A stretch of DNA of 64,000 nucleotides. It comes from Paeniglutamicibacter terrestris (GTDB lineage: Bacteria > Actinomycetota > Actinomycetes > Actinomycetales > Micrococcaceae). A program made the translations under genes and the position numbers. The notes beneath the pieces were generated by a model. The model ran no database searches, was not told the origin of the DNA, and saw only the letters and a program-made list of their open reading frames with translations. The stretch lies in assembly GCF_012271785.1 (NCBI RefSeq), contig NZ_JAAWVT010000001.1, positions 310,001 to 374,000 on the forward strand. Reading direction: 5' to 3'. This document shows positions 1 to 64,000 of the stretch, piece by piece. The first letter of the stretch is position 1. Each line of letters starts with the position of its first letter.

Positions 1-262
1 GCTCTTCGCGTTCTCGCTGGTGTCCCTCGCGGTGATTTACCTGCGCCGTTCCTCCCCCGAGCTGCCGCGTACCTTCAAGGTGCCGCTGTACCCGGTGACC
101 CCGATCCTGGCGATCATCTTCTGCGTGTACCTGATGCTGAACCTCGGAGTGATCACCTGGGTGGTCTTCGGTATCTGGATCCTCGTCGGTGCCGCGCTCT
201 ACCTGGGCTACGGACGCCGCCACTCGGTGCTGGCCTCCGCGGGTGTCACTACGCGGCGCTAA
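1..262 (+). CDS. APC-type amino-acid permease, C-terminal end (partial)
   Basis: The gene enters from the left edge; the frame is open from base 2 and ends at TAA 260-262. About 86 residues remain. They include a Pro-rich cytoplasmic stretch (RTFKVPLYPVTPILAI) followed by two hydrophobic membrane segments and a short basic tail. This is the usual C-terminus of APC-superfamily amino-acid/polyamine permeases, where 'F+VP..P..P' precedes the last two helices. Substrate cannot be told from this part. A strong hairpin terminator follows 50 bases after the stop. Confidence 0.75.
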   Translation, partial: LFAFSLVSLAVIYLRRSSPELPRTFKVPLYPVTPILAIIFCVYLMLNLGVITWVVFGIWILVGAALYLGYGRRHSVLASAGVTTRR

Positions 263-300
263 GTACCGCCGACACCACCATGAGCACCGTGTGCTCTGTG

Positions 301-396
301 TGAGGTACAAAAATGCCCGGTGGGCAGAACCGTTTTCGGTTCTGCCCACCGGGCATTTGCCTGCCCTAAGTATCCGTAGATCGCGAAGTTGGAGCG
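301..396. repeat. Direct repeat copy 1 (terminator-bearing, ~95 bp)
   Basis: This stretch is closely matched by 1307-1407 in the same orientation. The shared part covers the flank before the hairpin, the whole hairpin, the 'TTTGCCTGCCC' after it, and a weaker match ending in TTGGAGC. The two copies bracket the lipoprotein gene 637-1275. The 397-636 interval holds no gene; it is AT-richer and presumably carries the lipoprotein promoter. Confidence 0.7.
313..356. terminator. Perfect 20-bp hairpin terminator
   Basis: Perfect inverted repeat: left arm 313-332, TTTT loop 333-336, right arm 337-356, preceded by an A run. It serves the permease gene on the + strand and could also work on the - strand. 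Confidence 0.85.
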
Positions 397-636
397 GCTG
401 CCGGTGTGCCTATTGCAACGGCTCCAGCGCACGCTTCGAACAATCCGGCCACCCCCCGTTTATTACTCGAAGATTGGCCTAGCAATGACGCCTGCTAAGA
501 GATTCCACGTTTTTCCTGGATTTTCCAGCGACGTCGAAAAATTTGCCAATGTTAATTCCGAATGCAGAGAAATAATCTTGGTTCGTCAGGCACTCAGGCT
601 ATGGTTACTTGAATATACAACTTCCTTGGAGGATTC

Positions 637-1275
637 ATGAACCACAAGTTTCTAGCTGTCGCTTCGCTTGCGACGCTGCTACTCACCGGCTGCGCAGACA
701 CTAACCAGGCCCCCACGGCGCCTGATGTTACTCCGATCGCATCGGGCAGCCCATCTTCCGCATCGACGGAGCCTTCAGCGGCTACGCCAAGCGCTACTGC
801 GGAAACAAGTGATCGCGGAAACTTGATTAAAGTAATTGGTCAACCAGCGGGCACCGTCAATACCGCAGGCGACCAAACTGTGAGCTTTGTTGTAAAGAAA
901 ATCGATATGAAGATCAAGTGCAATGCTCCGTATGCAACGAAGGCTGAGAACGGTCATTTGATCGGCATCAAGATGGACGTACAGACGTTCAAGGAGCTCA
1001 ATGATCCAGACTATCCGGGTATGACTTTCGACGCGCATCCAAGTTCTTGGACATTCATATCCAAAGAAGGAACAACATTCAATGGCGATCTCGGCACATC
1101 ATCTGCCTTCATGTGCCTCGAAGATGACGATCAATTGCCGAACAGCATCGGGCCAGCTCAGAAGGCCACGGGGTGGATCGTACTTGATGTGCCCGCAACA
1201 ACTGGCACCCTCATCTTCTCCACGCAGCCAGGCACTGGATGGGAATGGGAGTTAGCAGAAGGTCCTAACGCTTAG
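637..1275 (+). CDS. Secreted lipoprotein of unknown function
   Basis: 212 residues. The N-terminus is a lipoprotein signal: Lys4, a hydrophobic core, then lipobox LTGC with the lipidated Cys at 19. It is followed by a Thr/Ser/Ala/Pro-rich linker (about 20-65) and a compact domain with two cysteines (in IKCNAPYATK and FMCLED) that could form a disulfide outside the cell. The start is well set by TTGGAGGA at 627-633. The fold resembles small Ig-like DUF4352-type extracellular domains (inference). Base composition is clearly less GC-rich than either flank, and the gene sits between two copies of a terminator repeat, which suggests acquisition as a cassette. Confidence 0.8.
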   Translation: MNHKFLAVASLATLLLTGCADTNQAPTAPDVTPIASGSPSSASTEPSAATPSATAETSDRGNLIKVIGQPAGTVNTAGDQTVSFVVKKIDMKIKCNAPYATKAENGHLIGIKMDVQTFKELNDPDYPGMTFDAHPSSWTFISKEGTTFNGDLGTSSAFMCLEDDDQLPNSIGPAQKATGWIVLDVPATTGTLIFSTQPGTGWEWELAEGPNA

Positions 1276-1306
1276 CTCTTGATCTTCGCTCAAGCTTGAC
1301 CTTCGG

Positions 1307-1407
1307 TGAGTCACAAAAAAGGCCCGGTGGGCAGAACCGTTTGCGGTTCTGTCCACCGGGCTTTTGCCTGCCCGTCAGGGCGGTTAGATCGCCAGGTTGG
1401 AGCAGCG
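1307..1407. repeat. Direct repeat copy 2 (terminator-bearing)
   Basis: Second copy of the repeat at 301-396. It abuts the stop codon of the siderophore ATPase gene at 1409. The hairpin differs from copy 1 at a few bases, including one G-U replacement, so the duplication is not brand new. Confidence 0.7.
1315..1365. terminator. Bidirectional hairpin terminator between convergent genes
   Basis: An 18-bp stem (1322-1339 with 1344-1361, one G-U pair) lies between an A run (1315-1320) and TTTT (1362-1365). It can stop both the lipoprotein transcript and the siderophore operon. Confidence 0.85.
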
Positions 1408-1408
1408 T

Positions 1409-2164
1409 TTAGTAGTAAACGGCGAGCGGGCCGCGCGGGCCGTCAATGACCGTCACAGGGGTCTCAAAGACCCGGGTGAGGACATCGTCTCGCATGATCT
1501 CCGCCGGGGTGCCAAACTCAACGACCTTGCCGTGCTTCACCGCGCAGATGTGATCGGCATAGTGCCCGGCAAAATTGATATCGTGCAGCACAATCACGAT
1601 GGTGCGGCCCAATTCCTCAGCGGCCCGGCGCAGGTGCGCCATCATCTGCACCGAGTGCGCCATATCCAGATTGTTCAGCGGCTCATCCAGCAGCACGTAC
1701 TCGGTGTCTTGGGCCAGCACCATCGCCACGTAGGCGCGCTGACGCTGTCCACCGGAAAGTTCGTCGAGGTACCGAGCCTCCAGCGCACCGAGATCCAGGA
1801 AGTCGATGGAGCGGGAAACGATGAGCTCATCCGCCGCGCTCAGCCGTCCCTTGGAATGTGGGAAACGGCCAAAACCCACCAGCTGCCGCACGGTCAGGCG
1901 GGTGACAAAGTGGTTTTCTTGGCGCAGGATCGAGACGATTTTGGCCAAATCTTTTGAGGCCGTGGAGGCCACATCAAAGCCGGAAATCGAGATGGTGCCC
2001 TCATCGATGCCCATCAACCGCCCGACCATGGTCAGCAGTGTTGATTTACCGGCACCGTTGGGACCCACCAGCGCGGTGATGCCACCGGCGGGGATGCTGA
2101 TGCTGACCGGACCAATGGCGACGTCGTTGCTGTACTTCTTGTGGACGTTCTCGAGGGTGATCAC
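1409..2164 (-). CDS. Ferric-siderophore ABC transporter ATP-binding protein
   Basis: 251 residues from a GTG at 2164 that overlaps the permease stop by 4 bases (GTGA), the usual sign of coupled translation. Walker A is GPNGAGKST, the Q-loop region is LRQENHF, the signature is LSGGQRQRA, Walker B is YVLLDEP, and the switch His is in IVLHD. These place it in the FecE/FepC ATPase family. The order binding protein-permease-permease-ATPase resembles Bacillus yclNOPQ-type and related catechol or citrate-type siderophore importers. It powers uptake through the two permeases encoded just upstream. The open frame continues far upstream of 2164, but that part lies inside the permease gene in another frame. 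Confidence 0.92.
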   Translation of the reverse strand: MITLENVHKKYSNDVAIGPVSISIPAGGITALVGPNGAGKSTLLTMVGRLMGIDEGTISISGFDVASTASKDLAKIVSILRQENHFVTRLTVRQLVGFGRFPHSKGRLSAADELIVSRSIDFLDLGALEARYLDELSGGQRQRAYVAMVLAQDTEYVLLDEPLNNLDMAHSVQMMAHLRRAAEELGRTIVIVLHDINFAGHYADHICAVKHGKVVEFGTPAEIMRDDVLTRVFETPVTVIDGPRGPLAVYY

Positions 2165-3219
2165 AAGCGGCCCTTTCGCAGGATGAAGATGAGGAAGACG
2201 GTGCCACCGATGACCTCGATGATGATCGAGACCACGCCCTGGGCGTAGAACAGGTTTTTCATGATGAAGTAGGCGCCGGACAGGATGACAAAACCGGTCA
2301 ACACCGCCACGGGGAAAATGTAGCGGTGATCGTAGGTGTCGGCCAGTTGGTAGGCCAGGGTGGCCACCAGGAAGCCGAGGAAGGTCATCGGGCCGATCAA
2401 TGCGGTGGAGACGGCCATCAGGATCGAGACCAACAGCAGGGTCTTCATGACCTCGCGGCGATGATTGATCCCGAGGTTGATGCTGGTCTCCTTGCCCAGA
2501 GACACCACGTTCAGGCGTCGGGCATTGAGGATCAGCCCGGTGCCGGCCAGCAGGCATAGCGGGATGGCAATTGGGAAGTAGGAGGGGTCGGCGTTGGCCA
2601 CCGAACCGAAAAGTCGGGCGGTGAGTACGTCGAATTCGCTCGGGGAAAGTAGGCGCTGCATGAAGGTGGAGACCGACCCCAACCCGGCACCGATGATGAT
2701 GCCCACCAGCAGCATGATCTGGATGTTGCCGTACTTGCCCGAGAGCAGCCACCCGTAGAGTGCCACCGAGAGCGCGACCATGATCAGCACCTGGAGCACA
2801 AATTGCCCCACACCCTGGATCGCGACCACGCCGGCGGCTCCCAGCAGGAAGACCGCCGCGGTCTGCACCGCAACATACAGGGATTCAAAACCCATGATGG
2901 AGGGGGTGATGATGCGGTTATTTGTCACGGTTTGGAAGCTGACGGTGGCAATGGCCTGGCAGAAAGCCACCACCAGCATGACCAGCACATTGCTGGCCCG
3001 CATCTGCGCGATCAGCCAGAAGCCCCGGGATCCCGGAGGCATCGGGTTATCCCAGGCCAGTAGGCCGAAGCCGAAGCCCAGGGACAAAACGATGAGGATG
3101 GACAGCACGATCCAGTAGCGCTTGCCCACTTTTTTACTGGGCAGTGGCCCGGAGGAACGCCTATTTCCTGCCCGAAGCTTCGGGGTGGTGCGCGGTGCGG
3201 TGATCGTTGTTTCAGCCAT
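2161..3219 (-). CDS. Ferric-siderophore ABC transporter permease 2
   Basis: 352 residues, FecCD/BtuC family. It has a basic N-terminal tail of about 30 residues, then a first helix (YWIVLSILIVLSLGFGFGLL) and about nine more hydrophobic helices. Family motifs such as ITPSIMGFESLY and GPMTFLGFLVATLAYQL (cytoplasmic ATPase-coupling region) are visible. It overlaps the preceding permease gene by 8 bases and the ATPase gene by 4, so all three are one translational unit. With its partner it forms the membrane channel that accepts the iron complex from the lipoprotein at 4297-5280. Confidence 0.92.
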   Translation of the reverse strand: MAETTITAPRTTPKLRAGNRRSSGPLPSKKVGKRYWIVLSILIVLSLGFGFGLLAWDNPMPPGSRGFWLIAQMRASNVLVMLVVAFCQAIATVSFQTVTNNRIITPSIMGFESLYVAVQTAAVFLLGAAGVVAIQGVGQFVLQVLIMVALSVALYGWLLSGKYGNIQIMLLVGIIIGAGLGSVSTFMQRLLSPSEFDVLTARLFGSVANADPSYFPIAIPLCLLAGTGLILNARRLNVVSLGKETSINLGINHRREVMKTLLLVSILMAVSTALIGPMTFLGFLVATLAYQLADTYDHRYIFPVAVLTGFVILSGAYFIMKNLFYAQGVVSIIIEVIGGTVFLIFILRKGRL

Positions 3220-4192
3220 TTCGACGCTGCCTTAGAAGTAGTGCAATGAACACGACCGCGCCCAGCACGCCGAGGATCAGCGAGACCGGAACCTCGAAGG
3301 GCATGATGATGGTGCGGCCCACCAGATCACAGACCGTCACGATGCCTACGCCCAGCAGCACCACCCATGGGAGGTTCCCGCGTAGGTCATCACCGCGGAA
3401 CATGGAGACGATGTTGGGCACGATTAAACCGAGGAAGGGCAGGTTGCCCACCACCACGGTGACAACACCGGTAGCGATGGCGATCAGCCCGGTGCCCAGG
3501 AACATCACCTGTTTGTAGTTCAGCCCGACGTTAGTGGCGATTTCCTCACCCAGTCCCGCCACGGTGAAGCGGTCGGCCACCAGGAAGATGGCCACAGCGA
3601 CGATGGCCACGATCCACAGCACCTCATACTGGCCGCGCAGGATCGAGGTGAAGGAGCCCGCGAACCAGATCCCCAGGGACTGGAGCATATCGGTCTGTAG
3701 GGCGATGAAAGTGGAGATGGCACCCACCACGGATCCGAGCATGATGCCCACGATTGGTACGGTGAGAGAAGCCTTGAGCGAGACGCGGCGCAGGAAGAGG
3801 AAGAAGACCATGGTGCCGATGAACGCGGCCAGAATCGCGAAGGTCATCTTTGTCAGCAGATCCGCACCGGGGTTCACGATCATCACCAGCAGCAGGCCCA
3901 GGCCGGCCCACTCGGTGGTTCCGGTGGTAGTGGGTTCCACAAAGCGGTTCTGCGTCAGCAACTGCATGACCAGTCCACTCATGGCCATCGCCGCACCGGC
4001 CAAGACCAGCGCGATGGTGCGCGGAATGCGGGTGATGGCAAACATTTCCCCGCCGTCTTGGGCACCAAAGATGTCATACACACCGGTAAACAAGGAAATG
4101 ACCAAGAGGACGGCCACCACCACGATGCCGATGATCAATTTGGGTTCAAAGAGCCTGCCCTTGGAGGCTGCGCGCAGCGCGGTGGTGCTCAT
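3212..4192 (-). CDS. Ferric-siderophore ABC transporter permease 1
   Basis: 326 residues, FecCD/BtuC family, about ten predicted helices. Motifs include FAITRIPRTIALVLAGAAMA near residue 55 and GNLPFLGLIVPNIVSMFRGDD, the cytoplasmic loop that contacts the ATPase. It is the first permease of the operon and follows the binding-protein gene after a 104-bp gap with a strong stem-loop. That arrangement lets the binding protein be made in excess over the membrane parts. The substrate is inferred to be a ferric siderophore from the family and the iron box upstream of the operon. Confidence 0.92.
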   Translation of the reverse strand: MSTTALRAASKGRLFEPKLIIGIVVVAVLLVISLFTGVYDIFGAQDGGEMFAITRIPRTIALVLAGAAMAMSGLVMQLLTQNRFVEPTTTGTTEWAGLGLLLVMIVNPGADLLTKMTFAILAAFIGTMVFFLFLRRVSLKASLTVPIVGIMLGSVVGAISTFIALQTDMLQSLGIWFAGSFTSILRGQYEVLWIVAIVAVAIFLVADRFTVAGLGEEIATNVGLNYKQVMFLGTGLIAIATGVVTVVVGNLPFLGLIVPNIVSMFRGDDLRGNLPWVVLLGVGIVTVCDLVGRTIIMPFEVPVSLILGVLGAVVFIALLLRQRRNG

Positions 4193-4228
4193 GTCTTGTT
4201 CGTCATTTCACGTCGTCTCCGGACGCAG

Positions 4229-4272
4229 AAAAGTGGTGGGTTATGCCTCCGCGAGGCAAAACCACCACTTTT
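4229..4272 (-). terminator. Intra-operon stem-loop (attenuating terminator)
   Basis: Outer stem 4229-4242 with 4259-4272 (one mismatch) and inner stem 4244-4249 with 4253-4258. Read on the - strand the arm ends in T residues. It lies between the binding-protein stop and the first permease start, where partial termination would lower expression of the membrane genes. Confidence 0.65.
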
Positions 4273-4296
4273 CCGCTCAACTATCGTTGGAAATTG

Positions 4297-5280
4297 TTAC
4301 TTGCCTTCAAACGCATCAGCCACGGAGTTGAAGAACTCGGTGTAGGTCTGAATGCCCTCGTTGGTGTAGGTATCGGCCGGCATGTACACGATGTTGCCGT
4401 TCTTCGAGGCGGTCACGTTCTTCAGTGCCTCGGAGCTGTCCAAAAGTTCATTGGCCGGCTCGTAGCTCGGGTCATCGGCGCTGACGGCAGCGTCGCGGTC
4501 CATGGCCAGGATCCAGTCCGGGTTGGAGCTGGCGATGGCCTCAACGGAGATGTCATCACCCTGGTGATCTTCGGAGGAGTCTTTTACCTCAAGGGCCGGG
4601 GTCAGACCCAAGATGTCAAAGATGGGGCCGAGTGTGCGGCCGTTGGAGGGTGCGGCGTAACCGATCTCGCCACCAGAGGTGATCACTGCCATGACCTTTT
4701 CGCCGGGCTTGTAGGCTGCCTTGGCGCGGGCGATGGCGGCGTCGAGCTCATCATTAAGCTTCTTGGCTTCGGTCTGCTTGCCGAAGACCTCACCCAGTGC
4801 GGTGGTCTGACGCTTCAGTTCGGCGTCCAACGGCTGATCGTCACGCGGGTCCAGTTCCAGGACGGTGGCGTTGGGGGCCAGCGTGGTGAACTTGTCGTGG
4901 AACTGAGCGAAGCGCTGACCGTTGATGATCAGATCCGGTTCCACGGCTACCACTGCTTCAAGGTTGGGCTCCTTGTGGCTGCCCAAGTCGATGATGCTGG
5001 CATCCTTCTTGTACTTGGAGGTGCCTGGCATCAGTGCCACGGCGCCGGCGCTCAGCTTCACGTCCCAGTCGGCCAGGGTCTCAAAGGTGCGGTTGTCGGT
5101 AGCAACGACAGATTTCAACGGCAGTTTGATGCTCTGCTCACCGTTGTTGTCTTCCACGGTGATGGTGGAGCCGGCTGCTGCGGCATTTTCCGTCGGAGCC
5201 TCGCTCGTGGAACCGCAAGCAGTCAATGTGAGAGCAGCTGCACCGATGAGTACGCCAAGACGCAATTTCAGAGAAGACAT
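4297..5280 (-). CDS. Siderophore-binding lipoprotein (periplasmic-binding family)
   Basis: 327 residues. A lipoprotein signal ends in lipobox LTAC with Cys22. The rest is a helical-backbone binding protein of the FepB/YclQ/CeuE group: N-lobe motifs GTSKYKKDASIIDLG and VVAVEPDLIINGQRF, and C-lobe motifs SNPDWILAMDRDAA and NIVYMPADTYTNEG. It captures the ferric complex outside the membrane and delivers it to the two permeases. The start follows a good ribosome site (AGGAAA). It is first in the operon, with a candidate IdeR/DtxR operator 67 bases upstream, so iron repression is expected. The exact siderophore cannot be read from the sequence. Confidence 0.92.
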   Translation of the reverse strand: MSSLKLRLGVLIGAAALTLTACGSTSEAPTENAAAAGSTITVEDNNGEQSIKLPLKSVVATDNRTFETLADWDVKLSAGAVALMPGTSKYKKDASIIDLGSHKEPNLEAVVAVEPDLIINGQRFAQFHDKFTTLAPNATVLELDPRDDQPLDAELKRQTTALGEVFGKQTEAKKLNDELDAAIARAKAAYKPGEKVMAVITSGGEIGYAAPSNGRTLGPIFDILGLTPALEVKDSSEDHQGDDISVEAIASSNPDWILAMDRDAAVSADDPSYEPANELLDSSEALKNVTASKNGNIVYMPADTYTNEGIQTYTEFFNSVADAFEGK

Positions 5281-5346
5281 GATTTCCTAACCGTGGTGCG
5301 ATGCCCACAATCATTGGGGACATCGTTTATCTTTCAAGTTCTTCCG

Positions 5347-5365
5347 GTAGCTTAGCCTAGCCTTA
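5347..5365 (-). promoter_or_regulatory. Candidate IdeR/DtxR iron box
   Basis: On the - strand the 19-mer TAAGGCTAGGCTAAGCTAC matches 15 of 19 positions of the classical box TTAGGTTAGGCTAACCTAA, including the whole TAGGCTAA core. It sits 67 bases upstream of the siderophore-binding lipoprotein start, where an iron-loaded repressor would block the promoter. The rest of 5366-5662 has no convincing gene; the short frames there have no family-like content. Confidence 0.65.
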
Positions 5366-5530
5366 CTCAATTAAACCAATGAAACATGCCCTTGCCGGCT
5401 GACGCTATAGCGGCCCACCTCAGCCCTCCACAAGGACTCGGCACAATGAAATTTTGGCCCCCTGACCACCACTGACCCGTAAATACGCGGCGCAGGCGCC
5501 GCCGACCGCTGCGGATGCCTGGCACACCAC

Positions 5531-5573
5531 AAGGGCGAGTTAGCGTGATGGGAACCACACTCACTCGCCCTTT
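5531..5573 (-). terminator. Terminator of the FtsX/LolD-type ABC operon
   Basis: A 10-bp stem 5531-5540 with 5563-5572, about 90 bases beyond the stop of the gene ending at 5663 (- strand). The loop holds a second small GTG/CAC helix. Confidence 0.55.
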
Positions 5574-5662
5574 GTGACGTAAAACTACCCATTGTCTGCC
5601 TTTGACCGATTCTGCCGCGGTCGGCTGGTGTTCGCAGCCGTCTGTGGCACCGCCGATTGCCT

Positions 5663-6979
5663 CTAGTGAGCCAACGTTTGGCTCACGGGAGTCATGGCCA
5701 CCGCGCCGCGGACGGCCAGCACGCCAACCACCAGGGTCAACAGGATCACCGCCACCGACAGCGGGGCAAAGATGATCGCCATACCCGCCAGCGGGAAGAC
5801 CAGTGCGGCACTGACGATGATCGAGCCAATGCCCATGCCAATGACCGGGGCCATGACCGAACCGACGCGGGCACGCTCCATGACCGCTGGTTCCATGCCG
5901 AGTTTGTGCAATCCCGCGTAGAGGTCAGCTCGGTCTAAGGTTGCCGCCGCCTGGGTAATGGCGGTGGAGCACGCCACCGAGATGAAGGAAACCGCGATGG
6001 TCAGCAGCACACCGGTCATCACATCGGTTGCCAGAAGTGCGTCAGGAGAATTCGGATCCATCCCGGTGCCGGTGGAGTTCATCAGTGCCGCTCCGCTGCC
6101 ACCGACCACCGCCACAAATGCGGTCATGGCGATACCCGAGACCTGTCGCCAGGCCTGGGCCGGGTTTTCTAGGATCATGCGCGCGGCAAGTAACTGCGCC
6201 GGCGACTTCGCCTTCTTCAGCTTGGCCTTGCCAATCAGCGCCACCGCCCACGGTCCCACCAGATTCAGCGCACCGATTCCCATGGCAAACCCGGTGAGCA
6301 GAACACCCACCATGATGGCCAGGGATGCCACGGAACCGATCACGGAGAAGACCAGCGAGATGCAAATGATGAGCCCCAGTACCACCACCGCGCGGATCCA
6401 GCGCGGTTTCGGCGTCACGGTGCGGTTGCGTACGCCCAGTGGGGAGACAATGATTTTGCGCAGTCCCACCGCACCGGAGAGCGCGGCGACCAGCACCACG
6501 CCGGCAATGACCAGGGCGATGATGCGCGGATCTAGCCACATCGCCGATCCGATGGCCGATCCCTGAAAGTGCACCAGCCCCACAGCCGGTGCCATTGCGG
6601 CATAAAGCAGCACGCCGCCCAGTGCTCCGGCGAGCGCCGTGGCCGCGGATTCGAGCATGGTGATGCCCACGACCAGCCCCGGTGTTCCGCCGAGCAGGCG
6701 CACGGTGGACAGACGAGTGTCTTGGCTGCGGGCCGAGAGGCGGGCCGCTGCGGCGCCGAGCACCGCTAGGGGCACCACCAGCAAGACCACCGCCAGCGCG
6801 GCGAGCACTTGGTACATCCCCGTCAGCTCGTTCTGCACACGATCGAAGGACAGCGCTCCGGCGGTGACGATGAGGACCAGGGCACAGACCAGCGTGTAGG
6901 CCCCGGCCGTGAGTAACAGAGGGCCGCGACGTCCGCGGCTGGGTTTGCCCAGGAGCCAGGCCAGAGAAAGAGTGCGCAT
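5663..6979 (-). CDS. FtsX-like ABC transporter permease
   Basis: 438 residues from ATG 6979, directly linked to the ATPase stop (TAATG, one shared base). The first helix is at about residues 20-45, then two groups of three helices separated by loops, ending in a C-terminal block (VILLTLVVGVLAVRGAVAM). The LSTVRLLGGTPG and LYAGLHKLGMEP stretches are the cytoplasmic coupling segments typical of FtsX/MacB-type permeases. Such permeases act mechanically rather than as classical importers, often moving lipids, lipoproteins or antimicrobial peptides. No sensor kinase is adjacent, so a bacitracin-type detox module cannot be claimed. Confidence 0.85.
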   Translation of the reverse strand: MRTLSLAWLLGKPSRGRRGPLLLTAGAYTLVCALVLIVTAGALSFDRVQNELTGMYQVLAALAVVLLVVPLAVLGAAAARLSARSQDTRLSTVRLLGGTPGLVVGITMLESAATALAGALGGVLLYAAMAPAVGLVHFQGSAIGSAMWLDPRIIALVIAGVVLVAALSGAVGLRKIIVSPLGVRNRTVTPKPRWIRAVVVLGLIICISLVFSVIGSVASLAIMVGVLLTGFAMGIGALNLVGPWAVALIGKAKLKKAKSPAQLLAARMILENPAQAWRQVSGIAMTAFVAVVGGSGAALMNSTGTGMDPNSPDALLATDVMTGVLLTIAVSFISVACSTAITQAAATLDRADLYAGLHKLGMEPAVMERARVGSVMAPVIGMGIGSIIVSAALVFPLAGMAIIFAPLSVAVILLTLVVGVLAVRGAVAMTPVSQTLAH

Positions 6980-7752
6980 TAGTTCGTGTCTCCCGCAGCG
7001 GACCGCTGGGTCGAGGCACCCTGGGTGGCTGCCACCTGGGCCAGAATGCGTCCATCCCGCAGGTGGATGACGCGATCGCATTGGGCGGCAACATCCGCGT
7101 CGTGCGTGACCATGATCAAGGTGTTCCCGCGCCCCACGGTGGAATTCAGCAGGATGCTCAAAACCTCGGCACCGGTCGCCGAGTCGAGGGCACCGGTGGG
7201 TTCATCGGCGAAGGTCACCCGCGCGCCGGTCACCTGGGCACGGGCAATCGCCACACGTTGTGCCTGGCCGCCGGAGAGCTGGCCAATGCGCCGCTCCTCC
7301 ATGCCAGCCAGACCCAGTGCGCCGAGCCACTGTGTGGCTTGTTCCTGTGCGGCAGCGCGCGGTACGCCATTAATCATCAGCGCCATCATCACGTTTTCCA
7401 CCGCGGTGAGTTCGGGGATCAGCAGCCCCGACTGAAAAACAAAGCCGAAGGATTCGCGGCGGAGTTTTGAGCGTTCCTTTTCTCCCAGCGTGGCAATATC
7501 CCGCGGCGTAGCTGCGGAGGTGCTCAGGAGTACCGAACCGAAGTCGGGCCGTTCAATACCCGCCAGGGTGTGTAACAGGGTGGATTTTCCCGAACCCGAG
7601 GGGCCCATGATGGCCACGGATTCTCCGGCACGGATATCCAGGTTCACGCCATCTAGCGCCAAGGTAGATCCATAGGCGCGGCGTAGGTCCCGGGCACTGA
7701 GCACGGGGTGGGTGTTAAGAGTGTTCCCGGAGGCGGGATGAGCTTCGATCAT
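6979..7752 (-). CDS. ABC transporter ATP-binding protein (LolD/MacB type)
   Basis: 257 residues. Walker A GPSGSGKST, Q-loop FVFQSGLLIPELTAVENV, signature LSGGQAQRVAIARA, Walker B VTFADEPTGALDS and H-loop MVTHD. The 'DEPTGALDS' form is characteristic of ATPases that pair with FtsX-type permeases, such as the one encoded next. An extra N-terminal 15 residues precede the ATPase fold. The gene is first in a two-gene operon and diverges from the small CxxC protein at 7904. Confidence 0.9.
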   Translation of the reverse strand: MIEAHPASGNTLNTHPVLSARDLRRAYGSTLALDGVNLDIRAGESVAIMGPSGSGKSTLLHTLAGIERPDFGSVLLSTSAATPRDIATLGEKERSKLRRESFGFVFQSGLLIPELTAVENVMMALMINGVPRAAAQEQATQWLGALGLAGMEERRIGQLSGGQAQRVAIARAQVTGARVTFADEPTGALDSATGAEVLSILLNSTVGRGNTLIMVTHDADVAAQCDRVIHLRDGRILAQVAATQGASTQRSAAGDTN

Positions 7753-7903
7753 GCAACAAGCTTGTCAAATCCCATGGCCTGCGGCATCGGAGCAGATGAT
7801 GATCTCGCAGCCTTCACTCTCCTACCCAGGGTGGAGCCCGCCCGGGCGCTGGTGCCGGGAAGCGCGGGAATGTCCCGGGCCCCGGGGTGGTTGAAGCACG
7901 GTG

Positions 7904-8164
7904 ATGGAACTCGTTCTTTACACCTCAGCCTTCTGCGCACCGTGTGTGCGTGCCCGCTCCGTCCTCGGTCAGGCCCGGGCGCTACTACCCGCCGCCCAGA
8001 TCATTGAGGTGGATGTGCTCTCACATCTGGAGGAAGCCGAGACCGCGGGCATCACCTCCACGCCCACCCTGGTGGTGAGCCGGGGCGGCATCGAGGTGTT
8101 TCGGGCCACCGGTGTGCCAAGCGTTCCCCAGCTTCTAGCGGCCGCAGCACTCGCCCTCGACTAG
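7904..8164 (+). CDS. Small thioredoxin/glutaredoxin-fold protein
   Basis: 86 residues from ATG 7904; a GTG one codon earlier (7901) is an equal option. The start MELVLYTSAFCAPCVRAR gives a beta strand followed by a CAPC redox motif at the head of helix 1, and ITSTPTLVV supplies the cis-proline loop. This is a single-domain thiol-disulfide protein without a signal peptide, so it should act in the cytoplasm, either as a reductant or as a thiol carrier. No clear ribosome site is seen. Partner proteins are unknown; the divergent ABC operon does not suggest one. Confidence 0.8.
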   Translation: MELVLYTSAFCAPCVRARSVLGQARALLPAAQIIEVDVLSHLEEAETAGITSTPTLVVSRGGIEVFRATGVPSVPQLLAAAALALD

Positions 8165-8276
8165 CGAATTTCCCGACCTGACGTGGGATCGAGCGATCGC
8201 CCCGGACCGTTTTCGGGCCGGTGTGCCAGCGGGGCGACGATGAGTGGGTTCGCGGTGGTGGGTTTTATTGTGAACA

Positions 8277-8936
8277 ATGGGTCAGGTGATCCCCTCCCCC
8301 GTTGAGCCAGCCCACGCAGCCTGCCTGCAACGCATCGTTGCCGATTCTTCCAATCGCATCGCATGGCTCCGGGCCCGTTCGCAGGGCATCACCGCCACCG
8401 ACGTGGCCAAGCTATCCACCCCGAAGTCGATCGCCTCCGCGGCCTGGGACAAGCTCCACGGCTCGGGCTTTGGCGGGAATCCGTATACCGACCATGGGCG
8501 GGCCCGGGAACCGGTAATCGCCGCGTGGGTGCAAGAAAACTTTGACATTTTGCCCTCCAGCCAACTGTTCCATGCGGCGGAGAATCACATCCATCTGGCC
8601 ACCCCCGATGGATTGGGCATCCGTGCCGGCGGACACGTGGAATTGGCGGAAATCAAAACCACCAACAAGCCGTTCAAAACGATTCCGCGAAATTACCTGC
8701 GTCAGATGTTTTGGCAGCAATACGTCTTGGGAGCGCAACGCACCCTCTTTGTCTGGGAACCACATAAAGATTTTGTGCCCACCCACGATGAGCCGCTGAC
8801 CCGCTGGGTGGATCGAGACGACGCGGAGATCAGCGATCTGATCGTCAAGGCCGATGCGATGGTGGCAATCCTGCGCGAGCGCACCGCCGCGGCCCGCGCT
8901 CGCGAGGACTACGGACCGGCGGCCCTGTACCTCTAA
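8277..8936 (+). CDS. YqaJ-type PD-(D/E)XK nuclease-like protein (orphan)
   Basis: 219 residues. The pattern fits the YqaJ/lambda-exonuclease family: GITATDVAKL near residue 37, GRAREPVIAAW with Glu78, ATPDG with Asp111, then the catalytic ELAEIKTTN with Glu125 and Lys127, and a Gln motif YLRQMFWQQYVLG (140-152). All metal-binding and catalytic positions look intact. Family members usually act with a RecT/Bet annealase in phage recombination, but none is nearby and no other phage gene is in the window. It could be a domesticated nuclease. TATTGT at 8266-8271 lies five bases before the ATG, so the mRNA may be leaderless. Confidence 0.8.
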   Translation: MGQVIPSPVEPAHAACLQRIVADSSNRIAWLRARSQGITATDVAKLSTPKSIASAAWDKLHGSGFGGNPYTDHGRAREPVIAAWVQENFDILPSSQLFHAAENHIHLATPDGLGIRAGGHVELAEIKTTNKPFKTIPRNYLRQMFWQQYVLGAQRTLFVWEPHKDFVPTHDEPLTRWVDRDDAEISDLIVKADAMVAILRERTAAARAREDYGPAALYL

Positions 8937-8948
8937 ATCCGTTCGGGG

Positions 8949-10046
8949 CTAGGCCGCCGGGGCAGTCCCGGGAGCCAACGGCTTGGGCAGTGCCTCGGGG
9001 TGATCCCGGCGCAGCTCGGAGATCAGGTGTTCGCGGATGAAGTTGCGCAGATCGTAGAGGTCCCCCGGATTGCGCGCGGATACCGCAATCGTGACCTTGA
9101 GGATGCCACCGATGGCATCTGTAACGTTCAAGTCGCCGGTGCGTCCGTCCCACAAATCGGTGGAGGCCAACAGCTGTTCGGTACGGGTGCGCAGGTGCTC
9201 GATGGGTGCATTCCAGTTCAAATCCAGCAACACCGTCCCACTGATCTCATTGCTGCGCCGCGACCAGTTCTCAAAGGGAGTGGTGGTGAAGTAGGTCGAG
9301 GGAATAATCAGCCGGCGACCATCCAGCAAGAGCACCACCACGTAGGTGAGAGTGATTTCCTCAATGGCCCCGCGTTGGGTCTCCACCACCACGGTGTCAT
9401 TAACCCGGATGGCGTCGGTGAAGGCGATCTGCAAACCGGCAAAAACGTTGGCCAGCGTGGATTGGACGGCCAGTGCGGCCACCACGGAGATCAGGCCGGC
9501 GGAGGCCAGCAGGCCGGCGCCCAGCGCCCTGACTTCGGGAATTGTGAGCAGGGCGCCGGCCACCGCCAGGGTGATGACCAGTGCGGTGGCTACCCGGCGC
9601 AGCAATCCGACCTGCGTCTGGATCTTGGCCAGACGTCTCGGATTGCCCTCATCCTCGCGGTACTTGGCCAGCACAATCTCTTCGAAGATGCCCATGATGA
9701 CAATCAGCAGCCAGGCGATGGAACAGATCAATCCCAGCAGCAGCACAAATTGCCAGATGTTCACCCAGGGGTGCGCGGCAAAGGACGCCGCCACGGTGAC
9801 CTTGGTGAAAGCAAAAACCAGGGTGAGGGCCAACGGCATCCGCCGCATCCGGCGTTCCGGGGCTAGCCCCGGGACGCGGTGCAGCATCCGGTTAATAATG
9901 AAGCCCAGCACCACGGTGAGCAGCACTGCGGCGAGTAACCCGATCGCAATAACTACCCATGGCTTCAGCATCTCGGGTAATACATCTGTGTTCTGAACAA
10001 CGTCGCTGACGGTGTCATCCAATGTTGAAGAGGCAAAAATCTGCAT
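8949..10046 (-). CDS. MscS-family mechanosensitive channel
   Basis: 365 residues. Four hydrophobic segments: about 28-50, 68-88, 95-120 and 150-170. They are followed by the pore helix LGAGLLASAGLISVVAALAV, the beta domain (INDTVVVE-like INDRVND region with GAIEEITLTYVVVLLLDGRRLIIPS) and the alpha/beta C-terminal domain. In MscS proteins this opens under membrane tension to release solutes during osmotic down-shock. The N-terminus carries extra helices compared with the minimal E. coli protein. It stands alone, convergent with the YqaJ gene. Confidence 0.9.
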   Translation of the reverse strand: MQIFASSTLDDTVSDVVQNTDVLPEMLKPWVVIAIGLLAAVLLTVVLGFIINRMLHRVPGLAPERRMRRMPLALTLVFAFTKVTVAASFAAHPWVNIWQFVLLLGLICSIAWLLIVIMGIFEEIVLAKYREDEGNPRRLAKIQTQVGLLRRVATALVITLAVAGALLTIPEVRALGAGLLASAGLISVVAALAVQSTLANVFAGLQIAFTDAIRVNDTVVVETQRGAIEEITLTYVVVLLLDGRRLIIPSTYFTTTPFENWSRRSNEISGTVLLDLNWNAPIEHLRTRTEQLLASTDLWDGRTGDLNVTDAIGGILKVTIAVSARNPGDLYDLRNFIREHLISELRRDHPEALPKPLAPGTAPAA

Positions 10047-10232
10047 ATCAACAAGGGTGTCACATCAAGATGTGCCTCCGCCCACCGCAGTTGCTGATTC
10101 GCCTATATATCTCCTGTGCATTGCAATGACGTGGAGTGTACGCATACCCCCTTGCCGCACCATTTGCCCCGCGCGCATGCTGAATCCGTCACCCCTTCCA
10201 CTCGCAACACCACACCACTTCAGAGGCACATC

Positions 10233-10796
10233 ATGAAAACCCGTATCGGCGCCGGGGTTGCCGGCGCACTGCTTGTCGCATCACTTGGCCTCAGCCCGGT
10301 TTCACCGGCTGCTACCGCCACCGCTCTCACCGCTCCGTATTGCGGTATTACCTGGGGATCGGTTGCCGACTCGGTCGCCGGCTACTCCAGCGCCACCATC
10401 ACCAATCTGCGCACCGGACGACACGACTGCTTCGACCGGGTGGTCATTGACCTCAAGGGCAAGGTGAAGGGCTACGACGTGCGGTATGTCAGCGCCGTGT
10501 ACACCGAGGGTCAGGGCAAATTGGTACCGCTGGCCGGCGCAGCTGATTTGCGCGTGATCGTGCGGGCTCCGGCCTACAATTCCTCCGGAACCCCCACGTA
10601 CAACCCGAGCAATCGGCTCAACGTCAGGGACGTCTCCGGCTACACCACCTTGAGGCAGGTGGCCTTCCTGGGCAGCTTTGAGGGACAGAGCTCCTTCGGA
10701 GTCGGGGTCCGGGCCAGGTTGCCGTTCCGCACCTTAGTACTCACCGGAACCGACGGAACCAGTCGACTGGTGATCGATGTGGCCCACCGTTGGTAA
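10233..10796 (+). CDS. Secreted AMIN-like domain protein
   Basis: 187 residues from ATG 10233, preceded by AGAGG at 10222-10226; the longer open frame starting at 10116 has no secretion signal at its start. A classical signal peptide (MKTRIGAGVAGALLVASLGL...) is followed by a beta-rich domain with ITNLRTGRHDCFDRVVIDL, a phrase common to actinobacterial AMIN-like secreted proteins, and a pair of cysteines (CGITWGS and HDCFDR) likely bridged. It is probably exported and may associate with the cell wall; its true role is unknown. A strong terminator follows. Confidence 0.8.
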   Translation: MKTRIGAGVAGALLVASLGLSPVSPAATATALTAPYCGITWGSVADSVAGYSSATITNLRTGRHDCFDRVVIDLKGKVKGYDVRYVSAVYTEGQGKLVPLAGAADLRVIVRAPAYNSSGTPTYNPSNRLNVRDVSGYTTLRQVAFLGSFEGQSSFGVGVRARLPFRTLVLTGTDGTSRLVIDVAHRW

Positions 10797-10814
10797 GTAG
10801 GCCAGCGGCGAATG

Positions 10815-10874
10815 GATCGCGCGGAGGCGGTTGGATGACAAAACCACGTCATCCTCCCCCTCCGCGCGGTCTTT
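10815..10874 (+). terminator. Long hairpin terminator
   Basis: GCGCGGAGG pairs with CCTCCGCGC-like sequence across an inner GGATGAC/GTCATCC helix, ending in CTTTG. It follows the AMIN-like gene by 20 bases and ends just before the PhzF gene. Confidence 0.75.
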
Positions 10875-10890
10875 GTGTCACGATTCATTT

Positions 10891-11883
10891 ATGAGTATTG
10901 CGCGCCCATACAAGCAAGTGGATGTCTTTTCCTCCTCCCCCTACACCGGTAACGGTCTGGCCGTGGTCCTTGACGGCGAAGACCTCAGCGACGCCCAGCT
11001 ACTGGCGTTCGCCAACTGGACGAACCTGGCGGAGACGGTTTTCCTGCTGCCCGCCACCCATCCGGACGCCGACTACCGGGCCCGCATTTTCACCACCACC
11101 ACCGAGCTGCCCTTCGCCGGGCACCCGACGCTGGGAGCCGCCCACGCGTGGCTCGAGGCCGGCGGTGTACCCAAAAACCCCGAGGCGCTGATTCAGGAAT
11201 GCGGGGCCGGGCTCATTGAGATCCGCCGGGTACCGGGCGAGCACCCACAAGATCCGGAGTCTTTGGCCTTTAAGGCCCCACCCTTGATGCGCACCGGTGA
11301 GCTGGAAGAGGACGTGCTCGACTGGGCGCTGGCCGGACTGGGCATCACCCGTGATGATGTGCTGGCCCACCAGTGGTTGGTTAACGGGCCGAACTGGGCC
11401 GGGTTGCTGTTGCGTGACGCGGAGCTGGTCCTGTCCCTGGAACCTGACTTTGTGGCGCTGGCCGGGCTGGAAATCGGCGTGATCGGAGCACACACCGTCG
11501 GTGCGAAGCAATCGACCTCCTATGACCCGATGGTTCACCAGCAGCGTCCGGCCGGAGCCCGTGAGGAATTGCGCCCGGTCTCCGAAGCGGATGTGCAACG
11601 TTCCCAGCGCTTCCGCAATGTGGTCACCGGAGCACCGGCCGACTACGAGGTCCGGGCCTTCTGCCCCGGTGAGGGATTGCAAGAGGATCCGGCGACCGGG
11701 TCACTGAATGCCGGCTTTGGTGCCTGGCTCACCGGTTCCGGGTTAGCCCCCTCGTCCTATACCGTGCGTCAGGGAACCCGGGTGGGGCGTGCCGCCATCG
11801 TGCAGGTGGATTCGGACGCCGACGGAATCTGGATTGCCGGGCACTCGATGACCTGCATCGATGGCACCGTCATCCTGCCGTAG
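10891..11883 (+). CDS. PhzF-family isomerase
   Basis: 330 residues from ATG 10891. The first half shows the PhzF hallmarks: KQVDVFSSSPYTGNGLAVV, then NLAETVFLLPA with the catalytic Glu48, FTTTTELPFAGHPTLGAAHAW, and in the second half RAFCPGEGLQEDPATGSLNAG. These form the two pseudo-symmetric diaminopimelate-epimerase-like lobes. Family members isomerise small acids by proton transfer; PhzF itself acts in phenazine synthesis, but no phenazine gene is near, so the substrate is unknown. The earlier in-frame codons overlap the preceding terminator and are unlikely to be used. Confidence 0.88.
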   Translation: MSIARPYKQVDVFSSSPYTGNGLAVVLDGEDLSDAQLLAFANWTNLAETVFLLPATHPDADYRARIFTTTTELPFAGHPTLGAAHAWLEAGGVPKNPEALIQECGAGLIEIRRVPGEHPQDPESLAFKAPPLMRTGELEEDVLDWALAGLGITRDDVLAHQWLVNGPNWAGLLLRDAELVLSLEPDFVALAGLEIGVIGAHTVGAKQSTSYDPMVHQQRPAGAREELRPVSEADVQRSQRFRNVVTGAPADYEVRAFCPGEGLQEDPATGSLNAGFGAWLTGSGLAPSSYTVRQGTRVGRAAIVQVDSDADGIWIAGHSMTCIDGTVILP

Positions 11884-11904
11884 ACCCGGCTAATTAGCCC
11901 TTCC

Positions 11905-11954
11905 TCCACCACCGCTGTGAGCTTGCGCTCAGGAGACCTCCCAGCGGTGGTGGA
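11905..11954. other. Three-way-junction inverted repeat
   Basis: A perfect 13-bp outer stem (11905-11917 with 11942-11954) encloses two small hairpins with no unpaired base between them: 11918-11922 with 11927-11931, and GGAG/CTCC at 11932-11941. It lies 22 bases after the PhzF stop and ends just before the likely -10 box of the next gene. It has no T run, so it may end the PhzF mRNA or act as an operator. Confidence 0.6.
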
Positions 11955-11972
11955 TGAGCGTAGGCTCGTGCG

Positions 11973-13487
11973 GTGAGTGTGAACAAGGCGACGGCCGAAA
12001 CAACAAAAGACAAGCAAGCCTGGGGTGCCCTTTGGGCGCTCGTGATCGGCTTCTTCATGATCCTGGTGGATTCCACCATCGTCTCCACGGCGATGCCGGC
12101 GATCATGAACGGACTGGACACCGACATCAACGGTGTTATTTGGGTCAACAGCGCCTATCTGCTGGCATTCGCGGTGCCGCTGCTGATCACCGGTCGCTTG
12201 GGCGATCGATTTGGCCCGCGCACCATCTACGTGATTGGCCTGGTTATTTTCACTCTGGCCTCGCTGTGGTGTGGACTCTCCGGGAATATCACCACGCTGA
12301 TCATTGCGCGTGTGGTCCAAGGCCTGGGCGCTTCCATGATGAGCCCGCAAACCATGACCTTCATTACCCGCATGTTCCCCTATGCCCGCCGCGGCGCGGC
12401 CATGGGCGTCTGGGGTGCGGTGGCCGGTATCGCCACATTGGTGGGACCAATCCTCGGCGGCATCTTTGTTGACACCCTCGGCTGGGAATGGATCTTCTTC
12501 GTCAACGTTCCGGTAGGCATCATCGCCATCTGGCGGGTGCTGCTTAAGGCACCGGAACTCGAACGCCACTCCACGTCCTTTGATTGGCTGGGAGTCATTC
12601 TCAGTGCCGCTGCCATGTTCGCCCTGGTCTTTGGCATTCAAGAGGGTAACGCTCATGAATGGGGCCCGTTCATGGGCCCGATTGGTTCCTGGCACCTGAT
12701 CATTGGTGGCTTGGTATTGCTGGGGGTCTTCATATGGTGGCAGAGTGCCACGCGAGCGGCGCCGTTGGTGCCGCTGCGCCTGTTCAAGGACCACAACTTT
12801 TCACTCGGCAACATCGCCATTGCGTTCATGGGTTTGGCCATCACCGCCATGAGCTTCCCCATGGTGTTCTACCTGCAGTCGGTCCGCGGTATGAGCCCCA
12901 CCGTCTCCGCCCTGATGCTGGCCCCCATGGCGGTCATCGCCGGTGTGCTGGCTCCGCTGGTGGGCAAGAACATTGCCAAGTTTGAAGCCAAGTACTTTGC
13001 CGTCCCGGGATTCTTCCTCTTTGGCGCGGGCATCACCGTGTACGGTCTGATCCTGCGCGAGGACACCCCCATCTGGCTATTGCTGCTCCCGCCGGTGATT
13101 ATGGGCGTGGGTTCGGCCATGATCTGGCCCTCGGTCTCGCTGGCCGCCACGCGTGGTCTGGGCCAGGCGGATGCCGGAGCGGGATCGGGCGTCTACAACA
13201 CCACCCGTCAGGTCGGTGCGGTACTGGGTTCGGCGCTGATTGCGCTGATGATGGAGTCGCGTATCGCCGTTGAATCCGAAAAGGCCGTGGCTTCGATGGC
13301 CGCCGGTTCCGCTGGTGCACCAAGTGGTGTGGGATCGTCAGAAATGGGCAGCGGCTCGGCAGTTCCGGAATTCCTGCATCACGCCTTCTCGCTGGCCTTG
13401 GGCCAGGCACTGCTGCTTCCGGGCATCGTGGCCATGGCCGCAGCCCTGGTGGCGCTGATGTTCCGCAAGGGCGCGCACAAGAACTAA
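11973..13487 (+). CDS. DHA2-family (EmrB/QacA-type) multidrug exporter
   Basis: 504 residues, 14 predicted helices. Helix 1 carries the family motif FFMILVDSTIVSTAMPAI, loop 2-3 has GRLGDRFGPRTIYVIG (motif A), and helix 5 has GPILGGIFVDTLGWEWIFF (motif C of proton antiporters). It should expel lipophilic cations or drugs in exchange for protons. The start is GTG 11973; TAGGCT at 11961-11966 is six bases before it and there is no Shine-Dalgarno, so a leaderless mRNA is likely. The C-terminal loop before the last helix is a low-complexity Ser/Gly/Ala stretch. No linked regulator is adjacent on this side. Confidence 0.9.
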   Translation: MSVNKATAETTKDKQAWGALWALVIGFFMILVDSTIVSTAMPAIMNGLDTDINGVIWVNSAYLLAFAVPLLITGRLGDRFGPRTIYVIGLVIFTLASLWCGLSGNITTLIIARVVQGLGASMMSPQTMTFITRMFPYARRGAAMGVWGAVAGIATLVGPILGGIFVDTLGWEWIFFVNVPVGIIAIWRVLLKAPELERHSTSFDWLGVILSAAAMFALVFGIQEGNAHEWGPFMGPIGSWHLIIGGLVLLGVFIWWQSATRAAPLVPLRLFKDHNFSLGNIAIAFMGLAITAMSFPMVFYLQSVRGMSPTVSALMLAPMAVIAGVLAPLVGKNIAKFEAKYFAVPGFFLFGAGITVYGLILREDTPIWLLLLPPVIMGVGSAMIWPSVSLAATRGLGQADAGAGSGVYNTTRQVGAVLGSALIALMMESRIAVESEKAVASMAAGSAGAPSGVGSSEMGSGSAVPEFLHHAFSLALGQALLLPGIVAMAAALVALMFRKGAHKN

Positions 13488-13507
13488 CGTTTGTAGGTTC
13501 TTGCCCG

Positions 13508-13548
13508 CGCCCCCGGAGTTTGCCCCACGGCATAGGCGGGGGCGTTTT
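13508..13548. terminator. Terminator of the DHA2 exporter
   Basis: CGCCCCCG 13508-13515 pairs with CGGGGGCG 13537-13544, followed by TTTT. It lies between convergent genes. Confidence 0.75.
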
Positions 13549-13550
13549 GC

Positions 13551-13994
13551 TTACTTCTTGACAGCAACTTCCTTGATTTTGGTCTTGGTCTTGCCTCGGC
13601 CAAAGACCAATGCCACGGCGATACCGGCAAGCCAGAAGTCCTTGGCCATGGCCACTCCGTTGGGAGTGGGGCGGATGCCGTCGGACTCGGTCATCCCCGG
13701 AGTCTTGAGGTAGGTGGCGACCAGACCCGCGGCGAAGGCACCGAGTCCCAGGCCTGCTAGGCGTGAGGGGATGAACGGGGTGAGCAGGGCCGAACCCACG
13801 GCGATTTCCCCGGCGGCAAGTGCCTTGCCGAAGAGTGCCGGTTCAACCTTGTTGACCTGCGGGATGGCGTTGGCGGTCATGGACTGCAGGCCCTCGGCCG
13901 ATTCGGCCGGAAGGCGCAGCTTGCCGATGCCGCTGTTGAGGATATAGGCACCCGCGACGAGTCGTAGTGCTACGTTGGCGATGTTCAGGCCCAT
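13551..13994 (-). CDS. DoxX-like small membrane protein
   Basis: 147 residues with four hydrophobic segments. The N-terminal ALRLVAGAYILNSGIGKL and EPALFGKALAAGEIAVGSALL are typical of the DoxX/DoxD group. The C-terminus is strongly basic (RGKTKTKIKEVAVKK) and should face the cytoplasm. Family members are linked to respiratory or oxidative-stress complexes in some bacteria, but nothing around this copy supports a role. Its start is 40 bases from an unusual C-rich stretch (14035-14050). Confidence 0.8.
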   Translation of the reverse strand: MGLNIANVALRLVAGAYILNSGIGKLRLPAESAEGLQSMTANAIPQVNKVEPALFGKALAAGEIAVGSALLTPFIPSRLAGLGLGAFAAGLVATYLKTPGMTESDGIRPTPNGVAMAKDFWLAGIAVALVFGRGKTKTKIKEVAVKK

Positions 13995-14197
13995 GGGTGA
14001 TTCTCCTGGTCGTTGGGTGGTGAAAATTTAGATGTATACCCCCACCCTATGGTTTGGAACTTCACCAAGGCTAGGGCCTCCCCGGTGTGGCGGCTGCCAA
14101 CTATCTGCGAGGCAGGCGGCATTGCCTTGGCCACATTCTGCTTCTATCGGCGTCATCGGCAGGCACACCGCTGGCTGCTCGTGCTAAATTCGCGTTC

Positions 14198-14881
14198 ATG
14201 ATTACCTCCTCCGCGGTTCCCGATGCCGCGCTGCGCTTGTTGGTTGAAAAGGGCTTTGATGCCACGAGTGTGGATGCCTTGGCTCAGGCCGCTGGCATTT
14301 CGCGATCCACATTTTTCAGGCGCTTTGGATCAAAGGAGGAAATGGTCTTCGCCGATATGGAGACCATCATTCACCACCTAGAAACGGTGTTGGCTACTTC
14401 TTCGGCCGGCCCCGTCCGCTCACTGGTGAATGCCGGGCTGACGGTTTTTGATCAGCACACCGCACGCCCCGAGGCCGCCGAGCTGCGGCACCGACTGCTG
14501 CTCGATGTTCCCTCGCTGCGTGATCGCGAACTGGTCTCGATCCACCGTTACGAGCGCGTCTTCCGTAACCACCTGCGCGATCGCGGCCTCTATTCACTGA
14601 CCCATGGTCGGGCCATGTGTATAGCCTTTGCCTCCGGCGTGGTCGCTGTGCACAATGACCACCTGCGCCGCTGGTTACGCCACCCCGAGGAGGCTAGGCG
14701 TCCGGAGTTGGAGCGTGAGCTCAACGCGCTCGGTGCGCTTTATGCCCCGGTGCTTGAACCTCAGGAATCGGCGCCCGCCCCGGAGCCGACCACCGTAGTT
14801 ATCACGATCGCCGGCGGTGCACCTGACACCGAGGCAGTGCTCGCCCAGGTGCGCGATGCTCTGGATAATGCCCGAGCTTGA
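14198..14881 (+). CDS. TetR-family transcriptional regulator
   Basis: 227 residues from ATG 14198. The N-terminal helix-turn-helix is clear: ALRLLVEKGFDATSVDALA, then AAGISRSTFFRRFGSKEEMV. The C-terminal ligand domain ends in an atypical Pro/Glu-rich linker (EPQESAPAPEP) and a short hydrophobic tail. TAAATT at 14185-14190 lies seven bases before the ATG with no ribosome site, so the mRNA is probably leaderless. The last codons overlap the GNAT gene by 14 bases. It may control itself and the acetyltransferase; the diverging DoxX gene is another possible target. Confidence 0.85.
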   Translation: MITSSAVPDAALRLLVEKGFDATSVDALAQAAGISRSTFFRRFGSKEEMVFADMETIIHHLETVLATSSAGPVRSLVNAGLTVFDQHTARPEAAELRHRLLLDVPSLRDRELVSIHRYERVFRNHLRDRGLYSLTHGRAMCIAFASGVVAVHNDHLRRWLRHPEEARRPELERELNALGALYAPVLEPQESAPAPEPTTVVITIAGGAPDTEAVLAQVRDALDNARA

Positions 14882-15473
14882 GTCCCACGTGGCACCATCG
14901 CTGCGCGAAGTGCCCTGCTGGCCGCTGAGCACACAACGTCTGGTGCTTCGCCCGGCCACCATCGCTGACGCCCGCGCAACGTGGGCCTACCGCAAGCTGC
15001 CAGAGACCTCGCGCTGGGTGACCAGCACGTGGGATGACTACGCCGCATACCTGAGGTCGTATCGAGATCCCGAGCATCTGCGTGAGCGCCTCGTGGTGGA
15101 GTTGAGCGGCGCAGTGGTAGGTGAGGTGGTAATTCGCCGCCAGGATGCCTGGTCGCAGACTGAATCGAGGAAGGCTGCCCGCGGAGTCGAGGCCGAACTT
15201 GGCTGGTCGTTGAATCCGGCATTTTCCGGGCGCGGCTTGGCCAGCGAGGCGGTGTCAGCGGCAATACGTCTGTGCTTCGAAGAATTGGGTCTGCACCGCG
15301 TTCAGGCACGGTGTTTCAGCGCTAACATTCCCTCCTGGAAGCTCATGGAACGAATCGGGATGCGCCGGGAAGCGCATCTGGTGTCCGGAATCCTGCACCG
15401 TGATGGCCAATGGATGGACGGCTACTCTTACGCGTTGCTCAAGAACGAATGGCAGACCCAACAAGGCCAATGA
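14868..15473 (+). CDS. GNAT-family N-acetyltransferase (RimJ/RimL type)
   Basis: 201 residues from ATG 14868, overlapping the TetR stop by 14 bases; an earlier GTG (14817) lies deep in the TetR gene and is less likely. It opens with the RimJ-like phrase LSTQRLVLRPATIADA. The acetyl-CoA motif is LNPAFSGRGLASEAVSAAIR, and the C-terminal motif is HRVQARCFSANIPSWKLMERIGMRRE. RimJ/RimL relatives acetylate protein N-termini or small amines; substrate unknown. The operon-like overlap suggests it is controlled together with the TetR protein. Confidence 0.88.
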   Translation: MPELESHVAPSLREVPCWPLSTQRLVLRPATIADARATWAYRKLPETSRWVTSTWDDYAAYLRSYRDPEHLRERLVVELSGAVVGEVVIRRQDAWSQTESRKAARGVEAELGWSLNPAFSGRGLASEAVSAAIRLCFEELGLHRVQARCFSANIPSWKLMERIGMRREAHLVSGILHRDGQWMDGYSYALLKNEWQTQQGQ

Positions 15474-15560
15474 AACGCAGTGCCTTGACCTGACACTGCG
15501 TTCCAGTATGCTTGGTGATCTAGCTCATCATCACAGCCCACGAAAGGTCACCACCGCGCC

Positions 15561-16793
15561 ATGAACATTGCAGCTGAGTCGAGCATCGAGTTTCCCGCCG
15601 GCGTCATTGAACCGGATTACGAACTCTGGGGCGAGGTGGATGTTGATCCCGCAGGCCTCTTTGAGGACATCAACGACGCGGATCGCGCCTACTGGGACCG
15701 TGCTCGCGCCTTCGGCCTCAATGAGGTCCGCCCGGTTATCGACGGATACTGGGACAAGGCCGACTACCCGCTCGAGCTGGCCAAGCAACTGGGCGAACTA
15801 GATCTGTTGCGCGACGGCCTCACCTTGGAGGGTTACGCCCCAATGAGCGTGCTGGCCGCCGGACTGGTGAACATGGAACTCTCCCGCGCCGACGGATCGG
15901 TGGGAACCATCGCCGCCGTGCAGGCAGGATTGGCTCTGCGCTCGATCACCGAGTGCGGCTCCCCCGAACAGATCGCCGAGTGGGGCCCGAAGTTGGCCAA
16001 TGCCGAGGTGCTCGGAGCCTTTGCGCTGACCGAGCCCACCCATGGCTCTGATTCGGTGTCCCTGGAAACCCGTGCGGTGCGTGTTGCCGGCGGTTACCGA
16101 ATCAGTGGCGAAAAGAAGTGGATCGGCAATGGATCGGTCGGTGGCATCACCATTGTGTGGGCACGCGATGAGGAGAAGAAGGTCCGCGGCTTCATTGTGC
16201 AGCAGGAGTGGGAGGGTTACACCGGCACCACGATCGAGGGCAAGCTCTCGCTGCGCGCCATCTGGCAGGCACACATCCGCATGGACAATGTTTTTGTCCC
16301 GGATTCCCACGTTTTGCCCGAAGCCAATAGCTTCAAGGACACCGCCAAGGTCCTCTTTGCCACCCGCTTGGGTGTCGCTTGGTCCGCGGTCGGTCACGCC
16401 ACCGCCTGCTATGAGAGCGCCGTGCAGTATGCCGCCCAGCGCATCCAGTTCGGCCGCCCTCTGGCGGCCAGCCAGATTGTGCAGGAACGTCTGACGCGCA
16501 TGCACTCGGAGCTCGCCACCATGCAGTTGAGCGTTATGCAGGCTACCCGACGCGAAGAAGCCGGAACACTGACCCCGGTACAGGCATCGCTGGCGAAGTT
16601 CACCTGCACCCGCTTGGCGCGCGGTATCGCATCGAACGCCCGTGACCTCCTCGGCGGCAACGGCATCCTGCTTAAGCACCGCGTGGCCCGACACATCGCC
16701 GATATTGAGGCCATCCACACCTACGAGGGCACCGAGACGGTACAGGCACTGATCATTGGTCGCTCCATCACCGGGATCTCCGCCTTCGCCTAA
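15561..16793 (+). CDS. Acyl-CoA dehydrogenase, glutaryl-CoA dehydrogenase-like
   Basis: 410 residues. Flavin-binding and substrate motifs are GAFALTEPTHGSDS and WIGNGSVGGITIVWARD. The catalytic base is Glu389 in IHTYEGTETVQALIIGR, the position used by glutaryl-CoA dehydrogenase, and the final GRSITGISAF closely matches that subfamily. It would oxidise an acyl-CoA (possibly glutaryl-CoA from lysine or aromatic breakdown) and pass electrons to an electron-transfer flavoprotein. No pathway partners adjoin it, so the substrate remains open. It is a single-gene unit ending in a strong bidirectional terminator. Confidence 0.88.
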   Translation: MNIAAESSIEFPAGVIEPDYELWGEVDVDPAGLFEDINDADRAYWDRARAFGLNEVRPVIDGYWDKADYPLELAKQLGELDLLRDGLTLEGYAPMSVLAAGLVNMELSRADGSVGTIAAVQAGLALRSITECGSPEQIAEWGPKLANAEVLGAFALTEPTHGSDSVSLETRAVRVAGGYRISGEKKWIGNGSVGGITIVWARDEEKKVRGFIVQQEWEGYTGTTIEGKLSLRAIWQAHIRMDNVFVPDSHVLPEANSFKDTAKVLFATRLGVAWSAVGHATACYESAVQYAAQRIQFGRPLAASQIVQERLTRMHSELATMQLSVMQATRREEAGTLTPVQASLAKFTCTRLARGIASNARDLLGGNGILLKHRVARHIADIEAIHTYEGTETVQALIIGRSITGISAFA

Positions 16794-16814
16794 ACCCGGA
16801 GTAGCCCAACACAG

Positions 16815-16872
16815 AAAAATAGTGCGTAGGCCAGCGAGATGATATCTCGCTGGCCACCGCACCAACAGTTTT
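16815..16872. terminator. Bidirectional terminator between convergent genes
   Basis: A 12-bp stem (16829-16840 with 16844-16855) extended by GTGCG/CGCAC, flanked by an A run and by TTTTT. Confidence 0.85.
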
Positions 16873-16883
16873 TGCTGGTGGGG

Positions 16884-17861
16884 CTAGCTGCTGGAGTCCG
16901 GAGCGCCCGGTGCGCCGCTAGGAGGAGTTCCGCCGCCCATCCCGCCGCCACCGCCCATGCCGCCAGCGGCGGGAGTTGTCGCAGTATCCACACCAACATC
17001 CAGAACCACCGTGTAGCCGGAGCCCGTATCCCCGGTAACGGTGGCCAGCTGGCTGGCACCGCCATCGTCGCCAAAAATGCCGTCGCTCTCCAGAGATACC
17101 TGGGCCAAAGTCCGCACCGAGGTTTCGTAGCCGGCGGTCGCGTAAACGGCCTCCGAAACATCCTTCGGCAACGCCACCTGAGAGGTGGCAATGGCATTGG
17201 TGGCGTCGGTGATCGATGCGGCGTCCGGGTAAACCTCAAAGTGGATATGCGGCCATCGACCGGTGTAACAAGCCGGGAAGATGCTGGTGAAGCGCACCGT
17301 GCCATTGGCATCGGCCACCTGCACACCGCGGAGGTAGTTTTCCTCCTCAACAGCGGCGGAATACATGGAGTAGTCTCCCTCCCGGTCGCAGTGCCAGACG
17401 TAGACGGCCACCCCGGCAAAGGCCGCCGAGGAATTAGCCATGTCCTTGATGTTCAGTTCAATAGTCATCGGGATTCCCGCGGCGGTCCCGCTGGCGTCCC
17501 CGAAGCTGGAGCGAATGTCACTGCGCACAATGCCGCTTTGCTCCAGAATGTCGGGCCCGTTGGAGCCGTCGCCGGGGTAGGGACCGGCGGTTTCATCGGG
17601 GATTTCCCCGGAAGCGGTGCCGGTGGATGAGCTGGAGGCCGAGCTGGAGGCACTCGAGTTGCCGGTGGCATTACACGCCGCCAGGGTGAAGACCAATGCG
17701 CTGGCGCCGAAGGCCTTCAGTGCGGTGCGGCGCCCGAGCAGCGTCTGGACATCAAAGCCCAACCCCTGGTCCTCGAGGTCTTCGTCGGGCCGCGGCAGCG
17801 CCCGGCCCCGGTAGCTCGGGTGTCCCGAGGTGGACGAGGGGTTCGTGTGCTGGATGGCCAT
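16884..17861 (-). CDS. Exported intradiol-dioxygenase-like lipoprotein
   Basis: 325 residues. The N-terminus has a long polar lead, a twin-arginine pair at 44-45 (LLGRRTALKAFG) and a lipobox LAAC with Cys63, so it looks like a Tat-exported lipoprotein. After a Ser-rich linker comes the intradiol ring-cleavage fold: VYVWHCDREGDYSMYS with Tyr165, then CYTGRWPHIHFEVY with Tyr200, His206 and His208. These are the four expected Fe(III) ligands. Cytoplasmic relatives open catechol or protocatechuate rings; extracellular forms are known mainly from fungi and scattered actinobacteria. The tail is a Gly/Met/Pro-rich repeat region. Substrate unknown. Confidence 0.82.
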   Translation of the reverse strand: MAIQHTNPSSTSGHPSYRGRALPRPDEDLEDQGLGFDVQTLLGRRTALKAFGASALVFTLAACNATGNSSASSSASSSSTGTASGEIPDETAGPYPGDGSNGPDILEQSGIVRSDIRSSFGDASGTAAGIPMTIELNIKDMANSSAAFAGVAVYVWHCDREGDYSMYSAAVEEENYLRGVQVADANGTVRFTSIFPACYTGRWPHIHFEVYPDAASITDATNAIATSQVALPKDVSEAVYATAGYETSVRTLAQVSLESDGIFGDDGGASQLATVTGDTGSGYTVVLDVGVDTATTPAAGGMGGGGGMGGGTPPSGAPGAPDSSS

Positions 17862-17888
17862 GTGATGGGGTCCTAAGCTCTAGGTTGC

Positions 17889-17902
17889 GCCCCCTAGGGG
17901 GC
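17889..17902. promoter_or_regulatory. 14-bp perfect palindrome upstream of the dioxygenase-like gene
   Basis: GCCCCCTAGGGGGC, centred about 35 bases upstream of the start at 17861. It is placed like an operator. The remainder of 17903-18133 carries no visible gene. Confidence 0.4.
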
Positions 17903-18133
17903 ACCTTGTCAATTGATAAATACATTAGGTGGCCCGGATTTGCCAGAGCTGTGATCGGACCCAGAGCCGACTATGGGGTCCGGTGGTGGAAGTGCGTTCG
18001 AGAATCCGGCGCATCAGGAAGCACGATCCTTGCCACGGACCGCTCCGGCATACGTACGGCCACGCACCGCCGGCCGGACGCGTAGGCTTCGAAGCGGGGT
18101 TCTTACCCCGCTCCCCCGGCGAAAGGCACACAC

Positions 18134-18964
18134 ATGCGACGACAAACGATCATTATCACCGGGGCAAGTGATGGAATCGGAGCGGAGGCCGCACGCGCGC
18201 TCGGCCGCCAAGGCCATGAAGTGGTCGTCGTGGGCAGGAACCAGGAAAGGACTGCTGCCGTCGCCCGGGAAATCAACGCCGATTACTTCCTCGTTGACTT
18301 CTCCGATCTAGGCGAGGTCCGGAATTTGGCGGCACTGCTGCTGGAAAAGTATCCGCGCATCGACGTCCTAGCCAACAATGCCGGCGGCATCTTCACCCCC
18401 GCGCGCCAGGAGACCACCGACGGGTTCGAGATGACCTTCCAGGTCAACTACCTTGCCCCGTTTCTCCTTAGCCATCTTTTACTGGACCGACTCGTCGCCT
18501 CTCGCGCTACGGTCATCAATACCTCGAGCGTGGCCAACCGGCTTTACGGCAACGTGGATCTTTCCGACCTGAACGCCGAGCGTTATTACGATCCCAAGCG
18601 CGCCTATGGAAATGCCAAGCTCGAACAGATCATGTTCACGCGAGAACTGCAACGCCGCTTCGGGCCGCAGGGACTGGTCTCAGCGTCCTTCCACCCGGGG
18701 ATTGTCAGCACCGGCTTTTCCCGCGCACCCGGCGCATCCATGGAAAGCATCTACGGCAATTGGTTCATCTCCAAGTTCCTCGCAAGCCCGCGGAAGGGCG
18801 CGGATACGCTGATTTGGCTCGCTTCGCAGGACCATGGGAAAACCTGGCCCTCCGGTGAATTCTTCACGCGCCGCAAGGTCGCCGTAACCAACCCGCAGGC
18901 CAATGATGCATCGCTCTGCGCAGAACTCTGGAACCGGAGCCAGAAACTACTGCAGATCGGTTGA
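18134..18964 (+). CDS. Short-chain dehydrogenase/reductase, retinol-dehydrogenase-like
   Basis: 276 residues. The nucleotide site is TGASDGIG at 9-16, then NNAG 81-84, the catalytic Ser at 131-132, and YGNAK with Tyr158 and Lys162. The long C-terminal part (PSGEFFTRRKVAVTNPQA) is like that of retinol-dehydrogenase or WW-domain oxidoreductase-type members. It should use NADP(H), since VVVGRNQER after beta-2 places basic residues near the 2'-phosphate. A ribosome site (GAAAGG) precedes the ATG. Substrate unknown. Confidence 0.88.
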   Translation: MRRQTIIITGASDGIGAEAARALGRQGHEVVVVGRNQERTAAVAREINADYFLVDFSDLGEVRNLAALLLEKYPRIDVLANNAGGIFTPARQETTDGFEMTFQVNYLAPFLLSHLLLDRLVASRATVINTSSVANRLYGNVDLSDLNAERYYDPKRAYGNAKLEQIMFTRELQRRFGPQGLVSASFHPGIVSTGFSRAPGASMESIYGNWFISKFLASPRKGADTLIWLASQDHGKTWPSGEFFTRRKVAVTNPQANDASLCAELWNRSQKLLQIG

Positions 18965-19456
18965 TCCCCGGCTGCCGGTCGCCGGGTTCCAGGCATTGTC
19001 ATGAATTTATTTCTGGCACTTGCCGGGATTTTCCACCTGAGTGTTGCCCGTAGGGAGGTTTGGTCCTTGGTTCCCGACCGGGTACATGTCGACAGAGACA
19101 CTGAGGCTGTATGGCTGACCGTCTGTTCTTTCGGCCACTACCGGCGGGGTAAGCGGCGCGGTCAGCGGTGGTTCAAAACAACTTTCAGGGTGGCCTCCGC
19201 GGCACAGGTCATGACGATGATTTTCTCAACGTGCCCCATCTCGAACACTCTGGACGTGTTTTCCTTCGTCGCGTCAGCATGCTCACCTCGTTTTTTAGGC
19301 ACGCTTATTTCTGGAAAAAACGCTACTTCCTATGACGATATTTTTCTTGTACAAATACCCAACAGCTTCTGCTTTATTGAGAACGAAAAATACCGTTACC
19401 GGAACGTTATGATGCTGGATTCAATATCCACCCTTCGCATAAAATAGGATCAAAAG
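18965..19456. other. AT-rich spacer, no secure gene
   Basis: Between the convergent SDR and HrpB genes. From about 19200 the composition turns AT-rich. A 148-codon + frame (19001-19447) starts with ATG but shows no family features and changes character halfway. On the - strand a 44-codon frame (19138 to 19007) is Pro/Asn-rich and may be a gene remnant. Neither is called. TAGGAT at 19445-19450 could be a -10 box for the folded region that follows. Confidence 0.4.
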
Positions 19457-19623
19457 GCGGATAAGGGCGCCCCCCAGGCACCAAACCTGCACCGGGATGG
19501 CAACCAGCCCCAAACTGGATGTCTCCCACAGAAGGAGTGTGACTCCTTCGCACCTGAGAGTCCATCCCTGCGGGCGGATTCTCAGTACGGGGTTTTCCCA
19601 CACGATGTGTGAGAAAACCCCGT
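19457..19623 (+). ncRNA. Candidate structured RNA (two long hairpins)
   Basis: A three-tier hairpin runs 19517-19567: GGATG/CATCC, TCTC/GAGA, then GAAGGAGT 19531-19538 with ACTCCTTC 19542-19549 capped by GTG. It is followed by a 17-bp hairpin, 19587-19603 with 19607-19623. A further small helix CCAG/CTGG precedes them. Strand is uncertain: the last hairpin also sits ten bases after the HrpB stop and may be only its terminator. No known RNA family was recognised. Confidence 0.35.
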
Positions 19624-19632
19624 GCGTACTTG

Positions 19633-22290
19633 CTAGCCCATCCGCTTCTTGACATGTCGAGTTGCTGGAGCAGTCCAAGGGTCTTCGGGCCAAGGATGCT
19701 TAGGATACCTTCCTCGGTTTTCGGCACGCACCTGCGCATAGGGACCGGACCAAAAAGAGGCCAGATCGTCGGTGACGGCCAGCGGCCTCCCCGCCGGGGA
19801 AAGCAGATGGAAGAGGATCGGAACCCGGCCTTTGACCAATGCAGGTGAAATCGCCAGCCCAAAGCATTCCTGCAATTTCACGGCCACCACGGGAGGAGCC
19901 TCGGACTCCTCCACGGATGGGTAGCTGATGCGGATCCTCGAACCACTGGGTACCGTGAGGTGCTCCGGCACCAATTCATCCATGGAACTGGCCTCGGGCC
20001 AGGGAAGTAACCGGCGCAGGGCGTCGGTTAGATTCAAGGATCCGGGAGACTTTCCGCCGGCGAGCGCCTCAAGTTCCGGGGCCAGCCAGGTCGCGGCATC
20101 CGCCAGCAACGATACGTCATCCATTGCCGGCCACGGGTCACCAAGAATGCGGTGCACCAGGGCTAGGCGGCTACGCAGCAGGGATGCACTCTCGGAGAAG
20201 CTGAGCATCCCCAGACCGTTTTCACGCAGAGCATCAAGCACCGCGGCCCTGCCCTGCGCACGGGTTGGAGCCACCGGTGTGCTGGCTAGTTCGATGGCAC
20301 CTAGGCGGTGTTCCTTTCGGGCGTTGAGCTTGCCCCGGGCAAAGGTGGTGGTGACTTCGGTTTTTTCAAGGTGCGCGGCGGCCAATAGGGCAACTGACTC
20401 ATCCAGTGGTGCTGCGGCACGGATTAGCGCCCCGGTACCCGCCGCGTCACGGCCGGCGGCACGGGCTACCTCGGCCACGGCAATCCAGGGGTGGTGAGCC
20501 AACGGGCTTCCTGCTGGTAGCCCGGCACGAGTTCCCGAAGCCAAGAGGTACGTGGCGCCAGCTGCGTGTTGCACCCGGCGTGCCACCTGACCGGGGTAGG
20601 CAAGCGCTACCACGGTGCCCAATTCCAATCCCGCGACAAGACTGCGATCACTCGGCGCTACAGAGCCCGCCGCCGGTGCGGCTCGCTTGATCAGGGATTC
20701 CAAGCGTGCCGCTTCACGCTTCCAGATAACAGATTGTGGGTGTCCCCCATTGCGCAAGGCTAAGAGCAATGCGCCTAGGTCTGCGCCTTGGGCGCGGTAG
20801 TCCCCGGCGAGCAGGGCCACGGCCTGTGCCACGGTGTTGTTCCCCAGCAATGGGGCTCCATCTAATAACGCACGGCCCAAGCGTGGGTCCGCTGGAATCC
20901 CTGCCAGCCGCCTACCCAGCGCGGTGGCGTGCCCCGAAGCGTCAATGGCACCGAGGTGTTCAAGCACCACGGTGGCAGCTTGCAGACTCAAGGCTGGCGG
21001 TGCCTCCGGAAGGTGTAGACCGGCGCCGCCCGGGGCACCCCAGCAGGCTAGGGTCAGTGCGGCGGAGGTCAAATCGGCGACGGTGATTTCGGCCCGGGCG
21101 TGCGCGGGGGCAGCGGCAAAGCTCTTTTCGGCAAAGGCACGCACCACGCGTCCCGGCCCCTGACGGGCAGCACGTCCCGCGCGCTGGATGCTGGAAGCCC
21201 GCGAGGCCGAGACGGTGACCAGTCCGCTCATTGAGCGTGCCGCGTCCCGGCGTGGTTCGCGGGCCAGGCCCGAATCGATGACCAAGCGCACTCCGGGGAC
21301 GGTCAGTGAGGATTCTGCCAGGGAGGTGGAAACAATAATGCGTGGGAGTCCGCCGGGTTCCCGCCCGGAGACCGCCCTATCCTGCATAGCGGCGGTGATC
21401 TGCCCGTGGAGCTCCAAAACCTCGGTCCCCGGTGCCCGGGTGCGGATCTGCGCGGCGACCTCCGCCACTTCCCAGGCCCCTGGCACAAAGACGAGGGCGT
21501 CGATGCCGGGATCGGACTGTAGCGCTTGGGCGTGAGCTGAGGCTGCCGTGGCGGCTACGTGGGTCAGGAAGGTCCGCGAGACCCCGCGGTCAGTCAATCT
21601 GGGGGCGGCAACAGGCTCCCACTGGATGAAAAGTTCGTGAAGTGCCGAGGGACAATCAATGACCGGAGCAGGGCCTGTGCCATCCGCGTTGCCGAGCAAT
21701 TGAGCAAAACGTGGCGCATCAAGAGTTGCCGACATGGCGATCAGCATTAGATCCCCGCGCAGCTCATGGACCTCGCGCAGCATGCCGAGCAGCAGGTCGG
21801 TTTCCAGGCCACGTTCGTGGACCTCATCAATGATCACCGCTGCGATGCCCTCCAGCCCAGGGTCGGCCAAGAGCCGACGCAACAGGATCCCGGGGGTCAC
21901 AAATTCCACGATGGTGCCCGAACCCGTGGTGTTCTCACCACGGACGGTGAATCCCACTTTCAACCCCGGCCCACTGGTATCTAGCGAGGCCAGACGTCTG
22001 GCTGCCGAGCGTGCTGCCACGCGGCGCGGTTGGGTCACGATGATGCGCACCGGGGAACCTGCCCGTGCTGCAGCAACATTGGCCACCAATGGTGGCACCA
22101 ACGTGGTCTTACCCGTTCCGGGAGGTGCCTGGATCAGCGCCGTGGCGGCATCTCCCCCGGCCTGAAGTACCGCTTCCAGTTCGGGCAGCGACCCGGCAAA
22201 GACCAGCCCTGCGGAGATCTTCTCTAGATGAAAGGGCGTTATCGCTGGGGATAAAGACTTGTTGAATGCTTGCTCGCTCACCAGCCCCAT
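19633..22290 (-). CDS. hrpB: ATP-dependent helicase HrpB
   Basis: 885 residues from ATG 22290; the longer open frame upstream lacks family sequence. Walker A is QAPPGTGKTT (54-63), the DEAH-box variant is DEVHER (155-160), motif III is SATLD, and motif VI is QRAGRAARQGPG. The C-terminal half has the HrpB-specific region (PEHLTVPSGSRIRISYPS and FGLAISPALVKGRVPILFHLLSPAGRPLAVT). This defines the HrpB subfamily rather than HrpA. HrpB proteins are superfamily-2 RNA/DNA helicases whose substrate is poorly known. The length is within the family range. A 17-bp stem lies just beyond its stop. Confidence 0.93.
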   Translation of the reverse strand: MGLVSEQAFNKSLSPAITPFHLEKISAGLVFAGSLPELEAVLQAGGDAATALIQAPPGTGKTTLVPPLVANVAAARAGSPVRIIVTQPRRVAARSAARRLASLDTSGPGLKVGFTVRGENTTGSGTIVEFVTPGILLRRLLADPGLEGIAAVIIDEVHERGLETDLLLGMLREVHELRGDLMLIAMSATLDAPRFAQLLGNADGTGPAPVIDCPSALHELFIQWEPVAAPRLTDRGVSRTFLTHVAATAASAHAQALQSDPGIDALVFVPGAWEVAEVAAQIRTRAPGTEVLELHGQITAAMQDRAVSGREPGGLPRIIVSTSLAESSLTVPGVRLVIDSGLAREPRRDAARSMSGLVTVSASRASSIQRAGRAARQGPGRVVRAFAEKSFAAAPAHARAEITVADLTSAALTLACWGAPGGAGLHLPEAPPALSLQAATVVLEHLGAIDASGHATALGRRLAGIPADPRLGRALLDGAPLLGNNTVAQAVALLAGDYRAQGADLGALLLALRNGGHPQSVIWKREAARLESLIKRAAPAAGSVAPSDRSLVAGLELGTVVALAYPGQVARRVQHAAGATYLLASGTRAGLPAGSPLAHHPWIAVAEVARAAGRDAAGTGALIRAAAPLDESVALLAAAHLEKTEVTTTFARGKLNARKEHRLGAIELASTPVAPTRAQGRAAVLDALRENGLGMLSFSESASLLRSRLALVHRILGDPWPAMDDVSLLADAATWLAPELEALAGGKSPGSLNLTDALRRLLPWPEASSMDELVPEHLTVPSGSRIRISYPSVEESEAPPVVAVKLQECFGLAISPALVKGRVPILFHLLSPAGRPLAVTDDLASFWSGPYAQVRAENRGRYPKHPWPEDPWTAPATRHVKKRMG

Positions 22291-22325
22291 TATCCAGCCT
22301 TCGGCACCACGCCGGCGCCGCGGAC

Positions 22326-23060
22326 TCAGGGTGTTCGGCGACGCAGCGTCAGTGAACCGATAATGATGGCGCCGAAGATCCATGCGGCAATGAACCCGAT
22401 GCGCACCCAGATGTATCCGGCATCTGTATCTCCGTTGGCCACGGCGGTCAAGGCATCAATAGCGTGACTCAGCGGCAACACATCCCCAATGGCTTCAAGT
22501 ACCGCGGGCAGTTGCTCGCGCGGCAAGAAAATCCCACCGAGCAAGATCTGCGGGAAGACTAGGGCAGGCATAAATTGGACCACCTGGAATTCACTGTGGG
22601 CAAAGGCGCTGGCGAGCAACCCCAATGCGGTGCCCAGCAACGCGTCGGCGATGGCCACCATAAAGAGTAGGCCCACGTTGCCACTGACCTCGAGCCCCGC
22701 AACCCACACGGCGAATCCCACCGCGATCCCTGTCTGCACAATGGCCAACAGCCCGAAGGCCAGCGCATAGCCCAAAATGAAGTCGGCCTTACCCATAGGC
22801 AGTGATAGTAATCGTTCTAGGGTGCCGCTGCGCCGCTCGCGCAGGGTCGCAATGGAAGTCACGAGGAACATCACGATAAAGGGGAAGAGTGCAATCATCG
22901 CCGGGCCAATGCGCGCAAAGACCGGGGTATCGGTAAAGATCCAAGCGACCAGCCCCACGAGCAGTGCGGGGACCAACAAGAGAAGGGCCAGCGTGCGGTG
23001 GTCGTGGCGTACCTGGTTCAGTACCCGTGCTGCCGTAGCAAGGATTCTCGAGAGTTTCAT
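22326..23060 (-). CDS. ABC-2 type transporter permease (DrrB-like)
   Basis: 244 residues with six hydrophobic segments. The pattern fits ABC-2 permeases: helix 1 TLALLLLVPALLVGLVAWIF, the family phrase LRERRSGTLERLLSLPM after helix 2, and the near-C-terminal FPQILLGGIFLPREQLPAVL followed by LPLSHAIDAL. It overlaps the ATPase gene by 4 bases. The pair should form an exporter of a drug or other hydrophobic compound; the natural substrate cannot be deduced. Confidence 0.9.
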   Translation of the reverse strand: MKLSRILATAARVLNQVRHDHRTLALLLLVPALLVGLVAWIFTDTPVFARIGPAMIALFPFIVMFLVTSIATLRERRSGTLERLLSLPMGKADFILGYALAFGLLAIVQTGIAVGFAVWVAGLEVSGNVGLLFMVAIADALLGTALGLLASAFAHSEFQVVQFMPALVFPQILLGGIFLPREQLPAVLEAIGDVLPLSHAIDALTAVANGDTDAGYIWVRIGFIAAWIFGAIIIGSLTLRRRTP

Positions 23061-23827
23061 GCTGTCGCCCCTGTTGCCCGGTGCTTACCTGCCGGAGGCA
23101 GCTTTGCCTCATCTGTTCCTTGTATCAAGGCCAGAAACGCGTTCTCGGCGGTGGAAGTTCCGGTGCGCTCCAATAGGTCAGCCGGGGTATCACTGGCAAT
23201 AATGCGACCCTCACGCATCAAGATCAGTCGACCACAACGAGTAGCCTCATCCATCACATGGCTGGATACCAACAAGGTCACCCCTCCCGCAGCCAAGTCG
23301 GTAAAAAGTTCCCAGAGGGAAACCCGCAGCACCGGATCCAGTCCAACTGTTGGCTCATCCAAGACCAAGAGTTCGGGGTTACGCAGCAGCGCGATACCCA
23401 GTGATAGTCTGCTGCGTTGGCCTCCGGAGAGATCACGCGCCATGGAATCTGCCACCGACCCCAGATCGGTGCGTTCGATGATGTCGGGGACCTGTGAGGG
23501 GCTGGCACCCAGTATCTTGGCGAAATAGGAAAGGTTGGTCTTAACCGTGATGTCGTCGTAGATGCTTGCTTCCTGGGTCATATAGCCCACGCGGTGACGT
23601 AGCCCCACAGATCCGGCGGGCTCCCCCAGTACGGTGATTTCACCAGCGGAAATGATTTGTGTGCCCACGATCGAACGCATCAACGTTGACTTGCCACATC
23701 CGCTGGGACCCAACAATCCCACCACTTCCCCGCGTGGTACCTGTAGATCAAGGTGGGGCAACACGAGTGCCTTTCCACGTTTCACCTGAAGTCCGGCGAT
23801 TGCGACCGCTGCGCTCGAGTCATCCAT
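23057..23827 (-). CDS. ABC transporter ATP-binding protein (DrrA-like)
   Basis: 256 residues. Walker A GPSGCGKST, Q-loop GYMTQEASIYDDITV, signature LSGGQRSRLSL, Walker B LLVLDEPTVGLDP and H-loop LLVSSHVMDEA. It lacks the long C-terminal domain of true DrrA proteins. It is first in a two-gene exporter operon with the ABC-2 permease and diverges from the stress-protein gene at 24004. Confidence 0.92.
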   Translation of the reverse strand: MDDSSAAVAIAGLQVKRGKALVLPHLDLQVPRGEVVGLLGPSGCGKSTLMRSIVGTQIISAGEITVLGEPAGSVGLRHRVGYMTQEASIYDDITVKTNLSYFAKILGASPSQVPDIIERTDLGSVADSMARDLSGGQRSRLSLGIALLRNPELLVLDEPTVGLDPVLRVSLWELFTDLAAGGVTLLVSSHVMDEATRCGRLILMREGRIIASDTPADLLERTGTSTAENAFLALIQGTDEAKLPPAGKHRATGATA

Positions 23828-24003
23828 TCTTTGAGTGTTGACCCGCGTTCATGCCCCGTCAAGACCGAGCACCGAATGCCGGTAGGAAGGTCGCCTCCCA
23901 CCTTGACCACAGGGCCATTGACTACCGCTCATATGGTGGAACCACGCATACTGGTTCAAAGGAATCTGCACGGAACAGACCCGTTCAGAATCGGGAGAAC
24001 CTG

Positions 24004-24531
24004 ATGAGCGAACTTCACTCGGAAGCAAGCGCTGCTTCCCCTACGGCGGTTCTCGTGGGCGTGATCAACCACCAGCATCCCGAGGTCTTAGATACAGCCG
24101 CAAGGCTGGCAACCACGCTCGGGCTGGACTTGGTCTGCGCCTACACCGTCACGGGATTGGATACCTCCGAGTGGCGGGAATACGGCGGCATCAACTTCGA
24201 GACACTGGAACCCGACGCGCGTGAGGAACTTGGAGTCGAACAGGTTCTCCAGCTACAAAACGCTTTGGGTGCGGCGTTGGACGAGATACCGGTGGCTTGG
24301 TCCCTGCGCATTCTGGTCGGTGATCCGGTGGCTGCCCTAGAAGAATTCGCCATCGCACTGCAATCCCCGTTTCTGGTCATCGGGTCTCCCAAGCGACGCT
24401 GCTTCGGATTCACTGTCGCTGGGCTTCAACGTTCCACGGTGGCACGGTTGTTGGCCCACCGCAGAGTTCCGGTGTTGGTTATCCCACCGGCCGAAGAACC
24501 CAAGAGCCCAGATTCCGGTTACCTGCCCTGA
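24004..24531 (+). CDS. Universal stress protein family protein
   Basis: 175 residues from ATG 24004, with GGAGAA just upstream; the open frame extends back to 23851 without a ribosome site. A single Usp domain: ALVGVINHQHPE-type first strand (AVLVGVINHQ), central RILVGDPVAALEEFA, and GLQRSTVARLLAHRRVPVLVIPP at the end. The ATP-binding form normally has G-2x-G-9x-G(S/T); here SPKRRCFGFTVAGLQRST is a degenerate version, so nucleotide binding is uncertain. The C-terminus adds about 12 polar residues. Confidence 0.82.
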   Translation: MSELHSEASAASPTAVLVGVINHQHPEVLDTAARLATTLGLDLVCAYTVTGLDTSEWREYGGINFETLEPDAREELGVEQVLQLQNALGAALDEIPVAWSLRILVGDPVAALEEFAIALQSPFLVIGSPKRRCFGFTVAGLQRSTVARLLAHRRVPVLVIPPAEEPKSPDSGYLP

Positions 24532-24541
24532 CGGAAGTGGA

Positions 24542-25333
24542 CTACGGGTTTACCCGCAGAAAAGGCAATAGTTGCTCCAGAATGGGTTCGGGCGGAAACA
24601 GCGTGCCTCCGTGAGTGCGGCCCGGGAGTTCCACCATTCGGGCGTTGGGCATGACCGAGGCCATGGTGCGAGAGTGGTCAATGCGTGGCACATCCCGGGT
24701 CCCGGTCATCAGCAGTGTCGGAGTAGCCAACTGCGCCAGCAGCATCTCGCTGACGGCATTTCCCGCTTCAGTGGATTCAAAGTATGCAGCCAAGGCCAAA
24801 GCATCATTGGAGGCAAAGGCCAGGCGAGTGGCCGGGTCAAGCTTGCCACCATCTGATTCCATGCCGGCAACGAAGGCATCCATGGTTCCGGTTTTTAAGG
24901 CTTCAAGATAGCCGTCAAAGAAGAGGGTACTGATGTGTTGAGCTTCGATAGCGTGTGTACCACCGAGCATCGTCAGGGAACGCACCATTGCTGGGTACTT
25001 GATCGCTAGAGACAAACCGACCCTTGAGCCAAATGAATAACCCACGATGTGCACCGATTGGTGGCCGGTGGCTTCAAGCACGGCCAGCACATCGGCGACA
25101 ACCAAATCCATGGCGTAGGAAGCCGGATCGTGAGGTTTACTCGAGCGACCGTGACCGCGCAGGTCCATCCTGATGGTGTCGAATTCCGGTTCCAAGGCCT
25201 TCACATATCCCAGCCCGCGCCAGATGGAACGGGAAAGGGCAGAACCGTGCAGTAGTAAAACCGGTGGGGCACCGTTGGTACTGGTGTCGAAGTAGATAGT
25301 CTGGGCATCAACCGGGTTCACTGCAGTGGGCAT
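24542..25333 (-). CDS. Alpha/beta-hydrolase
   Basis: 263 residues. Oxyanion loop VLLLHGSALS, nucleophile elbow GYSFGSRVG with the catalytic Ser, acid in LLMTGTRDVPRIDH and His in LPGRTHGGTLF. The MDLRGHGRSSKP phrase is typical of esterase/3-oxoadipate-lactonase-like members. No signal peptide, so cytoplasmic. It is convergent with the stress-protein gene (10-base gap) and diverges from the thiolase gene by 52 bases; a shared role in acyl degradation is possible but unproven. Confidence 0.85.
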   Translation of the reverse strand: MPTAVNPVDAQTIYFDTSTNGAPPVLLLHGSALSRSIWRGLGYVKALEPEFDTIRMDLRGHGRSSKPHDPASYAMDLVVADVLAVLEATGHQSVHIVGYSFGSRVGLSLAIKYPAMVRSLTMLGGTHAIEAQHISTLFFDGYLEALKTGTMDAFVAGMESDGGKLDPATRLAFASNDALALAAYFESTEAGNAVSEMLLAQLATPTLLMTGTRDVPRIDHSRTMASVMPNARMVELPGRTHGGTLFPPEPILEQLLPFLRVNP

Positions 25334-25385
25334 ATGAGTGAGCTTATGGCACAGAACCTCCCTTTACCCAAGCGAAGGAAACGCC

Positions 25386-26573
25386 TTGAATGATGATCTA
25401 ACTCCCGTGGTTGTTGGCGGGGCACGTACTCCCTTTGGAAAATTCCGCGGATCACTTTCTTCACTCTCAGCCGTCGAGTTGGGAGCCCATGCCATTTCGG
25501 CAGCCTTGGAGCGTAGCGGGGTTTCGGTCACGGATGTTAACCACGTCATCATGGGTCAGGTCATCCTGGCCGGATCCGGCCAAGGCCCTGCGCGCCAGGC
25601 TGCGTTGAAGGCCGGCATTGGTTGGGATGTCCCCACGGTGACAATCAACAAACTTTGCCTTTCCGGACTGACGGCGGTGATTGATGCCGCCAGGATGATC
25701 CGCGCGGGAGAAGCCGACTTCATCGTTGCAGCGGGCCAAGAATCAATGACAAACGCTCCACACCTGGTGCGTGGAATGCGGTCCGGGATGATGACGGGCG
25801 ACAAGATGATGGAGGATTCGCTCAACCATGACGGCCTGGCCGACCCATTCACCGGTGAGTTGATGGGTTCGGCTACAGAGACGGGCAACGCCAAACTCGG
25901 AATCAAGCGCTCGGATCAAGATGCCTTGGCGGCTAGATCGCACCGGCGAGCCGATGCTGCCCGGTCGATTTTCGAGGCCCAGATCGCACCAATCACGATT
26001 GCCCAGCGCCGAGGTGCCGACGTGGTGGTGTCTGTTGATGAAGGCGTGCGCCCCGAAACCACCGAAGAGCAGCTTTCGTCCCTGCGTCCCGCGTTTTCTA
26101 GGGATCCGGATGCCACGATCACCGCTGGTTCATCCTCGCAACTTTCGGATGGCGCGGCCGCCGTGATCATCGCATCCAAGGGCGCTGCCCGCCGAGCCGG
26201 ACTGAGTTGGTTGTGCGAGATTGGGGCGCACGGGCAGACCGCTGGACCTGACGGACAACTCCATTCCCAGCCGAGCACCTCGATCCTCGCCGCGTTAGCA
26301 AAGGAAGAGCTGGCCATCCAAGATGTGGACCTCATCGAAATCAATGAAGCCTTCGCCTCGGTGGTTCTTCAGTCGGCTAAGGACTTGGGTGTGGAACCAG
26401 AGCGCATCAATCTCGAAGGCGGTGCCATTGCCCTAGGGCACCCCGTAGGTGCTTCGGGTGCGCGTCTGGTTCTTCATCAGGCAATGGAGTTGGCCAGGCG
26501 AGGTTCGGGCACTGGCGTGGTTTCGCTTTGCGGTGGCGGCGGCCAAGGTGACGCGCTCATCTTGCGCGCCTGA
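25386..26573 (+). CDS. Acetyl-CoA C-acetyltransferase (thiolase)
   Basis: 395 residues from a TTG start at 25386, chosen because GAAGGAA at 25373-25379 is ideally spaced and the resulting length is the family norm; the GTG at 25338 overlaps the opposing promoter. It begins LNDDLTPVVVGGARTPFGKF. The acyl-accepting Cys is Cys91 in INKLCLSG, with His in ALGHPVGASGAR and the second Cys in SLCGGGGQG. It condenses or cleaves acetoacetyl-CoA; either direction is possible, and biosynthetic-type enzymes have this length. The next element downstream is a small-RNA-like unit at 26638. Confidence 0.9.
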   Translation: MNDDLTPVVVGGARTPFGKFRGSLSSLSAVELGAHAISAALERSGVSVTDVNHVIMGQVILAGSGQGPARQAALKAGIGWDVPTVTINKLCLSGLTAVIDAARMIRAGEADFIVAAGQESMTNAPHLVRGMRSGMMTGDKMMEDSLNHDGLADPFTGELMGSATETGNAKLGIKRSDQDALAARSHRRADAARSIFEAQIAPITIAQRRGADVVVSVDEGVRPETTEEQLSSLRPAFSRDPDATITAGSSSQLSDGAAAVIIASKGAARRAGLSWLCEIGAHGQTAGPDGQLHSQPSTSILAALAKEELAIQDVDLIEINEAFASVVLQSAKDLGVEPERINLEGGAIALGHPVGASGARLVLHQAMELARRGSGTGVVSLCGGGGQGDALILRA

Positions 26574-26637
26574 TTTCACAAGGTACTAACTGTTCGTCTT
26601 CAGGCGACTCAAAGGTTCGCCGAATAAATTGATAGAT

Positions 26638-26716
26638 ACCTCATGAAGGTGCGAGTGATGAGAGCACCGGTCGGACTAAAGATTCCCCAGTCTTCCGACC
26701 GGTGCTCATCCTTTTA
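26638..26716 (+). ncRNA. Small-RNA-like unit 1 (paralogue of 27197-27284)
   Basis: A -10-like TAAATT (26625-26630) lies seven bases before ACCT, which pairs with AGGT to form a mini-hairpin. Then comes AAGGTGCGAGTGATGA (26646-26661), identical in unit 2. Finally a 14-bp perfect terminator stem (26662-26675 with 26694-26707) is followed by a short T run. It may be a free small RNA, a leader peptide/attenuator (AAGG then ATG 26658, stop TAA at the hairpin end), or only the thiolase terminator. Confidence 0.45.
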
Positions 26717-26974
26717 ATGCTCAGGGTTGGCACCAGCTAGTGAAAACGCCACGGGTTGAGACAAGTCGCTACCCGACACGATTGCTGAATCGTTCAGCCA
26801 GTTAACGGGCCGCTGCTCCGCCGCACGATTTCATAAGACAGCGACGGCTCTAGATTCGTTCGTGCAGGCGACACGATCGGCCCACTCGACAATAAACTCC
26901 CATGGGACCAGACTGAAGGTATCGGTTGTGCTGGCCAAGAGTCCGCACGTTCTACGGATTAAGGAGCACGCGTG

Positions 26975-27133
26975 ATGAGTGAACAACCAGTCGGCGACCA
27001 AGCAGAAGAAGCAGAAGAAGCAGAAGTACCCACCGAAAAGCCGGAGCATGTATCGAGCGAGCACGACGAGGCGCTGGTGGAGGAATGGGAAGACGAGTCT
27101 TTTCCTGCTTCGGATCCACCCTCGAATTACTGA
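26975..27133 (+). CDS. Very small acidic protein with SFPASDPP tail
   Basis: 52 residues from ATG 26975, with AAGGAG at 26961-26966 at good spacing. The N-terminal half is a run of Glu/Ala triplets (QAEEAEEAEVP) and the end reads WEDESFPASDPPSNY. The 'FPASDPP' tail resembles a motif seen in many short bacterial proteins of unknown role, which supports a real gene. It is strongly acidic, without a signal or membrane segment. It lies between the two small-RNA-like units; the 26717-26974 stretch before it has no other gene. The long antisense frame here is a by-product of the GAAGAAGCA repeats. Confidence 0.75.
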   Translation: MSEQPVGDQAEEAEEAEVPTEKPEHVSSEHDEALVEEWEDESFPASDPPSNY

Positions 27134-27196
27134 CTCAAAGCCGAATGACACCATTCGCCCAGCTTCCACACAGCTTCCCATTTTAGGCTAGTAATT

Positions 27197-27284
27197 ACCT
27201 TCTCAAGGTGCGAGTGATGATCAGAAGAACCGGTCGCGGCGGAGTTTCACCTCCTTTGCCGTCACGACCGGTTCTTCACTTTTA
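27197..27284 (+). ncRNA. Small-RNA-like unit 2 (paralogue of 26638-26716)
   Basis: TAGGCT (27184-27189) lies seven bases before ACCT, as in unit 1. Then follow the ACCT/AGGT mini-hairpin, the shared AAGGTGCGAGTGATGA (27205-27220), and a 13-bp terminator stem (27224-27236 with 27265-27277) with an inner GGAG/CTCC helix and a T run. Stem sequences differ from unit 1 except for a shared ACCGGTC, while the 5' part is conserved. The rest of the gap to 27456 shows no gene. Confidence 0.45.
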
Positions 27285-27456
27285 ACCTTTAGGACGTCCA
27301 CTCGGAACCGCGTCACATTGCTGCATATTTGACCGCGCCATCGCATGCCGAAACCCAACACCGTGGACGTGACGGGAATGTGGGGCAAGAATGGGATCCG
27401 CGGACGCAATGTCATCTGTCCGCTTTCCCCACGAAATCCAGGAGAACACCCACCCC

Positions 27457-28500
27457 ATGGCCGAAGAACTCCGGTACTCCCCCATCTCAGAAACCCACGC
27501 ACCGTATCTGGCTGCAGCTGACCGTTATGAATCCACTGGCTACCGCCGCGTGGGCACCTCGGGACTTATCCTTCCCCCGATTTCCTTGGGGCTTTGGTGG
27601 AATTTCGGTGACAACCGGCCCTTCGACACCCAGCGCGAAATCCTGCGCCACGCCTTTGATCACGGCATCACCCATTTCGATCTGGCCAATAATTATGGCC
27701 CTCCGTACGGCTCTGCGGAAGAGAACTTCGGCCGGATGATGCGCACCGATTTCAAGGCCTACCGCAATGAACTCATCATTTCCTCAAAAGCCGGCTGGGA
27801 CATGTGGCCGGGTCCCTACGGAAACCTGGGATCACGCAAATACATCTTGGCCTCCGCGGACGAGTCCCTAGCCCGCATGGGTCTTGACTACGTGGACATC
27901 TTCTACTCACACCGCCCTGATTTGGACACCCCCATTGAGGAGACCATCGGCGCACTTGATACCTTGGTGCGCAAAGGTAAAGCGCTCTACGTCGGAATTT
28001 CTTCCTACTCCCCCGAGCGCACGGCTCAGGCAGCAGCTGTGGCCAAGGAGTTGGGGACGCCACTGGTGATCCATCAGCCGTCGTACTCGATGCTGAACCG
28101 CTGGGTCGAGGACGGGCTTCTCAACACGCTGAGTGAACATGGCATGGGATCTATTGCCTTCACTCCATTGGCGCAGGGCTTGTTGACCAATAAGTACCTA
28201 GGCGATGATTCGGCCACTCCCGCAGGCGGTCGCAACTCCGTACAAGCGCACCTCACCGAGGAGAATTTCGCCAAGGCTCGAGCCTTGGCCGCAATTGCGG
28301 AATCCCGCGGTCAGTCGCTGGCCCAGCTGGCTATCGCCTGGCTTTTGCGTGACGGTGGAGTGAGCTCGGTGCTGATCGGAGCTTCCTCGACGGCTCAGTT
28401 GGACGAGAATCTTGGCGCGCTCACCAACACCTCGTTCACCTCCGAGGAGCTTGATTTGATCAACAAGATCACCATTCCCGAGGGCTCCAGCAACCTCTAG
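27457..28500 (+). CDS. Aldo/keto reductase, YghZ/L-glyceraldehyde-3-phosphate reductase type
   Basis: 347 residues from ATG 27457 with AGGAGA upstream; an in-frame ATG at 27391 is less likely. The catalytic tetrad is Asp75, Tyr80, Lys111 and His152 in FDLANNYG, ISSKAGWDMWPGPYG and DIFYSHR. The phrase YGPPYGSAEENFGRMM and the WPGPYG insert are diagnostic of the YghZ (Gpr) group, which reduces L-glyceraldehyde-3-phosphate and methylglyoxal with NADPH. It is a stand-alone gene ended by a perfect terminator. The role may be carbonyl detoxification. Confidence 0.92.
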   Translation: MAEELRYSPISETHAPYLAAADRYESTGYRRVGTSGLILPPISLGLWWNFGDNRPFDTQREILRHAFDHGITHFDLANNYGPPYGSAEENFGRMMRTDFKAYRNELIISSKAGWDMWPGPYGNLGSRKYILASADESLARMGLDYVDIFYSHRPDLDTPIEETIGALDTLVRKGKALYVGISSYSPERTAQAAAVAKELGTPLVIHQPSYSMLNRWVEDGLLNTLSEHGMGSIAFTPLAQGLLTNKYLGDDSATPAGGRNSVQAHLTEENFAKARALAAIAESRGQSLAQLAIAWLLRDGGVSSVLIGASSTAQLDENLGALTNTSFTSEELDLINKITIPEGSSNL

Positions 28501-28538
28501 CCTCAGCTGACCACCGGTTAGGCAGGCGCCAGATCGAC

Positions 28539-28586
28539 AGCCAGAAACCCTACGAACAATGATTCCGTAGGGTTTCTGGCTTTTTT
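28539..28586 (+). terminator. Rho-independent terminator
   Basis: Perfect 16-bp stem 28539-28554 with 28566-28581, then TTTTTT. Ends the YghZ-type gene. Confidence 0.92.
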
Positions 28587-28744
28587 CAACGAAAAACCAC
28601 AAAAAGTAATTCGCTTACGGCGGATATCGTTACGATCGACGCGTGATGGCCTTCACAAATTGCCACTTTCGCGACATGATGGATGGGTACGTGGCGCGCA
28701 AGATACAGCTTTGCCGCCTAACGACCACCAGAAGGAGCATGGCC

Positions 28745-30148
28745 GTGACTTCCACCGCCCAGACGCCGACCGCCCCCGGATACCGAGTCCTCAATCCAGC
28801 CACCGGAGCAATTCTCGAGGAATTCGCCACGGCCACCGACACCGATATTCAGGAAGCTCTCGCCGCCGCCGAAAACGGTTATCAGGCGTGGAAGAACGTC
28901 GACATCAACGAACGTGCCAAGATCGTGGCACGCGTCGGTGAGCTATTCGCCGAACGAGCCGACGAATTGGCAGCAATCGCCACCGCGGAAATGGGTAAGC
29001 CGCTCTCCGAGTCCAAGGGTGAAGCAGAATTCTGCAAAGACATCTTCGAGTATTTCGCGACCGAGGGCCCGGGCCTAGCGGCAAACCAGGAAGTTAAGAC
29101 CTTCGGCGGTGGCAAGGCCATCATTGAGCGTCTGCCCGTCGGACCATTGTTGGGCATCATGCCGTGGAACTACCCCTTCTACCAGGTCGCCCGTTTCGCG
29201 GCTCCCAACTTGATGCTGGGTAACACGATTGTGCTCAAGCATGCCGAGACTTGCCCGCGATCTGCTTTGGCCATCCAGGCAATCATGGATGATGCGGGTG
29301 TACCGGCGGGCGTGTACAACAATGTTTTCGCATCCCATGATCAGATCGCCACGATCATTGCCGACCCCCGCATCCAGGGTGTCTCGCTGACCGGGTCCGA
29401 GCGCGCCGGTGCCATTATCGGCGAGCAGGCCGGCCGAAACCTGAAAAAGGCAGTTCTGGAATTGGGCGGATCTGACCCGTACGTAATTCTCGACTCTGCC
29501 GATATCAAGGCGGATGCGGCGACCGCATGGGCGACGCGCATGGAGAACACCGGCCAGGCCTGCAACTCCAATAAGCGCATGATTGTCATGGAGGACATCT
29601 TTGATGACTTCGTCTCCGAGCTGACCGCGCTGGCTACCGATTTGGTTCCGGGAGATCCGGCCGAAGAAGTGGCTGGCACGTTCGCCCCGCTGTCCTCCCG
29701 CGCGGCGGCCGAGTCACTCGCTGCCCAGGTGAAGGACGCCGTAGACAAGGGCGCAACCCTGCACGCCGGTGGCACCCTGCATGAGGGCCCGGGCGCCTAC
29801 CTCGAGCCGACCGTACTCACCGGGATCACCAAGGACATGCGTGCCTACTACGAAGAGCTCTTCGGCCCGGTAGCAGTTGTTTACAAGGTGACCTCGGATG
29901 AGGAAGCACTCGATTTGGCCAACGACACCCAGTACGGACTCGGTGGCGCTGTGTTCTCCACGGATCCAGCCCGCGCAGCCAAGGTCGCCGCCGGTCTGGA
30001 ATCGGGTATGGCAAACGTCAACGCACCATCAGCAGAGGGTGCAGAGATGCCGTTTGGCGGCGTGAAGCGTTCAGGCTTCGGCCGCGAGCTTGGTCCGCTA
30101 GGCATGGATGAGTTTGTGAACAAGCGACTGTTCTACGTGGCTGGCTAA
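28745..30148 (+). CDS. NAD(P)-dependent aldehyde dehydrogenase (succinate-semialdehyde type)
   Basis: 467 residues from GTG 28745. GAAGGAG at 28731-28737 is seven bases from this GTG but only one from the ATG at 28739, so the GTG fits better. Cofactor site IMPWNYPFYQV, motif LTGSERAGAIIG, catalytic Glu in LELGGSDPY, and catalytic Cys in NTGQACNSNKR. These match succinate-semialdehyde dehydrogenases of the short GabD2 kind. It would oxidise an aldehyde such as succinic semialdehyde to the acid. No GABA transaminase is nearby, so the substrate is inferred from family only. Confidence 0.9.
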   Translation: MTSTAQTPTAPGYRVLNPATGAILEEFATATDTDIQEALAAAENGYQAWKNVDINERAKIVARVGELFAERADELAAIATAEMGKPLSESKGEAEFCKDIFEYFATEGPGLAANQEVKTFGGGKAIIERLPVGPLLGIMPWNYPFYQVARFAAPNLMLGNTIVLKHAETCPRSALAIQAIMDDAGVPAGVYNNVFASHDQIATIIADPRIQGVSLTGSERAGAIIGEQAGRNLKKAVLELGGSDPYVILDSADIKADAATAWATRMENTGQACNSNKRMIVMEDIFDDFVSELTALATDLVPGDPAEEVAGTFAPLSSRAAAESLAAQVKDAVDKGATLHAGGTLHEGPGAYLEPTVLTGITKDMRAYYEELFGPVAVVYKVTSDEEALDLANDTQYGLGGAVFSTDPARAAKVAAGLESGMANVNAPSAEGAEMPFGGVKRSGFGRELGPLGMDEFVNKRLFYVAG

Positions 30149-30164
30149 TTCGAACAGCTAAGAC

Positions 30165-30214
30165 GAAGTGGCTGCGGTTTTCATCCCCTAGGGGATGAAA
30201 ACCGCAGCCACTTC
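30165..30214. terminator. 50-bp perfect palindrome, bidirectional terminator
   Basis: Each arm is 25 bases with no mismatch, centred on CCCCTAGGGG. It lies between the convergent aldehyde dehydrogenase and VanY genes. There is no T run after it. Confidence 0.7.
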
Positions 30215-30320
30215 TGTTATTGGGAGAACTTGGAGCGAGTCGGCACGGGTAGACCCCTACAACCCTGCCTCGGCGATATCACCACTCGTCGTATCGACCG
30301 CAGCCCTCCTTGCGTTTCTG

Positions 30321-31628
30321 CTACCGTCCTACATAGTCAAAATGCCATGCCTCAGCATAGGGTGATTCCTCTTCAAGGATCTTGCGGTGCACCCAGTTGT
30401 AATTCTTGGAATTCGCCTTCAGCCACTTGAAGTATTTGCCCCGGAATGAATAGTCATAGGTTTCTGGCATATCAATGGCAGTACCCCAACCATGGTTTGA
30501 TGTCCCGGGGCGCGCGGCGACATATGGGCCTAGCTTTATCCAGTAGGCATCCTGAGTTGCCCGAGTTCGGTAGGCCAGGTCAATATCAATATTCTTGCCA
30601 AACTTCTTTTTGAAGGCCGCGTTAAGCCGATTCAGGTCTTTGAGCGCCGGTGACGCGATCAGTGTTTTTTCAGGATCCCACGCAATTGCAGCGAGCATCT
30701 TTTCCGGAACCTTCCCGTTCGTTTGGGCCAGTACCTGCTTTGCCGTGTATTTGCTTGGCTTCGTAGTTGCCGTCGATTTGCGGGACATCTGACTTGTTTT
30801 CATCCACCCAGTCATGCCCTGAGTATGAACAAAGATCCAACCGCTAACGGAGCCCGCAGTCTTTTCCAGCTTCAAGTCTCGATAAACCACCGAATTACGT
30901 GGGATATCGCCAATGAGGATTTTCCCGTTGACACTCTCGCGGAGGTCACCTCCAGAAACTCTGGTCCAGTATATATCGGTCAGACCTGCGCGGTTTGAGG
31001 TGTATTTTTGATCAATATAAATCTCGCGGCCTGGTTTCTGGGCAACGGTTGAAAGATATTTGCTTTGGACCCAACCAGTTTTGCCACGCCGAATGATTTG
31101 GGCAAAACCACCGGAAATTCTTTTGACAGTGAAGATCCCAGCCTTTGGGACTGTGGTCAGCACCTTAGACACTGTGTTCGCATTTTGTCGCAACTTTAGC
31201 TCGGCAGTAGTCTTGCCAAGTTCACCGGCCCTTATGGCTTTGGCGACAGTGCGCAAGTAGTCGTTAGAGGCCCACCCCGTCTTGCCTCCGTACCTCACTT
31301 GGCTCCAACCAGCATGGGTTGCGCTGACACTTAGCTCGGTGCCTTTGGGCATCACTGCGAGCTTTTTGCTCGAGGACGAAGGGGACGAGCGTAGATTCAG
31401 GTTCGTGGTGGTTTCTACCGTTCGAACTGTTGTTGCCGCCACCGTTAAACCTGACTGCAGCGTTGTTTCCTTCAACGAGGAAATCAACTCAGCGGCGTTA
31501 ACGCTGCTGGAAGGAATCTGCTGCGCCTGAACAGGGTCTAAGGGCGCGAGTGCAACTATCGGTGCCACCAATAGAACCACCGCTACCCGCTTGAACCCGA
31601 GTTGCGGACGTGAACTTGACCAGATCAT
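30321..31628 (-). CDS. Secreted SH3 / D-alanyl-D-alanine carboxypeptidase (VanY family)
   Basis: 435 residues. A signal peptide (FKRVAVVLLVAPIVALAPLDPVQA) leads to two clear SH3b cell-wall modules (TTNLNLRSSPSSSSKKLAVM..., TAELKLRQNANTVSKVLTTV...) and a third weaker one, then a VanY-type peptidase domain. The zinc site is visible: SNHGWGTAIDMP supplies His and Asp, and EAWHFDYV supplies the catalytic Glu region and second His. It should trim peptidoglycan stem peptides at the wall, with the SH3 modules providing attachment. GC is lower than the surroundings. It diverges from the AI-2E transporter gene. Confidence 0.9.
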   Translation of the reverse strand: MIWSSSRPQLGFKRVAVVLLVAPIVALAPLDPVQAQQIPSSSVNAAELISSLKETTLQSGLTVAATTVRTVETTTNLNLRSSPSSSSKKLAVMPKGTELSVSATHAGWSQVRYGGKTGWASNDYLRTVAKAIRAGELGKTTAELKLRQNANTVSKVLTTVPKAGIFTVKRISGGFAQIIRRGKTGWVQSKYLSTVAQKPGREIYIDQKYTSNRAGLTDIYWTRVSGGDLRESVNGKILIGDIPRNSVVYRDLKLEKTAGSVSGWIFVHTQGMTGWMKTSQMSRKSTATTKPSKYTAKQVLAQTNGKVPEKMLAAIAWDPEKTLIASPALKDLNRLNAAFKKKFGKNIDIDLAYRTRATQDAYWIKLGPYVAARPGTSNHGWGTAIDMPETYDYSFRGKYFKWLKANSKNYNWVHRKILEEESPYAEAWHFDYVGR

Positions 31629-31792
31629 TTACGTTCCCCACAAGTACTATTTAGATTCATCCTGCGACTGCACATGCGCTGCCCACTAGGATGTTATTAG
31701 CCTAACCTTTTTGCAAAGTAGTAGTGTTCGGCATCCACTCCGTCATCACAGTGCATAGAGTGGAGCTGTTGCCAATTTCAAGGAGTCAATTG

Positions 31793-33067
31793 ATGTCACC
31801 GAAGCTACGCCTGAAGAGGAAGGCGCGGCCGGATTCGGCCATGCCTTCCGAAGGTGCTGCCACCCTACCCGTCGCCGCCACACCGAGGCACACTGTCTCA
31901 GGGATGTGGATCGACCCACTTGGCCGCGTTGCCACACGTTCGGTCCAGTTACTTGTGGTTATCGTCTTGGCATCTGCGGTTGTATTTTCCTTACTAAAGC
32001 TCAGCCTCATTGCGCTGCCCATTCTGCTGGCATTGATCCTCTCCTGCGCTCTCTGGCCATTGGTACGGCTGCTGCGCAAGTTCATGTCTGCGATGTTGGC
32101 AGCATGGGTGGTCTTCCTCGGCACTCTGTTGGTTCTCGGCGGCATTGGCACTGCGCTGGTCTATTCAGTGGTGGCAGAATGGCCAACCCTTGTTGATAAG
32201 GGAGTAGAAGGATTCGGCAAGCTCCAGGGCATGCTGGATCAGCTGCCTCTCACCATCTCCAGCGATCAGGTTGACCAGGCAGTCACTCAAATCACGAGCT
32301 TCCTCACAAGCTCGCAATTTGGTGCTGGCGCGCTCAACGGGTTGTCTGCGGCCGGAAACTTCTTCACCGGTTTGGTGCTATTGCTGGTCATCTTGTTCTT
32401 CTTCCTCAAGGACGGCGACAAGATTTGGCAGTTCTTCCTCTCGTGGATGCCGGATCACCAAATGCATCGCTGGCTCTCCACCGGTGAACGCACGGTAGAG
32501 ACACTCGGTGGATACATGCGCGGAACAGCGACTGTGGCGGCAGTTGACGCCATCGGCATTACTGCGGCCCTGCTGATCCTCCGCGTTCCCCTGGCCATCC
32601 CTTTGGGTGTTGTGGTGTTCATGAGCTCCTTCATTCCGTTGGTCGGAGCTACCTTCGCCGGAATTCTGGCCACGTTGATCGCTTTGGTCACCAACGGACC
32701 GCTGGTGGCCCTGATCGTCCTCGGTGCCGTGATCGTGGTAAACCAGTTGGAAGGCAACTTCCTGCAGCCAGTCGTCATGGCCCACGCATTGAACCTTCAC
32801 GCCCTGGTGATCTTGTTGTCGCTGGCCGCAGGTACGGTTCTCGGCGGGCTGGTGGGCGCCATCTTGGCCGTGCCGTTGGTGGCTGTTGCCTGGTCCATCA
32901 CCAAGATCTGGTCCGATCGTGATGAGCGAACCGAAACACCGGGTTCGAGCCCTTCTGGTGAAGGAAAAACTCCGGAAGAAATTCCGACTCCGGCTTCGGT
33001 AGTTCTTGAGGCCAAAACAGACCATGAATCAGCAAACGTTGGCGAGCAGCGCGAGGCTACCGCGTAG
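31793..33067 (+). CDS. AI-2E family transporter
   Basis: 424 residues from ATG 31793 with AAGGAG at good spacing. It has a cytoplasmic basic N-terminus, eight hydrophobic segments, the family motif LVLLLVILFFFLKDGDKIW, and the conserved FIPLVGATFAGILATLIAL plus NQLEGNFLQPVVMAHALNLHALVIL near the end. The tail after residue 380 is polar and Glu-rich. Family members include TqsA and Na+/H+ antiporters; the name does not prove autoinducer export. Stand-alone gene, well terminated. Confidence 0.9.
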   Translation: MSPKLRLKRKARPDSAMPSEGAATLPVAATPRHTVSGMWIDPLGRVATRSVQLLVVIVLASAVVFSLLKLSLIALPILLALILSCALWPLVRLLRKFMSAMLAAWVVFLGTLLVLGGIGTALVYSVVAEWPTLVDKGVEGFGKLQGMLDQLPLTISSDQVDQAVTQITSFLTSSQFGAGALNGLSAAGNFFTGLVLLLVILFFFLKDGDKIWQFFLSWMPDHQMHRWLSTGERTVETLGGYMRGTATVAAVDAIGITAALLILRVPLAIPLGVVVFMSSFIPLVGATFAGILATLIALVTNGPLVALIVLGAVIVVNQLEGNFLQPVVMAHALNLHALVILLSLAAGTVLGGLVGAILAVPLVAVAWSITKIWSDRDERTETPGSSPSGEGKTPEEIPTPASVVLEAKTDHESANVGEQREATA

Positions 33068-33118
33068 AGCTTAACCAACCACGTTGGAGTAGCTCGGAAC
33101 TAGAATTCTCCGAACGCC

Positions 33119-33166
33119 AAAGAGGCGGTGATCAAAACGCATTGCGTTTTGATCACCGCCTCTTTC
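33119..33166. terminator. Perfect long hairpin terminator
   Basis: A 20-bp stem (33121-33140 with 33144-33163), extended by two A-T pairs, with loop ATT. Between convergent genes. Confidence 0.9.
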
Positions 33167-33224
33167 GGCTATTACCGAATACCTAAGACCCAATCTCGGT
33201 TGCGGAGCGGGCCCAACAATTCGC

Positions 33225-34163
33225 TTAGCCCAGATGAGTGCTGTGAACCCAGCCTTCAAGGCGACCGGCACGTACCTTAGTCCATTGCCCACGGCTGGCA
33301 ATGACTTCAAGTTGCTCACCAGCAGGCAACTGAGCCAGGGCTCGATAGTTGGCCGAGGCACCACGGTACAGCGTGGTTTCGGCGACCGTAACCGGGGTCT
33401 TGGAAACCACATAACGCAATTGCAACTGGCTTGCGGGAACCCACCCAGTTTCTTGGTCCAACATGATTCTGCGCCACGGACCGAGCTTCCCATTAACCCT
33501 CACAAGGGTTCCTGGCTGGAGGATGCGCAATACGGCGAACCTGTCCCCCGCGTCCTTACGAACATTCAGGCGCACGGTGGTGGTGAATTCCGTCGGTGAC
33601 ATCGGTTCGATCCCGGTGGCGGGGCGACGTACGTTGATTCGCGCTAGGTAGGCGCTCGGAACCCAACCGACATCTTTTCCGGTCGAGACCTTGGCCCACG
33701 TTCCCAATTCGTCGATCTGGCGCACTTGGATGTTGGCTGCCAAGACACGCAGCACCGGGTAATTGGTACCGGATCCCTTACGGAGATTTAGATCCGCGGT
33801 ACTGCGGTGGGTCGGAATGAAGTCCTCGTCCGGGATCTCGGGAGCACTTGCCGCGCTGGGACCGGCTGCGATGCTGCCGGTCACCGGTCGTACGGGGATC
33901 TGAGGCTTGGAGCGCTGGACTTCAAGGCGTTCAAGGCACTGGCTGGGGAGCCATCCAAAGGTCTGGCCGTGTTGCACGCTAGCCCATAGCCCATTGGTGC
34001 GCAGCAGGTACACCGCGGTGTTTTCAGCGATGAGGTACTGGGTGGCATAGTGCCGGCCAGCACCCTTGCGTAACTTGAGCTCGGCGGTGGTCCGGTGCGT
34101 CGGTCCTGGCGTCTCTACCGGCGCGGGAACCTGCGAGATGCGAGCTGAATCAAATTTCTTCAT
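33225..34163 (-). CDS. Four-SH3-domain protein
   Basis: 312 residues if it begins at ATG 34163; the frame is open to GTG 34307 (360 residues). Four bacterial SH3 repeats are easily seen, each with an 'LxLRxGxGxxY' entry and a 'GWxPSxxLxx' exit: TAELKLRKGAGRHYATQ, TADLNLRKGSGTNYPVL, TVRLNVRKDAGDRFAVL, and a divergent AETTLYRGASANYRAL. SH3b modules usually bind cell wall, yet neither start gives a signal peptide. The protein may be exported by another route, or the true start may be disrupted. A neighbour of the VanY protein, with similar repeats. Confidence 0.75.
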   Translation of the reverse strand: MKKFDSARISQVPAPVETPGPTHRTTAELKLRKGAGRHYATQYLIAENTAVYLLRTNGLWASVQHGQTFGWLPSQCLERLEVQRSKPQIPVRPVTGSIAAGPSAASAPEIPDEDFIPTHRSTADLNLRKGSGTNYPVLRVLAANIQVRQIDELGTWAKVSTGKDVGWVPSAYLARINVRRPATGIEPMSPTEFTTTVRLNVRKDAGDRFAVLRILQPGTLVRVNGKLGPWRRIMLDQETGWVPASQLQLRYVVSKTPVTVAETTLYRGASANYRALAQLPAGEQLEVIASRGQWTKVRAGRLEGWVHSTHLG

Positions 34164-34385
34164 GCTGAGACCACTGCTGTAGCCGTGCCCACTTCGGGGT
34201 TCCGTAAAGTCAGGCGTGCACGGACTGGGGACACGTGGAATTGACCTCACTGAAAGAGTAATGGACCGGAGCATGGCTAAGTGGCTGGAACGAATTCGCA
34301 GGTCCACCGACTGTCCAGGCGCCGTGAAATACGTGGTCCGGACCCCGGCATCAAAAGATGCCTTTCCCCTATGTTAATGCACACA

Positions 34386-34424
34386 TGACCAAGGCCCCCA
34401 GTTGCATACCGAGGGCCTTGGTCA
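34386..34424 (-). terminator. Hairpin terminator of the ferritin gene
   Basis: TGACCAAGGCCC 34386-34397 pairs with GGGCCTTGGTCA 34413-34424, about 58 bases beyond the ferritin stop on the - strand. Confidence 0.7.
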
Positions 34425-34481
34425 CATCGTCATCTTGCGTGCGCTTGCATGGTGGCGCGAGCAATGCGACGAGAGTCGTTT

Positions 34482-34970
34482 TTAGCGTGCTGACAATTCG
34501 CCGTCGAGGCGCAACAGTCCGTTGCCATCATTGTTGATCATCTTGACACGGTCAAGGATTCCACCAACGGTGGCTTCCTCTTCGACCTGCTCCTCGATGA
34601 ACCAGTTCAGGAGCGGCACCGAATCAATGTCGCCCTCATTGTGTGCCAGACGGTAGAGATCTCGAATGGACTCCGAAACCTTCTTTTCGTGGCCAAGCGA
34701 AGCTTCGAAGGCTGCGGACACGGAAGATACGCTCAGCGCAGGTGCCGTGATGTCACCGATCGTCGGGTGGGCACCGCGGTCGGTCATATGGGTGGCGAAC
34801 TTCTCTGCGTGTTCCAGTTCCTCAGCGGCCTGGGCGCGGAACCAGCCGGCAATACCGGGCAGGCTCAGAACGTCCATTTCAATGGCCAGCTGACGGTAAA
34901 CCGTCGAAGCCTGAAGTTCCAGGGTGATTTGGTCGTTGAATGCGTCTGCGAGCTTTCCGTTGAGTTCCAT
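34482..34970 (-). CDS. Ferritin
   Basis: 162 residues from ATG 34970 (MELNGKLADAFNDQ, the usual FtnA-type opening); a GTG six codons earlier (34988) is also possible. Ferroxidase residues are present: Glu in ITLELQAS, Glu and His in EELEHAEKFA, and Glu in IEEQVEEEATV. It forms a 24-subunit shell that oxidises and stores iron. Although iron storage genes are often activated by IdeR, no convincing box was seen upstream. Stand-alone gene. Confidence 0.92.
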   Translation of the reverse strand: MELNGKLADAFNDQITLELQASTVYRQLAIEMDVLSLPGIAGWFRAQAAEELEHAEKFATHMTDRGAHPTIGDITAPALSVSSVSAAFEASLGHEKKVSESIRDLYRLAHNEGDIDSVPLLNWFIEEQVEEEATVGGILDRVKMINNDGNGLLRLDGELSAR

Positions 34971-35105
34971 AGAAAGTACGTTACCCACTCTTTAGTGCCT
35001 TGTCACCGAAGTATGGCCGTACTTACCTTGCAGTAAATATGGGCACATTACCGCTCGTAGGAAGGGCCCGTGAAGGTGATCCTCACCTATCTTCGGTAGC
35101 AAAGA

Positions 35106-35501
35106 TTAGTCGGTGATGATGCGCTCCCCGGCGTGAATCTTGGCAACCGCTCGGTTCGCATCCCGCAGCCCCAATATCAATCCCGTGACCATGATGACCA
35201 TTCCAAGGATCAACCCAATTGCCAGAACGACTTCCGACAATTCCACGGCGACTGTCGCAATCCCCGCGACGGCCATCACCACTGCGGCGCTCGCGAAGCC
35301 CCATATGCTTTTGCTGGCCGCTGCATGGTGTCCAAGAAGCCAGCACGTTTCACAATGCATCAAGGCCGTGGTGCGCAGCCCGACCCAAGGGTTCGGTTTA
35401 ATGGCTCCACTTGCCACTGCTTTCATCATCCAGATCATTGCGGCCATGATGACGACCATGATCAAGGTGGTGATGAGTAATGTCAGTTGTTCGGTGTTCA
35501 T
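35106..35501 (-). CDS. SdpI/YfhL-like membrane protein
   Basis: 131 residues, about four hydrophobic segments. The motif NPWVGLRTTALMHCETCWLLGHHAAA is the signature of the SdpI family ('GxRTxxT....W...H'), after which come two helices and a short polar tail. In Bacillus SdpI gives immunity to the SdpC killing toxin; actinobacterial copies usually stand alone, as here, with no toxin gene. Its role in this organism is unknown. Confidence 0.8.
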   Translation of the reverse strand: MNTEQLTLLITTLIMVVIMAAMIWMMKAVASGAIKPNPWVGLRTTALMHCETCWLLGHHAAASKSIWGFASAAVVMAVAGIATVAVELSEVVLAIGLILGMVIMVTGLILGLRDANRAVAKIHAGERIITD

Positions 35502-35605
35502 GGTTTTGCGCGACCTTTACAGTTTCCTGGGTTCATGCCGGTGAAAGGCATGCGTGGTCATCATTTTTAAGGGTATGCCCACGTCCGGAAGACGGGAAAA
35601 TACCT

Positions 35606-37978
35606 CTATTTACCGAGTCCGGCGCGACGAAGAGCTTCGGCCATAGCGGTGTTTCCGCCGGTGCTTGGCTTGGCTTCCCGCTGCGTCGCAGACTTGGCAC
35701 CCCGTGCTGGGGCATTGTTGGTCCTCGGCACCCGGGGCTCGGCACCCCGCTGCGGCCGAGAGGACCGTTCGTTCCGCTCAACTTTGGCTCCTGGCTCATC
35801 ATCCAGGCGAAGCGTCAGCGAGATGCGCTTTCGCGCCGGATCCACCTCAAGGACCTTGACCTTAACAACTTGGCCGGAGGTAACGATCTCGCGTGGGTCG
35901 GCGATGAACTTGTTGCTCATGGCCGAGACATGAACGAGACCATCTTGATGGACACCCACGTCCACGAACGCGCCAAAGGCAGCGACGTTGGAGACTGTTC
36001 CTTCTAGAATCATGCCAACTTCAAGATCACTGATCTTTTCCACGCCTTCCTTCAGGCTGGCGGTCTTGAAGTCGGGGCGTGGATCGCGGGCAGGACGCAC
36101 CAATTCAGAGATAACGTCCTTGACGGTGGGTAGGCCAAACTGTTCTGTGACAAAGTCCCCTGCATTCAACGAACCAACGGATTGGTCTTTGGAAGCAGCG
36201 GCAGCCAGCAAGCGCTCAGCTAGCCCGTAAGCCTCCGGGTGCACAGCAGAGGCATCCAGGGGCTGCTTGCCACCGGTGATTCGTAAGAACCCGGCACACT
36301 GTTCGAAGGCCTTGGCCCCCAGACGTGGAACCTTCAGCAGGGCCCTGCGAGTGGCGAAGGGGCCGTTGGCGTTACGGTGCTCAACGATGTTCCGACTGAG
36401 CAAGGAACCAACACCTGCAACTCTCGCCAATAATGCCGGCGAAGCGGTGTTCACATCAACGCCCACGGCGTTCACGCAGTCCTCGACCACTGCGTCCAGC
36501 GAGCGGTCTAGTTTGGCAGGGGTCAAATCGTGCTGGTACTGGCCAACTCCGATGGACTTAGGTTCAATCTTGACAAGTTCGGCCAACGGGTCTTGCAGCC
36601 GGCGGGCAATCGAAACTGCTCCACGAATGGAGACATCCAGATCTGGCAGTTCGGCACTTGCCAGCGCGGACGCCGAGTACACCGAGGCACCTGCCTCCGA
36701 AACGATGACTTTGACCGGCTTGTTGGTTAGTTTGGCAATGACTTCTCCGGCCAATTTATCGGTTTCGCGGCTGGCAGTACCGTTGCCCACGGCGATGAGT
36801 TCGGTGCCATGTTTGACTGCCAGCCTGACCAACGTGGCGACGGCCGCGTCCCATTTGTTGGCTGGTGCATGGGGGTAAATAGTGGAAATGTCCACGACCT
36901 TGCCAGTAGCATCCACGACAGCGACCTTGACGCCGGTACGTAATCCCGGGTCCAGGCCTAGCACCGCACGGTTCCCGGCGGGTGCGGCGAGCAATACGTC
37001 CCGTAGGTTGGCGGCGAAGACTTTGACGCTAGCTTCCTCCGCTGCCTCGAAGAGACGGGTGCGCAGATCGGATTCTATCCGGGCCAGCAGCCGTCCGCGC
37101 CAAGCCAGTCGAACAGTTTGCGCCAGCCATTTTCCGGCCGGCGCATCAGTAGCTGCCTTGATCCCCAATGAATGGGCCACCGCGGTTTCATAGCCTCTTC
37201 GGGCCTCCGCTAAGGCTTCTTCGGAACGAGGGTCCGCCTCGGCAAGTTCCAGGGATAGTGCACCCTCACGCTCGCCGCGCAGCAGCGCCAAGATGCGGTG
37301 CGAGGGCTGTGTGGCAACGGGCTGAACGAAGTCCTCATAGTCCGAGAACTTGGCGGCTTCCGAGGCTGGAGCACCTGGGGCAATCTTCGAGGCGATTTTT
37401 CCTCGGCTCCACAGCCTTTCGCGCAACTCGGCGACTAAGACGGGATCCTGCGAAGCTCTCTCAGTGAGGATAGCTCGGGCGCCGGCTAGTGCGTCGGCTG
37501 CGGCGTTAACTTCGTACTCGGCATTCAGAAAGGTGCCAGCCAGAGATTCCGGGTCCTGTTGGGGATCGTTGATGAGCGAGTCTGCCAAGGGTTCCAGACC
37601 TGCCTCGCGGGCAATCTGGGCGCGAGTGCGTCGCTTCGATTTGTAGGGAAGGTAAAGATCTTCGAGCTCTGACTTGGTGGTGGCCGCATTGATGGCTCCC
37701 CGCAGTTCGTCAGTGAGCTTCCCTGATTCGTCGATGGACTTCAAGATCGCTTCCCTACGATCTTCTAGCTCGCGTAGGTAACGCAGGCGTTCTTCCAGCA
37801 ACCGCAGCTGAATATCATCTAGCGTGCCCGTGACTTCTTTGCGATATCGAGCAATGAACGGAACCGTTGAACCGGCATCCAGCAATTCGACGGCAGCTTT
37901 CACTTGCCAGTCTGCGACAGATGCTCCCCCGGCGGATAGGTCGGTGGAAATTGTCTGGATTATTCGCATCTGACTCAC
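35606..37978 (-). CDS. tex: Tex-family RNA-binding transcription accessory protein
   Basis: 790 residues. N-terminal helical Tex_N region (VPFIARYRKEVTGTLDDIQLRLLEERLRYL), RNase H-like YqgF domain (GNRAVLGLDPGLRTGVKVAVVD), helix-hairpin-helix repeats (VNTASPALLARVAGVGSLLSRNIVEHR) and an S1 domain near the end (VGMILEGTVSNVAAFGAFVDVGVHQDGLVHVS). These are the full Tex architecture. The final 60 residues form a basic Arg/Pro-rich tail typical of actinobacterial copies. Tex binds nucleic acid and influences transcription; it is widely conserved. Start at ATG 37978. Confidence 0.95.
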   Translation of the reverse strand: MSQMRIIQTISTDLSAGGASVADWQVKAAVELLDAGSTVPFIARYRKEVTGTLDDIQLRLLEERLRYLRELEDRREAILKSIDESGKLTDELRGAINAATTKSELEDLYLPYKSKRRTRAQIAREAGLEPLADSLINDPQQDPESLAGTFLNAEYEVNAAADALAGARAILTERASQDPVLVAELRERLWSRGKIASKIAPGAPASEAAKFSDYEDFVQPVATQPSHRILALLRGEREGALSLELAEADPRSEEALAEARRGYETAVAHSLGIKAATDAPAGKWLAQTVRLAWRGRLLARIESDLRTRLFEAAEEASVKVFAANLRDVLLAAPAGNRAVLGLDPGLRTGVKVAVVDATGKVVDISTIYPHAPANKWDAAVATLVRLAVKHGTELIAVGNGTASRETDKLAGEVIAKLTNKPVKVIVSEAGASVYSASALASAELPDLDVSIRGAVSIARRLQDPLAELVKIEPKSIGVGQYQHDLTPAKLDRSLDAVVEDCVNAVGVDVNTASPALLARVAGVGSLLSRNIVEHRNANGPFATRRALLKVPRLGAKAFEQCAGFLRITGGKQPLDASAVHPEAYGLAERLLAAAASKDQSVGSLNAGDFVTEQFGLPTVKDVISELVRPARDPRPDFKTASLKEGVEKISDLEVGMILEGTVSNVAAFGAFVDVGVHQDGLVHVSAMSNKFIADPREIVTSGQVVKVKVLEVDPARKRISLTLRLDDEPGAKVERNERSSRPQRGAEPRVPRTNNAPARGAKSATQREAKPSTGGNTAMAEALRRAGLGK

Positions 37979-38258
37979 TCACACTAGTTTGCCGTATTTG
38001 GCATGTCGTCTGGGCTCCCAAAGCAATATCGGTGGTTGCGTGTCGCGATGGAGCCAAAAGTGACCAGATAGAGCAATGAGGCACTTCAACCGCGATCTTT
38101 CCTTGTCCCATGATTCTCAACGTCGCTCGAAATCGGGAAGTGGCATTCTTGCCAACCCTGGATGGCCACAGCCAGTCTTTTTCGTTTTCAGACAATCTGT
38201 TGGGTGAACGTCACCTTCTAAATTGGTGGTTGCCAAACGTGACGCCGCAAGAAGTTAG

Positions 38259-38333
38259 AGACCGACCAGCGTTCGTGGGTTAGTTTGAACTTTTCATGTT
38301 GCAATCCCCACGGCACCTCGAATCTGGTCGGTC
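38259..38333 (-). other. Large inverted repeat / hairpin after the mini-operon
   Basis: GACCGACCAG 38260-38269 pairs with CTGGTCGGTC 38324-38333, and an inner CGTGGG/CCCACG helix can stack inside. It begins 16 bases past the stop of the 39-residue protein, so it may end that transcript. From 37979 to 38258 nothing gene-like is seen. Confidence 0.4.
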
Positions 38334-38348
38334 ACTTCCCATGGATTT

Positions 38349-38468
38349 TCAGGAAACCAATAGATAAATGGCTGCGCCAATCGCAGCCACGGCCAACACG
38401 GCCAGGCCAATGTTTTGCCACAGTATTGGAACGAGTGGCGTCCTACCGTAATTATTGCGTTTCCCCAT
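38349..38468 (-). CDS. Tiny single-helix membrane protein
   Basis: 39 residues from ATG 38468. A polar, basic N-terminus (MGKRNNYGRTPLVPILW) is followed by one clean membrane helix (NIGLAVLAVAAIGAAIYLL) to the end. A G-rich stretch (GGGGGC) six bases before the ATG could serve as ribosome site. Its start lies inside the end of the upstream 58-residue frame (17-base overlap), so translation may be coupled. It is too short for most gene finders. Function unknown; tail-anchored helices of this size are often subunits or regulators of membrane complexes. Confidence 0.45.
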   Translation of the reverse strand: MGKRNNYGRTPLVPILWQNIGLAVLAVAAIGAAIYLLVS

Positions 38469-38628
38469 GACTGCCCCCAATTCTGTGTTTCCAACGAGAT
38501 GTTTCATGCTTCAGACCATTCGTATCCATAAAGGTCCATGACCCGTCAAACAATGGAATCTTTTCACCCTGATGTTCACCCTTGTAGGTTTCGGGGCATC
38601 TTGGATTTGAATTAATTCCACCGGTCAC
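38452..38628 (-). CDS. Small hydrophilic protein, upstream ORF of the mini-operon
   Basis: 58 residues from GTG 38628; the frame is open a few codons further but has no other start. The sequence reads like a folded domain: CPETYKGEHQGEKIPLFDG, then SWTFMDTNGLKHETSRWKHR, with Trp, Tyr and Phe spaced as in a small beta-rich protein. It has no signal peptide and only a weak ribosome site. Codon third positions are not GC-rich, unlike nearby genes, in keeping with the AT-richer pocket. It could also be the end of a broken gene. No family recognised. Confidence 0.35.
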   Translation of the reverse strand: MTGGINSNPRCPETYKGEHQGEKIPLFDGSWTFMDTNGLKHETSRWKHRIGGSHGETQ

Positions 38629-38723
38629 GGCTTTTTCGCACTTAAGGTCGTACCATCACAACGGCCAAATTCAAGAAAACGGGGCCCAGCCTCCCAGCAT
38701 CTTCACAACACCAAACAACTACG

Positions 38724-39089
38724 ATGGATCACATGACTTTTTCACGCTCCAATAAAGCCTTGACTACATCCCTCGCCATCCTGGCTCTAGCGACTTCCGG
38801 CTGTGCAGGCATTGCCGATACAGCTTCATCGGCTGCTTCTTCCGCGGCCACGCAGTTAGCCGACGGCGCGAAGAAGGAACTCATCAAGCAGGTATGCGCT
38901 CCGATAAAAGACGGCACCGTCAATGCAGATGATCTGAAGATCGTCACATCAATGGTTGATGCGGTTCGTGAAGGCGGATTGCCCGAGGAAATTGTCAGTG
39001 CATTGGATGACGTTGCCGCTTCGGGCGACAAAGTACCTGCCGACGTCCAGGCTCGGCTTATCACGGCATGCGAAAACGCATCGGTATAG
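38724..39089 (+). CDS. Small lipoprotein of unknown function
   Basis: 121 residues from ATG 38724 (ATG 38733 is equally possible). The signal ends in ATSGC, a somewhat atypical lipobox with Thr at -3. It is followed by a Ser/Ala-rich linker and a helical domain with two cysteines (KQVCAPIKDG, ITACENASV) that may bridge. No ribosome site is obvious. It is isolated, in the lower-GC pocket. Function unknown. Confidence 0.7.
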   Translation: MDHMTFSRSNKALTTSLAILALATSGCAGIADTASSAASSAATQLADGAKKELIKQVCAPIKDGTVNADDLKIVTSMVDAVREGGLPEEIVSALDDVAASGDKVPADVQARLITACENASV

Positions 39090-39178
39090 GAACCATTGGG
39101 GAAATCCAAATGCGTGCCGTTTGGAGCCGCTAGACGCACCGCTCCGCAGTTGCACTCAGTGCTGGATAGACTATCGAG

Positions 39179-39556
39179 GTGAAGCAGGAAACTAAGGCAG
39201 TTCGAATCGATGCATGGCTCTGGTCCATTCGGATCTTCAAGACGCGATCGGCAGCAACTACGGCCTGCCGTGCTGGCCACGTGCGTCTCAACGACAAGCC
39301 AGCCAAGGCGGCCCAAATCATCGTGTCTGGTGACACCGTCCGAGTGAGGCAATCCGGATTTGACAGAATTCTGGAGGTGACAGCCTTGATTGCCAAAAGA
39401 GTCGGCGCGGATGTTGCAGTTCGCTGCTACGTCGACCACACTCCGGTAAGACCAAAGGAATTCATTCCGCAGGTTCCGGTCCGGGATAGAGGTGCTGGAC
39501 GGCCAACAAAAAAGGACCGCCGTGAGATGGAACGGCTTCGCGAACAGATGCACTGA
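39179..39556 (+). CDS. S4-domain RNA-binding protein (Hsp15-like)
   Basis: 125 residues from GTG 39179. The S4 domain is clear: VRIDAWLWSIRIFKTRSAATTACRAG, HVRLNDKPAKAAQIIVSGDTVRV. The tail is basic (GRPTKKDRREMERLRE), as in Hsp15-type proteins that bind free 50S subunits carrying nascent chains. TAGACT at 39167-39172 is six bases before the GTG and there is no Shine-Dalgarno, so a leaderless mRNA is likely. Confidence 0.88.
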   Translation: MKQETKAVRIDAWLWSIRIFKTRSAATTACRAGHVRLNDKPAKAAQIIVSGDTVRVRQSGFDRILEVTALIAKRVGADVAVRCYVDHTPVRPKEFIPQVPVRDRGAGRPTKKDRREMERLREQMH

Positions 39557-39634
39557 CCTGAGAGCTACGATAGGAAAGGTAACGCATCTGTGGAAGGGAA
39601 TTCGCCACAACCGCAATTTAGCCTGAGGAGAAGT

Positions 39635-39862
39635 ATGGCTCGGAATAAAAGCTGGAATGAACTTTCTGTTGTCGCTCGCTGGAGGATCGCGATGTTGGCG
39701 CTCGCACAGCTGGCTCTTCAATTCGTTGCCTTACGTGACTTGGTCAAGCGCCCAGCAGCTGATGTACGTGGTTCCAAAAGTCTCTGGGCTGCTGCAACCT
39801 TCATCAATTTCTTCGGCCCATTAGCCTACTTGGCTTTTGGTCGCGCTTGGAAAATTAAGTAA
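39635..39862 (+). CDS. Small PLDc_N-type membrane protein
   Basis: 75 residues from ATG 39635 with GAGGAGAA directly upstream. Two hydrophobic segments flank a polar loop (RDLVKRPAADVRGSKSLW), ending NFFGPLAYLAFGRAWKIK. The layout 'helix - R..DP/V..K..W - helix with F.GP..Y...GR' matches the phospholipase-D-nuclease N-terminal (PLDc_N) membrane domain, found alone in many Gram-positives. Role unknown. It lies just before the decayed thioredoxin gene; no functional link is shown. Confidence 0.75.
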   Translation: MARNKSWNELSVVARWRIAMLALAQLALQFVALRDLVKRPAADVRGSKSLWAAATFINFFGPLAYLAFGRAWKIK

Positions 39863-39902
39863 GCGTCTTTTCTCGAATGTAGGAAATTCCGGGTGGGCCT
39901 AG

Positions 39903-40543
39903 AACTGTGTTCTGTTTCTGGCCTCATTGTTGACCGTTCTTTGGGGGCTGGGAAGACCGAGCCTTGTCGCAGTTCTCGCGACCAGAGAAACCGGAGACAT
40001 GTTGGGGATGGTACTTAGTTGCGCGTTCACCGCAATTGTTGCGCTAAGTATTGCCCAGTTCCAACTCTGGAAAGGCTGACCAAAGGATGGCCCAGCTAAC
40101 GATTTACCTGTGATTAAACGGCTCGAAAATGCATCAGTCGAGATGGGACTAGAGATTCCCGACACAGAATTGGTCAGCAGTGACTGAAGGACTTCGCGTC
40201 TAAAAATGTAGGGTAAGGACGACCGGTTCTCCTCGTTTTTCTCAGTGCTGGATGTGGCTCCTGTGCAGCAATTGCAGATCTAGTACCAGAGTGGAACGAT
40301 CGGTTGTCGCCGATTCTTGTGAGAGTCGCGACGTCGTCAAGGCCAGACGTTGTTGATGTGATGCTTGCGAATGCCGTACCCGATATGTGCTAAGGAGCGC
40401 TTGCGGGAAGAACCGCGCTCGGAACTTCCAGAGTTCCCGCGGCTGTGGCACTTGGATGTTCCCAACAGCCGGTGATTGCTTCTCCGATTGTCTACGGTGT
40501 TCAGGAGATTGAGGCGCTCGTCGTATCATCGCGTAACGGATAA
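39903..40543 (+). pseudogene. Decayed membrane-anchored thioredoxin-like gene (MauD/TlpA type)
   Basis: The + strand keeps protein-like sequence through several stops. Frame from 39903: two hydrophobic segments (SLLTVLWGLGRP, VLSCAFTAIVALSIAQF), in-frame TGA 40077-40079, then PVIKRLENASVEMGLEIPD to TGA 40185. After a frame shift, the frame running 40187-40543 shows GRPVLLVFLSAGCGSC, a thioredoxin-fold strand and CxxC site, then DLVPEWNDRLSPILVRVATS, TAA 40391, and the cis-Pro/C-terminal part GTSRVPAAVAL and IASPIVYGVQEIEALV. This order matches MauD-like membrane-tethered TlpA proteins. At least three stops and one frame shift make it inactive. It extends nearly to the oxidoreductase stop at 40606. 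Confidence 0.7.
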
Positions 40544-40605
40544 TAAGCGTTCTAGAACTGTTCAAGGTCGACTGCCCCTGACCCATATTTTCACCGAGTC
40601 AGTGA

Positions 40606-41994
40606 TTACCGCCCAGAAATCCTGTCGGCAAAGCGGGCGATCGACGCGGTGTTTCCCCGTCCACCTGCTTCTTGCGCGTCGGCCCGGTGATACATCGCGT
40701 ACATGCCTTGCACTGCCAGCCAGCGCAGTGGCTCAGGTTCCCAGCGACGTACACTGCGATTGACCCACGGCACGGACGTTTCTTTGGTGTCCTTGCCCAG
40801 GACAAGATCCGAGAGCGTGCGTCCGGCGAGGTTGGTGGCGGTGACACCAGTTCCCACATATCCCCCGGCAAAGCCGAGCCGCGTGGCTCGGTCGTAGTTA
40901 ACGCTCGCCTTCCAATCACGTGGAACTCCCAATACGCCCGCCCACGCGTGATCGATCTTTGTCCCACCGACCGCGGGGAACATCTCGCGCAAGATGCGGC
41001 GTAATGTCTGAATGGTCTTCTCCTGCGTGGCGCCGTCCATGTCGGTACGCGAGCCATAACGATAGGGCACCCCGCGCCCGCCCAGAGCTATGCGCCCATC
41101 CATCGTGCGCTGAAGATACACATAGGCATGGGCCAGATCCTCGAGAGTTTCTCGGCCCTTCCATCCAATTTCTGCCCACGTTGTAGCTTCCAGTGGTTCT
41201 GTGACAATCATCGAGGAATTCATCGGCAGCCAGTCGCGGTGTGCCTGCGGCAGATTGGCGGTGAACCCTTCGGTGGCCCTCAGTATGTGCTGTGCCCGCA
41301 CGACTCCGCGTTCTGTCACCGCGCTCGGTGTGCGCTTTGGTGTCCCCGCGTTGATCTGCGTGACCATGGTGTTTTCAAAAATCGTCACACCCTGGCGCTC
41401 CACTGCTTGTGCCAACCCTTGTACTAGTTTGGCCGGGTGGATGCGGGCGCAATGTGGGATAAACATGGACCCCAGGGCCCCTGCGACATGAATACGCTGG
41501 GCCGTCTGGTCCGCGGAAAGCCGAATAGCATCATCCTCCGGCCATTTCTGTTGCTCCAGTGCCAGTTCATCCAGACGGTTCAGCTGCGCGGGGTTTCGCG
41601 CCACCAGCAGCTCCCCACCCTTGTGAATGTCAGCATCGATGCCCTCGACTGCGGCAACCCGAATGACCTCGTTGATGGTCTCATTGAGCATTCTTTGGAA
41701 GTCACCCACCAGTGATCGCCCATGGGTTTTTACGTATCCGTCGCGACCGCCGGTGATGGTATTGGCCAGCCAGCCTCCATTACGCCCCGAGGCACCAAAG
41801 CCCGCGAAACGCGATTCCAGCACCGCAATGCGCAACGTCGGATCGGCTTTCGCCAGATAGTAGGCACTCCACAGCCCGGTATACCCGGCACCCACAATGG
41901 CTACGTCCACATCCAGGTCACCGGCGAGCGCTGGCCGAGGTGTTGGCAGACCGTCGGCGGCATACCAGAACGATACGTTTCCGTTAGTGGTCAC
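40606..41994 (-). CDS. FAD-dependent oxidoreductase (DAO/GlpO family)
   Basis: 462 residues. FAD site VDVAIVGAGYTGLWSAYYLA at about 29-48, second flavin motif FGASGRNGGWL, and the C-terminal GFAGGYVGTGVTATNLAGRTL. This is the DAO fold seen in gamma-glutamylputrescine oxidase (PuuB-like) and other amine or amino-acid oxidases. The substrate is likely a primary or secondary amine, but this is family inference. It sits 21 bases behind the S9 peptidase gene on the same strand, so the two may be co-transcribed. Confidence 0.88.
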   Translation of the reverse strand: MTTNGNVSFWYAADGLPTPRPALAGDLDVDVAIVGAGYTGLWSAYYLAKADPTLRIAVLESRFAGFGASGRNGGWLANTITGGRDGYVKTHGRSLVGDFQRMLNETINEVIRVAAVEGIDADIHKGGELLVARNPAQLNRLDELALEQQKWPEDDAIRLSADQTAQRIHVAGALGSMFIPHCARIHPAKLVQGLAQAVERQGVTIFENTMVTQINAGTPKRTPSAVTERGVVRAQHILRATEGFTANLPQAHRDWLPMNSSMIVTEPLEATTWAEIGWKGRETLEDLAHAYVYLQRTMDGRIALGGRGVPYRYGSRTDMDGATQEKTIQTLRRILREMFPAVGGTKIDHAWAGVLGVPRDWKASVNYDRATRLGFAGGYVGTGVTATNLAGRTLSDLVLGKDTKETSVPWVNRSVRRWEPEPLRWLAVQGMYAMYHRADAQEAGGRGNTASIARFADRISGR

Positions 41995-42015
41995 GATTTC
42001 CTCATTTTCTTATTT

Positions 42016-43977
42016 CTAGGAAAGGTCAAGCACCGGGACATCTGCTTCAAAGCCGAAGACTGCGGCGTAGAACCCTAGCGAGGTTTCCAGCGCGTTGATG
42101 ATGGTTTCCGCACGCCGGAAGCCGTGCTGCTCCCCCGCATAAAGTACATACGCATGAGGTATGCCATTGGCAGCCAGTGCGTCTGCGACCACCTGAGACT
42201 GGGCCGGAGGAACTACCTTGTCCTGATCCCCCTGGAGCAACAGCACCGGGCAACTGATATCTTCCACGTGGTTAATCGGGGCACGTTGCGCGTAGAGCTG
42301 TGCGGCCTCGGGGTAGGGCCCCACTAGGGATTCCATGTAGCGGGACTCGAAGTCGTGGGTGTCACGCACCAGTCCCACCAAGTCCGAGACTCCATAGCGC
42401 GAGATTCCGGCGGAGAACCTCTTGGTGGTGGTCAGCGCGCTCAATACCGTCCACCCACCGGCGGATCCGCCTTCGATGGCCAGTCGCTGGGGATCGGCCA
42501 GTCCCGCCGCCACCATGCCGTCGAGCACCGCGACGGTGTCCTGTACATCAACCACGCCCCATTCACCGTTGAGGCGTTGACGGTAGGCACGTCCGAAGCC
42601 CGTGGAGCCACCATAATTCACATCCACCACACCAATGCCGCGGGAGGTGTAGTAGGCAATGGACAACGAGAGTTGGGCGAAGGCTTGGGAGGTGGGCCCA
42701 CCGTGGACAAAGGCAACATAGGGTGGCAGCTCCCCTTCTTGGCCCTGCAGGTCCCCCAGCTTGGGAGCATAAACGTGGGCATACACTGGTGAGCCATCTG
42801 TCGTGGTGAATTCCATGGCCTCGGCTCCGGGCAGCGCGAACGGTTCCGGCAAATCACGCAGCGCCAGAGACACATTAATCGCCTCGAGGCTTTCGAGGTT
42901 TATCAATCGCAACCCATCTCCCTGTACCAAGGAGGTGGCTGTGGCTAGGAGTTGGTTCCCACGCACGGCACAGGGCGATAGCCGTGTAAAGGGAAGCGGC
43001 AGTTCCTTCAGCTCTCCCGTAGAGACGTTCAACGATGCCAGTGCCGAACCGTGAGTACCGTGAGTGAGGAGCAAGGTGTTGGAATCCATGGCCTTGTACC
43101 AACTTTGACCCACGGTCCATAGCGGGCCGGCGAATTCCTCGGCACGTCCGCACAAGGCCCGGCGATTTCCTGTGGCGGCTGTGTATAGGTAGGGATTCCA
43201 CCAGCCGCTGGAATCGGAGATGAAAACCAGTTCGTCGTCGTTGAGCCATTCGGGCTGGAGCACCGATTCGGTGGTGGATCCCGCCACCACCGAATCATTG
43301 ATAGCCTTGCCCGCCTCCACGTCGGCAATGTGCAGCTCGGTGCCATCCCACGGCATCTGTGGGTGTTCCCAAGAAATCCAACTCAGGCGAGTCTTGGAGG
43401 GGTTAAGGCGAGGAGCAGCAACAAAGCGTGATGAGTGGGTGACTTCGGTGAGCTTTTGAGCATCTTGGGCGGCCGATCCATCCAGTGGCACAGCCACGAT
43501 GTAGCGGCGCAGCTCGGTACGGTGATCCTCACAAATGGCCAAGACACTTCTGGGATCCGTGCCCTCAATGATTTCGGCAAAACGGAAGGCGGGATCCCCA
43601 TCGGTACCGGCACTGTCCGGGGTCAGTGGGACCGGGGTGCCGCCGTCCGCACCGGCAAGATATAGGCGCTGATCCGCGAAGTTCACAAATACTAGCTTCT
43701 GGGTACCGCCCACCTGGATGGCTGCCCAGGCTGCACCCCCGTATTCGTTAACCCTGCTGCGTACGTTGAAAGGGCTAGAGACCAGTTCGCGCGGCTCTTG
43801 GTCGGTCTTCGCATCCCGTGCCAGTACCGTGAGCCGACCACCCTCAGCCGGGCGGCCTTCGAGCCACCAGATCTCTTCTCCCACGAAGGTGCCGCCACCC
43901 ACGGGTGTGGTTCCGGCCGCGACGTCTTGAGCGGAAATGGGCGAGGGCCAGGAGCCATAGGGCAAACGCGTAGTCAT
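42016..43977 (-). CDS. S9-family prolyl-oligopeptidase-like serine peptidase
   Basis: 653 residues. The N-terminal two thirds form a WD-like beta-propeller with repeating 'LSWISWEHPQMPWDGTELHI' type blades. The C-terminal alpha/beta-hydrolase has GGSAGGWTVL with the nucleophile Ser, Asp in LLLQGDQDKVVPP and His in YAGEQHGFRRAETI. No signal peptide, so intracellular. Such enzymes release short peptides, often dipeptides, from oligopeptides. It may act with the amine oxidoreductase encoded just downstream. Confidence 0.9.
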   Translation of the reverse strand: MTTRLPYGSWPSPISAQDVAAGTTPVGGGTFVGEEIWWLEGRPAEGGRLTVLARDAKTDQEPRELVSSPFNVRSRVNEYGGAAWAAIQVGGTQKLVFVNFADQRLYLAGADGGTPVPLTPDSAGTDGDPAFRFAEIIEGTDPRSVLAICEDHRTELRRYIVAVPLDGSAAQDAQKLTEVTHSSRFVAAPRLNPSKTRLSWISWEHPQMPWDGTELHIADVEAGKAINDSVVAGSTTESVLQPEWLNDDELVFISDSSGWWNPYLYTAATGNRRALCGRAEEFAGPLWTVGQSWYKAMDSNTLLLTHGTHGSALASLNVSTGELKELPLPFTRLSPCAVRGNQLLATATSLVQGDGLRLINLESLEAINVSLALRDLPEPFALPGAEAMEFTTTDGSPVYAHVYAPKLGDLQGQEGELPPYVAFVHGGPTSQAFAQLSLSIAYYTSRGIGVVDVNYGGSTGFGRAYRQRLNGEWGVVDVQDTVAVLDGMVAAGLADPQRLAIEGGSAGGWTVLSALTTTKRFSAGISRYGVSDLVGLVRDTHDFESRYMESLVGPYPEAAQLYAQRAPINHVEDISCPVLLLQGDQDKVVPPAQSQVVADALAANGIPHAYVLYAGEQHGFRRAETIINALETSLGFYAAVFGFEADVPVLDLS

Positions 43978-44090
43978 GAAGCGATCCTAGCCTCCCGGTG
44001 CTCGGGCGTGAATGCCCGTGCGACGTGGGGTGCTGTCTCGACCCGACGTACCCTTAGCGCTCTGCTTCAGCACCAGTTGTGCTAAGAAAG

Positions 44091-44346
44091 TGTTAATACT
44101 CGGCGCGGCAGGCCCACTTCCGGCCGTGCACCTGTAGCTTGAATGTGACCTACAGCGCACGAGGATTGCGGGGTGGTGCCATGGCAAGGATGCCGAGGTC
44201 CATCACCACCGGCTTCCTCATGAACCCGGCGGCAGCACCGCCGCATGGCTGTTTCGGGAGACCTGCCGACCCAAAACAGCCCGGAGTCCATCAACAGATT
44301 CCAACACTCGCACCTCAGGCAACTTCGAGGGACAAGGAAGTCAATC
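44091..44346 (+). promoter_or_regulatory. Promoter and strongly folded 5' leader of the Nramp-like gene
   Basis: An extended -10 (TGTTAATAC, 44091-44099) would start RNA near 44106, giving a ~240-base leader. Helices visible: CGTGC..CTGTAG/CTACAG.GCACG (44125-44161); GAGGA/TCCTC (161-165, 215-219) around GGTGGTG..ATGG/CCAT.CACCACC (172-184, 200-210); CGGCGG/CCGCCG (227-232, 238-243); GGCTGTTT/AAACAGCC (247-254, 274-281). Positions in the last set are 44-thousand based. The run of non-overlapping stems suggests a riboswitch-like leader, but no known class was recognised. Confidence 0.5.
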
Positions 44347-45654
44347 ATGCCAACTGGAAACACCCCACCGCCAACAAAAATTATCCACTCCGACCGCATC
44401 GATGATGATGGCGGAAAGCCAGCCAAATGGAAGATCGTTGGCCCCGGCTTGGTGGTCGCGGCCACCGGTGTCGGTGCCGCCGACATGGTTGCCACTCTGG
44501 TGGCCGGATCCCGCTACGGCTACGGCCTACTCTGGGCGGTGATCATCGGTGTCATTCTGAAGATCATTCTGGTCGAGGGCGCCGGCCGTTACACCCTGGC
44601 CACCGGAAAGACCATCTTTGAAGGCTGGAAGTCACTGGGCAAGTGGACCACCTGGTACTTCGGCCCCTACATCATCATCTGGGGCTTCGTCTACGGCGCC
44701 ACCGCCATGTCATCGGCCGCCCTGCCGCTGGCCGCGATGTTCCCGGCGGTTGACCTGAAGATCTGGGCGGTGCTGATGGGCCTGGCCGGATTCGTCATGG
44801 TCTGGTTTGGCCGCTACGAAATTTTCGAGAAGATCACCGCCGTATTGGTGGGCATCATGTTCGTCACCGTCGTGGGTCTGGCCGTCATTGCCGTACCGAA
44901 CATCCCCGAGATGTTCAAGGGGCTCATCCCCATGATCCCCTCCGGCGGTCTGGTTTACACGTTGGCCTTGGCCGGCGGCGTGGGCGGCACCATCACCCTA
45001 GCGGCCTACGGCTACTGGCTCCGTGAAAAGGGCTGGTACACGCCCAAGTGGATGAAGGTCATGCGCATTGATAACTCCATGGCGTACGTGATCACCGGAA
45101 TTTTTGTCATTGCCATGCTCATTGTTGGTGCCGAGGTGGTTCGCGCCGCGGGTGTCTCACTGAGTGCCGGCGACAAGGGGCTTCTGGACCTGACGAATGT
45201 GCTGAACGAGAAGTACGGAGACGTGGTGGGTACCGGGTTCCTGATTGGTTTCTGGGCTGCTTCCTTCTCCTCAATCATTGGCGTGTGGAATGGCGTCTCG
45301 CTGATGTTCGCCGATTTCTGGGGAAACATGCGCGGCAAGGAATCGGGTCACCCCGACACCCGCGTGGGCGGCAAGTACTTCAAGTTCTACGTCCTGTGGT
45401 TGACCTTCCCGCCAATGATCCTGTTCCTGCTTGAGCAGCCGATCGGCCTGATCCTGGCTTACGGCGTGCTGGGCTCGCTATTCATGCCGTTCCTTGCGGT
45501 GACGTTGCTGGGCCTACTTAACGGCAAACGGATCCCCAAAGCTTGGTCCAACAAGTTGCATACCAACATCTTGCTGGCCATCACCGCTGCACTGTTCATT
45601 TCCCTGGGTGTCCAGCAGCTCTACAAGGCCATTTCGCCACTCTGGGGCGCCTAG
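44347..45654 (+). CDS. Divergent Nramp-like transporter lacking metal-binding motifs
   Basis: 435 residues from ATG 44347 with AAGGAAG upstream. Eleven predicted helices in the Nramp/LeuT order. In true Nramp proteins helix 1 carries DPGN and helix 6 carries MPH, both binding the metal. Here helix 1 reads ATGVGAADMVATLVAGSRYG (40-59) and helix 6 LALAGGVGGTITLAAYGYWL (206-225), so both are absent. It belongs to a divergent Nramp-related group whose substrate is not established and need not be Mn or Fe. A long folded leader precedes it; a perfect terminator follows. Confidence 0.85.
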   Translation: MPTGNTPPPTKIIHSDRIDDDGGKPAKWKIVGPGLVVAATGVGAADMVATLVAGSRYGYGLLWAVIIGVILKIILVEGAGRYTLATGKTIFEGWKSLGKWTTWYFGPYIIIWGFVYGATAMSSAALPLAAMFPAVDLKIWAVLMGLAGFVMVWFGRYEIFEKITAVLVGIMFVTVVGLAVIAVPNIPEMFKGLIPMIPSGGLVYTLALAGGVGGTITLAAYGYWLREKGWYTPKWMKVMRIDNSMAYVITGIFVIAMLIVGAEVVRAAGVSLSAGDKGLLDLTNVLNEKYGDVVGTGFLIGFWAASFSSIIGVWNGVSLMFADFWGNMRGKESGHPDTRVGGKYFKFYVLWLTFPPMILFLLEQPIGLILAYGVLGSLFMPFLAVTLLGLLNGKRIPKAWSNKLHTNILLAITAALFISLGVQQLYKAISPLWGA

Positions 45655-45672
45655 CCACTCTGATTCCACCAT

Positions 45673-45722
45673 GCTCGGGGCCCTAGACCGTATCCGGCGG
45701 TCTAGGGCCCCGAGCGTCATTC
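45673..45722. terminator. Perfect 18-bp hairpin terminator
   Basis: 45673-45690 pairs with 45698-45715 without mismatch, followed by TCATTCTTCTC. Ends the Nramp-like transcript. Confidence 0.88.
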
Positions 45723-45770
45723 TTCTCTCGTCATTGGACAAGCACCCAAGCACGGCACAGACTTGGCCAC

Positions 45771-46322
45771 ATGAATTTCTTTGCTGTCTTTTTGCGCGGG
45801 GTCAACGTCGGTGGCGTCAAGGTCCTCATGAAGGACCTGACCACGCTGCTGCAAGACACAGGATTCGAAAGTATTCGCACCTTTCTAGCCAGTGGCAACG
45901 TGGTGCTGGCCGCCGAAGAAGCCGATCCCCTGGTCATTAAGAATCGTATTGAAGCTGCCCTGCTCGAGCACTACGGCCGAGAGATCCCGGTGATCGTGCA
46001 AGACGCTGCGCAACTGGACCATTTTGTCCAGGAGTATCCTTTTGTTCCAGCCGAAGATGGGATCGCCCGACACCGCTATCTGGTACTCACCAGCACCACA
46101 GAAGACGCGGCAGCGATCCTTAACAACGCCCCAGATCCCACGGCCACCGAACGCCTTGCCGCGCTGGGGCATGGCATCTGCTGGGAGGTCGAGCGCGGTG
46201 ACAGCCTGGGTACCCCTTTGGCAAAACACTTCACCAAGGTGGCTTCCAAATTTCTAGTGACCACCCGAAATATGAATACCATCGAAAAAATTGACGCGGC
46301 CATGCGCGCAGCCAGTGCGTAA
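45771..46322 (+). CDS. DUF1697 family protein
   Basis: 183 residues. The opening FFAVFLRGVNVGGVKVLMKDL and IRTFLASGNVVLAA are diagnostic of DUF1697 ('LRGINVGG...M..L...GF..V.TYI.SGNV.F'). The end, LAKHFTKVASKFLVTTRNMNTIEKI, also fits the family ('R.W.T..K'). A soluble two-domain alpha/beta protein of unknown function, common in actinobacteria. Start at ATG 45771; no clear ribosome site. Confidence 0.9.
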   Translation: MNFFAVFLRGVNVGGVKVLMKDLTTLLQDTGFESIRTFLASGNVVLAAEEADPLVIKNRIEAALLEHYGREIPVIVQDAAQLDHFVQEYPFVPAEDGIARHRYLVLTSTTEDAAAILNNAPDPTATERLAALGHGICWEVERGDSLGTPLAKHFTKVASKFLVTTRNMNTIEKIDAAMRAASA

Positions 46323-46412
46323 CTAAGCCCGCCACAACGTGGCCATGGCGTAGTGTGCAGTTGCGTCCGACTCACCACGTGAGAAATACCAGAACGAGAG
46401 AAAGTTCCCCAA

Positions 46413-47045
46413 GTGACCATCCCCTTGTTCTTTGATCTATTGGGTGTTTTCTTTTTTGCCGTCTCCGGTTCCCTCTTGGCCGCCCGTCGTGGCTTCGACA
46501 TTGTCGGTTCCTTCTTGCTCGCAGGCATGACCGGGTTCGGTGGCGGCATCGTGCGCGATCTAATTCTCGGCGTGGTGCCAACCGCATTTGTGAACCCGTT
46601 CTACTTCATCCCACCAGCTATAGCCACCCTGCTCGTCTACTTCGTGGCACCAGGGGTACAACGACTGGTGCGCCCGCTACTCATCTTTGACGCGGCGGGA
46701 TTAGCGCTGTTCTGTACCTCGGGCACCATCAAGGCGTTGGAAGCCGGAATGAACCCCTTCTCCGCCACGCTGCTCGGCGTCACCTCGGCCGTGGGCGGCG
46801 GGTTGATCCGCGACGTCATAGCCAACAAAACCCCGTCGATCTTTGATCCGCATGACATTTACGCGGTACCGGCCATGATGGGATCCGGACTGATCGCGAT
46901 GCTTTGGATGCTGGGGATTCGCGGCTGGACCTGGGAATTGGGTGTTACGGCCGTGGTCTTTGCACTGCGCATTCTGTCCCTGAAGCTGGACTGGCGGGTG
47001 CCCAAGGCCGTGGGCCCGTGGCACCACGACACTCAACTGAGGTAG
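46413..47045 (+). CDS. TRIC-family / YadS-like membrane protein (UPF0126)
   Basis: 210 residues from GTG 46413, near GAGAGAAAG. Seven hydrophobic segments in two similar halves, each with the family motif: GFGGGIVRDLILG and AVGGGLIRDVIAN. These GGG..RD repeats define prokaryotic trimeric intracellular cation (TRIC) channel relatives. It may conduct K+ or other cations; physiological role here unknown. It nearly touches the convergent MFS gene (3-base gap). Confidence 0.9.
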   Translation: MTIPLFFDLLGVFFFAVSGSLLAARRGFDIVGSFLLAGMTGFGGGIVRDLILGVVPTAFVNPFYFIPPAIATLLVYFVAPGVQRLVRPLLIFDAAGLALFCTSGTIKALEAGMNPFSATLLGVTSAVGGGLIRDVIANKTPSIFDPHDIYAVPAMMGSGLIAMLWMLGIRGWTWELGVTAVVFALRILSLKLDWRVPKAVGPWHHDTQLR

Positions 47046-47048
47046 GGG

Positions 47049-48305
47049 CTAAAGCACGCGCTCTAGTTCAATGGCGGGACTGGGCCCATTCTTGCCGTCC
47101 TCGATTTTGCGCGGCCCATTGATCATAAAAGCACCGGTGAGCATCACCAAGATGCACCCCGCAAGCATGGCAAAAGATGCGCTCCATCCACCGGTGGCAT
47201 CTTTGACAATCCCAAAGAGCAACGGCACGATCGCTGCCCCCGCATAGCCGAGCCCCTGACTGAACCCGGAGAGTACCCCGGAGCCATAGGTGGTGCGTGA
47301 GCGTAGGTTCATCATCAACAGGGCGATGGCAAAGGTGCCCTGACCCAATCCGGAGAAGATAATCCACACCACGGTGTGATCGGTAGGTGATAGATAAAGC
47401 CCCAGGTGCCCCACGATCCAGCAGCCGGTAAAGACCAATACCGCCGCCACCGGGTGGCGCAGCCGAGGCACGATCAGGGGCACCAGCAGGCTGACCGGCA
47501 GACCCAGGATGGCGAAGAGGGCAAGCATTGAACCTGCCGCCGCAGCATCCAGACCCTGGTCCCGCAGATACGGAGGCAGCCAAGTGAAGTAGACATACGT
47601 TTGTGCCGAGTTACCCGCAAGGAAAATGGCCAGTCCCCAGGCGACCGGCGACTTCCAAGGGTTAATGCGCACGGGGTGAACAGCCACCAGACCATTAACC
47701 AACGGCGTATCGGGTCGTTTGTTTTTCCGATCCCGGAACAGTTGGATACCCCACGGCACCAAGACCACTGCCGAGAGCAGAGACCACGCGGCAATCGAGG
47801 TGCGCCAATTCGTCGCAGTGGCCAGCGGGACGGAGAATTGCGGGCTCATCCAAGTGCCCACTGCCAGCATCGTGACATAACCGGAGGTCACCACTGCCAA
47901 CCGATCGGGGAAGTACTTTTTGACCAAAGGAGGCAGCACCACGTTGCCCATGCCATAGCCGGCCAGGGTGATCACCGAGAGCAACAGGAAACTACTGACC
48001 TCCCCGACGGTGGCACGCAACAGCTGCCCCGCGACGGCCAATAGCACCGCGCTCAGCAGCACCTTCTCCAAGCCTAACCAGCGGATCAGCCGCGGAGTCA
48101 GCAGCCCAAAAGCGGCAAAGACTACGGGAGCCAACATGGCCAGCAATCCCGTGCTAAAGGAGGTAAAGCCAAGCTCCGGGCCGATACTCCCCAGCAGCGG
48201 CGGCACCGAGACGACAGCCGCCCGCAGGGACAGCGCCATCAGCAGGATGCCCAGCAGGGCACCAATCCGGCCTGCGATCTTTTCGCGGCGTGGAGTCAGA
48301 GACAT
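47049..48305 (-). CDS. CynX/NimT-family MFS transporter
   Basis: 418 residues, twelve helices. Helix 1 region LSLRAAVVSVPPLLGSIGPELGFTSFSTGLLA is the CynX/NimT hallmark. The central loop is basic (LFRDRKNKRPDT), and helix 11 carries VLSGFSQGLGYAGAAIVPLLFG. The family takes up cyanate, 2-nitroimidazole or other small compounds, or exports drugs. It is followed nine bases upstream by the TetR gene on the same strand, so the TetR protein may also govern it. Confidence 0.88.
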   Translation of the reverse strand: MSLTPRREKIAGRIGALLGILLMALSLRAAVVSVPPLLGSIGPELGFTSFSTGLLAMLAPVVFAAFGLLTPRLIRWLGLEKVLLSAVLLAVAGQLLRATVGEVSSFLLLSVITLAGYGMGNVVLPPLVKKYFPDRLAVVTSGYVTMLAVGTWMSPQFSVPLATATNWRTSIAAWSLLSAVVLVPWGIQLFRDRKNKRPDTPLVNGLVAVHPVRINPWKSPVAWGLAIFLAGNSAQTYVYFTWLPPYLRDQGLDAAAAGSMLALFAILGLPVSLLVPLIVPRLRHPVAAVLVFTGCWIVGHLGLYLSPTDHTVVWIIFSGLGQGTFAIALLMMNLRSRTTYGSGVLSGFSQGLGYAGAAIVPLLFGIVKDATGGWSASFAMLAGCILVMLTGAFMINGPRKIEDGKNGPSPAIELERVL

Positions 48306-48313
48306 GGGGTGTT

Positions 48314-48856
48314 TTAGCTACCGTTCTTGAGTCGTTCCACCTGGTCCAGCAGGTGGTCCAGATCCTTACCGAAGGTGCCGCGCGACCAGGGTCCGGGCAT
48401 GGAGGACTGGTAGTAGAGGCCCTCGCCGATGAGCATGATGGTTTGAGCAGCGTATTGGTCTTTCACCTCGGTGCGGATTTGGTCCAGCCAGCTCGAATGC
48501 ACCAATTCGAGCGCCTCAATCGAGGGCTCGTGGCCGGTTTGGGCCAGCCGCAAAACGGCAAGGAACAATCGATCTAGCTCCGAGCCCACCAGGGTGGAGG
48601 TGCGCACAAAATACCGTGCTGGGCCTTCTGGGGCTGATGCCATCAGTTCGAGGTCTTGTTTCACGATCGCGTGCAGGGCCTCGATCACGCCGAGGGCTAA
48701 GGCTTCCTTGGAGGCGAAATGGTAGAGCAGCCCGCCCTTAGAAACCCCTGCCTTGGCGGCGGTGGCTTCGATGGTGGCTGCGCGTTCACCGTCATCACAA
48801 AGCATCGAGGCGTAGGCATCGATGATCTTTTCCTTGGCTATTGGCGGTCGAGACAT
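48314..48856 (-). CDS. TetR-family regulator
   Basis: 180 residues. HTH: ATIEATAAKAGVSKGGLLYHFASKEALALG (31-60), with a Gly-rich turn GVSKGGLLYHF typical of TetR_C_37-type members. It diverges from the DHA2 exporter gene (48969), and a near-perfect 30-bp palindrome lies between them at 48897-48926. The usual logic is that it represses both itself and the exporter until a drug binds. The downstream CynX-type MFS gene is on the same strand and could be in its operon. Confidence 0.9.
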   Translation of the reverse strand: MSRPPIAKEKIIDAYASMLCDDGERAATIEATAAKAGVSKGGLLYHFASKEALALGVIEALHAIVKQDLELMASAPEGPARYFVRTSTLVGSELDRLFLAVLRLAQTGHEPSIEALELVHSSWLDQIRTEVKDQYAAQTIMLIGEGLYYQSSMPGPWSRGTFGKDLDHLLDQVERLKNGS

Positions 48857-48896
48857 GTACTGAACCTTATCCCTTTGATGTTTGGATCGTCACATT

Positions 48897-48926
48897 GTAA
48901 CTATACCGTCCGGACGGTACAGTTAC
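48897..48926. promoter_or_regulatory. TetR operator, 30-bp near-perfect palindrome
   Basis: Inner 16 bases TACCGTCCGGACGGTA are fully symmetric; GTAACT and AGTTAC extend it with a single mismatch. The TACCGTCCGGACGGTA core resembles operators of QacR/AcrR-like exporters. Centred about 55 bases from each start. Confidence 0.8.
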
Positions 48927-48968
48927 GATTGTCAGGATCATCCTTCTCTACAGAAAACGTCACGCATC

Positions 48969-50510
48969 ATGAGCACATCTCCCCTGAACCAGCGCCTCTC
49001 CAACCCTGTTACCGGCACCATGTACCGCCGACGGTGGGCAGCTCTTCTTGTCCTGATGTTCCCGGTGCTCCTGACCTCCATCGACAACACCGTGCTCAGC
49101 TTTGCCGTGCCAGCGCTCTCCGCCGCCCTGTCGCCCAGCGGCAACCAGCTGCTGTGGATCATCGACATCTACCCGCTGGTGTTGGCCGGGTTGCTGGTCC
49201 CCATGGGTTCACTCGGGGATAGGTTTGGACGCCGCCGATTGCTGCTGATTGGTTCCACCGGCTTTGCTGCAGTCTCCGCCGCGGCCGCCTTTGCCACCAG
49301 CGCCGATCAGCTGGTGGCGGCCCGCGCCCTGCTGGGCATCTTCGGTGCCATGCTGATGCCAGCAACGCTCTCACTGATCCGCAATATCTTCACCGATACT
49401 TTGGAACGCCGCAAGGCCATCGCCATCTGGGCCGCCGGCTTCTCCGGGGGTGCGGCGTTGGGTCCGGTGGTTGGCGGGTTCTTGCTGGAGCATTTCTGGT
49501 GGGGATCTGTCTTCCTGATCGCCGTGCCCATGCTACTGCCGCTGCTGATCCTTGCCCCCATCTTGGTACCGGAGTCCAAGGACCCGAGCCCCGGGCCCAT
49601 TGACCCGATCTCCATTGGCCTGGTCATCCTGACGCTGCTGCCCATCGTGTACGGCATCAAGGAAATGACCAGCGGACACTCGCTGGTCATCCCCGTACTC
49701 GCGATCGCTCTGGGCATCGGTGCCGGCGCGGCCTTCACCCGACGTCAGTTGGCGCGCAAGAACCCCATGCTTGATGTGCGCCTGTTCAAGAACCGCAATT
49801 TCTCCGTGGCGCTTGCCGTGAACCTGATGAGCATCTTTGCCCTGGTGGGCTTCATCTACTTCATCTCCCAGCATCTGCAGTTGGTCGCCGGCTACACGCC
49901 CATGATGGCCGGGGTGCTCCTGCTTCCCGGACTGGCACTGACCGTGATCTTCGGCCTGTTGGCCGTCCGCCTAACCCGGCGCTTTGCCGTGCGCCACGTG
50001 ATGGCGTGGGGTCTGGGGCTCAACGCCGCGGCCTACGGCATCGTGATGCTGACCGGGCAGTCGGGTTCCGTGCCGCTACTTATGATTGCCTTCAGCGTGC
50101 TGGGGGCCGGGGTGGGATTGAGCGAGACGCTGTCCAATGACATGGCCCTGTCCGCTGTGCCGCCGGCCCAGGCCGGGGCTGCCTCGGCAATCTCCGAGAC
50201 CGCCTACGAGGTGGGATCGGTGTTGGGCACCGCGGTGCTCGGTTCGATCCTCAATGCTGTGTACCGCACCAATGTGCAGCTTCCGGAAAATCTCGGACAG
50301 GACGCCGCCGAGACGGCCAGCCAGACCCTGGGTGGGGCACACGAGATCGCCACCACGTTGAATCCGACTGCGGCTGGCAAGCTACTGGAATCGGCTGCTC
50401 ATGCCTTTGATACCGGTGTGCTCTACACCGCGGCCATTGCCATGGTGTTGGCGCTGGCCTCGGCGCTGATCGTAGCGGTGGTGCTACGCCAGCGCCGCGC
50501 CGCCGTCTAG
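48969..50510 (+). CDS. DHA2-family multidrug exporter
   Basis: 513 residues from ATG 48969; the open frame extends to 48882 through the operator and is unlikely to be translated. Fourteen helices: FPVLLTSIDNTVLSFAVPAL (helix 1), GSLGDRFGRRRLLLIG (motif A), GPVVGGFLLEHFWWGSVFLI (motif C). This is the EmrB/QacA/SmvA group, which expels quaternary ammonium compounds and dyes. The palindromic operator and adjacent TetR gene imply drug-inducible control. It ends overlapping by 4 bases with the convergent HemD-like gene. Confidence 0.92.
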   Translation: MSTSPLNQRLSNPVTGTMYRRRWAALLVLMFPVLLTSIDNTVLSFAVPALSAALSPSGNQLLWIIDIYPLVLAGLLVPMGSLGDRFGRRRLLLIGSTGFAAVSAAAAFATSADQLVAARALLGIFGAMLMPATLSLIRNIFTDTLERRKAIAIWAAGFSGGAALGPVVGGFLLEHFWWGSVFLIAVPMLLPLLILAPILVPESKDPSPGPIDPISIGLVILTLLPIVYGIKEMTSGHSLVIPVLAIALGIGAGAAFTRRQLARKNPMLDVRLFKNRNFSVALAVNLMSIFALVGFIYFISQHLQLVAGYTPMMAGVLLLPGLALTVIFGLLAVRLTRRFAVRHVMAWGLGLNAAAYGIVMLTGQSGSVPLLMIAFSVLGAGVGLSETLSNDMALSAVPPAQAGAASAISETAYEVGSVLGTAVLGSILNAVYRTNVQLPENLGQDAAETASQTLGGAHEIATTLNPTAAGKLLESAAHAFDTGVLYTAAIAMVLALASALIVAVVLRQRRAAV

Positions 50511-51652
50511 GTGTTCAGTCGGTAACCGCGCTTCACCACGGTGGAGATCAGCCGGGCGTCGGGCAGCGCCCGGCGCAGCCGGCTGACGGCCATATCCAAT
50601 GCATGATCCGAGGAACCCTCGGGCAGCAATGCTGCCAGGGCGGGGCGAGCGACCACATTTCCCCCGGCCGCGAGCAGCGCCTTGAAGATGCGTAATTGCG
50701 AATCCCCCAGCTCGTATTGCCCGCCCACACCCTCAAGATGAATCGTATCCCCGCGCAATTGGCACAGTCCCAGCATCGTGACACATTCCATCGATCCGTT
50801 GGCTCCTAGATGTTCCACCAGGGTACGGATCATGGCGCCCATCCGGTGCCGCTCGGGCACCAGCGGTTCAATACCCAGAGCCCGCAGCGGTGCGGCGGTC
50901 ACCGGGCCCACCGCCACGGTACACAGCGAGGACTGCAGGGCCGCCAACAGCTCATCCTTCAGGTTGTGCAACCGTGCGGCGTCCAACAGGGCATGTACCG
51001 CCGGTGCGCTGGTAAAGGTCAAGACATCCAAGGAGCCGGCGCACAGGGCGCGCACCAGCACCTCCAACTTGCTCGGATCCGCCGGTGGCACCCAGCGGTA
51101 CGGGCTAATCTTCACGACCTCGGTGGCACCGGCACGCAAGAGCGCGGCGGTGGCCTCGGTATCGAAGTACCCATGGTGTTGCAAAACCACCGATTTGCCC
51201 TGCAGATCAGGGGCCAGCTCGGCCACCAAGGTCCCCGTCAGTTCGTCCGCTGCCATGGACTCGGCATCAAAGCCCAAAGCCCGGACCGCGCCCAGGGCCT
51301 TGGGACCGCGCACATGGATCTTGGCGGAGCGGAACACCTCGGCCAGCTCATCGCCCATGCCCGCGGCCTCGGCACATTCAAACCAGCGCCTAAAACCATA
51401 GGCGGTACAGACCACCACGTAGTCGGGCCGTATTTCCAGCACGCGACGGGTGCGGGCGAGTAGTTCCTCGTCCCCCTCCAACGGAGCAATGGAAAGCGTG
51501 GGGGCGTGTAATACCGTGGCCCCACGGCGTTGTAATGCCTCAATGAGTTCGGTGGAGCGGCGCTGGGAGGTCACCGCGATACGGAAACCGGAGAGCACTC
51601 CAGCCGGAACATCGATCATTTCCGGGGCGTACCCGGTCGCCAGCGCGCTCAT
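50507..51652 (-). CDS. HemD-like protein with C-terminal winged helix (NnaR type)
   Basis: 381 residues from ATG 51652, overlapping the SUMT stop by 4 bases. Residues about 20-275 have the uroporphyrinogen-III-synthase fold: FRIAVTSQRRSTELIEALQR, IRPDYVVVCTAYGFRRWFE, LDVLTFTSAPAVHALLDA. The last about 95 residues form an OmpR-type winged helix: QYELGDSQLRIFKALLAAGG, LDMAVSRLRRALPDARLIST, KRGYRL. This combination is known from the nitrate/nitrite assimilation regulator NnaR of actinobacteria. Location next to nirB and siroheme genes supports a regulator over, or besides, a synthase. Confidence 0.88.
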   Translation of the reverse strand: MSALATGYAPEMIDVPAGVLSGFRIAVTSQRRSTELIEALQRRGATVLHAPTLSIAPLEGDEELLARTRRVLEIRPDYVVVCTAYGFRRWFECAEAAGMGDELAEVFRSAKIHVRGPKALGAVRALGFDAESMAADELTGTLVAELAPDLQGKSVVLQHHGYFDTEATAALLRAGATEVVKISPYRWVPPADPSKLEVLVRALCAGSLDVLTFTSAPAVHALLDAARLHNLKDELLAALQSSLCTVAVGPVTAAPLRALGIEPLVPERHRMGAMIRTLVEHLGANGSMECVTMLGLCQLRGDTIHLEGVGGQYELGDSQLRIFKALLAAGGNVVARPALAALLPEGSSDHALDMAVSRLRRALPDARLISTVVKRGYRLNT

Positions 51653-52668
51653 CGCACGGCCGCCGGGAGCAATGCCGCAACATTTTCGGGCACTTCGCCC
51701 AGGGCCGCGACCCCACCGATGATGATCACCGCGGGGTTGGTGCACCCGGCACGGAGCACCGCTTCGGCCAGCGTGCCGAGGGTGGCTCGGGTGCTGCGCT
51801 GCGAATCGGTAAAACCGCGTTCAATAACTGCGGCGGGAGTGGTGGCAGCAAGTCCATGGCGCAATAGGCCCGCCGCGGTTTGCTGCAGCGTGGCCACACC
51901 CATCAGCACCACCACCGTGCCACCCATGCCGGCCAGGTGGCTCAGCTCGGTTTCGGTAAACGGATCGTGACCTGACACCACGGTGAAGGACTTGGATACT
52001 CCGCGTGCCGTTACCGGGATCCCCGAAACGCCCGGCACCGAGATCGCACTGCTGATCCCCGGGATCACCTCAACATTGACACCCGCAGCCAAGGCGGACT
52101 CGCGTTCCTCGGAACCACGACCAAAGACGTACGGATCTCCACCCTTAAGCCGCACCACGGTGGCCCCGGTACGGGCAGCTTTAATCATGCCCTCCTGGAT
52201 CTGCTCCTGCGGAACCTTATGGTGCCCGGGAGCCTTGCCCACATCCACCAACTGCGCTCCGGGTGCCAATTCGGCTAAATCTTGCCCGGGACCCAGGCGG
52301 TCATGGAACACCACATCGGCCATGGCCAGGGCGTTGGTGCCACGCACCGTGAGCAGATCGGCGCTACCGGGGCCTCCCCCCACCAGAATAATTTTGCCTT
52401 CCCGTGCCGCTGCCGGCTCGCTGAGCTGCAAGATTCCGGAGTGCCGGGCCGCGGCCCGAAGCTTGGCCCAGGAGGAGGCACCGTCATCGATGGTGATCAC
52501 TAACCGGATGGTTGGATCGATTCCGGTTCGATAGGAGAATTCTGAGCTGGTGTAGAGCTCTGCGACCTTCGCTCCGGCCGCCATGTAGCTGGCTACCGCG
52601 CGCCGAGCTGCCCAGGGGGCGCCGGCAATCAGGACGCCCTGACCTGCTAAATCAAGTCCCGGAATCAT
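51649..52668 (-). CDS. cobA: Uroporphyrin-III C-methyltransferase (SUMT)
   Basis: 339 residues, overlapping nirB by 4 bases. From residue about 90 the methyltransferase is complete: VGGGPGSADLLTVRG, VRLKGGDPYVFGRGSEE and VEVIPGISSAIS. It methylates uroporphyrinogen III twice to precorrin-2, the branch point to siroheme and B12. The first about 85 residues (DLAGQGVLIAGAPWAARRAV...) look like a shortened SirC/CysG-B Rossmann domain, without a convincing NAD site, so oxidation to sirohydrochlorin may need another protein. SirB (56012-56803) gives the final iron insertion. Confidence 0.9.
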   Translation of the reverse strand: MIPGLDLAGQGVLIAGAPWAARRAVASYMAAGAKVAELYTSSEFSYRTGIDPTIRLVITIDDGASSWAKLRAAARHSGILQLSEPAAAREGKIILVGGGPGSADLLTVRGTNALAMADVVFHDRLGPGQDLAELAPGAQLVDVGKAPGHHKVPQEQIQEGMIKAARTGATVVRLKGGDPYVFGRGSEERESALAAGVNVEVIPGISSAISVPGVSGIPVTARGVSKSFTVVSGHDPFTETELSHLAGMGGTVVVLMGVATLQQTAAGLLRHGLAATTPAAVIERGFTDSQRSTRATLGTLAEAVLRAGCTNPAVIIIGGVAALGEVPENVAALLPAAVR

Positions 52669-55298
52669 GATGCCACGCTCCCGGTGGCCGGAGCGCCAAT
52701 AGAAATGGTAGAGCCGAGTGAGACCGGCTCGACGGGGCGGTGCTGCCCGCGCTCGGCGATATAGGTGAGATCCTCATCCTTCTGATCCGGTGCGTTCACA
52801 AAGGATCGGAAGCGGCGCAGCTTTTCCGGGTCCGCCAGGGTGGCAGCCCATTCGTCCTGGTAGTTGCCCACATGGTTTTCCATGGCCGCCTCAAGCTCCG
52901 CGCCCAGGCCGAGTGAGTCATCAACCACCACCGACTTCACGTGCTCAATTCCGCCTTCCAGATCCTCCATCCAGCGAGCGGTGCGCTGAAGTTTATCCGC
53001 GGTGCGGATGTAGTACATCAGGTACCGATCGATGTAGCGCAGCAGTGTTGCATCATCGAGCCCGCCGATCAGCAGTTGGGCGTGGGCCGGGTTGGCCCCG
53101 CCGTTACCACCCACATACAGGTTCCAGCCCTCGGCCGTGGCAATCACACCCACATCCTTGGCACGCGCCTCGGCGCATTCACGGGCACATCCGGAGACAC
53201 CCATTTTGAACTTGTGTGGGGCGCGCAGCCCGCGGTAGCGCAGCTCCATCTCGATCCCCATGGCGACCGAGTCCAGCATGCCGTAGCGGCACCAGGAGGA
53301 ACCAACACAGGTCTTCACGTTGCGTAGCGACTTGCCATAAGCCTGTCCGGATTCAAATCCGGCGTCCACCAACTCCTTCCAGATTTCCGGCAGTTGTTCG
53401 AGCCGGGCACCAAACATATCGATGCGCAGGCCACCGGTGAGCTTGGTATAAAGATTGTATTTTTCCGCAACCGCCGCGATCACTCCGAGTTTTTGAGGGG
53501 TGATTTCCCCGCCCGGGATGCGTGGGACCACCGAGTAGGTGCCGTCCTTTTGCATATTGGCCATGACGCGGTCGTTGGTGTCTTGGGCGCCGGCCAATCC
53601 GGCTTCCATCGGGTGACCCGAGGTTTGGGAGGCGAGCACCGAGGCGATGACCGGCTTGCAGATATCGCAACCCGAACCCTTGCCGAAGCGCTCCATGATG
53701 GCCGGGTAGCTGTGCAGCCCGGCAACCTGGACCGCTTCGAAGAGCTCGGAACGGGAGAGTTCAAAGTGCTCGCACATGGCGGTGGAGACGACGACGCCGT
53801 TTTTGGTCATCTGCGATTCCATGAGCTTTTTGAGCATCGGCACGCAGGAGCCGCACTGGGTTCCGGCGCGGGTGCAGGTTTTCAGTGTTGCTAAATCGTT
53901 CACCGGTTCGCTGCCCTCACAGGACCCGCAACCACCCACCGCGTCCTTGATGGCACCAACCGAGACACTATTACAGGAGCAGAGCACCGCGTCATCGGGC
54001 AGATCCCCATCGGGCACCTCCCCGCCGAGCGCACTGAGGTAGGCGCCGGCCTCGGCGGGCAGTTCGCGGCCCAGCAGCGGGCGCAGCGCCTGGTACGGGC
54101 TGGCGTCTCCCACAAAGATGCCACCGAGCAAAACCTTGGCATCGGAGGAAACCACGATCTTTTGGTACAGGCCGCGGGCCGCGTCGGCGTACACGACCTC
54201 CAGGGAGCCCTCGGTGCGGGCGAACCCGTCACCGAAGCTGGCAACATCCACACCGGAAAGCTTCAGTTTGGTGGCAGTATCAAAGCCGGTGAAGGCTGCC
54301 TCCCCACCCTGGAGGTGAGCCGCGAGTACCTCGGCCATGGCGTTGGCCGGGGCCACCAGGCCGATGCACATTCCAGCAAAGTTGGCGACCTCGCCGATGG
54401 CCCAGATATGTGGGACAGCGGTGGCGCAGTGCTCGTCGATTTCGATCCCGCCGCGCGGACCAATACCAAAGACCGGTGCGTGGGCGCCGGTGTCCTGAAT
54501 CATCTGGTTGTAGTTCCGGGCCAGTTCATCACGCGGACGCACACCGATGGACACGATCACCATGTCGGCCGGGATGTGGTTCTCGTCGGCCATCAGGACG
54601 CCGGTGACCCGACAAACGCCGTCCACCGATTCGGTGGTGACTTCCTTGGGGAAGACTCCACCGTGAACCTTAAATCCGGTCTGTGCGATCAGTCGGCCCA
54701 TGGCCTGGCCGGCACCCTCATCCAGCTGGGTGCCCATCAGCCATTTGCCGCCGTCAATGACCACTGCCTCGGCGCCCAAGGATTGGGATCCGGCTGCGGC
54801 TTCGAGTCCCAGCAGTCCGCCACCGATGGTGGCGACTACCGGCTTGCGGCCCAGCTGGGCGGCGAGGTGCTGGATGCCGGCATTGATGGCCCAGACATCT
54901 TCGAGTGTGCGGTACACGTGGGTGTGTTCATTGCCCGGGATCGGCAGGGTTGCGGCATTTGATCCGGTGGCCAGCACCAGTTCGTCGTAGGCGAAGCTGC
55001 GCCCGTCGTGCGTGATGACCAGCTGGTTGATGCTGTCCAGTGTTTTCACGCCGGCATTCGTCACCAGCGTGACGTTTTCTTGGGCCCACAGTCCCGGGTC
55101 GCCCAGGGTGAGGTCCACGGAGGTATTAGTCAGGGCCTTGGTCAGGGCAACACGGTCATAGGGAACGTGTGCTTCCTCGGTCAGTACGGTGATGTCGAGA
55201 TTGCTTGGTTCACGTTTTGCCATGGCTTCGGTGAAGCGATGTGCGGCTGGACCGCCACCGATGACTACGATGCGGCGTATGCCGTTTCCTGTACCCAT
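52665..55298 (-). CDS. nirB: Assimilatory nitrite reductase [NAD(P)H], large subunit
   Basis: 877 residues. N-terminal pyridine-nucleotide/FAD module (RRIVVIGGGPAAHRF, then VATIGGGLLGLEAA). A BFD-like [2Fe-2S] region near the middle has LCSCNSVS, GGCGSCEG and TCTRAGTQCGSC. The C-terminal sulfite/nitrite reductase part has siroheme/[4Fe-4S] cysteines in KTCVGSSWCRYG and GVSGCARECAEA. It reduces nitrite to ammonium with six electrons from NAD(P)H in the cytoplasm, with NirD. Start ATG 55298; it leads the - strand operon nirB-SUMT-hemD-like. The small subunit is encoded divergently. Confidence 0.95.
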   Translation of the reverse strand: MGTGNGIRRIVVIGGGPAAHRFTEAMAKREPSNLDITVLTEEAHVPYDRVALTKALTNTSVDLTLGDPGLWAQENVTLVTNAGVKTLDSINQLVITHDGRSFAYDELVLATGSNAATLPIPGNEHTHVYRTLEDVWAINAGIQHLAAQLGRKPVVATIGGGLLGLEAAAGSQSLGAEAVVIDGGKWLMGTQLDEGAGQAMGRLIAQTGFKVHGGVFPKEVTTESVDGVCRVTGVLMADENHIPADMVIVSIGVRPRDELARNYNQMIQDTGAHAPVFGIGPRGGIEIDEHCATAVPHIWAIGEVANFAGMCIGLVAPANAMAEVLAAHLQGGEAAFTGFDTATKLKLSGVDVASFGDGFARTEGSLEVVYADAARGLYQKIVVSSDAKVLLGGIFVGDASPYQALRPLLGRELPAEAGAYLSALGGEVPDGDLPDDAVLCSCNSVSVGAIKDAVGGCGSCEGSEPVNDLATLKTCTRAGTQCGSCVPMLKKLMESQMTKNGVVVSTAMCEHFELSRSELFEAVQVAGLHSYPAIMERFGKGSGCDICKPVIASVLASQTSGHPMEAGLAGAQDTNDRVMANMQKDGTYSVVPRIPGGEITPQKLGVIAAVAEKYNLYTKLTGGLRIDMFGARLEQLPEIWKELVDAGFESGQAYGKSLRNVKTCVGSSWCRYGMLDSVAMGIEMELRYRGLRAPHKFKMGVSGCARECAEARAKDVGVIATAEGWNLYVGGNGGANPAHAQLLIGGLDDATLLRYIDRYLMYYIRTADKLQRTARWMEDLEGGIEHVKSVVVDDSLGLGAELEAAMENHVGNYQDEWAATLADPEKLRRFRSFVNAPDQKDEDLTYIAERGQHRPVEPVSLGSTISIGAPATGSVAS

Positions 55299-55432
55299 GT
55301 CTGTTACCCGACTTTCACTCTTGCGCTGGTGACGCTTGCTTGATTGTCTTCAGCCTAGGAAACGCGCTTTGCCTACCAATTTCCCTTTTGTTTCATTCGT
55401 GACAACTCTCTATCCCCCGCGCATACCGCCTC

Positions 55433-55459
55433 GTGAGGATCGAGAAACACGTTCGAAAC
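55433..55459. promoter_or_regulatory. Candidate GlnR site in the nir control region
   Basis: GTGAG-n6-GAAAC-n6-GAAAC. Actinobacterial GlnR sites are built of GTnAC and GAAAC half-sites spaced six apart; two of the three blocks here are exact. It is 135-160 bases upstream of nirB. The remainder of 55299-55637 carries no gene. Confidence 0.5.
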
Positions 55460-55578
55460 AGAGGGAAAGACCATTGCTTGCGCCGTGGCTGTTTTTGATG
55501 ACTCAGCGAAGTTCACATCCCCACGGCCGCACCCGTGAGCCGGGGTTTACGCATCGGCAATATCTGACCCGCACCGCT

Positions 55579-55594
55579 GTAACACGTGCCTGAC
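55579..55594. promoter_or_regulatory. Candidate second GlnR-like site near nirD
   Basis: GTAAC-n6-CTGAC: one exact GTnAC half-site and one with four of five matches at the right spacing. It lies 44 bases upstream of nirD. Confidence 0.4.
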
Positions 55595-55637
55595 AAGCTC
55601 AATTCATCGAACAAACACCCCGATGAAAGGACAAGCG

Positions 55638-56015
55638 ATGAGTGCATCAGTTCAAGAAACCACGCTCGAAAGCACCACGTCCATGGTGGCCGTCTGCACC
55701 ACCGGCGACCTCGAACCGGGGTGGGGTGAAGCAGCATGGGTCAACGGCACACAGGTCGCCATGTACCGCACCGAGTCCAACCAGTTTTATGCCACTTCCC
55801 ACCACTGCCCGGGGTCCGGTGCCAAGGTCATGGCCCGCGGCATCCTCGGAGATAAGACGATCGGCGGCACTCGCGTTCCCACGATCGCCTGCCCGCTGCA
55901 CAAGGAGGTGTACCGCCTGGACACCGGTGCATGCCTCAGCGCAAACGGCGTCGCATTGCCCATCTTCGCCGTGCACAACCTGGATGACACCCTCTGGATG
56001 GAGACCGGATCATGA
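55638..56015 (+). CDS. nirD: Nitrite reductase small subunit NirD
   Basis: 125 residues from ATG 55638, with AAAGGA just upstream. A Rieske-like fold: VAVCTTGDLEPGWGEAAWV, then the strand pair MARGILGDKTIGGTRVPTI and CPLHKEVYRLDTGACL. The CxH and CxxH ligands of true Rieske proteins are not complete: CPLHK keeps Cys and His, but the first pair is HHCPGSG. NirD generally has no cluster, consistent with this. It joins NirB in nitrite reduction. Unlike the common nirBD order, it is divergent from nirB and overlaps sirB by 4 bases. Confidence 0.9.
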   Translation: MSASVQETTLESTTSMVAVCTTGDLEPGWGEAAWVNGTQVAMYRTESNQFYATSHHCPGSGAKVMARGILGDKTIGGTRVPTIACPLHKEVYRLDTGACLSANGVALPIFAVHNLDDTLWMETGS

Positions 56016-56803
56016 GCATCGACGCCGCACCCCGTGCTCACACGCTGCTTTCACCACGCCTTGAACATTCGGCCTGGCTCGGCTGGGTAGAGGCAGATCC
56101 CTATCCCGAACTAGTGGCCGTATCCCACGGGACCGATAGCCCCAGCGGACGCGCAGCCATTCTCTCCTTAGTAAATGAGGTGGCCAGGGCCCTTGATGGC
56201 ATCAGGGTGCACGGCGCATTTGTTGATGTGCAGGAACCACGGGTTGAGACCCTACTGGCCTCCTCCACTCTTGGCACCGAACATCGAGCCGCCATCATTC
56301 CTCTGCTGTTATCTGCCGGCACCCACGCCTCAAAAGATTTGACTGCCGCAGCTGCCCTACGTGCCGGAACCACGGTGGCCGCCCCATTGGGCCCGGATGC
56401 TTCGATTGCTGCACTGATGCACCGGCGACTAACAGAGGCGGGCTGGATGCCGGGGGAAGCCGTCATCATGGCCTGCGCCGGAACCACCGATCCACAAGGG
56501 ACCAAGGATTGCCGTTATATGGCTCAACTGTTGGCGGGCAGTTTGCAGGTTCCGGTAACTGTTGCTTACATCTCAGCTGAGGAACCTCGGCTAGAGGATG
56601 CTCTCGCCTATGCCCGAACACACAATCCGGGGCGGCGCACCGTGGTGGCAAGTTACCTGCTGGCGCCGGGATATTTCGCCCGTTTGGCGGGCCTAAGCGC
56701 CCCTGACGTGCTGAGCGCTCCCCTTTTGGCTCCCACACAATCTCCTCCTAGGGAGCTGGTGGATATCGTTATTAGCCGGTACCACCAGTCAACTCGGAGG
56801 TAA
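56012..56803 (+). CDS. sirB: Sirohydrochlorin ferrochelatase (SirB/CbiX type)
   Basis: 263 residues, overlapping nirD by 4 bases. Two CbiX-like halves: PELVAVSHGTDSPSGR with the metal-handling His, VHGAFVDVQEPRVETLL, IIPLLLSAGTHASKDL, and in the second half VIMACAGTTDPQGTKD and VVASYLLAPGYFARLAG. It inserts Fe2+ into sirohydrochlorin to make siroheme for NirB. An N-terminal extension of about 30 residues is present. Downstream lies the cspA leader and possibly the sirB terminator. Confidence 0.88.
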   Translation: MSIDAAPRAHTLLSPRLEHSAWLGWVEADPYPELVAVSHGTDSPSGRAAILSLVNEVARALDGIRVHGAFVDVQEPRVETLLASSTLGTEHRAAIIPLLLSAGTHASKDLTAAAALRAGTTVAAPLGPDASIAALMHRRLTEAGWMPGEAVIMACAGTTDPQGTKDCRYMAQLLAGSLQVPVTVAYISAEEPRLEDALAYARTHNPGRRTVVASYLLAPGYFARLAGLSAPDVLSAPLLAPTQSPPRELVDIVISRYHQSTRR

Positions 56804-56806
56804 ACA

Positions 56807-57048
56807 ATCGGGGTATTTGCGGCAAACATTGCTCCAAAAGTACCCCGATGGTAGCAACCGGGCGCTAAGTAGCGTACCGTAGAGCTTGTAGTTCTAGTTT
56901 TTCTCGCAGTAAAGCAGTGCAAATACCCCGTTGCCGGGGCGAGTACCTTTCTGAACCGCGTTGAATCACGTAGCTGCAAGTGAATTCCACAGTGGAGTTC
57001 GCTCCCCTACGTCCCATTTCAGGACAGTCTCGAAAGGACACCCCCATC
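56807..57048 (+). promoter_or_regulatory. sirB terminator / cspA leader with alternative helices
   Basis: ATCGGGGTA 56807-56815 pairs locally with TACCCCGAT 56841-56849. The same left part (CGGGGTATTTGC, 56809-56820) pairs perfectly over a distance with GCAAATACCCCG 56919-56930, whose CCCCG can instead pair with CGGGG about five bases on. These helices exclude one another. The region may be terminator plus cspA promoter, or a temperature-sensitive leader. Confidence 0.45.
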
Positions 57049-57252
57049 ATGGCAACAGGTACCGTTAAGTGGTTCAACGCCGAAAAGGGCTTCGGCTTCA
57101 TCGCTCCGGACGACAACTCGGATGATGTCTTTGCACACTACTCCGCCATTCAGTCGAACGGCTTCCGCTCGCTCGAAGAGGGCCAGCGCGTAGAGTTCGA
57201 AGTTACCCAGGGCCAGAAGGGCCTGCAGGCCACCGATATCCGCGCTGTCTAA
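57049..57252 (+). CDS. cspA: Cold-shock protein
   Basis: 67 residues from ATG 57049 with GAAAGGA upstream; the longer frame from 56980 is non-native. A single cold-shock domain: [15 protein letters not shown] with RNP1 (KGFGFI), and DVFAHYSAI for RNP2 (usual form VFVHxSAI). It binds single-stranded RNA/DNA as a chaperone. The long 5' leader with alternative pairings is in keeping with cold control. A UUCG-capped terminator follows. Confidence 0.95.
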
Positions 57253-57287
57253 GCTCCGGATCATCACCTGCAGCTTCTAGCTGACTG

Positions 57288-57327
57288 ATATGAGCGCTTC
57301 TCCTTCGGGAGAGGCGCTCATGTTATT
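57288..57327 (+). terminator. UUCG-loop terminator of cspA
   Basis: 14-bp stem 57288-57301 with 57306-57319 (one G-U), loop TTCG, then TGTTATTT. Confidence 0.88.
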
Positions 57328-57337
57328 TAAGTCCCGT

Positions 57338-58003
57338 TTACCAACTGTAGGAACCGTGTTTCACGTCCTTTCTCTCCACATGGAAGATGAAGAGCTGGGA
57401 CCCCTGCGGCGCCAAAATTACCGTCCATTCCTCCACGGCCCGCGGCGTCGGCTCCCCGTCGTTAACCCGGCGCACAATCAGATTCAAGAAGGCACCCTCC
57501 GCTGACCGCGAGCCCTGCTGCAACACCATCAATTCACGCTTCACATCACTGGCCTGCCCCTGAGCGCGCGCCGTCTGAAGGTTAAGCAGATTTTCCTTGA
57601 TGATTGTTCTTTGGAATGCCGCCGTGGTTGGATCCCCACCGCCGGCCACTAGCGTGCCGGCGTGCATCGCGCCAATGACCTGCGCCAGATCCGCTAGACA
57701 ATGATCGGGCACAGAGGAATCCACCCATTGCGGTTCATTGGTCAGCATGGCGCTTCCGGCATTCACCCACTGATCCACCGCGGCCAACAGATCTGCGGCC
57801 AGCTGCGCTTCGCTGCCCTCCCCCAGTCTCACCGACTCGGCCAGGGCCCCACTGTGTGGGCAATCTGCTGGCAGCTGCAGCAACGGATTCGGGGCCGTGC
57901 GGGTGGCTGGCGCCGGATCGGGCGGATCCGGAACCAACTCGGTACAGCCACTCAGGGCGCTGGCTAGCAAGCTACCGACCAGCAATGCGGCCAACTGCTT
58001 CAT
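57338..58003 (-). CDS. Lipoprotein of unknown function
   Basis: 221 residues. Signal MKQLAALLVGSLLASALSGC ends in lipobox LSGC with Cys20; then a Pro/Thr-rich linker (DPPDPAPATRTAPNP) and a helical domain (LAADLLAAVDQWVNAGSAML, ENLLNLQTARAQGQASDVKRELMVLQQ). Two cysteines (PADCPHS, DHCLADL) could bridge. The arrangement is like small actinobacterial helical surface lipoproteins; no family was recognised. Stand-alone gene, convergent with cspA. Confidence 0.75.
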   Translation of the reverse strand: MKQLAALLVGSLLASALSGCTELVPDPPDPAPATRTAPNPLLQLPADCPHSGALAESVRLGEGSEAQLAADLLAAVDQWVNAGSAMLTNEPQWVDSSVPDHCLADLAQVIGAMHAGTLVAGGGDPTTAAFQRTIIKENLLNLQTARAQGQASDVKRELMVLQQGSRSAEGAFLNLIVRRVNDGEPTPRAVEEWTVILAPQGSQLFIFHVERKDVKHGSYSW

Positions 58004-58093
58004 ACTCCCTGATGCTACGCGTGCAGCGGCCTGCGGAGTGTGCTCCTAGCCACTGACGGGAATGAATCACCGTGCAGGCTAGTTGCCGATGAT

Positions 58094-59086
58094 GTGAGCA
58101 TTCCTTTGTCGATCCTTGATCTTGCCCCTATCCGCCGTGGCGGTACCGCCGCACAAACCTTCGCCGAGAGCGTTGAACTGGCGCAAACCGCGGAAGCGGT
58201 AGGTTACCAACGCGTCTGGTACGCCGAGCACCACAACATGAGTTCCATCGCCTCCTCGGCGACGGCCGTACTCATCGGACACATCGCGCACCACACCAAG
58301 ACCATTCGTCTGGGTGCCGGCGGCGTCATGCTGCCCAACCACTCCCCGCTGGTGATCGCCGAGCAGTTTGGCACCCTGGAAACGCTTTTCCCCGGACGCA
58401 TCGATCTGGGCCTGGGACGCGCGCCCGGCACCGACCAGGCAACGTTTAGGGCCATGCGCCGGGACCCTGCGGCCTCCGACGCCTTCCCACACGATGTCCT
58501 TGAACTCCAGGCCTTCCTCGGGGATGCTTCGCGCATCGAGGGTATTCACGCCTACCCGGGACGCAATACCAACGTCCCGCTGTACATCTTGGGTTCAAGC
58601 CTCTTCGGCGCCCGGCTGGCCGCTCAATTCGGTCTGCCGTATTCCTTTGCCTCGCACTTTGCCCCCGACGCACTCATCCAGGCCGTCTCGGTCTACCGCG
58701 AAGAGTTCCGTCCGTCCGAGTTCTTGGCCGAACCCCATGTGATTGCGGGCGTTGGTGTGGTCGCCGCATCCACCAATGCGCAGGCCCACACCATCATGGA
58801 GCAGGTCCGCCGCGACCGCATCCGGATGTTCCTGGGACGAAACCGGGAAACCGAATTCACCGATGCCGAGGTGGAAATGCTGCTCGACTCCTCCCATGGG
58901 GAATCGATCATGAAGATGCTCAAGTACACGGCCGTCGGCGACGAGGCCACCGTTGGTGCCTACCTCGAAGAATTCGCTCGCACCGCAGGCGCCGATGAAC
59001 TGATCACCGTGCACAATTCCAGCAGCGCCGCCGAGCGTCTGGAATCCGTGAAGATCACCGCGAAGGCCATGAAGCTGGCCAGCTAA
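58094..59086 (+). CDS. LLM-class flavin-dependent monooxygenase (luciferase-like)
   Basis: 330 residues from GTG 58094 ([16 protein letters not shown] is the family opening); the frame extends to 58040. Motifs: [25 protein letters not shown] (His-rich substrate site), [24 protein letters not shown], and [15 protein letters not shown]. These place it in the 'MsnO8'/LuxA-like group. It uses FMNH2 and oxygen; the substrate is unknown. No flavin reductase is adjacent. Terminated by a perfect hairpin. Confidence 0.9.
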
Positions 59087-59099
59087 CACGCGGATCACA

Positions 59100-59140
59100 A
59101 GTGATGGCCGCCGGGGATACCCCGGCGGCCATCACTGTTT
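59100..59140. terminator. Perfect 16-bp hairpin terminator
   Basis: 59101-59116 pairs with 59120-59135, loop ATA. Ends the monooxygenase gene; its right half overlaps the end of a small - strand frame. Confidence 0.88.
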
Positions 59141-59260
59141 CAACGGCCAGTCATCATCCAGCGCCATGCTCAGCCGGATCAGGAGCATGCCAGCCGCGGC
59201 AAGAAGTGGCGAACGCGCAACCCTTGGGGTGAAGAAGCGTGCCGCAATATCACTATCCAT
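59132..59260 (-). CDS. Small basic/hydrophobic protein (possible)
   Basis: 42 residues from ATG 59260. An Arg-containing N-terminus (ARFFTPRVARSPL) is followed by a hydrophobic helix (LAAAGMLLIRLSMALDDD) and a short polar end. TAGGCT lies six bases before the ATG on its strand, the same spacing as at 11961-11973, so a leaderless transcript is plausible. AAGGG is also adjacent but too close to be a ribosome site. It overlaps the monooxygenase terminator by nine bases. Real but unproven; no family recognised. Confidence 0.35.
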   Translation of the reverse strand: MDSDIAARFFTPRVARSPLLAAAGMLLIRLSMALDDDWPLKQ

Positions 59261-59397
59261 CCCTTGAGCCTACGCCCAACGAAGGCACGATCCCGCGTCC
59301 AAAAAATGCCCATTCCCATAGACCCGGATGGGACATAGGCTGTAATCAATCGGGGTTCATCCGAATATCCCGTCCCATGGCAAAGTGAGGGTTAACG

Positions 59398-59652
59398 ATG
59401 AGCAGTACCTTTGACGATACGGTCTTCGACGAGCCGCTTGATGATGACATGTTCGAGCCCGGTGATGGTCGAGATGGGCAACCCTATGAAGGCTCCTCCG
59501 ATAGTCCCGAGTCCATGACGGCCCTCGACCCGCTGCGCAAACACCTTTATCTCCTGGATGATGACCTCACCGCCGAAGACGAAGACAGTGATGAAGAAAC
59601 GGTTGAGCAAGAGTGGACCGACGACGAAATCTCGGAAGAAGAAAACCAATAG
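59398..59652 (+). CDS. Small acidic protein of unknown function
   Basis: 84 residues with a strikingly acidic composition: DDTVFDEPLDDDMFEPGD at the start and DDDLTAEDEDSDEETVEQE near the end, around a less charged middle (TALDPLRKHLYLLDDD). No signal or membrane segment. ATG 59398 follows AGGG at good spacing. Such proteins may be intrinsically disordered or bind metal or protein partners. Its own terminator follows. Confidence 0.75.
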   Translation: MSSTFDDTVFDEPLDDDMFEPGDGRDGQPYEGSSDSPESMTALDPLRKHLYLLDDDLTAEDEDSDEETVEQEWTDDEISEEENQ

Positions 59653-59670
59653 CCGCTTGAGCCATAGGAT

Positions 59671-59718
59671 GGGAAGCGGAGCGTAACCGATCCGGTCGCG
59701 CTCCCTTTCCTTTTTTTT
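59671..59718 (+). terminator. Terminator with eight-T tail
   Basis: GGAGCG 59678-59683 pairs with CGCTCC 59698-59703 around an ACCG/CGGT inner helix, then TTTCC and T8. Confidence 0.8.
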
Positions 59719-59737
59719 GGACGGCACGGGAGTTTCA

Positions 59738-60673
59738 GTGGTCAATCCGGTTCATCTGCGCACGCTGATCGAAGTGGTGAAGCACAAGTCATTTGCTTCA
59801 GCCTCGCTCGCCTTGGGTTACACGCCCTCGGCCGTCTCCCAGCAGATGTCGGCTCTTGAACGCGACACCGGAACCACGCTTTTTGCGCGTGGGGCTAAGA
59901 GCATTGACCCCACTCCCGCCGCTCTGACCATGATCCGTCATGCCCGGCGAGTCCTCACCGATATCGACACGCTCATGGCGGCGACGGCCACCCCCGATTT
60001 GGACGCCAGTGGCAAGCCACTGCAGGAACTGAACCTCGGGATCTTCCCCTCGCTGGCTACCTATGCGCTACCTCGACTGCTGGGATCGGCCGATTGGGAC
60101 AAGCTCGGCATAGCCCTGCGGGTGAATGTGGGCGAACCTCAACTCACCATCGGCGGACTGCGTCGGGACGGCGATCTAGATGTTGCCCTAATCTTCCAGG
60201 TGGGCCAGGGCGGGCTGGCCTGGCCGGCACAGTTGCAACGCCAATGGCTCGGGGACGATCCGTTCCGGGTGGTGGTTCCGGCCTCATGGAAGCTTGATGG
60301 CTCCTCGATTTTCAGCGCCGACCAGCTGGCGGACATGCCCTGGATCATCCACCACCCCGGCACCTCCGATGCAACGGTGATCTCGCGATTGTTTGACGCG
60401 GTTAATCTCCACCCACGCGTGGTGGCACATAGCGATGACTTTAATGCTTCCCTGCAGATGGCTGCCGCCGGGCTCGGAGCTGCCTTGGTTCCCCAATTGG
60501 CCATGGCCCAGGCGCCAGCCGGCATTCAAGTCATCGATGCACCGGAAATACGCCTCGCCCGCAGCATTTTCGCCCTGCGCCCCGAGACGCGAGAAAACCC
60601 GAAGGTTGGCGTCTTCATGGATCGCCTGGCCGGAGTCTTGGCCGAGCTAGAGATCGCCCCAACCAAGAACTAG
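59738..60673 (+). CDS. LysR-family transcriptional regulator
   Basis: 311 residues from GTG 59738, set by GGGAG six bases upstream. The LysR helix-turn-helix is NPVHLRTLIEVVKHKSFASA, then LGYTPSAVSQQMSALERDTG, followed by the RARGAKSI-type wing. The periplasmic-binding-like sensor domain occupies the rest (LNLGIFPSLATYALPRLLG). The usual target would be a divergent neighbour, but both flanking genes are on the same or convergent strand, so the target is unknown. TTG 59717 is an alternative start. Confidence 0.9.
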   Translation: MVNPVHLRTLIEVVKHKSFASASLALGYTPSAVSQQMSALERDTGTTLFARGAKSIDPTPAALTMIRHARRVLTDIDTLMAATATPDLDASGKPLQELNLGIFPSLATYALPRLLGSADWDKLGIALRVNVGEPQLTIGGLRRDGDLDVALIFQVGQGGLAWPAQLQRQWLGDDPFRVVVPASWKLDGSSIFSADQLADMPWIIHHPGTSDATVISRLFDAVNLHPRVVAHSDDFNASLQMAAAGLGAALVPQLAMAQAPAGIQVIDAPEIRLARSIFALRPETRENPKVGVFMDRLAGVLAELEIAPTKN

Positions 60674-60698
60674 AGACTGCGCCGTGGAGTAGGCTTCG

Positions 60699-63302
60699 TT
60701 AGCTATTGCCGCTGACAGTACTGGTGCTCACCGAGACGACAGCCCCATTTGTGGTGCGCACGCCGCTGGTATTGCCCACTGCGCGATTGTCCAAGATCTT
60801 GGATCCCGAAACCTTCATTGTGGCCGAACCGGACGCGGCAATGCCACCGGTGAACGTGGTCGGCTTGTACCCCGCCCAGCCATTGGCACTGATTTCCGTG
60901 CTCTTGATGATCGAGTTCTTCCCGGTGGAGCCGGTGATTCCCGACTGCCCGTTGAGCCGGACCAAGGAGCCGCTGATCGTGGTGGATTGTCCGTTGCTCT
61001 GCACGCCAATGCCGTGATTCCAGGCGACGGTCGAGGCATACAGCGTTGAGTGGGCACCCTTAAGCCACAGTGCACCGGTGTTGCTCGGATTTGCGTAGCC
61101 AATGATGTACACATTGCCCAGCTTGGACCAGGTGCCCAGATTCACCGAACGGGTGGCCGAGGCCATGGTGTATTTGTTGGTGGTGCTGCTGGCCTTGGTC
61201 GTATAGATGGATCGGTTCTTGTGATCAATCCAGTAGGTTCCGCCCACCACCGCGGCCTTGCTGGTGACCCTTTTGAGGGCTGCCCCATTGGCATAAAGTA
61301 TCTGGGTGCTATTGCAGAGGTTGCCGGTGGTGCAGGCCAGCCCGGTTGGTGCCGTGGCCGGAATCTTGGTGGAGTAGATCCGCTGCAGGGTTCCGGAGAC
61401 GGTGGTGCTGACCGCGACGGTTCCGTCCAAACGAGTGTTGGATCGCGTATTACCCGCCAGGGACTGGCGAGGCTTAAGCGTGAGGTTGTTCGGCTTGTGA
61501 GTTCCGGCGTCCAAGCAGATCACCGCTCCCTCGACGGCAGCCGAAACCGCCGTGGCCAGGTTGGCCCCGACCTTCACCGTGGTGGTGCAGAAGTTTCTCG
61601 GATTGATGGTTGTTGCTACCGGGGCGGCCACGATCGGTTTGATGCTGGTGATCCACGCCGAGAACGCACCAACACCGGTGCTCGAGCCGCGGAAGGCGTT
61701 GCCGGTCAGGGTTTTGCTGAGGCCGGTTGAGGACTTTGCCGTCGCCGATTTAATCGTCAGATCCGCGGACTTGGTGAAGGCTACCGAGGCCACTTCCTTG
61801 AGTCCAAAGACCTGGGCCAACTTCGCCTGGGTGATTTTTTGACTCCAGGTCTTGTACGGGTTGTTCGCGTTGGTCTTCAGTGACCAGGGATCACTCCGTG
61901 AGCGCAGGTACGGGAATGGAGTTGACCAGACATCTTCGCTGTTTCGGGTGGCCCCTCCGCTTGAGGAGAAGTACAGGGTATCGGCAAGTCGCCCGGCGTA
62001 CATGACGACCTTCCCGGTGGCCGGAACACCGGTGGAGGTACGCGTGAGGGTGGCGTCAACTGCCGCCTTCCATTTGGCTCCGTAACCGAGCTGTTCGTTC
62101 TCTTTCACAAATCCGGTGAACTTCTGATCCAGCGTCTCATCGGTGACGTTGCAGTCACAGGAGGACTTGAGCGTATTCACCTTGCGCATCGCGTAGGTTC
62201 GTCCGGCCATGGCCTGGGCTTGGAGCACCGCCGAGGGCCAAGATGAGGGAACCTCGGCCAGACCATAGAGATACTCATCGTTGAGCCGCAAGGAGGTCAC
62301 CAGATTGACCTGATCGCTGAGTATCCCGGCTTCCAGCACGCCATGGCGGTAGATCCCGGGTGAGGTGGATTCGGCGTTGGACTTGTTGATCAAGAGGGTT
62401 GCCGCGGTAGATGCGGGCCAGGCCCGGGTGCCTTCCCATTGGATGCGCAATTTCCCGGTGACCAAGTTGGCTTGCGGGGCAGGGTTTATGTCCCTGACCC
62501 CGTCTTTGTTCAGGTCGCGTGCAATGACGTCGTATCCGGCCGGGGTCTTAAACGTATAGCTCAGCGAGGTGCCGCTACGGGAGAAGGACAGTGTGGAACC
62601 CGCCGCCCCCGTGTAAGTCTTTTTGGCCGTCGGATCAATCACGCGCATTTTTCCGCCGGCAACGCTCAGCGAGCTGGTCGCTGACTTGAGCAGTTGCACA
62701 CGGATGTCACTGGCTGCCGAGCTGGTGCTGGCCGTGACGGTGGCCGGGTTGTAGTAGTACTGCAGGATGGAGGTGGCGCTTTTGCCTTCCTCGGCCATGG
62801 AGCGGGCGCCGTATTGACTCATCCCTACCCCGTGCCCCCAGCCGGAACCTGCGAGGGTGAAGTCCCCCGGCTTGGGCGCCGGTAGCCAGTAGCTGGTGCC
62901 GTTGCTGCGTGCACCCAGAATGCCACCGGTGAAGGCCTGCCGGGTGTCGGCTCCGTAGCTGTACTGTTCGGCCGTCGGGTAGCCGAACCTACCGTTTTCC
63001 CAGCCGGTGTCCGCCCACGCCTGGGCCAACGCATTGCGGACCGTCAAGGCCTTACGAGTATCGGAATACACCACAATTCCGTCGCCGTGCGAACGCCACA
63101 GTCGCCCGTCCTTCAGCTTCCCGGTGGTGGCGTCGGCGCCGCCAAGGCTTATGGCGGCCTTAGCCAGGTATGTCGCATTGGACTCGGCGATAGGTGCGGC
63201 CGGCACCATCGTGGTGATCGAGGGAGCTGCCGCGGCCGCGGTTCCGGGAATCAGCACGCCGACGAACAAGGTGGCAGCAAGCATCAGGGCGGTAGGTCTC
63301 AT
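60699..63302 (-). CDS. Secreted SpoIID-domain protein with C-terminal beta-helix
   Basis: 867 residues from ATG 63302, with AAGGAAA just upstream. A signal peptide (MRPTALMLAATLFVGVLIPG) leads to an LGFP-like repeat (FGYPTAEQYSYG, AFTGGILGARSNG). The SpoIID/LytB domain follows: GSGWGHGVGMSQYGARSMAE and EYLYGLAEVPSSWPSAVLQA, with AGRTYAMRKV. The C-terminal third resembles a right-handed parallel beta-helix with short 'N/G.S.I..S.I..N' rungs (GAHSTLYASTVAWNHGIGV and later). SpoIID cuts glycan strands in spore formers; non-sporulating actinobacteria have relatives for wall remodelling. Likely a surface-exposed wall hydrolase or regulator. Confidence 0.85.
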   Translation of the reverse strand: MRPTALMLAATLFVGVLIPGTAAAAAPSITTMVPAAPIAESNATYLAKAAISLGGADATTGKLKDGRLWRSHGDGIVVYSDTRKALTVRNALAQAWADTGWENGRFGYPTAEQYSYGADTRQAFTGGILGARSNGTSYWLPAPKPGDFTLAGSGWGHGVGMSQYGARSMAEEGKSATSILQYYYNPATVTASTSSAASDIRVQLLKSATSSLSVAGGKMRVIDPTAKKTYTGAAGSTLSFSRSGTSLSYTFKTPAGYDVIARDLNKDGVRDINPAPQANLVTGKLRIQWEGTRAWPASTAATLLINKSNAESTSPGIYRHGVLEAGILSDQVNLVTSLRLNDEYLYGLAEVPSSWPSAVLQAQAMAGRTYAMRKVNTLKSSCDCNVTDETLDQKFTGFVKENEQLGYGAKWKAAVDATLTRTSTGVPATGKVVMYAGRLADTLYFSSSGGATRNSEDVWSTPFPYLRSRSDPWSLKTNANNPYKTWSQKITQAKLAQVFGLKEVASVAFTKSADLTIKSATAKSSTGLSKTLTGNAFRGSSTGVGAFSAWITSIKPIVAAPVATTINPRNFCTTTVKVGANLATAVSAAVEGAVICLDAGTHKPNNLTLKPRQSLAGNTRSNTRLDGTVAVSTTVSGTLQRIYSTKIPATAPTGLACTTGNLCNSTQILYANGAALKRVTSKAAVVGGTYWIDHKNRSIYTTKASSTTNKYTMASATRSVNLGTWSKLGNVYIIGYANPSNTGALWLKGAHSTLYASTVAWNHGIGVQSNGQSTTISGSLVRLNGQSGITGSTGKNSIIKSTEISANGWAGYKPTTFTGGIAASGSATMKVSGSKILDNRAVGNTSGVRTTNGAVVSVSTSTVSGNS

Positions 63303-63410
63303 CGGTTTCCTTGGGGCGGCGCGACGGCGTTGTCCGGTTACACCCGGGGCCATGAAATCTGATCATACTTCAGCTGCATTAACTCGGCAGCAGTTTCGCC
63401 TCACCCGGTG

Positions 63411-64000
63411 GTGCACGATATCTTGGCACCAGCACCTTTCACGCCATCAAACAGGAGTTTTGTCATCTCGTCCATCATCACCGCTTCCACCCATGGCTCG
63501 CTGGGTCTGGTGATGTTGCGCCGCCCCGAGGCCATCAATGCCCTCACCCTGGGCATGCTGGAAGACCTCACTCGGATCTTCACGGACTTTAGATCCGATA
63601 CCAAAATCTCCATGGTCATCCTGCAGGGTGCGGGGGCACGCGGATTTTGTGCCGGTGGGGACATCAAGGACTTTCACGCAGCGGTCAGCAGCGGGGAACA
63701 CCAACGCTTCCTAGAGTTACTGAGACTCGAATTTGCCCTTGATGAGATGATCGCCAACTATCCCAAACCGGTGATCACCATGGTCCATGGCCTGTGTATG
63801 GGCGGCGGGATCGGCCTGGCCTCCCATGCTTCGATCCGCATCACCACACCAGAGGCTCGTTTTGCCTTGCCCGAGGCGCGCATCGGATACTCTCCCGATG
63901 TGGGATCCACCCTGCTGATGGCCAGGGCCCCGGGGCACGTGGGTGAATACTTGGCCCTGACCGGGACCAGCTTCACCGGTGCCGACGCGGTAGAACTGGG
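63411..64000 (+). CDS. 3-hydroxyisobutyryl-CoA hydrolase-like enzyme (partial, runs off the right edge)
   Basis: The visible part has the crotonase fold: INALTLGMLEDL, oxyanion-hole motif RGFCAGGDIKDF, then MGGGIGLASHASIRITTPEA, FALPEARIGYSPDVGST and GEYLALTGTSFTG. The PDVG and EARIGYSPDVG parts identify the hydrolase (HIBCH) group over plain enoyl-CoA hydratases. It acts in valine breakdown. The start is uncertain: AGGAG at 63453-63457 points to about 63462-63467, where only GTC and ATC codons occur in frame; GTG 63411 or TTG 63423 are the nearest standard starts. The 3' end is missing. Confidence 0.85.
   Translation, partial: MHDILAPAPFTPSNRSFVISSIITASTHGSLGLVMLRRPEAINALTLGMLEDLTRIFTDFRSDTKISMVILQGAGARGFCAGGDIKDFHAAVSSGEHQRFLELLRLEFALDEMIANYPKPVITMVHGLCMGGGIGLASHASIRITTPEARFALPEARIGYSPDVGSTLLMARAPGHVGEYLALTGTSFTGADAVEL

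Follow-up and report, generated by a model that had tools for sequence, protein, structure and literature searches.

Two similar short units flank a tiny acidic gene in Paeniglutamicibacter terrestris, and their architecture raises the question of whether they are small-RNA genes, leaders of neighboring genes or short coding regions. The window analyzed is the whole 64,000-nucleotide stretch of contig NZ_JAAWVT010000001.1 (positions 310,001–374,000), and all features described here lie on its plus strand. The preferred reading, with a probability of about 0.7, is that the units encode members of one trans-acting small-RNA (sRNA) family, induced by a PhoP-type regulator and carrying loops that block Shine-Dalgarno (SD) sites.

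The two units and their family

Both units have a -10-like hexamer exactly seven bases before ACCT, as the preliminary description had claimed. The hexamers, read from the sequence, are TAAATT (26625–26630) for unit 1 and TAGGCT (27184–27189) for unit 2, with ACCT at 26638 and 27197. With the start placed at ACCT, the predicted RNAs span 26638–26717 (unit 1, CCCC-loop type) and 27197–27285 (unit 2, anti-SD-loop type, recognized by covariance model score and a 22-mer 5′ block). An exact 16-mer, AAGGTGCGAGTGATGA, is common to both units (26646–26661 and 27205–27220) and conserved in relatives. Allowing up to 3 mismatches, it has 4 matches in the window versus 0.38 expected, a number reached in 0/100 shuffles. 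Folding recovered the mini-hairpin ACCT/AGGT (26638–26650 in unit 1) and a strong terminator-like stem in both units, again as described. The unit 1 stem (26662–26707) has a CCCC apical loop (26685–26688), is followed by CTTTTAA and is supported by its fold and by compensatory changes. The unit 2 stem (27224–27277) has the apical loop TTTCACCTCCTTT (27245–27257) and is supported by its fold and by covariation. Folding energies were far below those of shuffled sequence (unit 1, -35.8 kcal/mol, z -5.0; unit 2, -37.3 kcal/mol, z -4.3), and the stem arms differ between the units except for ACCGGTC. A simple consensus scanner found neither a sigma-70 promoter nor a short-loop terminator at either unit. 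It is blind to these promoters because regulator half-sites stand in place of the -35 element, and to these terminators because of their long loops and short T run (CTTTTAA).

Comparative evidence makes the feature secure. Covariance model R1 scored unit 1, which is in its training set, at 94.4 bits and unit 2 at 68.1 bits. The search of related genomes suggested in the preliminary description, with a covariance model built from 29 members, recovered the family in 53/80 Micrococcaceae genomes and 26/32 genera, and single genomes carried as many as seven copies. The description had also raised the case of relatives that lose the 16-mer and keep the terminators; the opposite was found, and the 16-mer is the best-conserved part. 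In a pattern search with at most 1 mismatch, 15/15 genomes of the genus had 3–6 matches each, and a reversed control pattern had none in the same genomes. The window genome has at least five copies, including three at C1:772923, 773254 and 774881. A match at C1:230984 (2 mismatches) was taken as chance, having neither the ACCT hairpin nor a promoter.

The family is confined to the Micrococcaceae among the genomes sampled. In the order sample, the exact core pattern was present in 28/35 Micrococcaceae versus 0/361 other genomes, and covariance model matches were restricted to Micrococcaceae; in the class sample, the core pattern had no match outside this family. The exact 22-mer of the unit 2 5′ block was found in 23 contigs among 84,980 species, all Micrococcaceae (Glutamicibacter, Paeniglutamicibacter, Zhihengliuella, Arthrobacter and Kocuria). 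No match to Rfam 15, including 6C and LhrC, was found in the window at the gathering threshold, and a search at E 5 returned nothing relevant (best sub-threshold E 0.32). No tRNAs were detected in the window, and searches of unit 2 against phages and of unit 1 against plasmids gave no match. Judged from sequence, units 1 and 2 are members of an undescribed multicopy small-RNA family of the Micrococcaceae.

Several relatives have unusual arrangements. Locus L077 (genome G036, contig C5) has four tandem copies inside 1 kb, most of which have either plain loops or CCUCC loops; this is a local amplification of the family. Loci L230, L231, L066, L067, L069, L071 and L073 encode longer RNA forms in which a further hairpin separates the 5′ module from the C-rich-loop hairpin. 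A copy in L024 (~1516, minus strand) has part of the 5′ module tandemly duplicated (ACCTCATGAAGGTGCGAGACTCATGATGGTGCGAGTGATGA).

Stem, terminator loops and 5′ module

The structure was examined in 98 distinct members. Fitting the alignment to the model favors the structure, and 98.8% of cells in the modelled helices were paired; controls were nevertheless far off, with 184 doubly changed cells versus 34 in shuffles and a covariation score of 0.464 versus 0.132. Compensatory changes were found in 10/10 modelled pairs of the terminator stem, and a one-base shift of the 3′ arm lowered pairing to ~42%. The 5′ mini-hairpin is paired in 99% of cells and is nearly invariant, and it is therefore beyond the reach of a covariation test. 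The family has a covarying structure without a conserved reading frame, as expected of sRNA genes.

In most members the terminator loop is CCCCC or CACCUCCUU, an anti-SD sequence. A hairpin loop with CCCC or CCUCC is present in 58/80 dereplicated members, versus 9.6% expected from shuffled letters. The CCCC of unit 1 is CCCCC in relatives. The unit 2 loop (UUUCACCUCCUUU) contains the usual 3′ end sequence of 16S rRNA, to which UCACCUCCUUU is identical; the reference is the general bacterial 3′ end, since no 16S end was found in this genome's assembly with up to 2 mismatches. CCUCCUU is retained in unit 2 orthologues of other genera. Such C-rich loops would fit pairing with SD sites in general, and these sites are the probable place of action. 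About a quarter of the 80 dereplicated members have no C-rich loop, so not all members can work through an anti-SD loop.

The 5′ block is unchanged to the letter across dozens of genera, while the rest of the RNA varies. It is retained in members with plain loops and so probably has its own function. A search of 15 genomes for ATCACTCGCACC, the 12-nt complement of the module core, returned almost only the sRNA genes themselves and no conserved long seed target; the seed would therefore be short, or the module would bind a protein. These observations bear on a less likely alternative, in which the RNAs work through the invariant module. Either a protein (an Hfq-like hub of Actinobacteria) or the ribosome would dock there, and the RNAs would serve as sponges or carriers, with the loops secondary. 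The likeness of the module to a ribosome-binding site (AAGGUG followed by GUG 3 nt on) speaks for docking, as do its exact conservation, the missing 12-nt complement in the genus and the plain-loop members; however, a seed of 7–9 nt would escape the complement search, C-rich loops are present in most members and no partner is known. A combined form, equally tentative, takes the 24-nt 5′ module as the recognition site of an RNA-binding hub in the Micrococcaceae, which are thought to be without Hfq. A PhoP-type regulator could then deploy a set of RNAs with a shared handle and exchangeable anti-SD loops.

Promoters, candidate regulators and neighboring genes

The promoters of unit 1 (26573–26624) and unit 2 (27132–27183; half-sites CCCAGC and CACAGC) carry direct half-sites with an 11-bp period, of the PhoP-type box. 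A PWM scan of the window ranked them first (unit 2, 28.1 bits) and second (unit 1, 23.8 bits), both having been in the training set, and the best non-sRNA site scored 13.5 bits. TANNNT stands 6–8 nt from ACC in 114/117 distinct members, which have their own promoter at a fixed distance from the RNA start, as sRNA genes should. Among distinct members, the -10 consensus is TAGAGT, and the promoter logo has A at -58, -47, -36 and -25, each inside a (T)CACAG[C/G]-like half-site. Up to four of these 11-bp direct half-sites lie immediately 5′ of the -10 hexamer. In 73 dereplicated promoters, AG at lag 11 was observed 79 times versus 7.6 expected (z 27), and its recurrence is also high at lags 22 and 33. 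The geometry suggests an OmpR/PhoB-type box in place of a -35 element. The Mycobacterium tuberculosis PhoP motif is published as TCACAGC-N4-TCACAGC (PMC4832192); the family half-site equals this motif, and the repeat that marks the PhoP regulon is present at the promoter. A site with four period-11 half-sites between two membrane-protein-like genes (L178, ~1500; G000:C30:6197-6234) is possibly a further member of the same regulon.

The same repeat links the family to PhoP-type regulator genes. A perfect CACAG-N6-CACAG-N6-CACAG occurs once in the genome (C5:66152; L162, 924–985), upstream of an OmpR-family gene (near C5:66275). The closest solved relative of its product is M. tuberculosis PhoP (E 1.9e-65). 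Orthologues in ~20 genera have similar repeats upstream, mostly at the same distance, and the perfect repeats before this gene suggest autoregulation. A second regulator (gene near C28:48905) is even closer to M. tuberculosis PhoP (E 2.6e-80) and has a homologue with ~50% identity or better in 41/41 genomes searched; its gene has weaker period-11 repeats at a fixed upstream place in most genomes tested. The first regulator has no close orthologue in some RNA-bearing genera, so it cannot be the sole regulator, and the second is a more parsimonious candidate unless both act. Promoter sequence suggests induction of the RNAs by a PhoP-type two-component regulator, which would activate rather than repress them.

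Direct repeats of 11 bp are common throughout the OmpR family, and the genome has 11 Trans_reg_C matches, which leaves a modest chance that the repeats bind another member of that family (MtrA, a phosphate PhoP or other) and not the two PhoP-type regulators. However, the CACAG repeats precede the PhoP-type regulators' own genes. The phosphate regulon was rejected because pstS promoters have no CACAG box, one of them having a box of the GTTCACC type. MtrA was rejected because its motif is of the GTnAC type (PMC6265350) and unlike the CACAG box. The sequence upstream of pstS in L152 contains a GTTCACC-N4-GTTCACC-like phosphate-type box, also unlike the CACAG box.

The tiny acidic gene (26975–27133) encodes MSEQPVGD...DESFPASDPPSNY and is the syntenic partner of unit 2. 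Its product has a conserved C-terminus, E[ED]ESFPASDPPSNY, and no Pfam or NCBIfam match. Paeniglutamicibacter, Glutamicibacter and Zhihengliuella loci have the tiny acidic protein beside the unit 2 orthologue, which lies downstream of the gene. Across the family, the next downstream gene, as called by a simple gene caller, has the same orientation in 70 cases and the opposite one in 43, and its identity varies. This variation led to rejection of the very improbable reading of the units as cis-acting attenuators or riboswitch-like leaders. A conserved 5′ domain ahead of a terminator would suit such leaders, as would the position of unit 1 before the tiny acidic gene and of unit 2 before an aldo/keto reductase. 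The downstream genes, however, do not share a gene identity or pathway, the tiny gene begins ~250 bp on with its own SD-like AAGGAG, and unit 2 stands after, not before, its conserved partner. Scarcely any weight is left for leader peptides or tiny proteins started at the GUG or AUG of AAGGUGCGAGUGAUG, which the preliminary description had offered as translation from AAGG-ATG into the hairpin: the SD-like AAGGUG, the in-frame starts and the window frames extending to TTTTAA allow it, but the AUG is not retained (ATCA, ATTA, ATCT), several members stop 2–4 codons past the invariant GUG, others have frame-shifting indels, variation tracks base pairing, and start and frame are not conserved together. 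With variable neighbors and no conserved reading frame, neither attenuators nor leader peptides fit.

The proposed pair of sRNA genes, each having a constant 5′ part and a free 3′ stem, is favored by multicopy, family-wide occurrence, covarying stem, near-universal promoter and variable neighbors. In the preferred reading of a PhoP-type-induced sRNA family, a PhoP-type (OmpR-family) response regulator would bind the tandem 11-bp direct half-sites just 5′ of the TANNNT -10 hexamer and activate each gene. RNA polymerase would begin at ACCT and yield an RNA of ~80–90 nt, in which the nearly invariant 5′ module (mini-hairpin and GCGAGUGAU) is followed by a terminator hairpin, its loop usually CCCCC or CACCUCCUU. 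By pairing with the SD region of target mRNAs, this loop would block translation, and the invariant 5′ module may be a shared element, acting as a short seed or contacting a common RNA-binding partner. Transcription from the predicted start and termination after the stem are probable, although the short U tract (TTTAA) of the terminator counts against this explanation. Scans of genomes for the regulon and for targets were made by pattern only.

Comparison with known systems

To our knowledge, little is known about regulatory RNAs of Actinobacteria beyond mycobacteria and Streptomyces, and no RNA hub protein has been established in Actinobacteria outside these groups. No relevant paper on Micrococcaceae or Arthrobacter sRNAs was found in a literature search that was incomplete, and this absence is no proof. 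The family described here is defined by sequence, structure and promoter, and is widespread in the Micrococcaceae and absent elsewhere among the sampled genomes. Its candidate regulators and handle sequence make the regulator, partner and targets directly testable, and the hosts are harmless bacteria of soil.

C-rich loops are found in several other RNAs. The 6C RNA (B11) of Actinobacteria has hairpin loops rich in C, for which pairing with G-rich SD sites has been proposed. It has two C-loops and a sequence unlike the family here, and the Rfam scan gave no 6C match. RsaE/RoxS, CcsR and the cuckoo RNAs have UCCC or anti-SD loops and belong to unrelated phyla; they differ from this family in promoters and hosts, and we know of no sequence relation.

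The OmrA and OmrB genes of enterobacteria are adjacent and have a common 5′ end, and their RNAs are Hfq-dependent, differ in sequence from the family here and have no anti-SD loop. These sibling sRNAs are homologous, share sequence and are linked to OmpR (PMC12692685). The Micrococcaceae RNAs are likewise siblings with shared sequence, and an OmpR-family regulator is proposed for them. Mcr7 of M. tuberculosis is a PhoP-dependent RNA proposed to act at the ribosome-binding site (PMC4038636). It is thus also an actinobacterial RNA under PhoP with proposed action at that site, but by description it is highly structured and pairs through a 33-nt loop (PMC4038636). LhrC1-5 of Listeria are encoded in several copies that all require the two-component system LisRK, and their CU-rich sites bind target mRNA and hinder translation (PMC4132741). 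The family here differs from LhrC in having no Rfam match, one C-rich terminator loop versus three redundant sites, a shared 5′ module and actinobacterial hosts. Both are multicopy families with two-component control and C-rich pairing sites, the regulator and the pairing being proposed for the Micrococcaceae RNAs.
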